Below, piece by piece: positions 1-42,378 of a stretch of 42,378 nt of DNA (positions are counted from its first letter, which is position 1; each line of letters starts with the position of its first letter). The translations under genes and the position numbers were made by a program. Origin of the DNA: a virus; the IMG/VR virus record IMGVR_UViG_3300042319_000516, positions 1-42,378 of that record. One strand, 5' to 3'. A model generated the notes under the pieces. The model was not told the origin of the DNA, made no database searches, and worked only from the letters and a program-made list of their open reading frames with translations.

Positions 1-100
1 CTGGGCAAACCCACACTACATGTCTCTTACCTTCAATATATTCATGTTTATAATTTTGACCAACATCGTTTACCCCTACCCCACATACAGTCTTAGTCAT
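1..100 (-). CDS. HNH-type endonuclease-like protein, N-terminal fragment cut by window edge
   Basis: A leftward frame opens with ATG at 98-100 and runs off the left edge without a stop. The start overlaps the stop of the dNMP kinase-like gene as ATGA, so it belongs to the same operon. The visible N-terminus (MTKTVCGVGVNDVG) matches the TVCGVG segment inside the endonuclease at 961-1770, which precedes the W/C-rich HNH core in that family. I infer a second copy of the same mobile endonuclease family. Only 33 codons are visible, so the catalytic part cannot be checked. Confidence 0.55.
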   Translation of the reverse strand, partial: MTKTVCGVGVNDVGQNYKHEYIEGKRHVVWVCP

Positions 101-684
101 ACCACCCCTCCACTTGTTCCACTGATTCCTACCACATCATCCACAATATTTCCCACTTTATTCAAGAACTGTTCCAATGTTCCATTGTTATTCACCAAGA
201 ATGTGTGATATAATGGTGATGTCGGTAAATAGTTTCGACTATCACCGGCAAAAGTATAACCTTCACGTTCAATACGGATAACACAAACGTAATGTCCAGC
301 TTCCAGTAGTGGAACAATCTCTGATTCAAAACCACTGTCGGAGATCACCACTAAGTCAGATGTAATTGACTGAGCTAATTGCTTACCGAAGAAGTCTTTA
401 CCTAATAATGGCTTTACAATATTCTCAGAGCAATGGATCAGCCATTGTCGAGGACTAGCTTGTTCACCCCCTACTGAGAAATAGTGAGATGGTGTTTCCT
501 TGGTTGGTCGGAATGTAGCTAACTGCTTCATTTGAAACTCGGTAATCCCTGCCACCATAGCAGCCACTTTGTACAAGCCATCTTTGAATCGAAGATGTTG
601 TGCATCATACTTCTCAGCAATATAGTCAGCAGCAGTATCCTTCCCACTAAAAGCGGGAGAATTCATTACGATAATTTTAGCCAT
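97..684 (-). CDS. Deoxynucleoside monophosphate kinase-like protein
   Basis: A 195-residue protein with an N-terminal P-loop-like segment (SPAFSGKDTAA, residues 9-19) followed by a DAQHLRFKDGLYK segment, the pattern of phage dNMP kinases (T4 gene 1 type) and related NMP kinases. These phosphorylate dNMPs to dNDPs in the cytoplasm to feed phage DNA synthesis. The start has a good ribosome site (GAGGAGAAA upstream of ATG 684) and overlaps the stop of the upstream gene by 8 bases. The P-loop has SGKDT where many kinases have GxGKST, as usual in this family. Family membership is from recognition; substrate range is inferred. Confidence 0.8.
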   Translation of the reverse strand: MAKIIVMNSPAFSGKDTAADYIAEKYDAQHLRFKDGLYKVAAMVAGITEFQMKQLATFRPTKETPSHYFSVGGEQASPRQWLIHCSENIVKPLLGKDFFGKQLAQSITSDLVVISDSGFESEIVPLLEAGHYVCVIRIEREGYTFAGDSRNYLPTSPLYHTFLVNNNGTLEQFLNKVGNIVDDVVGISGTSGGVV

Positions 685-964
685 TTTGTTTCTCCTCTCT
701 GATCATACTATTTAAAGCTTCATTTAAATCACCATCAATAAACCCAGCCATATTCGTAACTCCGTACCACTCTCTACCACGTAGCTTCGGGATACTTGAC
801 CAGTGATTATTAATATAGACATATTTCACTTGCTTTGTTAAATCTACCATAGCTTCTGCGACAGTTTTGTATGGCAGATTCTCCTTAGAAAGTGTAAACT
901 GTAATGTGTCTACGAACAACCTCCATTCGGTACGGTTGTTACACAAAACTGCAATATTTCTCAC
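677..964 (-). CDS. Small conserved hypothetical protein, start displaced by an endonuclease insertion
   Basis: A 95-residue protein of unknown function (begins MRNIAVLCNNRTEW; C-terminal segment EWYGVTNMAGFIDG). It now starts with GTG at 964 overlapping the TGA of the endonuclease (GTGA) behind a GGGGGTG ribosome site. Its first 14 bases (the sequence coding MRNIA) are repeated at 1803-1816 upstream of the endonuclease, there with an ATG and a GGAGG site. The simplest reading is that the endonuclease gene landed at the 5' end of this gene and a second copy of the start preserved the reading frame. No recognisable domain. Confidence 0.7.
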   Translation of the reverse strand: MRNIAVLCNNRTEWRLFVDTLQFTLSKENLPYKTVAEAMVDLTKQVKYVYINNHWSSIPKLRGREWYGVTNMAGFIDGDLNEALNSMIREEKQNG

Positions 965-1770
965 AAATCACCCCCGTAAGCATTCATATAGTAATCTACA
1001 TAAATTTCTGTACCGGTATATAATTTAAAGAATAAATCAGGAGGTAACTGCTCTTGATATTTAATGACAGTTTCTTTTACGTGATTTATTTTAGCCACCT
1101 TGTAAACACTAGAAGCTTCCACATACGAGTCAAATTGCCCTAAATTTTTTGATTTTCTATTGCCTTTGCTTGTTATAGTCCCTTTGTGTATTTGCGCTAT
1201 GAATTTTCTTCTTGACTTTGAGAAACAGACACCAGTTATGTGTTTAGATGTACCTGAAAACAAGACATTTACTGCTTTGGGTATATATCTTGCTGTTTCT
1301 GGGCTATAGTGTTTGTTCCCCAAATGTAGTAAATCCTTATCTACACAACCACCTTTACCATATAGTCTTTCTTGGTCATAATACCACTTAGCGAAATTCT
1401 GAAAATTGTGCCACTCTTCACAAATTGTTGCGTTTATGTATAGATGTTTAGATTTAGTATCCGTATAACAATCTTTTATTCTATTGCGCCAAGCTGTATA
1501 TGCCGATGTTGTCCTAGATTTACCAAGCCTCGTATAACTCGGAGAATAAGGTCCGACACCGCAGAATCCCACCCCGCACACTGTAGGGAAATACGGGTCT
1601 CTTATACTTCCCCTTTTAACATCAGAAAAATCAGTTCTTATGCAAAACCCTGTTTTTAAGAATTTTACTACTACATCGTCATAATTATGGTATTCTGATA
1701 TTACGAATTCACCACATCTTTTACTTTTGAAAATTTTACCTTCATATAAAGTTTTATTCTTTACTAGCAT
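961..1770 (-). CDS. Free-standing HNH/AP2-type homing endonuclease
   Basis: A 269-residue protein. Residues about 90-125 (AYTAWRNRIKDCYTD...ICEEWHNFQNFAKWY) are the phage HNH-like core seen in free-standing homing endonucleases. Residues about 175-230 (ITGVCFSKSRRKFIAQI ... LGQFDSYVEASSVY) resemble an AP2 DNA-binding domain. Such enzymes cut a specific allele lacking the gene and spread by repair. The ATG at 1768-1770 has GGAG about 11 bases upstream, somewhat far, so translation may be coupled to the truncated reading frame at 1754-1816. It sits between two copies of the start of its host gene. The HNH assignment is by pattern; no cleavage data can be inferred. Confidence 0.75.
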   Translation of the reverse strand: MLVKNKTLYEGKIFKSKRCGEFVISEYHNYDDVVVKFLKTGFCIRTDFSDVKRGSIRDPYFPTVCGVGFCGVGPYSPSYTRLGKSRTTSAYTAWRNRIKDCYTDTKSKHLYINATICEEWHNFQNFAKWYYDQERLYGKGGCVDKDLLHLGNKHYSPETARYIPKAVNVLFSGTSKHITGVCFSKSRRKFIAQIHKGTITSKGNRKSKNLGQFDSYVEASSVYKVAKINHVKETVIKYQEQLPPDLFFKLYTGTEIYVDYYMNAYGGDL

Positions 1771-1816
1771 GACTGACGAGTCTCCTTATCTTACAAATTA
1801 CCGCAATATTTCTCAT
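1754..1816 (-). pseudogene. 5' remnant of the 95-residue gene, left by endonuclease insertion
   Basis: A 20-codon frame begins with MRNIAVIC, nearly identical to the first residues of the gene at 677-964, behind a strong GGAGG site at 1821-1825, then diverges and stops at 1754, 17 bases inside the endonuclease gene. It is the expected footprint of an insertion that split a gene at its start. It may still serve as a leader frame coupling translation to the endonuclease. Confidence 0.65.
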
Positions 1817-1830
1817 ACATCCTCCACATA

Positions 1831-1862
1831 AAATAAAAGCCGCCTACACCAGTAGAGCGGCT
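1831..1862 (-). terminator. Rho-independent terminator, leftward
   Basis: Read leftward: AGCCGC, T, CTAC, loop TGGT, GTAG, GCGGCT, then TTTTATTTT. The 10-bp stem with one bulge plus U-tract lies just after the ClpP-like gene, so it would end or attenuate transcription before the endonuclease and dNMP kinase genes. Confidence 0.85.
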
Positions 1863-1887
1863 ATCATATCAAACTAATTGTCTATTG

Positions 1888-2634
1888 TCAATGTAATTTT
1901 GGAGGTTCTTCATCTTCGATTTCAATAATCTCAAATGTCTCGCCGTCCTCTCCGACTTCAACAATAATATCACCTTGAATATAAGCGATTAGTTGAAGCT
2001 TAGATAGTTTCTTCAGAATTGCTTCTGGTAATTCATCAGCTTCCATTGAGGCTAGGAAGTCTTGTTGAGCTTTATCTACAGCTTCTTTGTGTTGTTTCTG
2101 AAGTTTCTCAGCACGAGATTCAAGACGTTTGATAATTTCCGGATCATTCAGCCAAAAGTCTTTACCTTCCAACACAGAATCAATTTCTTCCTGTGTCAAG
2201 AAAAATTCAAACACATCGTTGTATAAACTCTTAGTTCTTGCCAACTCTGCCTGAATACGAGAAGGTGCATCACTGAGCTTCCCATAATTTCCTCCAATTG
2301 CTTGGTGGATCATTAACATTGTATGCTGACCAACTTCCTGAGAATGGCAAGCCATGAAGATAATACCAGCAGCACTACATGCTTCACCTGCAAGAACACC
2401 AATTACATGACCTTTACATTCACGAATTGTATTCACAATCTGAACACACGTACCGGCTTCACCACCGTAGTTATTAATAATAATACGGATTGTATCATTC
2501 TCTGTGGCCGTATCAAGAAGCTGTAAGAATTCATGGTACTCATGCGAGTCTTGCACGATGTCAGACAGGTAATACGTGAACTCGAAAGCTAAAGGTTTAG
2601 CGTATACAACATCTTTATTTGGTTTATCACTCAT
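1888..2634 (-). CDS. ClpP-like serine protease
   Basis: A 248-residue protein with a ClpP/crotonase-fold protease pattern. INNYGGE (53-59) matches the ClpP substrate-cleft strand, GEACSAAG (83-90) holds the candidate nucleophile Ser87, MIHQ (108-111) holds His110, and GKDFWL has Asp159. The spacings 87/110/159 mimic the ClpP triad 97/122/171. The C-terminal 75 residues are a charged, acidic tail absent from bacterial ClpP. It is adjacent to a PhoH-like ATPase (ATGA overlap), not to capsid genes, so it is more likely a host-takeover or regulatory protease than the prohead protease. Whether it docks on host ClpX/ClpA is unknown. Confidence 0.82.
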   Translation of the reverse strand: MSDKPNKDVVYAKPLAFEFTYYLSDIVQDSHEYHEFLQLLDTATENDTIRIIINNYGGEAGTCVQIVNTIRECKGHVIGVLAGEACSAAGIIFMACHSQEVGQHTMLMIHQAIGGNYGKLSDAPSRIQAELARTKSLYNDVFEFFLTQEEIDSVLEGKDFWLNDPEIIKRLESRAEKLQKQHKEAVDKAQQDFLASMEADELPEAILKKLSKLQLIAYIQGDIIVEVGEDGETFEIIEIEDEEPPKLH

Positions 2635-3437
2635 TGTGTTTCTCCTTCTTCCCAGTGATTAGCATAATTACCTGTATCGTTCTCACGAGCCTGCACAATG
2701 CGTTTAACGAACTCTGAACGAACAATATCTTCGCTGTCACCTTCAATGAACTCTACAGTGTCCCACAGGTTGTGCCTTGCAACAAACTCGCGCAACCAAG
2801 TAAGACCGTCTTTACCTTTCACATCAGATTGTGTCTTATCTCCAAGGAGAATCAACTTACCGTCTTCAGTAATACGTGTAAGAATTGAATATAATTCTGT
2901 AGCACTACACCCTTGCACTTCATCAACTACAGCCCAGCCTGAAATATTGCGACCGCGCAGGTATTCAAAAGGCAGTAGTTCAATCGTTCCTGTGTTCAGA
3001 CCTGATTCGTATACACCGATACCGTATCGGTCTTTAACAACCTCAATCAGCGGCATTAGATATGGTTCATATTTCTGACGTAAATCCCCTTTAAGGAAAC
3101 CTAATGTGTTCCCCATACCAACAGCAGGACGAGCAAGGAATAACTTGTTTGTTTTACCTTGCATTAAAGCGTCAGATGCTGTAGCAACACTTAGTAAACT
3201 TTTACCGGTTCCTGCTGGGCTACTAATTACAATAACTTGTTTCGTAGCTAACGCACGAAGAACTTTCTTTTGGAATTCGTTCTTAGCTTGAACAGGTTTC
3301 ACTTGTTTACGTTCTTCTAAGAACTTTTCCTTAATCTGACGCTGACCCTCGTTCACTCGGTCTGCACGAACATCATCTTTGGATTTGCGTGTACGACGAA
3401 CACGTTGTTTAGCATTCGTGCTATGCTCTAAAGTCAT
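2631..3437 (-). CDS. PhoH-like P-loop ATPase
   Basis: A 268-residue protein. Walker A SPAGTGKS is at 73-80 and Walker B AVVDEVQ at about 169-175, followed by sensor-like LILLGDKTQSD. The segment LARPAVGMGNTLGFLKGDL between them is diagnostic of the PhoH family (RPAV...LGFLPGD). A basic N-terminal 50 residues (RVRRTRKSK) may bind nucleic acid. PhoH proteins are ATPases, often linked to RNA metabolism, and are widespread in lytic phages; the role in infection is not established. The ribosome site AAGGAG lies 7 bases before ATG. Its stop overlaps the ClpP-like start as ATGA. Confidence 0.9.
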   Translation of the reverse strand: MTLEHSTNAKQRVRRTRKSKDDVRADRVNEGQRQIKEKFLEERKQVKPVQAKNEFQKKVLRALATKQVIVISSPAGTGKSLLSVATASDALMQGKTNKLFLARPAVGMGNTLGFLKGDLRQKYEPYLMPLIEVVKDRYGIGVYESGLNTGTIELLPFEYLRGRNISGWAVVDEVQGCSATELYSILTRITEDGKLILLGDKTQSDVKGKDGLTWLREFVARHNLWDTVEFIEGDSEDIVRSEFVKRIVQARENDTGNYANHWEEGETQ

Positions 3438-3448
3438 TCAACTACTCC

Positions 3449-3619
3449 TTATTTGAAATAAATATCTTCTTTCATTTCTGATACCAAATGTTTTGCGTAG
3501 GTAATAATTGATTCTCTGTCACTCCACAGAATCAACTTAATAAGTAGCCCAGCAGGTACGTATACAAATAACACCAATAAAACACATAAAGTAAAACGTA
3601 GATGATTTAACCACATCAT
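3449..3619 (-). CDS. 56-residue single-pass membrane protein
   Basis: A small frame starting at ATG 3619 (a second ATG follows at once) whose first four bases overlap the stop of the upstream gene (ATGA). The product has a hydrophobic stretch at residues about 8-31 (LRFTLCVLLVLFVYVPAGLL), then a charged tail ending in KEDIYFK. The tight overlaps on the upstream side and a 11-base gap to the phoH-like start support translation in this operon. Function unknown. Confidence 0.6.
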   Translation of the reverse strand: MMWLNHLRFTLCVLLVLFVYVPAGLLIKLILWSDRESIITYAKHLVSEMKEDIYFK

Positions 3620-3846
3620 AAAAACTCCTGTAACGTTTCTAATTCAAAATCAGATAATAAAACCTTAGTAGGTTTTGTCTTAGCTCGCAGAACTGATTCA
3701 TACTGCCTTGATAAATGAACATAAGCTAAATAATCTGGGTCAATTTGTGTTAACAAATTATCATCCACAGGATTACCTCCACGAAATTGCTCAAGCCATT
3801 GTTCTACAGCAAGAATGAATGAATCTGTTTGATATTCATAGAGCAT
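3616..3846 (-). CDS. Hypothetical 76-residue protein
   Basis: I choose ATG 3846 (MLYEYQTDSF...) because GGGGAGA stands just upstream and the ATG overlaps the stop of the membrane-protein gene at 3846-3983 (TAATG). A longer in-frame extension to 3969 would lie entirely over that upstream gene. The product is soluble, with an amphipathic first half (AVEQWLEQF) and no family I recognise. Its stop overlaps the next gene as ATGA. Confidence 0.65.
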   Translation of the reverse strand: MLYEYQTDSFILAVEQWLEQFRGGNPVDDNLLTQIDPDYLAYVHLSRQYESVLRAKTKPTKVLLSDFELETLQEFL

Positions 3847-3983
3847 TATGCTTTCTCCCCAAAGTAAACCCCAGCCAGATAAGCAGCCCCTAGCACCATA
3901 CCTGCTGCAAAATACCAACCAAGTTTTAATGCCATTAATTGCACAATACCTAGCGGAATCATAATACATAAATTTTTAATCAT
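3846..3983 (-). CDS. 45-residue membrane protein
   Basis: ATG at 3981-3983 follows GAGGAGAGAAATT. The 45 residues are mostly hydrophobic with small residues (LGIVQLMALKLGWYFAAGMV ...), consistent with one or two short membrane segments, ending FGEKA. It is translationally coupled (TAATG) to the next gene. It is in a different frame from a longer overlapping frame at 3616-3969, and its own ribosome site plus coupling make it the better choice. Function unknown. Confidence 0.6.
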   Translation of the reverse strand: MIKNLCIMIPLGIVQLMALKLGWYFAAGMVLGAAYLAGVYFGEKA

Positions 3984-4039
3984 AATTTCTCTCCTCAATA
4001 ATTAATCATTATTCAATACTACCACTAAATTCCTATTTG

Positions 4040-4255
4040 TCAATAGACTGCGCCGAAATTATCCAGATATGCTTCCAGATCATCAATAATCTCTTGTCTA
4101 CAACGTTCTCCATTCCAGCGTATTGGTGTTCTGTATTTAAGATTATTCTTATAATACACATATCCAACATAAGCTGTTTCTTCGTAATTACCTGCAACTT
4201 CTACAACAAGGTCAAATCCGTTGTGATTGTCGTAGGAATAAATGTTGTCTTGCAT
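4040..4255 (-). CDS. Hypothetical 71-residue protein
   Basis: Begins MQDNIYSYDNHNGF with AAGGAGAAC upstream of ATG 4255, and overlaps the last 44 bases of the methyltransferase-like gene. Tyr/Asn-rich with a C-terminal acidic helix (QEIIDDLEAYLDNFG). No recognisable family. The ribosome site and operon position support expression. Confidence 0.65.
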   Translation of the reverse strand: MQDNIYSYDNHNGFDLVVEVAGNYEETAYVGYVYYKNNLKYRTPIRWNGERCRQEIIDDLEAYLDNFGAVY

Positions 4256-4838
4256 GTTGTTCTCCTTTAGTTAACCAGTGTAATCGGGGTTGACCACAGT
4301 ATTTATTATCAAACCGATACCAAGCATAGCACACACTATTTGCGGTTTCTTCACGATATACACCTTTAGGACAACTCACTCTGTAAGTAAATACATAAAC
4401 ATCCGATAATTTACCTAAATTAAATAAGTTATCAAATCGCTTCTGTCCTTCTAAAAACGATAGTCTTAAAAAGTGCCATTGAACGGCTGCATGTTCAAAG
4501 CCTTTCAGGATAAACTCCGCAGCTTTGTTATAAGGCGGATTTGTTACAATAAGATCGTGTTTGCCTATACCGTTATCTTCGGATAAGAAATCTACAGTGT
4601 TGTCGTAATAAACCCCTTTAACTGGATGTAATTCGTTCACATATATTTTCGCATCAATCACTTGACTCTCTAAATAATCAGCAATATCTAACATACCAGC
4701 GCAAGGTTCTAATACTGATTTACTTCGTAAAACATCTTTCAGCATGTGTGACCAAATAGCATCCAAAGCTTCTTCAGGTGTAACATATAAATCATTAGAT
4801 GATTGTTTCTCATCTCGTTTTGTATTTGGTGTTGCCAT
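4212..4838 (-). CDS. DNA N6-adenine methyltransferase-like protein
   Basis: A 208-residue protein. SVLEPCAGMLDIADYL (41-56) matches the SAM-binding motif I of N6 methyltransferases, although the glycine-rich loop is reduced to AGML. DLIVTNPPYN (95-104) is the catalytic motif IV (NPPY), and the N-terminal YVTPEEALDAIWSHM is typical of this phage group. It would methylate adenine, perhaps against host restriction, or may be inactive given its small size and lack of a clear recognition domain. No partner endonuclease is nearby. Start TAATG-coupled to the upstream gene. Confidence 0.8.
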   Translation of the reverse strand: MATPNTKRDEKQSSNDLYVTPEEALDAIWSHMLKDVLRSKSVLEPCAGMLDIADYLESQVIDAKIYVNELHPVKGVYYDNTVDFLSEDNGIGKHDLIVTNPPYNKAAEFILKGFEHAAVQWHFLRLSFLEGQKRFDNLFNLGKLSDVYVFTYRVSCPKGVYREETANSVCYAWYRFDNKYCGQPRLHWLTKGEQHARQHLFLRQSQRI

Positions 4839-5170
4839 TATTCCAATTCCTCCAATAGTTCTGTCAACAATTGCATCTGACGTTTAATTCTCGCTACAGG
4901 ACATTTAGGGTTAGGCATAGTAGAGAACCCTCTAAATGTTACTTCCTCGCACCACCAATCAGCAATATCAAATAATTCAATGACTTCGTTCTCAGTCAGT
5001 CGCATTACATTGCCGAAATCAGTTAACACATGGAACAAGTGAAATGTTTCTACACCACCGTAATTCTCATCTTCTTCTTTAATAATAAAAGCATTCCCAC
5101 AACGCTGACCATCTTTAGTTGCTAAAGCCATACCTACTTCTGGGGTAAATTTACGATTAATTGGTTTCAT
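4838..5170 (-). CDS. Hypothetical 110-residue protein
   Basis: Start set at ATG 5170 (MKPINRKFTPEVG) because GAGGGG ends about 6 bases before it; ATG 5176 would sit directly against the same ribosome site and a TTG at 5185 precedes it. The product has a helical C-terminus (ARIKRQMQLLTELLEELE). I recognise no family. The stop is fused with the next start (TAATG). Confidence 0.65.
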   Translation of the reverse strand: MKPINRKFTPEVGMALATKDGQRCGNAFIIKEEDENYGGVETFHLFHVLTDFGNVMRLTENEVIELFDIADWWCEEVTFRGFSTMPNPKCPVARIKRQMQLLTELLEELE

Positions 5171-5181
5171 TCTCATCCCCC

Positions 5182-5487
5182 TCAAAAACTTGGTTTCTTA
5201 AATTTAATAGTCAAGCGTTCATACTCGGCTTTCTCTTTTTCTTCTAGCATTTTAACATAATACGCTTCTCTCCCCAGTCTCCCTTGATATTCTTCATCAG
5301 TTTCTTCTCTGTTGTGATAAACTACAAATTCTTTATACTCATCACCCCAAGAATACCGTGTTTCAACCTCGTAGTCCAATGTGTTACCGTACTGTGTAAC
5401 TAACTCTTGCAGTTCAAGAATTAAATCCGGAACATTGCCCTCTGTTTGAAGTGTTGTCAGCTCTACTCGAACCATCTGTTTACTCAT
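5182..5487 (-). CDS. Hypothetical 101-residue protein
   Basis: The ATG at 5487 (MSKQMVRVELTTLQ) has AGGAGG 8 bases upstream, so I prefer it to the longer frame reaching 5544. The product is acidic to neutral, with a C-terminal coiled region (YYVKMLEEKEKAEYERLTIKFKK). No family recognised. It is the first gene after the 5521-5615 repeated element, so its expression may depend on signals there. Confidence 0.65.
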   Translation of the reverse strand: MSKQMVRVELTTLQTEGNVPDLILELQELVTQYGNTLDYEVETRYSWGDEYKEFVVYHNREETDEEYQGRLGREAYYVKMLEEKEKAEYERLTIKFKKPSF

Positions 5488-5520
5488 TACCTCAATCCTC
5501 CTGTTAAAATCAATTATAAC

Positions 5521-5615
5521 CGCCCTATAAACGCCTACAATCAATTATATTCATAAAGTCATACATACGTAGCCATAAATAAAATAATCGCTTATAATCG
5601 TTCCTAGAGCGTTTA
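5521..5615. repeat. Copy A of a paired ~79-95 bp element with closing stem
   Basis: This intergenic DNA shares with 41465-41560 an exact 17-mer (CTACAATCAATTATATT at 5535-5551) and an exact 13-mer (TTCCTAGAGCGTT at 5601-5613). The two blocks lie exactly 66 bases apart in both copies. Outer parts pair: TAAACGC-CTA with TAG-A-GCGTTTA. The middle has diverged apart from ATAATC at the same offset. Nothing codes here. Confidence 0.75.
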
Positions 5616-5628
5616 AATGTGGATTACG

Positions 5629-6270
5629 TCAGTATCCACTACTACAACTAACTTTACGCGGTTTAATCTTACGATAAACACTGCTGATAACTTCGATTGG
5701 TGATTCGATGAAGTCATTAAACCCAACCGTAGGTTTACCAACACACTTAAAGTCTGGAAACTTACGTTGCATTCTGTCAAATCGTTCAATCATGCGGTAT
5801 TTGTCGTACTTATGATAACAGCGGATCTCTTTAGCTGCAACATCTTTCTTAAAATTCTCAGATACGTAGAATTTACCAGAGAAAATGTGATACATGATTT
5901 GACAAATACCAATATCCATGTCTTCAGTGAGTTCTTCTGCTGTCAACGTTGTCCCATACACGATAAACTGAAGCTCAGGCACCGCTAACGATGGAGTTTT
6001 AAAACCAATCAGTTGTTCAACACCTCGTTGATACAGAGATTGTGTCTCGTTTGTTTCCATTCGATAACTATACTGTAAGTTACGATGTGTGTCATATAAC
6101 AAGTATTGAGGTGCATTCTCAACTGGGACAAAGAATAAATCAATGTCCTTTGGTTTTACACCAAGATACACATCGCGGCAAAGACCGCCCCCAAGATACA
6201 CTTCGTAACCAATCGTATTCTCAGCAATACTCTCAATTGTCGCTAAGATGTCTTCATCAATTTTGATCAT
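5629..6270 (-). CDS. Nucleotidyltransferase (poly(A) polymerase/CCA-adding head-domain type)
   Basis: A 213-residue protein. GGGLCRDVYLGVKPKDIDLF (27-46) is the class II nucleotidyltransferase signature: Gly-rich turn, RD, and metal-binding Asp42 and Asp44. Only a head-like domain is present, far shorter than a CCA-adding enzyme, so template selection must differ. Possible roles are nucleotide addition to RNA or modification of a host target; none is demonstrated. The ATG 6270 overlaps the upstream stop (ATGA). Confidence 0.75.
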   Translation of the reverse strand: MIKIDEDILATIESIAENTIGYEVYLGGGLCRDVYLGVKPKDIDLFFVPVENAPQYLLYDTHRNLQYSYRMETNETQSLYQRGVEQLIGFKTPSLAVPELQFIVYGTTLTAEELTEDMDIGICQIMYHIFSGKFYVSENFKKDVAAKEIRCYHKYDKYRMIERFDRMQRKFPDFKCVGKPTVGFNDFIESPIEVISSVYRKIKPRKVSCSSGY

Positions 6271-6857
6271 TTTAATAACTCCTGTAGTTCTAACTCTGTT
6301 GCTGCTCGACGTTTTTCTTCATTTTCTTCACATAAGGTTCTCAGACGATAGTGGAAATACTGACTAATCCAGAAATGTTCGTCTTGCGTTAAGAAATTCA
6401 AACTTTCTGGGAACCGAATAGGGCAATTCACGTACACTAAGTCATTACTGAAACGCAGGAGCGAGGATTCTGTACTAAACACCAAATCTAACAACCGTTT
6501 CTCTTTGTACTTTACCGTAACTGTTCCAGTTTCCAGATCTCTTGTTGGAAAGTAAATACCGCCATCGTCAAAAGCTTGCTTGATTACTTTCAGCAGTGTA
6601 GCTACTGGGACATTAAGTTGTCTATCAAGTAATTCATTATTGTTACCATATAGACTGAAAGTATCCACACCTAGTTTAATGCGTAAATAAAATTCCTCAC
6701 CTTTGAGACTACTACCCAAATATTGAGATTTAGTTAGTACATTCTCAGGTAAGTCTGGCAGTGTAGCTTTAACACTTACATCTTCCTGATACTTAATTTG
6801 ACTCTCACCTTCAGCAAGAAATTGATTTTTCCACCACGAAATAATTGATTTAAACAT
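6267..6857 (-). CDS. Hypothetical 196-residue protein, first gene of the leftward operon
   Basis: Start at ATG 6857 (MFKSIISWWKNQF), which has TGAGGAGAAAATTA directly upstream; an extension to 6890 would overlap the promoter -10. The protein has a short amphipathic N-terminus, a mixed middle and a Glu-rich C-terminal helix (EENEEKRRAATELELQELL). No family recognised. Being promoter-proximal it is probably expressed early and strongly. Confidence 0.7.
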   Translation of the reverse strand: MFKSIISWWKNQFLAEGESQIKYQEDVSVKATLPDLPENVLTKSQYLGSSLKGEEFYLRIKLGVDTFSLYGNNNELLDRQLNVPVATLLKVIKQAFDDGGIYFPTRDLETGTVTVKYKEKRLLDLVFSTESSLLRFSNDLVYVNCPIRFPESLNFLTQDEHFWISQYFHYRLRTLCEENEEKRRAATELELQELLK

Positions 6858-6890
6858 TAATTTTCTCCTCATATGTGTTAATGTCTGCAC

Positions 6891-6919
6891 AGATTACAGT
6901 GTTGTTGATTGGTTGTCAA
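6891..6919 (-). promoter_or_regulatory. Sigma70-type promoter, leftward
   Basis: Read leftward: TTGACA (6919-6914), 17-base spacer, TAATCT (6896-6891). It sits just upstream of the gene starting at 6857 and would drive the whole leftward operon. Confidence 0.8.
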
Positions 6920-6954
6920 TAGGTATTTGTGGAATTTGTCAAATGAGAAATAGG

Positions 6955-6983
6955 TTGACAACATTATTTATTCGGTGTAATGT
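6955..6983 (+). promoter_or_regulatory. Sigma70-type promoter, rightward
   Basis: TTGACA (6955-6960), 17-base spacer, TAATGT (6978-6983). Divergent from the leftward promoter 36 bases away, it would drive the genes from 7120 onward. Confidence 0.8.
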
Positions 6984-6999
6984 GTATAGCTGTTGAGGT

Positions 7000-7025
7000 A
7001 AACGCAATTTTAGAGATTTGCGTTT
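7000..7025 (+). promoter_or_regulatory. 8-bp inverted repeat in the 5' leader
   Basis: AAACGCAA (7000-7007) and TTGCGTTT (7018-7025) form a perfect dyad about 20 bases past the -10 of the rightward promoter. There is no U-tract, so an operator or leader hairpin is likelier than a terminator. Confidence 0.5.
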
Positions 7026-7119
7026 GGTCTTGTGGAATCGGTTGTTCATCGCATCTGAGTGGACATGATATACAGGTGTGGTAAGATATTAGAGTAAAGG
7101 TTAACAAAGGAGATTGACA

Positions 7120-7278
7120 ATGAAAGATGAAGAAATGATTAAACAGATTGCTGAGCATTACGAGCTTCCTGTTGAGCAGGTTGCTTTGATTTGGAGTGTT
7201 ATCGACTGGTCGGAGTGGGCGGATAGTGAGCATATAGCACTTCTTGTTGATGAGTTTATTCAGGAAAAGATGAGGTAA
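7120..7278 (+). CDS. Hypothetical 52-residue acidic protein
   Basis: ATG at 7120 follows AAGGAGATTGACA. The product (MKDEEMIKQIAEHYELPVEQ...) is acidic and looks all-helical, with two short helices and a Trp-rich centre (IWSVIDWSEW). It is the first gene after the rightward promoter and is followed at once by the 22-bp repeat array, a position typical of small early regulators. No family recognised. Confidence 0.65.
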   Translation: MKDEEMIKQIAEHYELPVEQVALIWSVIDWSEWADSEHIALLVDEFIQEKMR

Positions 7279-7280
7279 TG

Positions 7281-7380
7281 AGGACTTTTTGTCCTTTCTG
7301 GAATAGACTTTTTGTCTTCATAGAAAAGACATTCTGTCACCACAGGTAGGACAATTTGTCCACAGAGATAAGACATTTTG
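7281..7380. repeat. Array of five ~22-bp units centred on GAC-N5-GTC
   Basis: GAC occurs at 7283, 7306, 7328, 7350 and 7372 (spacing 23, 22, 22, 22). Each of the first four is followed five bases later by GTC (GACTTTTTGTC, GACTTTTTGTC, GACATTCTGTC, GACAATTTGTC); the fifth is degenerate (GACATTTTGCA). The spacing of about two helical turns puts all dyads on one DNA face. This is an iteron or multi-operator layout, directly upstream of a ribbon-helix-helix gene. Confidence 0.85.
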
Positions 7381-7475
7381 CACCTTCCATTAGTAAGATA
7401 GAAGTAAGATAAAAAGAAACAAAGAAAAGAAAGATAGAATAATTAATTTAATCAAGTAGAGAGTAGGAGATTATT

Positions 7476-7595
7476 ATGGAATTATTACTACCTAAACACG
7501 TTCTTGTGTGGATAGATAGTCGTAGGGGTGAGCTTAGCCGTCAGGCTTTTATTGTTAACTGTTTGGTTAAGCTTAGAGAAATAGAAAAGATGTAG
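7476..7595 (+). CDS. 39-residue ribbon-helix-helix-like DNA-binding protein
   Basis: ATG 7476 follows GTAGGAGATTATT. The product reads as a minimal RHH fold: a strand (ELLLPKHVLVWID), turn SRRGELSRQ, and helix AFIVNCLVKLREIEKM. The pattern 'LP..l..wID..rgelSRqafI' is the CopG/Arc-type signature. Such dimers bind phased short dyads, fitting the array just upstream, so autoregulation is likely (inference). Confidence 0.6.
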   Translation: MELLLPKHVLVWIDSRRGELSRQAFIVNCLVKLREIEKM

Positions 7596-7622
7596 AGATA
7601 CATTAGAACTTTAGGAATAGAA

Positions 7623-8093
7623 ATGAAAAAGAAAGAAGATAAAGAACCAAGCTTCGTACAACTTCACCACAACATACTGAAACAGAGGCACACTCTGTCT
7701 CGTTGTGTATTCATTGATGGAGATCCAGAAGAAGTAGAGATCACAATTCTTGATAAGGTTTTGTTTGTGTACATGAGATCTAGGTATGTATATTTCATCA
7801 CAAAGAACGGTTACTATGAAACTTATCAGCAGATAGCTGATGCTGTTGGTGTAGATAAAAAGACTGTAACTCGTTTCGTGCAGAAATGGAAAACACATGG
7901 ATACATTGACTACTTCAACGGTGGTGGCAACAGGCTGAACTACACAAAGTTTGATTCTATATTTGATGTGGTTAATACCGGTAAGGAATCAGTACCAAGT
8001 CATTTGTTGGATGTTCCTGTGGACATGAGTGGTTACATACCTGAATTCAGCGAACCTGATTATGAGTATGAAAGAAGTATTGGTTTAATTTGA
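7623..8093 (+). CDS. Winged-helix/HTH DNA-binding protein
   Basis: A 156-residue protein. Residues about 64-94 (YYETYQQIADAVGVDKKTVTRFVQKW...GYI) form a clear helix-turn-helix with a following wing-like segment (YFNGGGNRLNY). The N-terminal 60 residues resemble the helical leader of phage and plasmid replication proteins. The acidic C-terminus may be an interaction tail. Next to a phased repeat array and an RHH gene it could be an origin-binding or transcription factor; sequence alone does not decide. Confidence 0.7.
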   Translation: MKKKEDKEPSFVQLHHNILKQRHTLSRCVFIDGDPEEVEITILDKVLFVYMRSRYVYFITKNGYYETYQQIADAVGVDKKTVTRFVQKWKTHGYIDYFNGGGNRLNYTKFDSIFDVVNTGKESVPSHLLDVPVDMSGYIPEFSEPDYEYERSIGLI

Positions 8094-8107
8094 GATAGGA
8101 AAATAGA

Positions 8108-8677
8108 ATGACTAAATATTATGTTTATTGTCTTAAAAATAAAGGCGAGTTAGTGTACATTGGTTCTACCACTAAAATTATAGATAGGTTGAAAACTCAC
8201 AAACGGGACAAGGAATTTGATGAGGTAGTTTACTGTGAGTTACCAGACAAAGAAACCATGCTGGAAGTTGAAGCTTTTGGTATTTCTAAAAAGAACCCTT
8301 TACTGAACAAAGACAAACCGAACTTTTCCATAAAAGAGCTACCAGAGTTTATCAAATGGAAATGCGCTGATCTGAATTTTCTCAGGCATGATGATGTTGA
8401 CTGGGATTATGGTTTTGAAGTGGATGCCAGTTGGGGGTATTACAGTAATGCTATGGATGAGCTTGGGATACCGATTGAATTGGCTACGACAGGGCTTTGT
8501 CTGAAACAAATAGATCGGCAAATAGTGGCTGTTTTTGATGGGTCAGGTAAGCAGCTCATTGATTTTATCGAAGGACAAGGGTATGCTGATGTGGATTCTT
8601 ACGTTAAAGAGTATTTTCAGACTCATGGTAAAATTTCAATAGAAAGTTACGAAAAATCCATGAATCAGTTTAATTAA
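8108..8677 (+). CDS. GIY-YIG nuclease-domain protein
   Basis: A 189-residue protein whose N-terminus YYVYCLKNKGELVYIGSTTK, with RLKTHKRDK following and a distal E in LEVEAFGI, matches the GIY-YIG nuclease fold (conserved Tyr, Gly, Arg, Glu). The C-terminal half is unrecognised and may be a DNA-binding or regulatory part. Probably a free-standing homing-type or anti-competitor nuclease. Weak ribosome site (AGGAAAATAG) before ATG 8108. It overlies no visible gene insertion. Confidence 0.75.
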   Translation: MTKYYVYCLKNKGELVYIGSTTKIIDRLKTHKRDKEFDEVVYCELPDKETMLEVEAFGISKKNPLLNKDKPNFSIKELPEFIKWKCADLNFLRHDDVDWDYGFEVDASWGYYSNAMDELGIPIELATTGLCLKQIDRQIVAVFDGSGKQLIDFIEGQGYADVDSYVKEYFQTHGKISIESYEKSMNQFN

Positions 8678-8688
8678 CAAAATAATTC

Positions 8689-8717
8689 TTGACAACAACA
8701 CAAACATAGCTTAGTAT
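8689..8717 (+). promoter_or_regulatory. Sigma70-type promoter
   Basis: TTGACA (8689-8694), 17-base spacer, TAGTAT (8712-8717), upstream of the inverted repeats at 8739-8792 and the gene at 8817. Confidence 0.75.
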
Positions 8718-8738
8718 TAGCTCATAGGACACACGGAT

Positions 8739-8792
8739 AGCCATTTTAGATGTTATGGAATACATTTAGACACAATGATGTCTAAAATGGCT
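8739..8792 (+). promoter_or_regulatory. Leader with alternative inverted repeats
   Basis: AGCCATTTTAGA (8739-8750) is a perfect 12-bp complement of TCTAAAATGGCT (8781-8792). A third copy of the half-site, CATTTAGACA (8763-8772), pairs instead with TGTCTAAAATG (8779-8789). The two hairpins share the 3' arm and so exclude each other. The element lies in the 5' leader between promoter and gene 8817. Confidence 0.7.
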
Positions 8793-8816
8793 TAGAATTG
8801 ATTGTAGGAGGTTTAA

Positions 8817-9107
8817 ATGTATAAGAGTAAGACGTTAGCTATGCCGTTTGGCCATGACAATTGGGATATTACCTCTTTTGAAGTTAATATCCCAATCAAT
8901 GTATGTAAACTAATTTCTGGGCATTATGTTGGTCCGTATCAGGTTATTCCTGTTACTGAAATAATTCATAGAAACAACACCAGAGCTTTCTTGGTTATGG
9001 TAGAAACACACATAGATGATTACTTTGACTGCATCACTGAGTCCGATCTAGTATCGGATGACTTAGGTAAGTTAAAAACTTTAATGAAAAAGTACTTGAA
9101 GTTATAG
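8817..9107 (+). CDS. Hypothetical 96-residue protein
   Basis: ATG 8817 follows TAGGAGGTTTAA, a strong ribosome site. The protein (MYKSKTLAMPFGHDNWDITS...) is predicted mixed alpha/beta with a C-terminal basic helix (LGKLKTLMKKYLKL). I recognise no domain. It is the first gene of the unit driven by the promoter at 8689 and is probably regulated through the leader hairpins. Confidence 0.7.
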   Translation: MYKSKTLAMPFGHDNWDITSFEVNIPINVCKLISGHYVGPYQVIPVTEIIHRNNTRAFLVMVETHIDDYFDCITESDLVSDDLGKLKTLMKKYLKL

Positions 9108-9116
9108 GAGAGAATA

Positions 9117-9389
9117 ATGAACACAAAACAATTAGCTTTATATGAATTAAATAAGAAGTCTACTGGTGTAGCATACATATTAGGTTTTCTATTTGGCGTG
9201 GTAGGCTTACACTGCTGGTATGTAGGAGAAGAAACACACTTTGTATTTCGAGCATTAGTGTTTGTATTAGGTTTGTTCATTCCACCTTTGGTGGTGATTA
9301 GTGCCATTATCTACTTCGTAGATTTCTTCCTGACATATGGCTGGGTGAAGGAATACAACAAGAAGATGTTAGAAGTTTATTCAGAATAA
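9117..9389 (+). CDS. TM2-domain-like membrane protein
   Basis: A 90-residue protein with two hydrophobic segments (about 17-36, YILGFLFGVVGLHCWYVGE, and 44-72, RALVFVLGLFIPPLVVISAI). The first has the 'LxxFLGxxGxHxFYxG' look of TM2 domains (found in small membrane proteins). N- and C-termini are charged and probably cytoplasmic. Good ribosome site AGGAGAGAATA. Role in the phage unknown. Confidence 0.7.
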   Translation: MNTKQLALYELNKKSTGVAYILGFLFGVVGLHCWYVGEETHFVFRALVFVLGLFIPPLVVISAIIYFVDFFLTYGWVKEYNKKMLEVYSE

Positions 9390-9392
9390 CTC

Positions 9393-9420
9393 TTGACAAT
9401 AAGAATTAAATCAGTAGAAT
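9393..9420 (+). promoter_or_regulatory. Sigma70-type promoter
   Basis: TTGACA (9393-9398), 16-base spacer, TAGAAT (9415-9420), just before the gene at 9464. A small ACAGC/GCTGT hairpin follows in the leader. Confidence 0.7.
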
Positions 9421-9463
9421 ATACACCACAGCAATAACGCTGTTAACTTAAAGGAGAAAGTAA

Positions 9464-9721
9464 ATGAGTAAGAAAACACAAACAATCCAACAGATTCTGG
9501 ATTTCCAAGATGTAACTCCAAAGCTGAAAGCTGATGCTTTGATGGACTTAGCTAAAGCAGCCATTGCTGAAGCGGAAGTTTTAGCAGAAACACATCGTTT
9601 CGATTTACGTTTCAGTTTAACATACGGTATGGGTGGTACATTCACAGAAGACTGGGATGCTTCTAGTGATGAGGAAAGTGAAACACCTTACGCTTGGATG
9701 GCTTCCAGCCAACATTGTTAA
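9464..9721 (+). CDS. Hypothetical 85-residue protein
   Basis: ATG 9464 follows AAAGGAGAAAGTAA. The N-terminal half is helical (IQQILDFQDVTPKLKADALMDLAKAAIAEAEVLAE is a long Ala-rich helix region) and the C-terminal half is acidic (DWDASSDEESE). No family recognised. It has its own promoter and is followed by the gene at 9744, probably as a two-gene unit. Confidence 0.7.
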   Translation: MSKKTQTIQQILDFQDVTPKLKADALMDLAKAAIAEAEVLAETHRFDLRFSLTYGMGGTFTEDWDASSDEESETPYAWMASSQHC

Positions 9722-9743
9722 TCTGAAATAGAAGGAGAGGTTG

Positions 9744-10646
9744 ATGTTACAAGAAATCACTGTAGGAAGTCGTTTATTGGATGGTGCATCAGGTGTACGT
9801 CAACCTTCCTTTAAGTCAGATTACGATATTATTTGTACAGAAGAAAGATTTGCAGAAATATTAAAAGAACATCAATGGTCCACAGCACAGGTGATTGACG
9901 GTGGTCATCCTGTAAGAAAGTCGTTTGTATTAAAACATCCGTCAGGTGATATACTTGAAGTTGAGTTAGCTGTGAAAGGTAGTGTTGCTGAGAGCTTGTT
10001 GAAGATATTAACACAACATCAAGTAAGTAAGATTGACTTAGCTTACACATTGAAGATGTCACATAGGTTTTTACGCAACAGCCCGCATTTTGAGAAGACT
10101 TGGAAAGACATTCAAGACTTACGTAGGGTAGGAGCTAAAATCCCACCAGAGCTTTCTGAGTGGTTTATAGAGCGTGAGAAAGAAACGTATTACTACAATC
10201 ATCCGAGCTTGGATAAAAGCAAGGAAGAATTCTTCGACACAAAAGGTGTTGAATATATTTACGACCATGATAGTATCCATGAAGCTGTGGCAATTGAGAA
10301 TGAGCCAGCTTATAAGAGCTTTCTGGTTGGAGAAGTTAAAACCTGTAAGAAGTTGTTTGAACAACAATCATTGGATACAAAGCTCAATGCAGTTCTGGAA
10401 GAAGCTATGGTTTTGGCTATTGAACGCAGCTTAATTCATATTGATGATCCAGAAGTGAAAGAACATGAAGTGTGGCGTTATAGCTTGATGAAAGTGTGTA
10501 CGAGCATTACTTCTGGTTGGTTTAGAGAATTTGCTTGGGAGCATTACGGGTTGTGTTGTAAGCTGTATTACTCTCGTGTGCAAGGTTTCTGGAATAAGTT
10601 TCAAACAGCGTTAAATGATGGTAAGATTTTACCTCATGTAAAATAA
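9744..10646 (+). CDS. Phage protein with nucleotidyltransferase-like N-terminus
   Basis: A 300-residue protein from ATG 9744; a TTG at 9741 is possible but sits closer to GGAGAGG. Residues 8-30 (GSRLLDGASG...KSDYDII) have the GS-x(n)-D-x-D arrangement of the polymerase-beta-type nucleotidyltransferase fold, with Asp26 and Asp28 as candidate metal ligands. The rest (DLAYTLKMSHRFLRNSPHFEKTWKDI ...) is a helical domain conserved among large phages as an uncharacterised family. It may act on nucleic acid or a small molecule; no substrate can be read from sequence. Confidence 0.65.
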   Translation: MLQEITVGSRLLDGASGVRQPSFKSDYDIICTEERFAEILKEHQWSTAQVIDGGHPVRKSFVLKHPSGDILEVELAVKGSVAESLLKILTQHQVSKIDLAYTLKMSHRFLRNSPHFEKTWKDIQDLRRVGAKIPPELSEWFIEREKETYYYNHPSLDKSKEEFFDTKGVEYIYDHDSIHEAVAIENEPAYKSFLVGEVKTCKKLFEQQSLDTKLNAVLEEAMVLAIERSLIHIDDPEVKEHEVWRYSLMKVCTSITSGWFREFAWEHYGLCCKLYYSRVQGFWNKFQTALNDGKILPHVK

Positions 10647-10660
10647 TTTCAAATTAGCTA

Positions 10661-10688
10661 TTGACAAATAAGAATCATGTGTTATTCT
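10661..10688 (+). promoter_or_regulatory. Sigma70-type promoter
   Basis: TTGACA (10661-10666), 16-base spacer, TATTCT (10683-10688). It would transcribe the gene at 10716 and, without a visible terminator, the structured region at 10974-11292. Confidence 0.7.
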
Positions 10689-10715
10689 TTTTTATATCAC
10701 AAATAAGGAATACAC

Positions 10716-10946
10716 ATGAATTTGAAAAAGCTAAGCAAGACACAGATTCGTAAACTTGCTAATAAAATTAGAATGTTGTTGACGCATCCGTCATATCAAC
10801 GCTACAATGAACACAATTGGGGGATTGAACATAACGAAATGATTGCTCGTGTTTGTTCTCTCAATTATGAACAATTACGTGAAGTGCTTAACTTGCATTA
10901 TCGTAATCAGTGTGGTAGTTATTTTAAAGTAAAATTTGGAATGTGA
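10716..10946 (+). CDS. Hypothetical 76-residue basic protein
   Basis: ATG 10716 follows AAGGAATACAC. The product is rich in Lys/Arg at the N-terminus (KKLSKTQIRKLANKIRMLL) with His and Tyr later, and could bind nucleic acid, but no family is recognised. It lies between a promoter and a large structured intergenic region and may be co-transcribed with it. Confidence 0.65.
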   Translation: MNLKKLSKTQIRKLANKIRMLLTHPSYQRYNEHNWGIEHNEMIARVCSLNYEQLREVLNLHYRNQCGSYFKVKFGM

Positions 10947-10973
10947 AATTCGATTAATTAACAATGAGTCCCT

Positions 10974-11292
10974 AATGTTATGATGCCGCTGCTAACCACA
11001 GCGTTGGTAACATTGGCGTAGTATCCGAGTAGAGCAACTTTCGACGGATATTGCGTTAGCTGAGAAGCACTAAAGGAGTTGCCGGAGTCACAACCGTAAG
11101 TAAGTGGTTCTTACTGTGAGTTTATTCGCATATAGACTTGCTCAACAGATCAACACAGTTTGCTGCTGTGGAACGCCAGAGTGAGAGGTAAGCACAAGTC
11201 TATAGTCGAATGAGCTGAATGCGCAAGTAACGTTGCAAAGTAAGCCCGAAGGTTTTCCGGCTTAGCGTAACCGCTGAGGTTGCCAGCTCATT
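10974..11292 (+). ncRNA. Candidate large structured RNA (~320 nt)
   Basis: No gene fits here, but perfect inverted repeats are dense. AATGTTA/TAACATT (10974/11008) encloses CGCTG/CAGCG. TATCCG/CGGATA (11022/11045). TCACA+GTAAG pairs with CTTAC+TGTGA (11088-11119). ATTCG..TATAGACTTG pairs with CAAGTCTATA..CGAAT (11124-11140 with 11195-11211, 15 bp) around CACAG/CTGTG. AATGAGCTG/CAGCTCATT (11209/11284) closes a domain holding GCAA/TTGC, an AAGCC/GGCTT hairpin and AACC/GGTT. It matches none of tmRNA, RNase P RNA or tRNA by eye. Strand is inferred from flanking genes. Confidence 0.65.
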
Positions 11293-11317
11293 GCCTATTC
11301 AAACAAAAGGAAACATT

Positions 11318-11596
11318 ATGACCCCAGAGAATTTCTGTTATTGGTTACAAGGATTATTAGAAATTGGTGATCCATCTATGCTGGATGCAAAGCAAGTATT
11401 AATTATTAAAGACCATTTGAATTTAGTGTTTAAGAAAGAAACTACAACAATCAAGAATCCTACAATATCGGAGTGGTTACTATCGGATTCTCCTGTTCTT
11501 GATAAATTTAAAATAACCCAAGACCGAATTGATGTTGGTAAACCATTACCAGATTACTTACGTCCTTGGTCAAGCCCTTTAACAATCACATGCTAG
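11318..11596 (+). CDS. Conserved hypothetical phage protein, 92 residues
   Basis: I start at ATG 11318 (MTPENFCYWLQGLLEI) behind AAAAGGAAACATT rather than the upstream TTG at 11291. The N-terminal pattern 'P..F.yWLQG..E.....L...Q..iIkdHL.LVF' recurs in many phage proteins of unknown function. The C-terminal 40 residues are less regular. It follows the structured region directly, so the RNA could also be its 5' leader. Confidence 0.75.
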   Translation: MTPENFCYWLQGLLEIGDPSMLDAKQVLIIKDHLNLVFKKETTTIKNPTISEWLLSDSPVLDKFKITQDRIDVGKPLPDYLRPWSSPLTITC

Positions 11597-11608
11597 AAGA
11601 ATAACAAT

Positions 11609-11860
11609 ATGACAAATAGATCAATCACAGGGTTTATAAGCCGCTGCATGGCTTGTAATCGCTTATTAGATACAGGCGAACAGAAACGTACATACCCCAA
11701 TTCAGATGAGCTTGTAGGGCTTTGTAATAGCTGTATCAACGCATCAAAAGAAAAGCAATACTCTCCTACGTTTACATTAGAAAACTGCTCTGAAGGGGCA
11801 AGCCCATCGTTACATTCTGAGAGTCATTCTGACTTCTATTATTCATATTTTGATAATTAA
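11609..11860 (+). CDS. Small zinc-ribbon-like protein
   Basis: An 83-residue protein with two cysteine pairs, CMAC (13-16) and CNSC about 25 residues later, the spacing of a small zinc ribbon, followed by a Ser/Tyr-rich tail (SESHSDFYYSYFDN). It may bind nucleic acid or protein. The ribosome site is weak (AGAAGAATAAC). Twelve bases separate it from the upstream gene, suggesting co-transcription. Confidence 0.6.
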   Translation: MTNRSITGFISRCMACNRLLDTGEQKRTYPNSDELVGLCNSCINASKEKQYSPTFTLENCSEGASPSLHSESHSDFYYSYFDN

Positions 11861-11872
11861 ATTAAATATCTC

Positions 11873-11901
11873 TTGACAAATCAAGAAGTCAATGATACAT
11901 T
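11873..11901 (+). promoter_or_regulatory. Sigma70-type promoter
   Basis: TTGACA (11873-11878), 17-base spacer, TACATT (11896-11901), 23 bases before the gene at 11925. Confidence 0.7.
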
Positions 11902-11924
11902 AGTGGATGTAAGAGGAATATAAT

Positions 11925-12287
11925 ATGACAGACGAAATTCGTGATGACAAAGGCAAGTTCCGCAAAGGAGTTAGCGGAAATAGAAATGGGAGACCTACTG
12001 GCAGTAAAGGTAAGCATTCTAAGGCTAAATTAGAATCTATGTTGTCACTAGCCGGTCCCCAATCCTTAAAGAAATTACAAGAGCTTGCAGCTACGTTAGA
12101 AGAACGCGGTGATGTTGGAGCAGCTATCAAGATTCACGTTTACCTCAGCGGTAAATGGTTTGAGCTTCTTATCCACAATGAGAAAGTGGAGCTTCAACGA
12201 GCTAAGCAATCAGATGTCGATGACATGGCTGATACACAAGAAGAAACATACGAAGGTGTAGTTGTTAAATTTGGCGCTGTAAGCTAA
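11925..12287 (+). CDS. Basic protein with GRP-rich N-terminus; candidate small terminase
   Basis: A 120-residue protein. GKFRKGVSGNRNGRPTGSKG (10-29) matches the 'G.f.kG.SGNp.GRPkGs' motif (DUF5681-type) found near phage packaging genes, and the middle is a helical region. The large terminase gene follows about 2.4 kb downstream with accessory DNA between. A DNA-recognition role in packaging (small terminase) is plausible but the segment also occurs in proteins of unknown function. It ends before a strong terminator region. Confidence 0.55.
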   Translation: MTDEIRDDKGKFRKGVSGNRNGRPTGSKGKHSKAKLESMLSLAGPQSLKKLQELAATLEERGDVGAAIKIHVYLSGKWFELLIHNEKVELQRAKQSDVDDMADTQEETYEGVVVKFGAVS

Positions 12288-12390
12288 TTCAATTACATTC
12301 CCGCAAGTAACCAATTTTCATTACTTCTCTCCTCCAGCTATCACCATAAGGTAGCGATTAAAATAAAACACAGTGATGTGTTCCCTCCTT

Positions 12391-12455
12391 CCCCGTTACG
12401 ATGGTGCATCCTCCTCTGCACACCTCTCCTCGTCGTAACGGGGCTTTTATTTTTA
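12391..12455 (+). terminator. Branched rho-independent terminator
   Basis: CCCCGTTACGA (12391-12401) pairs perfectly with TCGTAACGGGG (12433-12443), followed by CTTTTATTTTT. The loop contains its own GTGCA/TGCAC hairpin, giving an unusually large two-tier terminator. The preceding 100 gene-free bases hold two more short hairpins (GCTATC/GGTAGC; AACACA/TGTGTT). Confidence 0.85.
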
Positions 12456-12483
12456 AGAGAATGTAATTTACACAGGAAACACA

Positions 12484-12930
12484 ATGAAGAATTTAACTTA
12501 TCATGGCGTGAGTAGCTTCTTGCCAGCAATTTATGAAGCAGTGAAGAATGGAACATATGCTGATTTCTGGAAAGAAATTAATGGAAAAATGTTTACCAAT
12601 GTTAGCACCGATTATAGTGTTGGTGGTAATACTATTCGATTTGCTCAGTTACATGAAGTAGTAGATTACGTTGTAGCCAATGCAAAAGATTTGACAGAAG
12701 ATGATATTCGTAGTATTGTTAGCACATTACTTCGTGTAACATTTATCTTCGATAGAAAGTATGTATTTATGATGTCTGTAATCGAAAAAGATTTGACAGA
12801 CGTAGTAGAAGCAGCTACAATTGAAGCAGAACAGGCTACGGAAGTAGTGGTTGACACAACAGTAGAAGCCCCTGTTCAAGAAGCTAAGCCTGTTGTGAAG
12901 AAGGCTGCTGCTAAAGCTAAGAAATCATAA
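12484..12930 (+). CDS. Hypothetical 148-residue protein with Ala/Lys-rich tail
   Basis: ATG 12484 follows CACAGGAAACACA. Residues 1-100 form a mixed domain (YHGVSSFLPAIYEAVKNGTYADFWKEI). From about 105 the protein becomes Glu/Val/Ala-rich and ends VVKKAAAKAKKS, like histone-H1-style basic tails, suggesting nucleic-acid or membrane contacts. No family recognised. A separate transcript start after the terminator would be needed; I see no clear promoter. Confidence 0.7.
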   Translation: MKNLTYHGVSSFLPAIYEAVKNGTYADFWKEINGKMFTNVSTDYSVGGNTIRFAQLHEVVDYVVANAKDLTEDDIRSIVSTLLRVTFIFDRKYVFMMSVIEKDLTDVVEAATIEAEQATEVVVDTTVEAPVQEAKPVVKKAAAKAKKS

Positions 12931-12939
12931 GGAGGAATT

Positions 12940-13056
12940 ATGAAAGAACAAGATTGGGGTTTAGACCTTGACGTTGGTTATGGTGAAGGTATCTCTGATG
13001 AGTGGCCTCCAGTAATTAATGATGGTTGGTTAGATGTGGATATTGTTGGTCCTTAA
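12940..13056 (+). CDS. 38-residue acidic peptide
   Basis: ATG 12940 follows a strong AAGGAGGAATT. The peptide is very acidic and Gly/Trp-rich (GLDLDVGYGEGISDEWPP). It sits 9 bases after the preceding gene and directly before the long structured region. Ribosome site quality is the main support; function unknown. Confidence 0.6.
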   Translation: MKEQDWGLDLDVGYGEGISDEWPPVINDGWLDVDIVGP

Positions 13057-13069
13057 TATTTAAAAGAAT

Positions 13070-13692
13070 TCAGCATCCTCACATGGGATGTGGTTTGCTG
13101 ATAGCCCTCGAATACGTTCCCTAGGGCTTTAAATACAGATGGAATCCGTGCAAGCGCCATAACACATGGACAACTATAAGAGTGAATAATGTGTTGGTCT
13201 GGTAGCGGCAGACTCCCTAATTTAGCATTCTGTAGATTCCACTAGGAATGAATACCGGTGTTAACAAAAAGGCTGACCCAACCCTACACATAGAGCAATT
13301 AGAGCTGGACTGTTTAGGTTGCCTACTTCCCTGTAATAAGGTTTCCCTCGTGGGGAGTAAAAGTTTAATTGTGGGATAGATATAACACGATTGATGCTAT
13401 CGATGGCTACGGTTAACGTGTATAAATAAAGTGAAACAATCGACGGAATGTGTCGTTGGGGCACTTAGAGCAGTCCGTTAATCTGTTATTGCTTAAAAGC
13501 ACTTAAGTTGTTTGGCTCATTGAAGCCTTATAATATGTAACCAACCTCTGCGTAAGTACGTTGGTTATTTCATTTTGTTGTACAGGCTATTGGCGTGGCT
13601 TGGTGCTTCGGCACGAAAAATTGTTCACAGAGATTCTATTAACAAATATTCTCTGTGCTGGGTTTGTGAACAGACCCGCGCCAATGCGCGGG
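13070..13692 (+). ncRNA. Candidate large ornate structured RNA (~620 nt)
   Basis: More than 600 gene-free bases contain many perfect short-range complements: TCAGCA/TGCTGA (13070/13096), AGCCCT/AGGGCT (13103/13123), TGGAATC/GATTCCA (13140/13235) enclosing AACACAT/ATGTGTT and GTCTG/CAGAC, CAACC/GGTTG (13279/13317), ACTTCCC/GGGGAGT (13325/13352), TATAACACG/CGTGTATA (13381/13417) with ATTGAT/ATCGAT inside, GGCT/AGCC, AACCAAC/GTTGGTT (13539/13560), CACAGAGA/TCTCTGTG (13626/13650), ATTGGCG/CGCCAAT (13589/13679), CCCGCGC/GCGCGGG (13675/13686). Size and style recall the ornate phage-borne RNA classes (GOLLD, ROOL), but I cannot assign it to either. No coding frame of note. Confidence 0.7.
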
Positions 13693-13718
13693 GAGTATTT
13701 GATTAATAGGATTTTAAA

Positions 13719-14681
13719 TTGAAAGAGAAGCGGAAAGGTAAATATCGTCGTCTTACACAAGAACAATTTATTGAAAAATGTAAAGAGAACCAGAAAATAG
13801 AGTTAGACTATTCTAACCTTGTTTACCTGACTCAGCACGAGAAGTGCGAAGTGACTTGTATCAAGCACGGCAACACATATTGGCAAGATGCTCAATCAAT
13901 GATGTTAGGTGGGATTGGATGCTGTGACTGCCTAAGAGAATATAAATCTAAAGTGGCTTCAAGTAATCTGCACGAGTTTATTAAAAAGTTGGACGCTAAA
14001 TTCCCTGCACATGGTTTTGATTTTAGTAATGCAAAATACGAGAGAGCTTCTGTACACATAGAGGTGACTTGTAAGGAAGGTCATACTTTCAGAGCAAAGC
14101 CAAATAATTTAATGTCTGGGCATGGTTGTCCAAGTTGCTTCAATATAAGAAAAGGTCATCTTCACAACAAAGGTCGTGAAAGTTATATTCTTAAATTCAA
14201 AGCAGTTCACGGCGATTTATACGACTATTCTACTGTTTCAGAATTCAAGAACTGTAAACAAAAAGTGATTGTCACCTGCCCTACACATGGTGAATTTAGT
14301 ATAACACCAGACAATCATGTTCAAGGTAAAGGTTGTCCTCTATGTGGTGGAAGTGGTTTTCAACCACAGAAATCAGGAACATTCTACATACTTAAAGTAA
14401 CTGACGATGTTATAAAGTTTGGTGTTACAAATAATATGGAAAGGCGTTTGAAGGAAATCAGACGCTACTCTACCTTTGATATAGAGCCTATGTATTTGTT
14501 CAATTTTGCTAGTGGTTATACAGCACTGGACATTGAGAATAAAGTCTACAGAAGTAAAGATATTATAAGAAAGGTAGTTTCGAAAGTAGATATGAAGCAC
14601 GGTTATGTAGAGACAACGTACCTCTCTAATTTATCTAAGATATTATCTATAGTGTATGAATATGAAGACCAGCTTTTATAG
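13719..14681 (+). CDS. GIY-YIG endonuclease with N-terminal zinc-ribbon repeats
   Basis: A 320-residue protein starting with TTG 13719, the only possible start after an in-frame stop at 13707. Three repeats of about 55 residues each end in a cysteine knuckle (CCDC 68-71, CPSC 137-140, CPLC 206-209), with internal CxxHG or CKEGH motifs, giving DNA-binding zinc ribbons. Residues about 221-285 (TFYILKVTDDVIKFGVTNN, ERRLKEI, ENKVYR) form a GIY-YIG nuclease domain. Probably a homing-type endonuclease; the intact neighbour it targets is not obvious. Confidence 0.8.
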   Translation: MKEKRKGKYRRLTQEQFIEKCKENQKIELDYSNLVYLTQHEKCEVTCIKHGNTYWQDAQSMMLGGIGCCDCLREYKSKVASSNLHEFIKKLDAKFPAHGFDFSNAKYERASVHIEVTCKEGHTFRAKPNNLMSGHGCPSCFNIRKGHLHNKGRESYILKFKAVHGDLYDYSTVSEFKNCKQKVIVTCPTHGEFSITPDNHVQGKGCPLCGGSGFQPQKSGTFYILKVTDDVIKFGVTNNMERRLKEIRRYSTFDIEPMYLFNFASGYTALDIENKVYRSKDIIRKVVSKVDMKHGYVETTYLSNLSKILSIVYEYEDQLL

Positions 14682-14695
14682 CTGGCTCTTTTCTA
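14667..14695 (+). terminator. Terminator hairpin after the GIY-YIG gene
   Basis: CCAGC (14669-14673), loop TTTTATA, GCTGG (14681-14685), then CTCTTTTCT. A short stem overlapping the stop codon; moderate strength. Two direct TAGTGCATT copies follow at 14696 and 14709, before the terL ribosome site. Confidence 0.55.
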
Positions 14696-14733
14696 TAGTG
14701 CATTTAATTAGTGCATTATAAAAAAGGAGAAAT

Positions 14734-14874
14734 ATGAGTAACAAAAGACCTAAAGTAACGAACAAGGCTCCTCCAAAAGAGATTGTAGAGATTGGACCTT
14801 GTTCTCCAATGCAAGAACTTGTATTCAAAAGAGCTACCGAAGTAGATTTCATGATCATCGGTGGTTCGCGTGGT
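14734..14874 (+). CDS. terL: Terminase large subunit, exon 1
   Basis: ATG 14734 follows AAAAGGAGAAAT. The 47 codons end in IIGGSRG, the first half of the Walker A loop; without splicing the frame hits TAG two codons later. Joined to exon 2 the loop reads GGSRGGGKSE, the usual form in phage large terminases. Splicing after U (CGTGGT|) is supported by P1 pairing. The spliced protein has 535 residues and is the ATP-driven DNA-packaging motor and nuclease. Confidence 0.88.
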
Positions 14875-15084
14875 AAATAGACCGCTGCCACGTAACCCTG
14901 CTAAGTCGGTGAAACCCTAACGTATAGACGAGGGCAATACCGAGCCGAACGATTAGATTCGTGGGTGTAGAGACTAAAGTAATGTCAAGCGACATGAAAA
15001 CGTAGGGATGCTTTATTGCATAAGATATAGTCCGACAACACCGGAAACGGTGGAAGTGCCTAGCGAACACATAACTGAGACTTG
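14875..15084 (+). other. Group I intron without ORF (terL)
   Basis: 210 nt. The 5' exon end CGTGGT (14869-14874) pairs with the internal guide GCCACG (14887-14892), with the obligatory U.G at the splice site. GACTA (14972-14976) and TAGTC (15028-15032, in AAGATATAGTCC) form P7. The intron ends in G (15084), as group I introns do. It interrupts the Walker A codons. It carries no endonuclease gene. Confidence 0.88.
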
Positions 15085-16551
15085 GGCGGCAAGTCTGAAG
15101 TAATAACTCAGATACCTCTAATGTGGCGAGATGATCCACGATTCAACGGAATGTTTGTCCGTGTTCAGTATGACCAATTGACAGGTGCTGGTGGTTTGTG
15201 GGAGACTGCATACAAATACTACCCTCTCCTTGGTGCAAGACCTATCAAATCTCCACCACCATATTATCAATTTCCTTCTGGTTGTAAGATTCGATACAAA
15301 GCTATTTCAAATCTTTCTGACGCTGAAAAAATGCGCGGCTTGCAACTTAGCTATTTGGGTGTGGATGAAATCACCCAAGTCCCGAAAGAGGCTCTTTTAT
15401 TTTTACTTACAACTTTGCGCTCGGAAGCGAACATGAACTCTGTTTGCATCGGAACGTGTAACCCCCACAGGGAGAACTGGGTATATGACCTAGTTAAGTG
15501 GTATCTCGATGATGAGGGTTTTGTTGATAAGGCTAAGAATGGACAAATTCGTTGGTACGTAGTAAAAGATAATGACTTTATATTTGCCGATAGTGAAGAA
15601 TGGTTTAGTGAAAACATGCCGGAGACGGTGTATATAACCAACCCGTCCACTAATGAGCAAATGTATGTACCACCTAAAAAGTTTTGCTTTGTGCAACTAA
15701 CAATTTTTGATAACCCAATACTCATCCGACTCAACCCGCGCTATCTGTCTGAACTTCAAAATTTACCTGAGCATGAAAGAGCCAGCCAGCTTTTCGGAAA
15801 TTGGCACAGCGAGAGTGACAAGATAAAATTCTTCGACAGAAAATGGCTCAGGGGACAACATGGGGAAAGGGTCAAAAAATCCTTACCGGAAGGTTGTCAA
15901 AGAGTAGTAGCTTGGGATAAAGCTAACACAGAGTATAGTCCTAAGATTAAAAATACAGACGCAGACTTTACCGCTTGTATTCACATGGCTAAAGACAGTA
16001 ATGGATTTTACTACATATATGGTGACTTTGCTAAAACTACTTTCGATGAACACGAACAAGTTTATGGGAAGTTTAGAAAAGCTGCCGGTGAGCGAGACCA
16101 ATTAATGCTACTGCAAGCCAAACATGATGGTAGAGAGACTAAAGTAGTATTAGCTCAGGATGCCGGAGCAGACGGAAAGCAAGTGTTTCAAGAGATTGCC
16201 AAGAAGTTTGTTGCCGAAGGATTTAAAATATACCCTTCTGCCGCATCTGGTACAAGAAGTAAATCTTCTCGCTTTGAACCTTTCTTATCTGCGGCACAAT
16301 CTGGTCTGGTGTTTATAGTAGAAGATAGTTTTCCTGATACTAGGACGCTGAATGCTTTCTACAGAGAGCTTGAACAATTTCAACCAAACGAAGACGGTAA
16401 GTGGCGCAGCAGCAGAAAAATCAAAGATGATTGGGTTGATACAACAGCAGATTGTTTTAATTTCCTGTGCCGTGTCAAAACTTACACAGTCCCAAAACTA
16501 ACCGCTCTCAACGATCCCACAATCAAAGCGCAATATGACCTTAATTCATAA
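15085..16551 (+). CDS. terL: Terminase large subunit, exon 2
   Basis: 488 residues starting GGKSEVITQ. Walker B and catalytic Glu lie in LSYLGVDEIT, the coupling motif is GTCNPH, and the C-terminal RNase H-like nuclease carries acidic residues in VVAWDKAN, DADFTACIHM and IKDDWVDTTAD. The order and spacing fit a complete two-domain large terminase. An isolated TTG start at 15082 could be annotated, but it lies inside the intron and would produce a protein lacking a working P-loop. Confidence 0.92.
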   Translation, partial: GGKSEVITQIPLMWRDDPRFNGMFVRVQYDQLTGAGGLWETAYKYYPLLGARPIKSPPPYYQFPSGCKIRYKAISNLSDAEKMRGLQLSYLGVDEITQVPKEALLFLLTTLRSEANMNSVCIGTCNPHRENWVYDLVKWYLDDEGFVDKAKNGQIRWYVVKDNDFIFADSEEWFSENMPETVYITNPSTNEQMYVPPKKFCFVQLTIFDNPILIRLNPRYLSELQNLPEHERASQLFGNWHSESDKIKFFDRKWLRGQHGERVKKSLPEGCQRVVAWDKANTEYSPKIKNTDADFTACIHMAKDSNGFYYIYGDFAKTTFDEHEQVYGKFRKAAGERDQLMLLQAKHDGRETKVVLAQDAGADGKQVFQEIAKKFVAEGFKIYPSAASGTRSKSSRFEPFLSAAQSGLVFIVEDSFPDTRTLNAFYRELEQFQPNEDGKWRSSRKIKDDWVDTTADCFNFLCRVKTYTVPKLTALNDPTIKAQYDLNS

Positions 16552-16563
16552 TCTGAGGGGATA

Positions 16564-17328
16564 ATGTCAGAAACAATTCAAATTGAGAAAGCTGAATCTA
16601 ATCCCTCTAGCTCAGACAGTCGTCTTCGCTTAGGGGAGATCGGCAATCCATATCTAAAAGCCATCGGGGGCTACATTGAAGAATCTGCTAAGAAAGAATT
16701 GCAGTTTCCTCATAGCCTCACCACATACGATAAGATGGCTTCTACCTCTGCTGTTAGCCAAGGCTTAACCGCTGGTGAAGTATTCCTTACGAAGTCCCTA
16801 CTTGCTACAAAGTTTATCGCAGGTGTATCAGGAAGTCAAGAGTCAAAAGATTTTGCTGCCTTCCTCAACTGGAACATCAAGAACTTCGTCGGTAACAGTT
16901 GGTACGATGCCATCACAAATATTATCACATTCCGTAAATATGGATTCGCTTGGCTTGAGAAAGTCTTTGCAAAGAATGATAGTATTAAGTGGTCTGGTAA
17001 ATATAAATACAAATACGCAAAGCTTGCTCCTCGCGCTCAAAAGAGTGTTCGTGAGTGGGTGTTTGATGATGCTGTATTGAAGCGAGACTTAGTTGGTTTA
17101 CATCAATGGATGCCAGCTACAGTTATTGGACAAAGTAATATCAACCCTTTCACTGTACAAAACTTAACAGATAAATTTGTTCGTAGAGAAAAGTTTATGT
17201 TGTTTAGTTGGAACAGTACAGGTAACAACCCTCAAGGTAAATCAGATCTATACGACTGCTTTAAATCTTGGAAAGAGCTTGAAATGATTACAAGCTATGA
17301 GGTTGTTGGGGTGAGCAAGGACTTGGGT
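16564..17328 (+). CDS. Portal protein, exon 1
   Basis: 255 codons from ATG 16564 (ribosome site GAGGGGATA) to GGT at 17328, ending EVVGVSKDLG. Unspliced translation would run 11 codons into the intron and stop at 17361. Segments such as AVSQGLTAGEVFLTKSLL, NSWYDAITNIITFRKYGFAWLEKVF and SGKYKYKYAKLAPRA fit phage portals of the Mu gp29-like (DUF935-related) group. The portal is the dodecameric ring for DNA entry at one capsid vertex. Spliced length is 505 residues. Confidence 0.85.
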
Positions 17329-17584
17329 AGAACTGCCCCCTTGTGTAGTAATGCACATTGAATAACTTTTCTAATTCGGTGAAACTCTTACCAAGTAATG
17401 TTGGAGACAATACCGAGCGAAGCTCAGTAATGAGAACGTGTAACGACTAGGCGTAAGCCGTAGGGCTAAGTAGCTCGAAATGGGAAGCATCCTTATAGGA
17501 TGAAGATATAGTCTGAACTTTATGGAAACATAGAGAAGCGAATAATGTCGCTGGAGTGAATTAACGACTCACTTTGAACAAATG
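17329..17584 (+). other. Group I intron without ORF (portal)
   Basis: 256 nt. Exon end GGGT (17325-17328) pairs with GCCC (17335-17338), with U.G at the junction. The helix can extend as CAAGG (17316-17320) with CCTTG (17339-17343) if four exon bases bulge. P7: GACTA (17445-17449) with TAGTC (17509-17513, in AAGATATAGTC). It ends in G (17584). Splicing restores GVSKDLG-GVLVLRV. Confidence 0.87.
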
Positions 17585-18337
17585 GGTGTCCTTGTATTAC
17601 GTGTCCCGAATGACCACATCAATAAAGCTGCTGAAGATGATCAGAGCTTAGAAGCAAAAACACTCAGAGCATTACAAAAGAATGCTGCTGCTATTCATGC
17701 TGGCGATCAAACATATATCCTCTTAGGATCAGATACACATGGTGAAACAGGTAACGGTAAATACGTTTACGATGTTGAACTGAAGGGTGTCGATGGTGGC
17801 AGTAAAGCCTATAAAACCTCTGAACTAATCGAAGCTCGTAAGAAAGATATTCTTAACGTATTAGGTGCTTCCTTCCTTCTGGTTGGTCAAGGTGATACAG
17901 GTTCACACAGTCTATCAGATAGTTCTCGCAGTGTCCATGCTTTCTACATGGAACGTATGCTGATGTATATTAAAACAGTATTTGAGCGTGAGTTTGTTAA
18001 GTCTCTTGCAGACATTAATGAACTGAAACTTGAAGAAGATGATATGCCAGTGATGACGTTTGGTGAGCTGGATGAAGCTGACCCAGAGAACAATGCTAAA
18101 GTGGTTCAGTTGATGGCTGGTGTTGGTATGATGGTTAAAGATAAGTCAATCATTATTCAAGCACACAAGATGACTGGGTTCGATACAACAGAGATCGAGA
18201 AGCTCACTGAAGAAGAACTGTTAGCTAAGCTCACCCCTGACACAGCCCGTGTTGGTGAGAGTGGTGGTTCTAGTGGTACAGGTACAAGTCAGTTGAAGAA
18301 TCCTAACTCTACAAGAAATATGGCAAATTCTGCATGA
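17585..18337 (+). CDS. Portal protein, exon 2
   Basis: 250 residues beginning GVLVLRVPNDHINKA. The junction recreates VSKDLGGVLVLRVP, a continuous strand typical of portal stem/crown regions. The C-terminal part contains the helical EFVKSLADINELK and a Gly/Ser-rich disordered tail (GESGGSSGTGTSQ). An ATG at 17582 lies in the intron and is not expected to be the real start. The stop overlaps the protease start (ATGA). Confidence 0.85.
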   Translation, partial: GVLVLRVPNDHINKAAEDDQSLEAKTLRALQKNAAAIHAGDQTYILLGSDTHGETGNGKYVYDVELKGVDGGSKAYKTSELIEARKKDILNVLGASFLLVGQGDTGSHSLSDSSRSVHAFYMERMLMYIKTVFEREFVKSLADINELKLEEDDMPVMTFGELDEADPENNAKVVQLMAGVGMMVKDKSIIIQAHKMTGFDTTEIEKLTEEELLAKLTPDTARVGESGGSSGTGTSQLKNPNSTRNMANSA

Positions 18338-18861
18338 ACAAAGAAAAACTAATCAAAATGTTTACTGACTTGTTGGACATGGCTATCGGTGATAGTGAAA
18401 ACCATAAGCAAGTTATTGAGAGCGATGTCACTACACCAGAAGGTGTTCAGGTACGTAAGTCTGTGGACGTTGAAGAACGTCGAGCATTGTTCGTTGTATT
18501 AGCTCCACAAGAGTCTGAGGCAGAAACAGAAGACTTACATGGTGATGTTTACTTTGACCAAGACGTTATCGAAGCTTGTCGCTCATTCAACGTTCACTGC
18601 ATGAAAGCTAATCTGATGCACAGCGTAATGCTTGATTCTGACTTAGCCATTATCGAGCAGTCTTATACTTCTCCAGTTGAATTTATTATCGAGAATCCAG
18701 AAGGTGAGCAAGTGACTATTCGCAAGAACACTTGGTTGCAAGAATGGTACTTCCCTGAACCAGATGAATTAGCTGAAGATGTAATTTGGCCTAAAGTGAA
18801 GGATGGTACGTTCACAGGCTTGAGCGTTTATTGTGAAGCTTACGGGCAGGAAATTAAATGA
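18334..18861 (+). CDS. XkdF-like putative prohead serine protease
   Basis: A 175-residue protein. DLHGDVYFDQDVIEACRSFN, followed by NLMHSVML (His96) and FTGLSVYCEA (Ser164), matches the XkdF-type phage protease, in which the His and Ser form the active site; KNTWLQEWYFP is also typical. It would cleave scaffold and capsid precursor inside the prohead. Position between portal and scaffold agrees. Start and stop both overlap neighbours (ATGA). Confidence 0.82.
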   Translation: MNKEKLIKMFTDLLDMAIGDSENHKQVIESDVTTPEGVQVRKSVDVEERRALFVVLAPQESEAETEDLHGDVYFDQDVIEACRSFNVHCMKANLMHSVMLDSDLAIIEQSYTSPVEFIIENPEGEQVTIRKNTWLQEWYFPEPDELAEDVIWPKVKDGTFTGLSVYCEAYGQEIK

Positions 18862-19796
18862 CAATTAGCAAACAGAAAGCAAAGCGTAAGCTTTTCAACT
18901 TTGACTTCGATACACATGGTGCTCATGTAGCCCTTGTGTCTAAAGACCAAGGAAATGCCGCGAATGGGTACAAACTAATTTGTACAAAAGGGACCAATGT
19001 TGGTATCCAACCAACTGACGTAGTGAAAGTACAGAAAGCATTAGAACAGATTACTGTAACAATGTCAATGGAAGAATTCTTACGTAAGTTCTTTGATATG
19101 TGGAGTTCTGACGCGGAAACCCTTACAAAGCTGTTAGGTTTTGAAACAGAGTTTGAAGCAAACAAAGCTGAACGTGAATCTTCTGATGGTGAATACGATT
19201 GGGAGAAAGAACATGAGAAGTGGATTACAGAGCGTGTAGCTCAGTTCACTATTATGAAGTCTCTCAGCGAAAACCCAAACCAAACAATTAGTGATGAAGA
19301 CTTTATTGCTATCACTACTATCCAGTCTCAAATCGAGAAATCTTTACAACAACAAAACGAGGAAGACCCCTTGAAAATCCAAGTAGAAAAAGCTCGCTAC
19401 GAGCAATTAGAACAAGTCGAGCAAGCTCACGAAGCTGCCGTAGCAGAAGCTACTCAACTCAAAGTTGAGAAATCTGCTCTGGAAGTGGAAGTAGTTGAAC
19501 TGCGTAATCAAGTACAGAAAGCTAAAGAAGAAAAAGAAGCTGCTGAATTTGAAGCATTCCAAGAAACTCTGAAAGACTTAGTATCTGCTGAAGAATTAAC
19601 TACTGTTGCTAAATCATTATTCGTAATGAAAGCCACCAGCCCAGAAGCGGCTGAAGTAGTGATTAAATCTCTGCAAGCTAAAAAAGAACTGGTAGAAAAA
19701 TCTGACCTGTTCGAAGAAACCACATCTGGTGATGAAGTGTCTCCAGAACAAGTTAAGAAAGCTGCATTCGCAGCAGAATTAAACAAACCTTACTAA
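18858..19796 (+). CDS. Scaffold-like coiled-coil head protein
   Basis: A 312-residue highly charged protein. Residues about 165-250 are a long heptad region (LEQVEQAHEAAVAEATQLKVEKSALEVEVVELRNQVQKAKEEKEAAEF), shown here in pieces, typical of scaffolding proteins; the C-terminal helical hairpin (QVKKAAFAAELNKPY) could bind the capsid shell. Located between protease and decoration/capsid genes, it is the expected core former. The N-terminal 100 residues form a separate small domain of unknown fold. Confidence 0.75.
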   Translation: MTISKQKAKRKLFNFDFDTHGAHVALVSKDQGNAANGYKLICTKGTNVGIQPTDVVKVQKALEQITVTMSMEEFLRKFFDMWSSDAETLTKLLGFETEFEANKAERESSDGEYDWEKEHEKWITERVAQFTIMKSLSENPNQTISDEDFIAITTIQSQIEKSLQQQNEEDPLKIQVEKARYEQLEQVEQAHEAAVAEATQLKVEKSALEVEVVELRNQVQKAKEEKEAAEFEAFQETLKDLVSAEELTTVAKSLFVMKATSPEAAEVVIKSLQAKKELVEKSDLFEETTSGDEVSPEQVKKAAFAAELNKPY

Positions 19797-19815
19797 TTAT
19801 AAAGGATAAACAATA

Positions 19816-20310
19816 ATGGCTGTTATTGCAACTTCTAGTCCAGTTCTGTCAGATGTTCTGATGCAGGACATCTTCCCATTGGTTGAAAACTTCAACTACC
19901 AACATAACGTAAACGTTGATGAAGCTTCTACCAAAACCTACCGTGTAGGTCAAGTTGTTATTTGGGACAACACTCTGGTAGCTTACCGTCAACCTGTTGC
20001 TGGTGATTTCACTGGTGATGCAGTCAACGTTCCAGCGAACGATGGTGCTGTAGCTAACGGCGCTAAATTTGGTGTCGTAGTTGGCTTCGATGCTCTGGGT
20101 GATGTTCGTGGTGACGTATCTGTTACTACTGCTGGTGACAAAGTGGTTCTGCTGTTCCGTGGTGCTGCTTCTGTTAAGAAATCAGGCTTACGTTTTGATG
20201 CTGGCTTAAACGCAGCTAAACAGAACTCTCTGATTGCACAACTCGAAAAACAAAACATCGCTGTCAAGTCTGTACTGGGCGCTGTTACTTCTACTTTCTA
20301 CGGCGTCTAA
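19816..20310 (+). CDS. Capsid decoration (head-stabilising) protein
   Basis: A 164-residue beta-rich protein directly upstream of the major capsid gene. Sequence features (TKTYRVGQVVIWDNTLVAYR; GKVVLLFRGAASVKKSGLRFD type segments) resemble lambda gpD-like/decoration families. Codon choice shifts to more C-ending codons here and in the capsid gene, suggesting strong expression. It would bind three-fold sites on the mature shell. The family call rests on position plus pattern. Confidence 0.7.
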   Translation: MAVIATSSPVLSDVLMQDIFPLVENFNYQHNVNVDEASTKTYRVGQVVIWDNTLVAYRQPVAGDFTGDAVNVPANDGAVANGAKFGVVVGFDALGDVRGDVSVTTAGDKVVLLFRGAASVKKSGLRFDAGLNAAKQNSLIAQLEKQNIAVKSVLGAVTSTFYGV

Positions 20311-20345
20311 TAGCCGTTATTATTTCTCAATAAGGATTCTAAATA

Positions 20346-21422
20346 ATGGCTCAATTCGGTCGTTTCCAAATTCAAAAATCTGTAACTCGTGATCTGGGTA
20401 ACTTGAACAGTCTGCATGACTTCTCAAGCACTCTGTTAGAGAACAGCCCTAACATCCCTTCTCTGCTGACTGAGTTAATCCCTCTGGATGTAGAGTATAT
20501 GAATACCTCTACTTGGGAACATGACGACAAAGTAATGCGTGTTGCTTTACCAAGTGACAAGTCTTACTCTGACCGTGGTGATAACTTTGATGCTCGTGAG
20601 AGTTCAAAAACTCACTTATTCAAAATCCCTTCATTCGGTATTCAAACACACATTCGTCCACAAGACGCTCTGCGTAGCCGAGTGCCGGGTACTAAAGACA
20701 CTCTGGACTCAATGGATCGTCTGGTAGCAAATGACATTCGTGACATTCGCCGTTCATTCGCCCTGTTACAAGAGAAGTGTTTAGCTCACCTGATCACCAC
20801 TGGTACTTCATACGTCCCTAACGGTTCAGCTCCAGTAACTGACTTCTATACTGAATACGCAGGTACTTCTGCTGCTGCTCGCCCAACAGTTAACTTCCAA
20901 CTGTCTGACGCTACTAAATATCCAGCAGAAGTTGGTGAAGATGCTCGTGCATTAATCAACGAAAACCTGTTAGATGGTCAAACCGTTTCCGGTTATGTTG
21001 CCCTGTGTGGTCGTAACTTCTTCAAAGATCGTATCCATCACCCGAAAGAAGAACAAGCTCGTGTGGACCGTACCGACATGTGGGGTCAAGACCCACTGCT
21101 GAAACGTCTGGCTAACTTCTCTAAACAGTATCGCATGTACGTTGGCGCTGATGACATCGTTTACATCCAGTACGATGCTAAGATTGGTGGTGTTGACCTG
21201 ATTAACACTAACGAAGCATACATCATGCCAGCCGGTGTTGAAGGTATGTTTGCTCGTCGCTATGCTCCAGCGGAAACTATGTCTTACGTTAACACTGTAG
21301 CTCTGCCAGAATACGCATGGCGTTCAGACAATGAACACACTGGTACTCACATCATGTACGAAAGTAACTTTGGTGATTACCTGTTGTCTCCATTGACAAT
21401 CATCAAGGCTACCAAGTCTTAA
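20346..21422 (+). CDS. Major capsid protein (lambda gpE-like)
   Basis: A 358-residue protein. The pattern of segments (IPLDVEYMNTSTWEHD, TKTHLFKIPSFGIQTHIRPQD-like region, GRNFFKDRIHHPKEEQARV, AYIMPAGVEGMFARRYAPA, YLLSPLTIIKATKS) fits the gpE family of HK97-fold capsid proteins. It forms the icosahedral shell. A dedicated terminator follows, as is common for highly expressed capsid genes. No obvious N-terminal delta domain, consistent with a separate scaffold gene. Confidence 0.88.
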   Translation: MAQFGRFQIQKSVTRDLGNLNSLHDFSSTLLENSPNIPSLLTELIPLDVEYMNTSTWEHDDKVMRVALPSDKSYSDRGDNFDARESSKTHLFKIPSFGIQTHIRPQDALRSRVPGTKDTLDSMDRLVANDIRDIRRSFALLQEKCLAHLITTGTSYVPNGSAPVTDFYTEYAGTSAAARPTVNFQLSDATKYPAEVGEDARALINENLLDGQTVSGYVALCGRNFFKDRIHHPKEEQARVDRTDMWGQDPLLKRLANFSKQYRMYVGADDIVYIQYDAKIGGVDLINTNEAYIMPAGVEGMFARRYAPAETMSYVNTVALPEYAWRSDNEHTGTHIMYESNFGDYLLSPLTIIKATKS

Positions 21423-21429
21423 TTGGGGC

Positions 21430-21455
21430 GGGAGGGCTTGTCCCTCCCTTCTTTC
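21430..21455 (+). terminator. Rho-independent terminator after the capsid gene
   Basis: GGGAGGG (21430-21436), loop CTTGT, CCCTCCC (21442-21448), then TTCTTTCTC. It may leak to allow neck and tail expression. Confidence 0.8.
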
Positions 21456-21473
21456 TCACAGGAACAATATTAG

Positions 21474-21899
21474 ATGGCAATTGATTTAGACTTTAACTGT
21501 GAGTTAGCTCAAGTCAGGGTTAACATAGGCGACCCTTCAGGTGAACATATCACCGACAATGCAATTTCTTCTGCTTTGGTTAAATACAATAATGATGTGG
21601 TTAAAGCATCCATTCTTTGTATGGAAGCAATCAAGGCACATTTTAGTACACTTGCTGACAGAGAGAAAGTTGGTGAAGTGGAAATCGAATACAAACGTCT
21701 GTATGAGCGCTACAAGCAATTACTAGACGACTTCGTTAAAGCTAATACATCACGATACAGTGCTGGTATTTATATCGGTGGCGTGTCTCTCAGTGAGCGT
21801 AATCGTGTCATTGAAGACCAAGATGTATTCACAGGCTATGACCAACAAGATTGGACAGACATTATGCAATCTCGCAGAGGTCTGGTGGAGATTAAGTAA
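21474..21899 (+). CDS. Head-tail connector/adaptor protein
   Basis: A 141-residue mostly helical protein directly after the capsid gene (ELAQVRVNIGDPSGEHITDNAISSALVKYNNDVVKAS), the place and size of head-completion adaptors that attach under the portal. The pattern 'vR.nigD...e.itD..I..al' is common in these. Its stop overlaps the next ATG (TAATG). Confidence 0.7.
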   Translation: MAIDLDFNCELAQVRVNIGDPSGEHITDNAISSALVKYNNDVVKASILCMEAIKAHFSTLADREKVGEVEIEYKRLYERYKQLLDDFVKANTSRYSAGIYIGGVSLSERNRVIEDQDVFTGYDQQDWTDIMQSRRGLVEIK

Positions 21900-22042
21900 T
21901 GGCTATTATTAAAGTGGTGGATAACACTACTGGTGAAGTTAAAGAATGGAGTACCGATGACGAGCAAAGTAACGTTCAAGAGAAACGGAAACCTCGCAAA
22001 GCTGGTAGCAAAACTCCAGAAACTGAACAGACAGAAGATTGA
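21899..22042 (+). CDS. Hypothetical 47-residue charged protein overlapping the next gene
   Basis: ATG 21899 is fused to the preceding stop (TAATG) with GGAG 8 bases upstream. The product is charged and low-complexity after residue 20 (KRKPRKAGSKTPETEQTED). Its last 86 bases overlap the next gene out of frame. It could be a real coupled gene or a leader; the overlap and lack of a domain keep confidence moderate. Confidence 0.45.
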   Translation: MAIIKVVDNTTGEVKEWSTDDEQSNVQEKRKPRKAGSKTPETEQTED

Positions 22043-22445
22043 AGTAGGTTATTTCCAGTCACAGGGAATACACACTTCATCTAAATTACATTACACAGAA
22101 TTGATGCGTATACACGAACATGGTGTTGGTGTGTATGTCAGACCTGTACTCGGCTCTGAGAAATCATATAACTACTCAGATACAATTGTAGGTCAAATGG
22201 AAGCAGGAAGCTTCAAGAAATTATTAAAAGGTTGGTTGTGTGATTATGTGAAGAATCCTAATTTCACTAATGACCACCTAGCTGACAAGTTCGGTATGTG
22301 GGCTGTTCATTCCGCTAATGAAATCTTCGGTAATCCAGATGTCCTCTGGGTAACTACTAATGAAACACCATTGATTGATACATCTGAGTTAGCTGATAAC
22401 TTCGCTTGGAAAGTTAGTTGGAGAGGGACGGTGCATACACTATGA
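21957..22445 (+). CDS. Tail completion/neck protein (HK97 gp10-like)
   Basis: Start at ATG 21957 (MTSKVTFKRNGNLAK) because GGAG lies 5 bases upstream; a GTG at 21933 is weaker. The 162 residues show QKIEVGYFQSQGIH, ELMRIHEHGVGV, VRPVL and PLIDTSELADNFAWKV, the order seen in gp10-like tail-completion proteins ('vgff......vA..nEfG...PpRpf...LvdtG.L..si'). It would join the neck or tail terminator. Stop overlaps the next start (ATGA). Confidence 0.7.
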   Translation: MTSKVTFKRNGNLAKLVAKLQKLNRQKIEVGYFQSQGIHTSSKLHYTELMRIHEHGVGVYVRPVLGSEKSYNYSDTIVGQMEAGSFKKLLKGWLCDYVKNPNFTNDHLADKFGMWAVHSANEIFGNPDVLWVTTNETPLIDTSELADNFAWKVSWRGTVHTL

Positions 22446-22807
22446 GACTACTTAATACAAGCTCTGTTAAAGTTACACGTTATGGTGAACAAGCTCTTGA
22501 TGACAATGGTAACGTTGTAGTGACACAGAAACAAACATTCACCGTTACCGGTAATTGGCAACCAGTACCTAACGTACAGAAAGGTGAAGTAGCTAAAGTA
22601 TTACCTGAAGGTGTTAAGATTGAAGATGTATTAGTATTCTTCACTAAATCAGAGCTAAAACCGGATAACGAAAAGACTGGTGTTACTGGTGATGAAGTAG
22701 AGCTAGACGGTTGGCGATACAAAGTAATTCAAGAGCGTAATTGGTCAGTGCAACTTCCACGTATTCGACACAGAGAATTCTTGTTGGTAAGGAAGACTAA
22801 GCTATGA
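22442..22807 (+). CDS. Hypothetical neck/tail protein
   Basis: Start at ATG 22442 (MRLLNTSSVKVTRYG), coupled by ATGA to the upstream stop. The 121-residue beta-rich product (YGEQALDDNGNVVVTQKQTFTVTGNWQPV ... WRYKVIQERNW) sits among neck genes and resembles head-closure proteins in size and fold pattern. The exact role is not resolved. Confidence 0.65.
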   Translation: MRLLNTSSVKVTRYGEQALDDNGNVVVTQKQTFTVTGNWQPVPNVQKGEVAKVLPEGVKIEDVLVFFTKSELKPDNEKTGVTGDEVELDGWRYKVIQERNWSVQLPRIRHREFLLVRKTKL

Positions 22808-23445
22808 GTTATACAAACAGTCTTAATATCAACACACAACAAAATGGTATTATCAACTTAGTAAAACAAGTTGTTGGTACACGATTAGCTCAAATCAAAT
22901 CATCTTCTAATGTTGGACAATTAGTTCCAGCAGTAATAAAGAAACGTTCTACAGACAGAGCATCTACAAATCAACCAGCCGTTGATTTACCTTACCCTTA
23001 CTGCTTAGTTGATTTCCTCAATGCTTCCTTCTGGGGTGGTGCTGAGCTAGTCAATGAGAAGTATGCAGATAATGGTAACAGATTATACGAGACTGATTAC
23101 ATTGTCAAGTTCGTAATAGATTTTGTCGGAAGACAGACAGACGATGTTCACAGTATAGCGTTAAGTCTTCATAAAGCCCTTACAACATCATTCTTCAGAA
23201 ACAAAGTATCTGACCTCACAGGAGGAAGATTGTTTAAGATTTCTAATGATGTTAAGCGAGGGATGATACAGCGTCAAACAGAGTGGGTTGATTTATCCAC
23301 AATAGTTATTGACATTACATTCAGAGATGTTCTTGAAATTGATTCTGAAGGTAATATCGTACAAATCATTCTCAACGGGGAACTACATGATCATTTCATT
23401 GACCCTGATCCTATTTTAATAAACATAAACACTAACGAGGTTTAA
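22804..23445 (+). CDS. Neck/tail terminator protein (gp12-like)
   Basis: A 213-residue protein placed immediately before the sheath. YPYCLVDFLNASFWGG, KFVIDFVGRQTDDVHSIALSLHKAL and VDLSTIVIDITFRDV match the phage neck-terminator (tail-terminator) type, which caps the tube at its head end. The C-terminal acidic tail (DHFIDPDPILININTNEV) is extra. Start overlaps the previous stop (ATGA). Confidence 0.75.
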   Translation: MSYTNSLNINTQQNGIINLVKQVVGTRLAQIKSSSNVGQLVPAVIKKRSTDRASTNQPAVDLPYPYCLVDFLNASFWGGAELVNEKYADNGNRLYETDYIVKFVIDFVGRQTDDVHSIALSLHKALTTSFFRNKVSDLTGGRLFKISNDVKRGMIQRQTEWVDLSTIVIDITFRDVLEIDSEGNIVQIILNGELHDHFIDPDPILININTNEV

Positions 23446-23447
23446 TA

Positions 23448-24794
23448 ATGGCTGGTGCTATTACCGACATTGCAAATGTCACCATCTCTTTACAAGGTGT
23501 TACTGTTAGCCGTCAGGGTTATGGTACTCCGGTATTCTTAGCGAAACACCGCTTCACTCAGGAAGTAGTTACCGCTTATTCTAATCTTTTATCTGTTGGT
23601 CAAGTATTCCCTACTACTCACAGTGTATACAAAGCTGCTACTCAATTCTTCGCTAACACCCCAGTTGGTAAAGCGTTTAAAGTTGGTCAGATTGAAGCTG
23701 ATTTAAAGCTGACTCCTTCCGCTGTTGCTACTGGTAAGATTTATAGCTTCACAATCGCTTCAGGTGCTGTATCGGCTAATATCTCTGTTACAGCTACTGG
23801 TTCAGATACAACTACTACAATCGCTACAGCTATTGCTGCTGCTGTTGAAGCATCTACTGTAGGTGCATTAGTTGCCGCTACAGCAGCTACTGGCGTTGTT
23901 ACAATCGCTCCTACAGGTACTAACAAGTTTGCTGTAACTGCTCTACTGAACGTAACAGATTCTTATACCTCTACAGCTACTGCTCCACAAGCTCTGCAAC
24001 GTGTATTAGACGCTGACTCAGATTGCTACTTCATTGCATCAGAAGACCATTCAGAAGCATGGGTATTAGCTATGGCTGCTGATGTAGAAGCCCGTAGTAA
24101 ACTGTATGCTGTTGCTGTTGAAGGTGCTACTAACTACGGTACTTACGTTAAAGGTGCTGCTGTATCAGGTGACATCTTAGGTAAGCTGTCAGATGCTGGT
24201 TACTTCCGTACATTCGGTTTGTATCATCAACGTGCTGATGAAGACTTCGTGGAATTAAACTACGTAGGTCACAATGCTCCGTTTGATGCTGGTTCAGTAA
24301 TTTGGACTAACAACGTAGTTGCTCTGGCTGCTTCTCAGAATGTAGACGGTAATGTCCTGACACAAACACAACAGAATAATTTGTCTGCTCGTAATGCTAC
24401 ATTCATTCGTTTAGAAGGTGGTCAGAATGCTACTCGTGGTGGTCTGGTTGCTGGTGGTGAGCGCATTGACAACATCCGTGGTCGTGATGCTTTAGAGAAT
24501 GAAATGAAAGCTAACCTGACTGCTCTGTTACTGTCTCAGAAAGGCGGTAAGCTGCCATACAACAACAACGGTATCAACGCTGTTCGTTCTACCATTGCTA
24601 AAACTCTGGATCTGTTTGTTCGCCGTAGCTTCATCAATGACAACTACTTAATCACTTTACCTGATGAGCGTGACGTATCCGCTGCGAAGAAAGGTTTAGG
24701 TCTGTTGGACGAAGGTTACTTCAAAGCTGAGTTGTCTGGTTCAATCGAATTGATTGACATCACCGGTACACTGGCAATTTCTTTTAACGCTTAA
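23448..24794 (+). CDS. Contractile tail sheath protein
   Basis: A 448-residue protein of the DUF3383 sheath type: DIANVTISLQGVTVSRQGYGTPVFL at the N-terminus, an Ala/Thr-rich central insertion (SVTATGSDTTTTIATAIAAAV) and a C-terminal SIELIDITGTLAISFNA strand that interlinks sheath subunits. It establishes a contractile tail. The central Thr/Ala stretch (about residues 100-180) is low-complexity and could be a surface domain. Confidence 0.88.
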   Translation: MAGAITDIANVTISLQGVTVSRQGYGTPVFLAKHRFTQEVVTAYSNLLSVGQVFPTTHSVYKAATQFFANTPVGKAFKVGQIEADLKLTPSAVATGKIYSFTIASGAVSANISVTATGSDTTTTIATAIAAAVEASTVGALVAATAATGVVTIAPTGTNKFAVTALLNVTDSYTSTATAPQALQRVLDADSDCYFIASEDHSEAWVLAMAADVEARSKLYAVAVEGATNYGTYVKGAAVSGDILGKLSDAGYFRTFGLYHQRADEDFVELNYVGHNAPFDAGSVIWTNNVVALAASQNVDGNVLTQTQQNNLSARNATFIRLEGGQNATRGGLVAGGERIDNIRGRDALENEMKANLTALLLSQKGGKLPYNNNGINAVRSTIAKTLDLFVRRSFINDNYLITLPDERDVSAAKKGLGLLDEGYFKAELSGSIELIDITGTLAISFNA

Positions 24795-24806
24795 TTGGAG
24801 TAAACA

Positions 24807-25301
24807 ATGGCTTATATTAAAACTTACTCACCTCAAAGTGTGCGCATCTCTTGGGGTGGGGTTATGATCACGGGTTACGCAGATGGTGAATTCGTTACTA
24901 TCACCCCTAACTCCGACTTAACTGACGAGGTTGTGGGCGCTGCCGGCGATGTGGCACTTACAAAGATTGCCAACTACACAGCAATGGTAACAATCACTCT
25001 GTTACAGAATGCTGAGTGTAACTTATACTTATCAAACATCTATGCTGCACAGCAACGTGCTGACGATATTGTTCGTGAGAACATGACCATTGTAGACCCA
25101 TCTGGTTCAACCCTGTATGAATGCCGTGACGCACACCTAAAAACTGCTGCTCCGGTAACATTATCGGATGGTCAGAACGCGAAAAGCTGGCAATTCTTTG
25201 TCTCTAACATGATTCCTGTTTCTTCTAACAGTGAAATCACTCAAGCCCTCGGCATTGCGTCCCAAGTCGCAGCCGCAGCCGAACTTCTTGGTGTAGGCTA
25301 G
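24807..25301 (+). CDS. Tail tube protein
   Basis: A 164-residue protein of DUF3277 type: YSPQSVRISWGGVMITGYADGEFVTITPNSD, GAAGDVALTKIANYTAMVTITLLQNAE, and a C-terminal helix. This fold forms the hexameric rings of the inner tube in myoviruses. It follows the sheath as usual and ends before a strong terminator. Confidence 0.85.
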   Translation: MAYIKTYSPQSVRISWGGVMITGYADGEFVTITPNSDLTDEVVGAAGDVALTKIANYTAMVTITLLQNAECNLYLSNIYAAQQRADDIVRENMTIVDPSGSTLYECRDAHLKTAAPVTLSDGQNAKSWQFFVSNMIPVSSNSEITQALGIASQVAAAAELLGVG

Positions 25302-25309
25302 TAATGATT

Positions 25310-25334
25310 AGCCCCGCTTTGTCGGGGCTTTTTA
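25310..25334 (+). terminator. Rho-independent terminator after the tube gene
   Basis: AGCCCCG (25310-25316), loop CTTTGT, CGGGGCT (25323-25329), then TTTTTACTTT. Confidence 0.9.
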
Positions 25335-25349
25335 CTTTAAGAGGTGATT

Positions 25350-25916
25350 GTGTTGAACTTTAACGGTAGTGGTTGGTCACTATTCAAAGATAGGTCGGTT
25401 GCCGTATACAACCCAAGGTTAGTTTCTTTAGTATTAGGAAGTCAACCTATCACTGAATTTGCTCCTGACCAGATGGTTAACATTTCCTACGCTGCTGAGA
25501 ATATCGGCGTAGTAAAGGGTATCGATGGTAACACGGCATTACAGAGACAAACAAACAAAGACGCTATTGTAACATTCACTCTACTTCAGATGAGTCAGAA
25601 CAATAAGTGGTTGTTAGATATTCAGCGTAATATGCAAGACCCTAGAAAACCTATTGAGCTTCCTCAATTAGTGTTTACAGATTATAACTTAATGGTGAGT
25701 TGGAAGTCAACATCATCATTCATTCAGAAGCATCCAGACCAATCCTATACGAATATGGCTGGTGCTACAACATGGTCGGTGTACTGTATTGACATGCAGC
25801 CTAACCAGAACATTAAACTAGATGATTCATTATTGACGAATGAGCAAATCCTATTCCGTAAAGTAGGTGAAGCGGTGAAGTCTGTTGGGAAACAGATTAC
25901 ATCAGTATTCTCGTAA
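25350..25916 (+). CDS. Second tube-like tail protein
   Basis: About 188 residues. TAAGAGGTGAT precedes a run of possible starts (GTG 25344, GTG 25350, TTG 25353); I choose GTG 25350, five bases after GAGG. DGNTALQRQTNKDAIVTFTLLQMSQNNKWL parallels the tube protein's GDVALTKIANYTAMVTITLLQNAECNLYL, so the two are probably paralogues. It may form the first tube ring on the baseplate or a tail-tip ring. Role inferred from fold similarity and position. Confidence 0.6.
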   Translation: MLNFNGSGWSLFKDRSVAVYNPRLVSLVLGSQPITEFAPDQMVNISYAAENIGVVKGIDGNTALQRQTNKDAIVTFTLLQMSQNNKWLLDIQRNMQDPRKPIELPQLVFTDYNLMVSWKSTSSFIQKHPDQSYTNMAGATTWSVYCIDMQPNQNIKLDDSLLTNEQILFRKVGEAVKSVGKQITSVFS

Positions 25917-25937
25917 TGAACAAAGGAGAACTTTCAA

Positions 25938-26381
25938 ATGCAAATGCCAGCAAATAATTTTCGTATGACAGAGATTGACGGAAGTCAATATCAAATTAAA
26001 CTCTTAGATGGTATGAGTGGTTTCAAAACCTCAGTAGAATTATCTAAAGTGTTGTTACCGTTAGTGGGTGAATCATTCGATGCTTCACGACATGATGATG
26101 TGTTTCATGGAGCACCTAAAACATTCCGTGAGATGGCACTTTTACTGTTACAACAATTAGACCAAATCAATTTAGAAGATATGATCTTCAATCGTCTGTT
26201 AGCTTATTTAGTTAAAGATGGTGTTCAAGTTAAGTTGGCTGATATTATCATGGGCCAATATGAAGTGTTGATTGAATTAGTAGCCTTTGCTATTGAACAG
26301 AACTTCGGGAGTCTTTTCAAGGGAAAGGGTTTAATTTCTCGTTTTCAAGAGAAGTTTCAGAGCATGACCAGCCCTACTTAA
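25938..26381 (+). CDS. Tail assembly chaperone, short form (gpG-like)
   Basis: A 147-residue protein located between tube genes and tape measure, where lambda-type tail chaperones sit. It is made by normal reading to the stop at 26379 (ends FQSMTSPT). A helical domain (RHDDVFHGAPKTFREMALLLLQQLDQINLEDMIFNRLL) dominates. About 49 bases before the stop a double slippery sequence can divert ribosomes to a longer form. Confidence 0.82.
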   Translation: MQMPANNFRMTEIDGSQYQIKLLDGMSGFKTSVELSKVLLPLVGESFDASRHDDVFHGAPKTFREMALLLLQQLDQINLEDMIFNRLLAYLVKDGVQVKLADIIMGQYEVLIELVAFAIEQNFGSLFKGKGLISRFQEKFQSMTSPT

Positions 26382-26596
26382 ATCAAGTATTGGCTGCGAT
26401 AAAGAAAGGCACCCTTCTTGATGATGAAGATTGGTTCTTTTATCAAATATCTGAAATGACTGAATTCAAAGTGAGTGCATGGGAATTAATGAACGTGTAC
26501 ACATATATTGAATGCTTGAAACTACGAGAATATCTGACAATCAAATATACAAAAGAAGAAGCATATCGAAAGGATGCTAAACTGCGGGAGAAATAA
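25938..26596 (+). CDS. Tail assembly chaperone, -1 frameshift form (gpGT-like)
   Basis: A -1 shift within 26321-26333 continues in the frame running to 26596, giving about 219 residues. The extension reads NFSFSREVSEHDQPYL..., then AAIKKGTLLDDEDWFFYQIS and ends KDAKLREK. The downstream frame has no good start of its own (TTG at 26390 without a ribosome site) and its stop is fused to the tape-measure ATG (TAATG). In lambda the equivalent GT protein binds the tape measure and recruits tube subunits. Confidence 0.82.
26321..26333 (+). promoter_or_regulatory. Tandem -1 ribosomal slippery sites
   Basis: GGGAAAGGGTTTA in frame as G GGA AAG GGT TTA holds two consecutive X-XXY-YYZ heptamers, GGGAAAG (26321-26327, the lambda G/GT heptamer) and GGGTTTA (26327-26333). 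Both shift into the same -1 frame, giving nearly identical fusions. Confidence 0.85.
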
Positions 26597-28097
26597 TGTC
26601 CAGCCCAATTGAAGATTTTATTGTCAGCTTGGGATTTGATACATCAAAAGTCAAATCTCAAATTCAAGATTTACACAAATCGTTAGAAAAGTTGGCTGTT
26701 GGAGTAGATGCTAAACGTGTTAAAAACGGATTAAAAGCTGAGAAGCAAATATCCGATAACGCTGTAAAAGTTGCTGAAACAACAGCTAAGAAAAAAGAAG
26801 ACATTGAAAAGAAAACTGTAAAACAATCTATTGCGTTACAGGATAGTCATGTCAAAGCTCAAATTAAACTGCAAGAAAAACTAGCTAAACAAAAAGCTAG
26901 AGACTTCAATCTTGTTGAAAAAGCTTTACAGAAGACACAGAAGAAAGCGATTGAACGACAAGAAGCGTTGTATCGTTTAAACAATAAAGCCAAACCAGCA
27001 CAGAATCCATCACAATCTTTTATAGAATCAGCAAAGAGACAACAAGCTGTTCGTGGATTATTGAATAATGAACAGAACCCTCAGCTTAAAGCTATGGGCA
27101 ATTACTATCGTAAGATGCAATCTGACCAGTCGGCTTTAGGTATTGCAAACGAACGATTACGTAAACGCAGGTCACTAGGTACTCTCACTAACCTACAAGC
27201 TTTCCGTGATCTGAAGTCTAGTGGACCCGAAGGAAGACAACACGCATTACAAGCTCTATTGTCAGCAAGACAAGCTGCTCGTGGTGGTTCATTAGAAAAG
27301 ATTAAATCCATTCGTGCTACTGTAATTAAACTGAATAGAGATTTGAAAGAATCTAATGCTCGTGTAGCTACATTGCTGACAGCACCAACAGGTTCTGCTA
27401 CTAACAACACATTCAACGCTATCAAGAAGGGTGGTGGTTTTCAGAACTACACTTCTCAACAACAGTCGATGTTAGTACAAGGCGCTCAGAAACAAACCAC
27501 ACAGAAAGGTGCTGACGCATTTGTTCGCGCAGCAAGAGATGTAGAACGCTATCGTCCTCTTGGTGGTGCTAAGATTGATGCAGCTATTGCATCAGGTAAT
27601 ATAGATCAGCTTAGAACAGTGACGAAAGAACTGTCTAGGATGAACCACGAGCTTGAGAAACAGCGTAGGCATAGTATGGGTGCTGCTGCTGCAATGAGTA
27701 GCTTACAGGACTCTACACGCAATATGGTGCGAGAGTATGCTAGTTTGTATGCTTTGTTTGCAGGTACTACGTATTTCAAAGAACAGATTAAAGCATTAGA
27801 TTCAATGAATGCTTCTGTATTAGCTGTGTCAGATAATTCTGAGCAAGCTGCCGCTACAGTAGGTTATCTGAAAGATGTTATTGTACAAAATGGTTTGTCG
27901 TTAAAAGATACGACTAAAGACTTTGTTAAACTTCGTGCTGCAATGCAAGATAAATATTCTCTTGACCAAACTAAGCAAGCATTTGAATCATTAACTAAGT
28001 CTGGTATTATTCTTCAGTTGTCACAAGATGATATGGCTGGTACAGTAAAAGCTGTAGCACAAATGTTCTCTAAACAACAAGTAATGGCTCAGGAACT
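26596..28097 (+). CDS. Tape measure protein, exon 1
   Basis: 500 codons plus two bases from ATG 26596. Lys/Gln-rich helical repeats (KETAKKKEDIEKKTVKQSIA-like region at 70-130) form a long coiled region, then a tape-measure core (STRNMVREYASLYALFAGTTYFKEQIKALDSMNASVLAVS ...). Splicing joins MAQEL to KEQLGDRLPIA, the conserved 'aqeLrgqLgerlP' motif. The unspliced frame would end at 28119 (LKIRFAA). It sets tail length and is injected ahead of DNA; spliced length 843 residues. Confidence 0.88.
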
Positions 28098-28160
28098 TAA
28101 AATTAGGTTCGCTGCATAGAAATGTGCAGAAAAATATATTCCTTTAATTGCGGGGAAATC

Positions 28161-28188
28161 TTGACAGGTGTTGACTACCGTGTATAAT
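28161..28188 (+). promoter_or_regulatory. Consensus sigma70 promoter inside the intron
   Basis: TTGACA (28161-28166), 16-base spacer, TATAAT (28183-28188). Both hexamers are perfect. It lies 100 bases before the endonuclease ATG and inside the intron, so it would express the endonuclease independently of late tail transcription. Confidence 0.8.
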
Positions 28189-28289
28189 ATACAAAGCAAA
28201 CAGTAATGTGTTTGTGATGGTAAAAACGTCAACAATAGAGACAATCCGCAGCGAAGCAGAAAATTCTCTGAAAATCAGTAGGAGCAGAA

Positions 28290-28994
28290 ATGTTTGTAAA
28301 TAAGATAAAAGTTATAGTATTGAAAGATTACCCAAATTATGCAGTAAGTGCTTGTGGTAAAGTTTTTAATATAAAAAGAAACAAAGAGATCGCACAATCA
28401 ATTAAGGTGATAAATAATTATCCTAGTTGTTATGTGAGATTGTCCGTAGAAGGTGTCGTGTACAATAGAAAAGTACACAGATTAGTTCTTGAAGCATGGC
28501 AAGGTTGTCCAGACAAAAAGCTGCAAGTCAACCACAAAGACGGTAACTCTTTAAACAATAACGTTGAAAACCTTGAGTGGGTAACAGCCAGTCAAAATCA
28601 ACGACACGCAGTTTCTACAGGACTTAAAGGTAAAGGCTCAGACTTATACAATGCGAGTCTAACTGAAGACGCTGTACATAAAGTTTGTCAAATGCTTGTC
28701 AACGGACACAGAATCTGTGATATAGCTAAGGAAGTTAACACATCCAAAGGTGTTATAAGATTGATACGTGCCGGCGACTGTTACTTCCACATAAGGCAGC
28801 TTTACAAAATAGAACATAACTATCCCAATGACTTCTCTGTGAATACTGTCAAGTGGGTTTGTTATAGAATTTTAGACGGATTGGGTGATAAAGAAATTGC
28901 GAAACTCAGTAGCAATGACAAGCTCAGTACGATAGAGATAAAACGAATTAGATATAAGATTCGTTATAAAAACATTTCTGATGAATTTTTCTGA
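28290..28994 (+). CDS. Intron-encoded HNH homing endonuclease
   Basis: A 234-residue protein with ribosome site AGTAGGAGCAG before ATG 28290. The N-terminus DYPNYAVSACGKVFNIKRNKE is a NUMOD4-like motif. VHRLVLEAW...LQVNHKDGNSLNNNVENLEWVT is a full HNH core (His, Asn-His, Asn and Asn in LNNNVENLEW). Residues about 125-160 (AVHKVCQMLVNGHRICDIAKEVNTSKGVIRLI) are an HTH-like DNA-binding repeat. It would cut intron-less tape-measure alleles to spread the intron. Confidence 0.9.
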   Translation: MFVNKIKVIVLKDYPNYAVSACGKVFNIKRNKEIAQSIKVINNYPSCYVRLSVEGVVYNRKVHRLVLEAWQGCPDKKLQVNHKDGNSLNNNVENLEWVTASQNQRHAVSTGLKGKGSDLYNASLTEDAVHKVCQMLVNGHRICDIAKEVNTSKGVIRLIRAGDCYFHIRQLYKIEHNYPNDFSVNTVKWVCYRILDGLGDKEIAKLSSNDKLSTIEIKRIRYKIRYKNISDEFF

Positions 28995-29151
28995 ACGTTC
29001 AACGGCCAGTCGAAAGACGTAGACTCAAGTGAGTCGAAATGGGGAACCCTTAACATTAAGTTGAAGGTGAAGATATGGTCTGATCTTACAGGAGACTGTA
29101 AGCAGCTTGAATAAAGCGGGGAAGGGTTAACGACCCTTCCTGAACATAATG

Positions 29152-30181
29152 TAAAGAACAGCTAGGCGACAGATTACCAATAGCAATGAGAGCCTTAGAA
29201 AAATCCACAGGTAAAACAGCTAAAGAGTTGTTTAAAATGATGGAGCAAGGACAACTTGGTGCCGAATATATTCTTCCGTTCGTATTACAAATGGAGAAGT
29301 TGGTAAACGTCAATGACGCTTATACTAAATCTCTTGATAAGCTTGGTATTGTAGAGAACAGAATGAAAGCAGCTTTCTCTGTAACTGCTGCTGAGAACTT
29401 AGATAAAGGTGGTTTTACTGAAGGTCTGAAAAACTTCTTCAAAACAATAACTGATCTGGTTAACAATAATGAAGATACACTACAGCGTCTTGGCAGAATA
29501 TACAAGAAAGTGTTTGATGTACTGTCAGTTGTAGTGAGAGGTGCTACACAATGGTTTGCTTCTTTCTTACGTTCTGTAGAAACGGTAGGTCAGGCAATAG
29601 GATGGTTTGTTGATAACCCTCTGGCGGCTTTAATAGTGGCTATGCCTATTCTGATTACTAATATGAAGAATTTAGGTTTAGTGATGGCTGCTGCTTTCAA
29701 AACACCTCTCGTTATTCTGACTACAATCGTAGGTGTACTTGATGAAATCAGAGCATACTTTGATGATGATGTAGTTGGTTTGTTTGATGATAAGGGTTGG
29801 TCTGAAGAAAAGAGTAAGAAAGTACACGCCCAACGACGAATGATGATGGGTATGGGTAGTGCTGAAGACGCTAAACTTGTTGGCGGTGATTTCACAGTAG
29901 GGCCATTAGCTCAATTTGGGCAAGACATCGCTAAGAATATGCCCGTTGCTTCTCAGACAGAACACGGTTCAGTAATACTTTCGGCACTGGAAGGTTTTGC
30001 TAAAACATCCTTCGATTATACTATGGCTGGATTGAAAGACTTTACATCTTGGTATTCACAAAATACTGTTGGTGGTAATATCAGTATCACAATCAATTCA
30101 CCTGACCCAGAAAAAGCTGGTGAAAGTGTGAAGAAGGAATTAGAGCGTATGACTGGCATGCAATCTGTTGGAGTAAGGTAA
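29152..30181 (+). CDS. Tape measure protein, exon 2
   Basis: The first base completes a Leu codon; then KEQLGDRLPIAMRALEKSTGKTAKELFKMMEQGQL follows, a conserved tape-measure segment. A hydrophobic stretch (GWFVDNPLAALIVAMPILITNM, about 110 residues in) fits the membrane-active part of tape measures. The end GNISITINSPDPEKAGESVKKELERM is a common C-terminal motif. An ATG at 29186 is in frame but starts too late to include the motif. Stop coupled to next ATG (TAATG). Confidence 0.87.
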
Positions 30182-30816
30182 TGGCTGTATTCTACATCAA
30201 AACAAAAGCTGGTGATGTCTTTGAATTGACAGCCACCACTGATGTAGGGTTTCAACATAGAAATACTAATACGAAGTTCCCCGTTGAATCGGGGGCTTCT
30301 ATTACAGATCATTCTGTTGTTGAAAATTCTACGTTTACATTATCTGGTGTGATCACTGAAGTTGTCAATCTCACTAAGAACTCTCCACAGAAAGGTATCA
30401 AAGATTACATTCAAGGTTTAGATACTTTACGTAAATCTCGTGAACTATTTACGGTGTTCTTAGACAACCGTTTATCTCCATACAAGAACTGTTTGTTTAC
30501 AGACTTCAGTGGACAGAAAGGTGTTGTTGAAGGGCTTGGGAGTTGGCGTATTAATATGTCAATTGAACAAGTACGTATCGTAGACAAAGCTAAAGCTTCT
30601 TTAGTTGAAGTAGCTGGGGAATCTTCTGATGATACAGTAAACGCAGAAAAAGCTAAAGCTGATGCACTTGCTGGAAAGAAAGACAGCGGTAGTAAGTCTA
30701 ATACTAAACCTGAAAGTTTATTTCGGGCCGGTGCGGATGCGGTATTACCTGAAGAACAAATTAATAAGTGGTTGGGTGGTGCGAGATTACCTGATGGTAT
30801 CACAGGAGCAGGTTAA
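30181..30816 (+). CDS. Dit-like baseplate/tail protein
   Basis: A 211-residue protein. FPVESGASITDHSVVENSTFTLSGVITEVV (35-64) is the Dit-like N-terminal barrel pattern, followed by YIQGLDTLRKSRELFTVFLDNR. The C-terminal 60 residues are charged and disordered (GKKDSGSKSNTKPE) then helical. It probably forms the ring linking tube to baseplate hub. Located just after the tape measure as expected. Confidence 0.72.
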   Translation: MAVFYIKTKAGDVFELTATTDVGFQHRNTNTKFPVESGASITDHSVVENSTFTLSGVITEVVNLTKNSPQKGIKDYIQGLDTLRKSRELFTVFLDNRLSPYKNCLFTDFSGQKGVVEGLGSWRINMSIEQVRIVDKAKASLVEVAGESSDDTVNAEKAKADALAGKKDSGSKSNTKPESLFRAGADAVLPEEQINKWLGGARLPDGITGAG

Positions 30817-31151
30817 TGGCTTTATCTATATTTGTTCCAACAGACGCTTATTCTGAAACACGTATCAGCTTGAACAATCAAATCCTCTACTCCGTAATGA
30901 AATGGAACACAAGAGAATCCTCTTGGTATTTTAGTTTACTTGATGTGAACAAGAATACGTTAATGGATGGTGTTAAACTTTGTTTTGGTGTATGTGCTAC
31001 AAGTAAGCTATCTAATAACCCTCTGGGTGGTAATATCTATATTGTGAATAATACAGATAGTATTGAAGACCTTGGACGTAATAACTTTGGACAGGGTTTG
31101 AAGTATGAGTTTGTTTATCTCACTAACGCAGAAGAAGCAGGAGTGTTCTAA
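30816..31151 (+). CDS. Baseplate plug-like protein (Pam3 gp18-like)
   Basis: A 111-residue beta-rich protein (ETRISLNNQILYSVMKWNTRESSWYFSLLDVNKNTLMDGVKLCFGV). The pattern 'lng..y.l.m.wN.r...W.f.l.d..g..l..gv.l' is that of the small baseplate plug family of simple myoviruses. Start and stop overlap neighbouring genes (TAATG). Confidence 0.7.
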   Translation: MALSIFVPTDAYSETRISLNNQILYSVMKWNTRESSWYFSLLDVNKNTLMDGVKLCFGVCATSKLSNNPLGGNIYIVNNTDSIEDLGRNNFGQGLKYEFVYLTNAEEAGVF

Positions 31152-32233
31152 TGTCACTGGTGTTTGACCGCAGTTACCGATTGAGTGTAATTGAACAAAA
31201 AGTTACGTATACGGGTGGGTCTGCACCAGCGAATATTAAACAAGGCTATTCTACAGCATGGAAAGCCTCACCAAACGCTTCAGGAAGCCCTCTGAGCGCT
31301 TTACAGCAGACATACCACCCTACCGTATTCTTACAACAAGATAATGCAACAGGGAACCTTGTAGGCGTTTCTACAGACACTGCCAATCAGACGAAGACAA
31401 CATCCGGTGGTGATAGCGTAATGATCACCAACTTACACATGACTGCTGAGATTAATAGTGCAGCTAAAGAAGGTGACGTATCTACATCAGTTATCAGAGT
31501 ATACAACGCTTCAAAAGAAACAAGAGCTAAACTTGAAAGAAAGAATGCTTACGTAATCCTTGAAGCTGGGTACGGTGAAGATGTTGGTATCGTATTCACT
31601 GGAACATCTCAAAGAGCTTTCAGTAGAAAACAAGGTACGGATATTGTCACTGAGATACAGTGTGTAGATAGTAACGTGCAATTAAAGACTTCGAGAGTAT
31701 CTTTTGCTTGGCCTCCAAATACAAAGTATTCTCAAATACTTACGGATATTGCTGGCGCAATGAAAGAGCAAGGGATTGCCACTGGCTTTCTGGAAACAAA
31801 AGCTAAGAACTTAGATTCGTTACCGTCCCCTGAAGAAACTGTAGCTAAAGGTGGTTATAGTTTCCAAGGATTATCTTCTCAGTTGTTGGACAAAGTATGT
31901 GAGCAATTTGCGTACAATTGGTACATCACACTAAACGAGCTATACATTCATCCTCGTACATTCAATAAGTTCACTGTGCAGTATGATATTAATGCTGACC
32001 TGATGAAGTCAATGGAACCAGAACAAGAATCAAAGCAAGAGGTTCCTTCAGTTGAAACTCCTGCACGATTCAAGTTGGTAACATTCTTAGACCATCGTAT
32101 TAAGATAGGTCAGCTTATCAGAATCACACAAGGTCAATACAAAGGTTTATATAAAGTAATTTCAGTTGATACACGACTATCTTATTTAGATGGCGGTGGT
32201 TGGGATAGTGAAGTAGTATTGGAGATAGCATGA
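31151..32233 (+). CDS. Baseplate hub protein (gp27-like)
   Basis: A 360-residue protein between plug and spike genes. MITNLHMTAEINSAAKEGDVSTSVIRVYN, YVILEAGYGEDVGIVFTGTSQRAFSRKQGTDIVTEIQCVD and LYIHPRTFNKF are typical of hub proteins built from tube-like barrels. It would sit on the central spike and connect to the tube. Stop overlaps the spike gene (ATGA). Confidence 0.75.
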   Translation: MSLVFDRSYRLSVIEQKVTYTGGSAPANIKQGYSTAWKASPNASGSPLSALQQTYHPTVFLQQDNATGNLVGVSTDTANQTKTTSGGDSVMITNLHMTAEINSAAKEGDVSTSVIRVYNASKETRAKLERKNAYVILEAGYGEDVGIVFTGTSQRAFSRKQGTDIVTEIQCVDSNVQLKTSRVSFAWPPNTKYSQILTDIAGAMKEQGIATGFLETKAKNLDSLPSPEETVAKGGYSFQGLSSQLLDKVCEQFAYNWYITLNELYIHPRTFNKFTVQYDINADLMKSMEPEQESKQEVPSVETPARFKLVTFLDHRIKIGQLIRITQGQYKGLYKVISVDTRLSYLDGGGWDSEVVLEIA

Positions 32234-32874
32234 GCTTAAAAGCTTTTATGAAAAGTCATTTGGAATCATTGCAGTCACAAATCTTCACTGGACTTCCAGC
32301 TATTGTAACTGACAATTCTGAATACGAAAGTAAAAATATTATTTCTGTTCGTCCTACAATTGACATGCAGCATTCTGATGGACAAGTGAGTGAATGTCCT
32401 GAGATATTCAATGTTCCCGTGATTAACCCTTCTGCTGGTGGAGGGTTATTATCATTTCCAATTCAGATTGGTGATACAGTTTGGATTGAGTTCTCAATGC
32501 GTAACATTGAAGAATGGTTGGAAGGTGATGGTGGCTCTGTTACTGAACCAACGCAACGTATGCACGACATGAGTGATGCTGTTGCTATTGTTGGATTGTA
32601 CACAAAGAATAGTCATTTACAACCAGACAAGAAAGATGTTGTTCTTAAGTTTAAAGACAATAAGCTGGTACTGAAAGAAGATGGTAATGTAGAGATACAT
32701 AGTAAGTCTAAATATTCTGTGTACAATGACCAAGAAGAACTGGTTGCTTTACTCAGTGACATTGTTGACACAATAGCTAACACCACAGTCAACACTATAT
32801 TCGGCCCTACACCTTTAAACAGTAAAGCACAGATAATGCAACTGAAGGCCAAGCTTGACACATTTAAAAAATAG
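32230..32874 (+). CDS. Central spike/puncturing protein (Gp138-like)
   Basis: A 214-residue protein. IISVRPTIDMQHSDGQVSECPEIFNVPVINPSAGGGLLSFPIQIGDTVWIEFSMRNIEEWL (shown in part: VPVINPSAGGGLLSFPI) matches the Gp138 N-terminal OB-type domain of membrane-puncturing spikes. The C-terminal half (KFKDNKLVLKEDGNVEIHS) is a likely beta-helical shaft. It pierces the outer membrane on contraction. Confidence 0.8.
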   Translation: MSLKAFMKSHLESLQSQIFTGLPAIVTDNSEYESKNIISVRPTIDMQHSDGQVSECPEIFNVPVINPSAGGGLLSFPIQIGDTVWIEFSMRNIEEWLEGDGGSVTEPTQRMHDMSDAVAIVGLYTKNSHLQPDKKDVVLKFKDNKLVLKEDGNVEIHSKSKYSVYNDQEELVALLSDIVDTIANTTVNTIFGPTPLNSKAQIMQLKAKLDTFKK

Positions 32875-32877
32875 CTG

Positions 32878-32906
32878 TTGACAAAATAAGCCAATGGCTT
32901 TAATAT
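32878..32906 (+). promoter_or_regulatory. Sigma70-type promoter in the baseplate region
   Basis: TTGACA (32878-32883), 17-base spacer, TAATAT (32901-32906), directly before the gene at 32922. Strong match; may reinforce expression of baseplate and fibre genes. Confidence 0.78.
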
Positions 32907-32921
32907 ATTAGGAGACTTAGA

Positions 32922-33113
32922 ATGGCAATGAGTGCTTCATCTCTTGCTGCTGCAATCAAATCCGCAGTAAATGCTATTGATGTTGATAATGGAGAAATCA
33001 CAAATGATTCCGTTATTGACGCTTTAGCCTCCGCTATTGTTAATCACATCAAAGATAACGCCAAAGCAAATGTTACTGGCGGTAGCTCAGCAGGGCAGTG
33101 GCCCATCATCTAA
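32922..33113 (+). CDS. Small 63-residue baseplate-region protein
   Basis: MAMSASSLAAAIKSAVNAID starts an Ala-rich helical protein that ends KANVTGGSSAGQWPII. Similar short proteins occur between spike and wedge genes in simple myoviruses. ATG 32922 follows AGGAGACTTAGA. Possible spike-tip or assembly factor, not established. Confidence 0.65.
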   Translation: MAMSASSLAAAIKSAVNAIDVDNGEITNDSVIDALASAIVNHIKDNAKANVTGGSSAGQWPII

Positions 33114-33122
33114 GGGTCTATA

Positions 33123-33482
33123 ATGGCAGACATTAAATTAACATCAGCACACGATATAGACTGGAATGATTTTGTATTGACGACTGACAACTCCATGTCT
33201 GTAGCTCAGAAGATTAAGATTCGCTTATTACGTTATCGTGGTGAATACTTCAAAGATACAACGCTCGGTATTGATTACTTTGGGACTGTTCTGGGTAAGA
33301 CGCAGAAAGAAGTAGTTGATACAATATTCATTGATGAAATCACAGACACTGTTGGTGTCCTGACACTTGATGCTTATGAATCTATTCTGGATAGCACTGG
33401 TGTATATACAGCTTCTTTTGTAGCAACCACAGACGAGGGTGTTACATTCCAATTCAATATCCAGCCAATAGAATTACTGTGA
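33123..33482 (+). CDS. Baseplate wedge protein (gp25/gpW-like)
   Basis: A 119-residue protein with SVAQKIKIRLLRYRGEYFKDTTLGIDYFGTVLGK, the pattern of gp25-like wedge proteins ('q.i..rL.t..GEw..d...G.dy...i'). It starts sheath assembly at the baseplate. Position before the J-like gene fits. Confidence 0.82.
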   Translation: MADIKLTSAHDIDWNDFVLTTDNSMSVAQKIKIRLLRYRGEYFKDTTLGIDYFGTVLGKTQKEVVDTIFIDEITDTVGVLTLDAYESILDSTGVYTASFVATTDEGVTFQFNIQPIELL

Positions 33483-33492
33483 GGATAAGAGA

Positions 33493-34908
33493 TTGTCAAT
33501 TACAACAACTGGGTATGACCTGAAGCGTTATCAAGACATTATTGCAGAAGTGCAAAGTGATTTCATTACAGCAACGGGTAATCCTAATTTTGATATGAGT
33601 GATGACTCACTCATTGGTATTTTAAATAGAATCTGGTGCTTGAAAGTATCAGAACTTTATGAATTAGCAGCAGCACAATGGAGTGCTGGCGATCCTGATA
33701 CAGCTACAGGTGTTGCATTAGAACGTATTGTTCGTAGAGCAAGAATGACTCGCTTACAAGCTGTGAAAGCTTATGGTACATTAGAGTTCACTGGTACGTT
33801 AGGTGCTAACATCAACTCAGGTACACAAGTAAAAGATTTAGCCGGTAATGTTGTCCAGACATTAGCTCAACTGACATTGAATAGTGCTACACTGAAAGCT
33901 GTGAACATCAACATCACCGTAGCTAATAACTTCACATATTCTTTGTCCGTCAATGGCGTAGTTTATTCTGTTATCTCAGATGCTACAGCAACAGAAGCTG
34001 AAATAATTTCTCTGTTTCAAACAGTATTGTCATCTCTGACTACAATCTCAGTAAGTAATAATGCTAACAGACTTCAGTTAACAAGTCAAACAGATTTCTC
34101 TGTGTCTGTATCAACAAACTTAGCTATCTTCAATGTAACAAATTCTGTTGCTTCTGAAGCGCTGATTGCTAATACAGAAGACTATGAAGCAAACACATTA
34201 AACTACTTAGTCACCACGTTACCATCTATTGTTGTAACCAACAATCAGAAGTGGGTGACAGGTAGAGCTGAAGAAACTGACGCTGAACTACGTAGCCGTT
34301 TCTATGGTAGTGTTGGCGGGCAAGGTAAAGCTACAGTGAATGCTATCTTCGCAGCACTATCGTCTACTGAAGGTGTAGTGAGTGCGGTAGTAGAAGAAAA
34401 CTGGACGAACACAACAAACTCAAACGGTTTACCAGCTAAGAGTATTGAATGTACCGTTAAAGGTGGTAGTGACTTAGCTGTAGCTAATACGGTATGGAAC
34501 ACTAAACCGGCGGGTATTCAACCTTTCGGTAATACATCCACAAACATTGTTGATAGCCAAAACCAAACACAAACAATCTTCTACTCCCGTCCTGTTGACC
34601 AGTATATTCATGTTCGTGTGGAATATCAACTATACAGCGAAGAATTATTCCCGTCAGATGGTGCTGTGCAGATTGCTAACGCAGTGAAATCTTATGGTGA
34701 CTCATTAGGATTGAATGAAGATGTAATCCCTCAACGTATTATGGGTGCTATCTATTCTAAAGTAAGTGGTATCAGTAACCTCGCTGTCACTGCTGGTAAG
34801 ACATTAACTCCCACTGATACCCCTGTATTGTCTAGCGGCATTACTACTATTGGTAGAAAGGATGAAGCTGTATTTGATATTAGTCGTATCACAGTAATTG
34901 CGGGGTAA
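33493..34908 (+). CDS. Baseplate J-like wedge protein
   Basis: A 471-residue protein starting at TTG 33493 after AGGATAAGAGA. The N-terminus (YDLKRYQDIIAEVQSDFITATGNPNFDMSDDSLIGILNRI), DTATGVALERIVRRARMTR, and VTGRAEETDAELRSRFYGSVGGQGKATVNAIFAALSSTEGV match the baseplate J/gp47 family, a main wedge subunit. Complete by length and motif order. Confidence 0.88.
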   Translation: MSITTTGYDLKRYQDIIAEVQSDFITATGNPNFDMSDDSLIGILNRIWCLKVSELYELAAAQWSAGDPDTATGVALERIVRRARMTRLQAVKAYGTLEFTGTLGANINSGTQVKDLAGNVVQTLAQLTLNSATLKAVNINITVANNFTYSLSVNGVVYSVISDATATEAEIISLFQTVLSSLTTISVSNNANRLQLTSQTDFSVSVSTNLAIFNVTNSVASEALIANTEDYEANTLNYLVTTLPSIVVTNNQKWVTGRAEETDAELRSRFYGSVGGQGKATVNAIFAALSSTEGVVSAVVEENWTNTTNSNGLPAKSIECTVKGGSDLAVANTVWNTKPAGIQPFGNTSTNIVDSQNQTQTIFYSRPVDQYIHVRVEYQLYSEELFPSDGAVQIANAVKSYGDSLGLNEDVIPQRIMGAIYSKVSGISNLAVTAGKTLTPTDTPVLSSGITTIGRKDEAVFDISRITVIAG

Positions 34909-34912
34909 TATC

Positions 34913-35530
34913 ATGTACCCAGTTAAGATAACAAATCATGTGGAGCAAGCGAAAGCTTTGCTCCTCTATCAATTTAGAAATAGTCCTAACATTCAGAAAG
35001 TAGTTGAAGTATTCCATACACAAATACAGAACGTAGAGAATGAATACTTCACTTTACTTGAATCCCTCGGTATTGATACAGCGTATGGCTACGCTTTAGA
35101 TGTTATCGGGAAAGAAGTACAAGAAGCTCGACAGAGTAGAACTGATGAAGAGTATAGAAGTGCTATTCTCACTAAAGTATTCATAAACAATTCATCGGGT
35201 ACGCCAGAAGAAGTTATTGCTGCCGCCAAACAAATTACTGGAGCAACAACAATTAAGTATTCTGAGCAATATCCTGCTGCTGTTGTGTTAGAGATTCTTG
35301 GAGCAGAGTATGTTTCCAAGGCAACAACTATCCGTAAAACAATACCCGCTGCTGTAGATTTAGTGTTCGGTAATACAATGGAAATTGATACAGCACAATC
35401 TTATTCCGGTGCTGCCTACACACAGCAAGTGTTGTTTGAAAGCAATCCGGTTTATACAGATCTAATAGTTGGTGGGTATTTAGTCTCTACAGGACAATTA
35501 TCAGAAGATACCATATTGTACCAACCATAA
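34913..35530 (+). CDS. Baseplate/tail protein DUF2612-like (gpI role)
   Basis: Start at ATG 34913 (MYPVKITNHVEQAKALLLYQF) behind GGGGTAATATC. The 205-residue protein has YALDVIGKEVQEARQSRTDEEYRSAILTKVFINNSSGTPEEVI, the DUF2612 signature. It would join wedge to fibre, as gpI does. It precedes the fibre genes, as usual. Confidence 0.82.
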   Translation: MYPVKITNHVEQAKALLLYQFRNSPNIQKVVEVFHTQIQNVENEYFTLLESLGIDTAYGYALDVIGKEVQEARQSRTDEEYRSAILTKVFINNSSGTPEEVIAAAKQITGATTIKYSEQYPAAVVLEILGAEYVSKATTIRKTIPAAVDLVFGNTMEIDTAQSYSGAAYTQQVLFESNPVYTDLIVGGYLVSTGQLSEDTILYQP

Positions 35531-35542
35531 CAGAGGAAAGAA

Positions 35543-37489
35543 ATGAGTATTACAAAATTATATGCTGGTGTGGTTGGTGATCCATTAAATACATCAGGCC
35601 CACAACTCGCGGCCTCAGTTAACCAGTTAATTGATACACACGTATCGCATTTGAAAGCACTGCCTACGGCGGCAAATGCACAGACTAACACTGTGTATAA
35701 AGTTATATCTTTCTACGATGGTTGGGCCGCACTTACCTCTACCCCAAGTGGCGGTGGTTTATTTGTATGGAATCCTACCGCAAATAAAGCACTACATAAC
35801 GGGATTACACACTATTCTCCAGAATCAATATTAGCTTGGGATGGTACTCAAGCTGATTTACCTACACTACTAGACTGGACTGGTTCTGGTACAGGGGTAT
35901 TTGTACGTATTCGTGGTGAGAGTTTGAATGTAGAGATGGCTGGTGCTGTGCAGAGCAATGCAATTAATAACGCAGCAGCTATCACAAAGACATTAAATGT
36001 GGCAGCTAGTTTACAATGTATGGTATCAGGTACTAAAGGTATCTGGTATGGAGTTAGCGGAAACATCACAACTCCGACTTGGGTTTGGTTAGAAAGTATT
36101 AAACTAAAACAATTAACCCCCGCTAGTGTAAGCCGTAGAACATTATTCCAAGCATCTGGTACTAAATTTCACCTTAAAGATGTTACTGTAGATAGAAACG
36201 GGGACGGCTCTAGCGGCTCATTAACTGATGCTGCTGGAGTTTGGGTGAATGACTGTCCTGACGTCAATCTTGAAGATGTAGAAGTATTTGGTAATGACTT
36301 TGGTTCTGGTATTGCTGTTATTCGTTGTGATAATGCAGTAATCAAAAGTATCTTTGTTCACGATATTGCCGGAGGTACTAATGTGTCTGCTGCAATTACA
36401 GATGACTCTATTCACGGTTTATGGGTACAGGGTGGTACTGGAGTTACTATTATCAACCCACGCATCAGGAACTTGCTGAACCGTTGGTCGGGTCAAGCAT
36501 CATTCAACCGTTTTTCTAGGGGTATTGCTATAGGTGGGTCAAAGAGATTCTCCATCAGCAACCCTATGGTGGATAATGTTGACCAAGGTATTGATCTTAC
36601 TGGAGACCAAAATCCAGAGTTCTTTGAAGTGACTGGAGGTATAATTTCCAACTGTTATACTTGGGGAACTAAATGCGCTAACAGTGTACAAAACGGAGTC
36701 TTCACTGGGGTAGTGGCTTACCGTTGCGGTCAATCAGGTTTTGTGTCTAGCTCACCTAGCGTAGTGATGCCTGATAGAACTCAGAACATCACTTATACAG
36801 GATGTAAATCTATCCAAACTGGTTTTGGCGGGGTGTGGACCTCACTTGCTAACGTAGCTGGTTTTAGAGTGGCTAACACAGGTACTTATCCTGATTATCC
36901 TCGTTCTATTAAGTATGTGGGTTGTTCAGCAGATGGGGCTGACGGAGCAATGGAGTATGGTTTCTTCAGTGACGCCACATTAGGTACAACTGACGGTGAA
37001 CAATGGATTGAAGCGATTCACTGTGATGTTCAAGGAGCTATAGTTAAAAACTACTATGGACTAAACAATGGATATGCAGACAGACAGCGTAGCACTGCAC
37101 AATCTATCCCAAACAATGTTTGGACAGACCTTGAATATACTTCCACAACAGACTTCATGGGGGCATCTTCTGGGGTCGCATCTACTGAACTAAGTGCAAC
37201 TCGATCTGGAATTTACACAATAGATGCAGGTATTACATGGGCAGGTAGTAATGTAGGAACTCGTTTCATTAGGTTAATGCTCAATGGTGTGGTAGTGAGA
37301 GGCTCTATAGTAAGAATTCCAGCGGTGACTGCTAATGAATTTAATATGAATACATCCATAACGATCCCAGTAAACACTGGGGGATTGCCAGTAAAAGTTC
37401 AAGTTTGCCAAGACAGTGGTGCTGCTTTGAATATCTTAGGTGGGGCTTTTAGACTTTCATTGGTATCGGCAGGTTATGGTGGAAACTAA
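35543..37489 (+). CDS. Tail spike with beta-helix and C-terminal C1q-like domain
   Basis: A 648-residue protein. Residues about 1-115 resemble a spike-anchor region. About 190-500 shows short beta-helix repeats with N-D-V-x-I steps (FHLKDVTVDRNGDGSS, DVNLEDVEVFGND, GVTIINPRIRN, FSISNPMVDNVDQGIDL), a pectate-lyase-like right-handed helix as in glycan depolymerases. About 515-648 (WTDLEYTSTTDFMG...SGIYTIDAGITWAG) is a C1q/TNF-like jelly roll. It probably binds or cleaves a surface polysaccharide; no catalytic residues can be assigned. Confidence 0.75.
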   Translation: MSITKLYAGVVGDPLNTSGPQLAASVNQLIDTHVSHLKALPTAANAQTNTVYKVISFYDGWAALTSTPSGGGLFVWNPTANKALHNGITHYSPESILAWDGTQADLPTLLDWTGSGTGVFVRIRGESLNVEMAGAVQSNAINNAAAITKTLNVAASLQCMVSGTKGIWYGVSGNITTPTWVWLESIKLKQLTPASVSRRTLFQASGTKFHLKDVTVDRNGDGSSGSLTDAAGVWVNDCPDVNLEDVEVFGNDFGSGIAVIRCDNAVIKSIFVHDIAGGTNVSAAITDDSIHGLWVQGGTGVTIINPRIRNLLNRWSGQASFNRFSRGIAIGGSKRFSISNPMVDNVDQGIDLTGDQNPEFFEVTGGIISNCYTWGTKCANSVQNGVFTGVVAYRCGQSGFVSSSPSVVMPDRTQNITYTGCKSIQTGFGGVWTSLANVAGFRVANTGTYPDYPRSIKYVGCSADGADGAMEYGFFSDATLGTTDGEQWIEAIHCDVQGAIVKNYYGLNNGYADRQRSTAQSIPNNVWTDLEYTSTTDFMGASSGVASTELSATRSGIYTIDAGITWAGSNVGTRFIRLMLNGVVVRGSIVRIPAVTANEFNMNTSITIPVNTGGLPVKVQVCQDSGAALNILGGAFRLSLVSAGYGGN

Positions 37490-37507
37490 TATAATACAGG
37501 AAATAAA

Positions 37508-38320
37508 ATGGCTACAATTTTAACAGATGTAGGTAGGGCTAAATTATTAGTAGCCACTCCAATGGCGCCTGTTACTCTTTTAAGTATGGCATTTGGTGAC
37601 GGCAGTGGGTCTCTCCCTGCCGTTGACCCTACCAGAACATCTCTGGTAAATGAAGTAATTAGGGTTAATTGCTCTAATCCAATTAAAGATACTGCAGACC
37701 CCACAGTGATTGCAGTAAGTGGGTACATTCCGAGAACGTTCGGTGGTGTAACATTACGTGAAGTTGGCATCTATGATAGTACTGGTGTTTTGATTGCTTA
37801 CGGTACAATTAACAACCAAGTAATTCAAACACCGACAACAGAATATGGTTTCACTTATGTTGGTACTATCAGGGTAAAACTTGATAACACCGCAATGACA
37901 ACTGTAATCAATTCTGATGCCCCTGCTTTTGACCACAGAGGACTGACCTTTAGGTCAGATCCTAACGCTCACCCAGCGTCATCTATTGACACAACTGGCG
38001 GTAGAACAGTTCAGCAGATGTTTAGTCTTGCTAAAGTATTGTCTACTTCAGGTGCATTGATTGTCGGTGAGAATAATATTGTTACTGGCAACACTACACA
38101 AACATTACCTTCTATCTCCGGCTTAGCTGCTGGCAGTAAAGTAGAAGTATATAAAGCTTCAGGTAATGTAGTAACAGTCCAATGTAATAATATTGCTACT
38201 GAACAAATTAGAGTTGGTAATAGTGCTGCTGACGCAGCGGATTATGACTCTTTTGTATTAGACACAAATTCCCGTTTTGTATTCACATGGACAGGAACTG
38301 TATGGGAGTGTAATTTCTAA
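37508..38320 (+). CDS. Tail fibre protein with collar-type N-terminus
   Basis: A 270-residue protein. ILTDVGRAKLLVATPMAPVTLLSMAFGDG (N-terminus) is the phage tail-collar fibre anchor pattern (DUF3751-like), binding the baseplate. After residue 150 a linker (FRSDPNAHPASSIDTTGGRTVQQ) leads to a small beta domain (SGLAAGSKVEVYKASGNVVTVQ ... FTWTGTVWECNF) whose relative is encoded in the next gene. Stop overlaps the next start (TAATG). Confidence 0.78.
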   Translation: MATILTDVGRAKLLVATPMAPVTLLSMAFGDGSGSLPAVDPTRTSLVNEVIRVNCSNPIKDTADPTVIAVSGYIPRTFGGVTLREVGIYDSTGVLIAYGTINNQVIQTPTTEYGFTYVGTIRVKLDNTAMTTVINSDAPAFDHRGLTFRSDPNAHPASSIDTTGGRTVQQMFSLAKVLSTSGALIVGENNIVTGNTTQTLPSISGLAAGSKVEVYKASGNVVTVQCNNIATEQIRVGNSAADAADYDSFVLDTNSRFVFTWTGTVWECNF

Positions 38321-38625
38321 TGGCTGGTCAAGGTAAGGCTTCATTAGTTAGAGATAAATATAAAGTATTATCCGCTAACTCAAATACTGTGGCTAGTTGG
38401 ACATATCATGTTACAACAGCTTCAACAATTACGTTACCAAATACATCAACATTATCTGTTGGTGACAAGGTAACATTTACAAAGAAAATAGGTGTTGTTC
38501 CTACAATTCAGCGTTTCGGCAGTACAGTATTAATCAAGACAAGTCTGGGGACAGATTCTAGTGTTTTGTTTGATATTGAAGCTGAGATTATTTTTGTATG
38601 GAATGGTACGGAGTGGGAGGTATAA
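38320..38625 (+). CDS. Short fibre-tip-like protein, paralogous to the upstream fibre C-terminus
   Basis: A 101-residue beta-rich protein. TITLPNTSTLSVGDKVTFTKKIGVVPTIQ and FVWNGTEWEV align with TLPSISGLAAGSKVEVYKASGNVVTVQ and FTWTGTVWECNF of the preceding fibre. It appears to be a duplicated receptor-binding tip domain, separately expressed. It could cap, swap with or be exchanged for the fibre tip. Confidence 0.65.
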   Translation: MAGQGKASLVRDKYKVLSANSNTVASWTYHVTTASTITLPNTSTLSVGDKVTFTKKIGVVPTIQRFGSTVLIKTSLGTDSSVLFDIEAEIIFVWNGTEWEV

Positions 38626-39054
38626 ATGCCTATTAGTTTAAAAGCAGCGTCAGGTGGCGGAGGTCTTCCTCGCCTTGCCCCAGATCTGAATTTTCCATCT
38701 CAGATAGGGAGCTTGGGTACTAAGCAAGTGGTTATCAACAACGCTAGTACAGGACTTCGTACACTGTTGTCTTTGAGCGGTAAGTTCTCTATAAAACAAT
38801 TATCTATTTCTGGATTAACCGCTGCCGAGAATATTATAATACGTTGTGTCATTGATTCTGAAGAAATTTGGAATACTACATTCTCGTCTGGAGGAATTGA
38901 CCCTTTGTATTTATTGTCGCCCGCTACAATATCAGCAGGACAAGGAATGTCAATTTCTGAAGAAATTATGTGCAATTCTTCTTTTAGTTTACAAATACAA
39001 ACTACTACAGTAAATACAGTAACGCTCCAGTACCATGTCAGGCCAATAAAATGA
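38626..39054 (+). CDS. Hypothetical fibre-associated beta protein
   Basis: A 142-residue protein with a Gly-rich start (AASGGGGLPRLAPDLNFPSQIG) followed by a beta-rich body (LRTLLSLSGKFSIKQLSISG ... VTLQYHVRPIK). It follows the fibre genes directly and ends as ATGA with the next gene. Possibly another fibre tip or head-fibre protein; no family recognised. Confidence 0.6.
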   Translation: MPISLKAASGGGGLPRLAPDLNFPSQIGSLGTKQVVINNASTGLRTLLSLSGKFSIKQLSISGLTAAENIIIRCVIDSEEIWNTTFSSGGIDPLYLLSPATISAGQGMSISEEIMCNSSFSLQIQTTTVNTVTLQYHVRPIK

Positions 39055-39383
39055 AGAAAATATTTGATAATGGCACTCACGCTATATTCACTGACGGAGA
39101 GCCTGCTGAACCAGAGAAACATCATAGGATTACTATTCAGGCAGCGAAACTTCGATTTACTCCAGAAGAAAGGACCACTATTCGCCTGTTGACCTCCACC
39201 AACCCTGCGGTGTTTGACTTCTACGACATATTGGATTCCGGCTTCTATGTAGACTTGAAACGTAATGAGTTTAAGCAGGGACTTCTCTATTTAAAAAGCA
39301 TCGAAGTCCTTACAGAAGAACGTGTAAACCAAATACTAAACTCTCCAATATTAGAAACAGAAATTTATAGAGGTGCTTTATGA
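39051..39383 (+). CDS. Hypothetical 110-residue protein, possible fibre accessory
   Basis: MKKIFDNGTHAIFTDGEPAEPE... begins a small domain with an acidic loop, then a helical part (TEERVNQILNSPILETEIYRGAL). It is coupled on both sides (ATGA overlaps) within the fibre cluster. A tail-fibre assembly role is a positional guess only. Confidence 0.6.
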   Translation: MKKIFDNGTHAIFTDGEPAEPEKHHRITIQAAKLRFTPEERTTIRLLTSTNPAVFDFYDILDSGFYVDLKRNEFKQGLLYLKSIEVLTEERVNQILNSPILETEIYRGAL

Positions 39384-39766
39384 AAGGCTACAAACCCGAC
39401 GGCGCAGATTTTAATTTTGTAAGCGGTGGATATAAATGTGCAGTCGGTATCAACGCAGATACGGATGATGAATGGCATATCTATATGACCAAACAGAAGT
39501 CAGCAGGTGGGGCTACAGAAACTTATCAAGATTGGGAATTGGTGTATGTGTGGTCAGATGCACAACGCCTGATTGTTGAAAAATACAAAGGTGATTTTAA
39601 AGGGATGTTTGATGCTTTTGGTAAAGAAGCAGCACCTACATTAAAGAAAATGACTGGTGGTACATTACCAGAGATCCCAACAGACGTTATCGGTAAACTG
39701 TTCTGGCACGTCCGTTACAAACTGTCTTTTCGTCCTGACACGTTTGAAGTCTTTCATCAGGGATAA
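39380..39766 (+). CDS. Hypothetical 128-residue protein
   Basis: MKGYKPDGADFNFVSGGYKCAVG... is a Trp/Tyr-rich mixed protein (DEWHIYMTKQKSAGG, DWELVYVWSDAQRL). I recognise no family. Coupled to the upstream gene by ATGA, and followed 3 bases later by the amidase-like gene. Confidence 0.6.
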   Translation: MKGYKPDGADFNFVSGGYKCAVGINADTDDEWHIYMTKQKSAGGATETYQDWELVYVWSDAQRLIVEKYKGDFKGMFDAFGKEAAPTLKKMTGGTLPEIPTDVIGKLFWHVRYKLSFRPDTFEVFHQG

Positions 39767-39769
39767 AAT

Positions 39770-40219
39770 ATGCAAACGGTTAGGTTGATTGTTGGTAAAG
39801 GTAAGAACCCATTCAGTTATGCAATCAAAGCTGTAACAGATAGTCGCTGGAGCCATATTGGTTTAGTAGCTGGTGATTATGTATATGAGTCAGCAGCATT
39901 CAAAGGGGTTGTTAAGACTCCTCTGATTGAATTCAAGCAACGCTACAGAGGTGATTGGGAAATCATTGAAGTAGATGTTACTGACGCTAACGAAGTGTAC
40001 ACAACAGCTAAATCACTGCTAGGTTGTGGCTATGATTACTTTGGTGTATTCGGTTTAGCTTTCCGACTCAACCTCTCTGTTGATAAGCGGTATCAGTGTG
40101 CTGAATACATTGCTGAATGTTTGGGTATTCGATTAGATAAATGCTACAAAGCCACTCCTGAAGGGATTTGGTTATATAGGGGCAAAACATTATTTAAAGG
40201 AGTTAAAGGTGAGTTTTGA
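39770..40219 (+). CDS. Permuted papain-fold (NlpC/P60/YiiX-like) hydrolase
   Basis: A 149-residue protein. SRWSHIGLVAGDYVYES places His29 before YQCAEYIAECLGI with Cys110. This His-before-Cys order is that of the circularly permuted NlpC/P60 (YiiX/LRAT-like) fold. It may cut peptidoglycan peptides or act on lipid or protein amides. It precedes the lysis genes, so a cell-wall role is plausible but not proved. Confidence 0.75.
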   Translation: MQTVRLIVGKGKNPFSYAIKAVTDSRWSHIGLVAGDYVYESAAFKGVVKTPLIEFKQRYRGDWEIIEVDVTDANEVYTTAKSLLGCGYDYFGVFGLAFRLNLSVDKRYQCAEYIAECLGIRLDKCYKATPEGIWLYRGKTLFKGVKGEF

Positions 40220-40508
40220 AGTGTTTATGGTAAAGTTTGGACAATGGGGATGGGCCGGTCTCATAGCCGTGGGTGGATGGTTATGGAACAAACAGGATGC
40301 TAAAATCAGCAAACTGGAAACAGCACATAAAGAATTCATTACCTCTGAAGAAGCTAAGAAAATGGTACAAGAAATTATCGAACCAATCCGAGCTGAACAG
40401 AAGGAATTGAAAGTAGACTTAAAACACGTCCTCACCGCCGTCTTAGAGATTCAGAAAGAGATGGCGGTTCAGACAGCTCTACAGAAAGAAAGAAACCAAT
40501 CTAAATAA
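40209..40508 (+). CDS. Membrane-anchored coiled-coil protein
   Basis: A 99-residue protein from GTG 40209 (ribosome site AAAGGAG), overlapping the previous gene by 11 bases. A hydrophobic segment (WAGLIAVGGWLW, about 14-26) is followed by a long charged helix (AEQKELKVDLKHVLTAVLEIQKEMAVQ). This resembles i-spanin or holin-associated proteins in shape, but no partner o-spanin is evident. Confidence 0.6.
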   Translation: MSFEVFMVKFGQWGWAGLIAVGGWLWNKQDAKISKLETAHKEFITSEEAKKMVQEIIEPIRAEQKELKVDLKHVLTAVLEIQKEMAVQTALQKERNQSK

Positions 40509-40509
40509 T

Positions 40510-40538
40510 TTGACACACGAAAAGGAACGGATTATGAT
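40510..40538 (+). promoter_or_regulatory. Sigma70-type promoter before the lysis genes
   Basis: TTGACA (40510-40515), 17-base spacer, TATGAT (40533-40538). Its -10 overlaps the ATG of the 25-residue frame at 40534, so that frame could only be read from upstream transcripts. Confidence 0.65.
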
Positions 40539-40611
40539 TGAATATAAATATAGTTTTCAGCCGGGTGAAGAGCCACCACCAGAGAAAGAAGATCCGCCAA
40601 AACAAGACTAA
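40534..40611 (+). CDS. 25-residue Pro/Glu-rich peptide (uncertain)
   Basis: ATG 40534 after AAGGAACGGATT codes a peptide rich in Pro and Glu (QPGEEPPPEKEDPPKQD). It is coupled by short spacing to the membrane gene at 40621. Real expression is uncertain because of size and the overlapping promoter. Confidence 0.4.
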   Translation: MIEYKYSFQPGEEPPPEKEDPPKQD

Positions 40612-40620
40612 GGAGAAACA

Positions 40621-41013
40621 ATGACACTAATTACTTTATTATTTATGTGCATTATCTTACTTTTAAGTAAGGATGAAGACATTAAGTTAATGATATTAAT
40701 TAGTGGTTGTATGTTTTTCTCTGAGTATTTGTTCTGGTTATCAGACAGCCAGTTTTATTATTTTAGGCACATTGTCTTGAATGTAATTCTGGCTGTTATT
40801 TGTTTCAAGTTTAATCGTACAGATTTCAGGTGGGCTGGTATTATTTGTTTGATGTATTCTTCTGTGTTTCTTTTTGAATTTCTACATGAATACAAATCTC
40901 CTATATACCACTACCTACATACAATACAAATCGTGATGATGCAGCTATACCTGCTGGCTCTCACATATAAGAGTGAGTGGAAATTACCATGTCGAAGACA
41001 GCAGAGAACGTAA
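40621..41013 (+). CDS. Polytopic membrane protein, holin candidate
   Basis: A 130-residue protein with about four hydrophobic segments (LITLLFMCIILLLS; LMILISGCMFFSEYLFWL; IVLNVILAVICF; IICLMYSSVFLFEFL) and a basic tail (CRRQQRT). It lies directly upstream of the lysozyme and overlaps its start. A holin is plausible, although a second candidate follows at 41586. Ribosome site AAGGAGAAACA. Confidence 0.6.
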   Translation: MTLITLLFMCIILLLSKDEDIKLMILISGCMFFSEYLFWLSDSQFYYFRHIVLNVILAVICFKFNRTDFRWAGIICLMYSSVFLFEFLHEYKSPIYHYLHTIQIVMMQLYLLALTYKSEWKLPCRRQQRT

Positions 41014-41462
41014 TCACTATTGAAGAAGGCTGGTCAAGCCGTCAATATTACTGCTCGGAACACTACGTGACTACAGGGTACGGACGTAAGGTTTCAGACA
41101 AGAAGAATGCACCTTTAACAAACGAAGTAACAACAAAAGAAAAAGAGATTATCTTCGTCAAAGAAAAGATTCGTGAGTTATCCTACGCATTAATGTCACG
41201 TTATAGTGTTGCTTGGAATAAATGCAATCAAGCTAGACAAGCGATCCTTATTTCTATGGCATATCAGCTTGGTCTTACTGGCGTATCTCAATTTCAAAAG
41301 ATGTGGATGGCTCTAAGCAATGGAGACTTTGGCTTGGCGGCTAAAGAGATGTTAAATAGTAAATGGGCTAAGCAAACTCCTAACAGAGCTAAGCGTCATG
41401 TAGAGCAAATGGAACGTGGGGAAATCATTCGCTATTATCTCACTAACGGAGAGATTCCGTAA
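40989..41462 (+). CDS. Endolysin, GH24 T4-lysozyme type
   Basis: A 157-residue protein from ATG 40989; GTG 40977 is an alternative 4 codons upstream. The GH24 core reads IEEGWSSRQYYCSEHYVTTGYG: Glu13, Cys22 and Thr28 stand at the positions of the T4 lysozyme Glu11-Asp20-Thr26 triad, with Cys in the Asp place as in some GH24 enzymes. Other lysozyme motifs are ARQAILISMAYQLG and WAKQTPNRAKRH. No signal or SAR segment, so a holin is needed. It cleaves the murein glycan. Confidence 0.9.
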   Translation: MSKTAENVITIEEGWSSRQYYCSEHYVTTGYGRKVSDKKNAPLTNEVTTKEKEIIFVKEKIRELSYALMSRYSVAWNKCNQARQAILISMAYQLGLTGVSQFQKMWMALSNGDFGLAAKEMLNSKWAKQTPNRAKRHVEQMERGEIIRYYLTNGEIP

Positions 41463-41464
41463 TA

Positions 41465-41560
41465 CGCTCTGTAACGCTCTACAATCAATTATATTAATTC
41501 CCTACACATTCGTATTCCCTTCACGAGATAATCTACTGTAGCGCTTCCTAGAGCGTTATA
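41465..41560. repeat. Copy B of the paired element with closing stem
   Basis: Shares an exact 17-mer (41479-41495) and 13-mer (41545-41557), 66 bases apart, with 5521-5615. The ends TAACGCTCTA and TAGAGCGTTA form a perfect 10-bp stem. It occupies the gap between lysozyme and holin-like genes. No coding frame. Confidence 0.75.
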
Positions 41561-41585
41561 TCGCTATTCAAATAGGAATCCTCTC

Positions 41586-41801
41586 ATGGGTAAAGTATTC
41601 ACTAAAAGCTTTCTTACTAAGCTCAAAAAGAGTAAGACGATGCTGTTTAATATGCTCTTAGCATTCATCGGCATCCTAGAATATAACTTACATCTGTTTT
41701 ATGATGTTCTTGGAGAGCATTACGGTATCGTATTTGTTATCATCGCTACGGTAGGCGCATATTTAAGGATGGTCACAACGGAGAGTATTGAGGACAAATA
41801 A
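41586..41801 (+). CDS. Small holin-like membrane protein
   Basis: A 71-residue protein with Lys-rich N-terminus (KKSKTMLFNMLLAFIGILE) and a second hydrophobic segment (YGIVFVIIATVGAYLR), ending TTESIEDK. The form 'KSkT..fN.lla..g..e......g....i...iga.LR..Tt.s' is common in small phage holin-like proteins. It could be the holin, or an antiholin to the 40621 protein. Stop coupled to the next ATG (TAATG). Confidence 0.7.
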   Translation: MGKVFTKSFLTKLKKSKTMLFNMLLAFIGILEYNLHLFYDVLGEHYGIVFVIIATVGAYLRMVTTESIEDK

Positions 41802-42378
41802 TGGCTGATGTAATTAAGACGATTGGTGCTGCTGGATCTGGTGCTGATTTCGCAAACTATCAAACTTGGTTTGCTGCTAGAACTGGTGGTGCGGGAGATA
41901 GGTACATCGGTGAGATTATTACCACAACCGGAGGTCTGAGTACAGGGTTAGCTACCACAGGCAACTATGCGATGGAGGTTGTGATCCGTGCAGCAGCAGG
42001 ATTAGAGTTTGATCCTACAGACCCCACAAAAGCCCACGCTATCATCTCTGCCGGTGGCGGTATCAACATACCGAGTACTGGTTCAGCAAAATTAACTATC
42101 GAAAACATTGAAGTACGTGGTACAAGCACTAACCCAACAACATCGCTGATTAATACCGGCAGTGCTGTAGCGAATGTAACAATTCGTGGTTGTTGGTTGC
42201 GCGGCGGCAGGCATGGTTGCCAAAATTCTGTATCTGGTGGCACACTACTGGTTGAAAATACGGTTGTTGAGGGTGCGTATCGGGCGGGCATTCAAGCGGC
42301 TTTTGCAGGTGTGACAGCACGCAACGTGGTGATCGCTGGGTGTAACATTGAAGCCGGCACCACTGCGTCATATTGCGG
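41801..42378 (+). CDS. Beta-helix tail/virion protein, cut by the right edge
   Basis: ATG 41801 opens a frame with no stop before the window end (192 codons visible). After MADVIKTIGAAGSGADFANYQTWFA come beta-helix steps (LTIENIEVRGTSTN, VANVTIRGCWLRGG, LLVENTVVEGAYRAG, ARNVVIAGCNIEAG). The last third is clearly richer in G and C than the surroundings. Probably a surface-exposed head or tail spike acquired separately. Its true length is unknown. Confidence 0.75.
   Translation, partial: MADVIKTIGAAGSGADFANYQTWFAARTGGAGDRYIGEIITTTGGLSTGLATTGNYAMEVVIRAAAGLEFDPTDPTKAHAIISAGGGINIPSTGSAKLTIENIEVRGTSTNPTTSLINTGSAVANVTIRGCWLRGGRHGCQNSVSGGTLLVENTVVEGAYRAGIQAAFAGVTARNVVIAGCNIEAGTTASYC

Follow-up and report, generated by a model that had tools for sequence, protein, structure and literature searches.

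The window, that is, the whole stretch of DNA that was analysed, is a viral record of 42,378 bases. A stretch at 13063-13718 is preceded on its 5′ side by a 148-aa gene (12484-12930) and then one very small gene, and it runs up to the start of an endonuclease gene at 13719. The earlier note, which had placed this feature at 13070-13692, called it gene-free, and no plus-strand open reading frame of at least 60 aa is present in 13063-13718; one minus-strand frame of 67 aa (13261-13464) lies inside it. The edges shift slightly, to a conserved 5′ edge at 13063 and a 3′ edge at the endonuclease start itself. The protein encoded at 13719-14681 matched PF14311 and PF05265 above the cut-off, PF13455 (MUG113) weakly and below the cut-off, and the endonuclease family phrog_681 at 9.5e-64; its GIY-YIG-like C-terminus is read from an alignment and from the weak MUG113 match. 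By these family profiles the gene is a homing endonuclease of GIY-YIG/DUF723 type. Downstream of it lies the large terminase gene, whose P-loop region is split by an intron (by eye). The group I intron model RF00028 matched 14834-15054 and not the stretch, with 47.7 bits (E 1.8e-10), just under its gathering score of 50. The features discussed below are the following.

13063-13101, plus strand: 5′ edge hairpin P1, stem 13070-13075 with 13096-13101.
13102-13263, plus strand: module X1, found in the window and L013 only, fold excess absent.
13264-13382, plus strand: module X2, with an AGGC-bulge-AACC/GGTT-GCCT stem (by eye).
13487-13573, plus strand: module X4, hairpin 13537-13568 with a GNRA-type loop.
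13583-13602, plus strand: core hairpin H1, 8 bp, loop UGGC.
13589-13597, plus strand: 5′ strand of helix A, ATTGGCGTG, partner 13677-13685; excludes H1 and H4.
13603-13614, plus strand: variable hairpin H2, with a UUCG loop in the window.
13623-13671, plus strand: hairpins B (13623-13629 with 13665-13671) and C (13626-13633 with 13650-13657), an alternative to helix D.
13634-13657, plus strand: D5′, the 5′ arm of sequestering helix D, a 29-bp helix with D3′ (single-base bulges allowed).
13675-13692, plus strand: hairpin H4, CCCGCGC-CAAT-GCGCGGG, an alternative to helix A that overlaps D3′.
13687-13711, plus strand: D3′, the 3′ arm of helix D, terminating in a Shine-Dalgarno-like AGGA.
13719-14681, plus strand: free-standing endonuclease gene with a TTG start, treble-clef/DUF723 repeats and a GIY-YIG-like C-terminus.
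14834-15054, plus strand: small group I intron without its own endonuclease, in the terminase P-loop region (position by eye; RF00028).

Other places in the window also look structured. A terminator-like hairpin lies over the endonuclease stop codon (14669-14685), where relatives have hairpins of different sequence (by eye). Besides the intron in the terminase gene, a second small group I intron without an endonuclease lies in the portal gene (17315-17535), and 28120-29185, around an open reading frame at 28290-28994, resembles a group I intron by eye, where no model reached its gathering score. The gene-free region 10947-11290 (∼340 nt) appears structured, and an Rfam search of it gave no match above threshold. 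Between the same flanks L008 has 7 nt and L010 ∼580 nt, within which lies a tRNA-Arg (tct) gene; near its end the region shares GAGCTGAATGCGCAAGT...GCCAGCTCATT with L010.

Relatives with a leader at the terminase site are L008, L009, L010, L012 and L013. The core of L018 is the same as that of L010, the leader of L013 is interrupted by a contig end, and two contigs in IMG/VR match the window without a difference across the region. The five complete leaders have AAAGAATTCAGCA at the 5′ end and the endonuclease start at the 3′ end, and measure 278 (L012), 306 (L008), 375 (L010), 656 (window) and 738 nt (L009). Internal modules between P1 and the 3′ core are present or absent depending on the relative, and the core, 13583-13718, is kept. 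P1 is identical to that of the window in L013 (39/39), L008 (39/39), L010 (38/38) and L012 (43/43, with flank), and 90% identical over 41 nt in L009. For X1, 167/168 aligned bases (13102-13269) are identical between the window and L013. X2 is 73% identical to L009:2543-2663 with its stem conserved; comparison of this stem between the window and relatives revealed no covariation, and BLAST of L008, L010 and L012 gave no match to the module. X4 is 94% identical to its counterpart in L009 and partly retained in L012, and its loop reads GUAA in the window, GAAA in L009 and GCAA in L012. Further modules are common to L009 and L010 or to L008 and L010.

The terminase gene behind these leaders has been exchanged among close relatives (13100-16475), within flanks of roughly 84-98% DNA identity. 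The gene upstream of the stretch is 84-98% identical by halves in relatives (84-92% for its 3′ half), and DNA identity is back at 94-98% from 16475 onward. The terminase of the window has 35-42% protein identity to those of L012, L010 and L008 and is no closer to them than to that of Pseudoalteromonas phage H101. Since the divergent terminase lies between flanks that are similar in DNA, these phages have exchanged the block that begins at P1 and ends with the terminase. A search with the upstream gene recovered the same phage group and gave no match among public phages. Judged from these comparisons, the ∼500 nt at 13063-13582 appear to be modular sequence exchanged together with the endonuclease and the terminase. 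They may be nothing else than recombination debris of repeated homing, without RNA function. We give this debris reading a little less than an even chance, and it would be compatible with the explanation that we prefer for the core. The modules come and go among relatives and show no fold excess, as debris would, but the identity of P1 in L008, L010, L012 and L013 and its 90% conservation in L009 argue against it, as does the X4 hairpin, which retains a GNRA-type loop despite changed letters.

The 3′ core holds several helices that compete for strands. On hand-picked strands, H1 has 8/8 pairs in five cores and 7/8 in L009b, a copy at a second site in L009. Helix A (ATTGGCG/CGCCAAT) has 7-8 of 8 pairs in six cores, its strands in L009b being TGTGGTGT/ACACCACA; the 3′ strand, between B and D3′, can pair with the H1 region or form its own hairpin H4, and A excludes both H1 and H4. 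The H2 position holds a hairpin of different sequence in four other cores and none in L009b; in the window it is GTGC-TTCG-GCAC at 13603-13614, the UUCG hairpin that had been reported earlier from the sequence. B has 7/7 pairs in five cores and 5/7 in L009b, and C is complete in six. The D5′ arm consists of the loop and 3′ side of hairpin C. Because this strand is shared, D and C are mutually exclusive; for D and B to be present together, a pseudoknot would be needed. Mutually exclusive arms, likewise claimed from the sequence of this record, exist and recur in relatives, and by eye the window and L009b have the same overlap of B with C.

Helix D covers the Shine-Dalgarno region with 24-29 bp in the six cores (single-base bulges merged), and D3′ ends on a Shine-Dalgarno-like sequence in all of them: AAGG, AGGA or, in L009b, GAGAG. 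We measured 83 endonuclease starts alike, taking the first start codon in frame, which may be wrong in some cases. The six cores had the longest helices, followed by L053 (21 bp) and by T4 segB and L037 (18 bp each); among the 77 other starts, L053 alone reached at least 20 bp. The comparison set comprised 69/79 loci, ten apparent duplicates by their match lines having been left out. In 1,800 shuffles of the six leaders, a helix of at least 20 bp arose once. Predicted pairing of the Shine-Dalgarno sequence in the six cores was 0.84-1.00 with D5′ and 0.09-0.60 without it; the upper value comes from L009b, whose weaker GAGAG is predicted to be 60% paired even without D5′. For the last 6 nt of D3′ in the window, the mean predicted pairing was 1.00 with D5′ and 0.18 without. 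Predicted folds of the full-length RNA contained D in 6/6 cores, with a minimum free energy 10-16 kcal/mol under that of the best fold in which D3′ was held open. Support for D as the sequestering helix is good; for the second state it is weaker.

In the more distant phage L053, the endonuclease Shine-Dalgarno sequence and TTG start lie inside the 21-bp helix (2396-2501), and the leader has a fold z of −4.1. We rejected this ribosome-site hairpin as an example of the same device since the C/D overlap is absent by eye.

Pair conservation was counted in six distinct cores from one phage group, L008, L009 and L010 being near-identical within the core. MAFFT failed on the divergent cores; the alignment was instead fitted by R1, a covariance model from four cores, and is fitted to the D structure, with the L009b row out of register in H1. 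In this model-fitted alignment of six cores, 18/32 counted pairs show two-sided changes, 14/24 of them within D. Paired cells make up 99.5% of that same model-fitted alignment, compared with 39-48% in slid registers, and 0/500 shuffles were as good. Within cores, pairing was 121/121 for D, 46/46 for C, 40/42 for B, 47/48 for H1 and 45/48 for A, figures that are no test because the strands were chosen for pairing; only the cross-core figures carry weight. When a strand was set against the partner strand of another core, 65% of positions paired for D, 41% for C, 53% for B, 59% for H1 and 85% for A. Covariation in helix A appears weak. The claim of a structured RNA is very probably right, and homologues show compensatory changes, the check that the earlier note had itself named.

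We ran R1 on 52 sources. Beyond its four training sequences and L018, it matched the core of the window (36.6 bits, E 9e-4), L009:397-552 (L009b; 38.7 bits, E 4e-4) and, weakly, the opposite strand of known cores. L009b, which model R2 matched with 47 bits (E 1.5e-7), keeps the anatomy with largely different letters, D being a 22-bp helix. It lies immediately 5′ of a protein with an HNH_3 match (AP2 below the cut-off), ahead of the gene whose start in the window is 11925, and the site is without an insert in four genomes (window, L008, L010 and L013). The P1 and X modules are absent from L009b, and the core therefore appears to be the autonomous part.

A scan by structure alone, for hairpins in which the loop together with the 3′ side has a downstream partner, covered 133 sequences (1.05 Mb, both strands) and returned 26 matches. 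Twelve were 24-25 nt long and all lay in five of the six cores or their copies; the other 14 were of 15-18 nt, a length also found in the shuffled sets (14 of 21, among the matches listed). The scan misses the core of the window because its D has a bulge. No further member came from R1 on 72 other endonuclease loci, from R2 on 48 further viral records and two public phages, or from R2 on nine public phage records, an empty result that shows little. R2 gave no match on Vibrio phage ICP1 at E up to 5, with a record of known copies run as a control. These R2 negatives are not strong because R2 misses the window's own core. DNA similarity searches of 50,697 phage records with the stretch, the leaders of L009, L010 and L012 and the L009b core gave none or short weak matches (E at least 0.2), and R1 matched 0 of 31 loci from a pattern scan of bacterial genomes. 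In IMG/VR, pattern searches built on the 5′ hairpin, on X2 and X4 and on the core returned the same phage group only. Two sets of candidates were rejected: an intergenic region of Pseudoalteromonas phage H101, judged non-homologous on reading, and the longer leaders of L042, L043, L080 and L088, by eye.

We consider it fairly probable that 13583-13718 is a portable, cis-acting mRNA leader that controls access of ribosomes to a homing endonuclease gene, possibly in two states. The helices, the covariation of D, the mutual exclusion, the position of D over the Shine-Dalgarno region and the second site come from computation; that the leader is transcribed, in which order it folds and how this affects translation are inferred, as in the scheme below. 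While the final ∼25 nt (D3′) are still to be transcribed, C would form together with A and B, leaving the Shine-Dalgarno sequence open. Once made, D3′ would pair into the loop of C and shut the ribosome site, so that in the full-length RNA helix D of 24-29 bp would bury the Shine-Dalgarno sequence and keep the endonuclease off. The leader would thus pass from an open early state to a closed final state, or be opened on transcripts that start inside it. In this reading it is portable: next to the terminase it goes with three divergent endonucleases, and at the second site with an HNH endonuclease. Predicted folds of transcripts stopping before D3′ contained C in 6/6 cores and A in 5/6; in the predicted early fold of L009b the H1 strand pairs with L009:500-506 and not with the named A partner. 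The A, B and C strands can be named in six cores, with an occurrence less uniform than that of D. On these predictions the core could be a switch with two states. A literature search, to which subscription papers were mostly closed, showed no two-state homing-endonuclease leader among the papers listed.

The same core could also act as a static hairpin of the T4 kind, in which D alone matters and closes the ribosome site of read-through RNAs. Translation would then come from transcripts that begin at a promoter within the leader and do not contain D5′, and A, B and C would be by-products. This mechanism is a known one, D is the strongest helix and T4 segB has an 18-bp helix by the same measure. 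The letters of C are nearly identical in five cores and A varies little, and a weak sigma-70-like site lies at 13624-13652. However, the letters of B change between cores with full pairing kept in five of six, the B/C overlap recurs as noted above, and promoter-like sites are at chance level (6 versus 6.6 expected). The word TATAAATA, which we take to be the T4 late-promoter word, was not found within the D5′ arm; four copies occur in the window, one at 13421, in inconsistent position. We regard the static hairpin as possible, though rather unlikely.

The portable leader could be extended to a new mobile RNA class. A two-state 'timer' would have moved between phage sites and between unrelated endonuclease families (GIY-YIG and HNH), with the ribosome site open only briefly after transcription, and the copy at the terminase site would have acquired an exchangeable 5′ domain with some tuning or sensing role. 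This extended proposal is speculative and, taken as a whole, unlikely.

We also considered an element acting as DNA, either inverted repeats that serve as operator or target of the endonuclease or a packaging or recombination site beside the terminase. The stretch is indeed the 5′ edge of the exchanged block, and I-TevI binds an operator that adjoins its own gene, according to the accessible part of its description (PMC2988022). Against this, three pairs of D are G-U in 6/6 rows, a pairing that DNA does not form and that therefore fits plus-strand RNA rather than DNA; D3′ ends on the Shine-Dalgarno-like sequence throughout, and the letters of D differ between core types with pairing kept. A DNA-level element is thus quite improbable.

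The earlier note had described an exceptional structure over ∼620 nt, in the size and style of the giant RNAs GOLLD and ROOL and possibly a new class. The 661-nt stretch folds better than 20/20 dinucleotide shuffles (z −4.32), and its minus strand gives the same z, −4.32. A local scan (422 windows of 200 nt) found fold excess at 13401-13600 (z −3.57), 13501-13700 (−3.85) and 13601-13800 (−5.38), whereas three windows within 13001-13400 gave −0.80, −0.05 and −0.51 and 13301-13500 gave −1.78. The exceptional structure thus holds for the 3′ part and not for the whole length, 13001-13400 being like shuffled DNA. Fold energy alone proves little because 200-nt windows elsewhere in the window, coding DNA included, attain z of −4 to −5.5. 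Thermodynamics backs only part of the observation, and the comparison among relatives carries the argument.

Covariance models of GOLLD, ROOL and OLE, run on the region as the note had proposed, gave no match at the gathering cut-off and none at E up to 5. An Rfam search of the stretch returned no family at the gathering score, only sub-threshold matches, with group II intron and HEARO among the families covered; L009 and L010 likewise had only sub-threshold matches, GOLLD, ROOL and OLE being absent. Since the stretch ends at the endonuclease start codon, it reads as a leader and not as a free-standing giant RNA. That all 620 nt are one ornate functional molecule is highly improbable: the long gene-free stretch, the UUCG and GNRA-type loops and a superficial fit to the GOLLD layout of a conserved 3′ and a less conserved 5′ region (in the portion of PMC12286853 available) speak for it, but the length varies from 278 to 738 nt among close relatives, the 5′ half has no fold excess, the second-site copy is a core without P1 and X modules, and a tRNA gene search of the window found none. 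A new class seems warranted only as the ∼140-nt leader core that accompanies homing endonucleases, not as a giant RNA.

Homing endonucleases are common selfish genes of phages, and how they avoid harm to the host phage is understood only in part. If the RNA described here moves with endonucleases of different families, the control device would itself be mobile and reusable, and with a leader that has two competing folds, timed translation during phage infection could be tested directly. Like GOLLD, ROOL and OLE, it is a long structured RNA of phages or bacteria. It differs from them in matching none of their models, adjoining a start codon, varying in length and having a conserved core of only ∼140 nt. 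Homo-oligomeric RNA assembly is a trait of GOLLD, ROOL and OLE. GOLLD and ROOL often lie near tRNA islands, as far as the available part of PMC12286853 describes; among L008, L009, L010 and L013, only L010 has a tRNA near its leader, a tRNA-Arg ∼2.1 kb upstream.

In Vibrio phage ICP1 a T5orf172 endonuclease lies just upstream of an intron-split terminase, the same arrangement as in the window, and this pairing is discussed as collaborative homing in the portion of PMC10448857 that we could consult. The ICP1 leader is, by contrast, 118 nt long and has as its predicted fold a different, A+U-rich hairpin at the start. Closer parallels are the leaders of T4 I-TevI, I-TevII, I-TevIII and segB and of Aeh1 mobE, which likewise have a long helix over the endonuclease Shine-Dalgarno sequence; segB and mobE are free-standing genes like the endonuclease at 13719. 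Such sequestering helices are described for I-TevI and mobE and implicated for segB in the accessible parts of PMC2988022 and PMC3014915, and by analogy with these accounts the closed state proposed here would correspond to the published I-TevI/mobE control. By the same measure the helix is longer here (24-29 bp) than in segB (18 bp). No late promoter was identified in the present leaders and, unlike in the T4 and Aeh1 leaders, competing helices recur. The present leader also occurs with two endonuclease families and at two sites.
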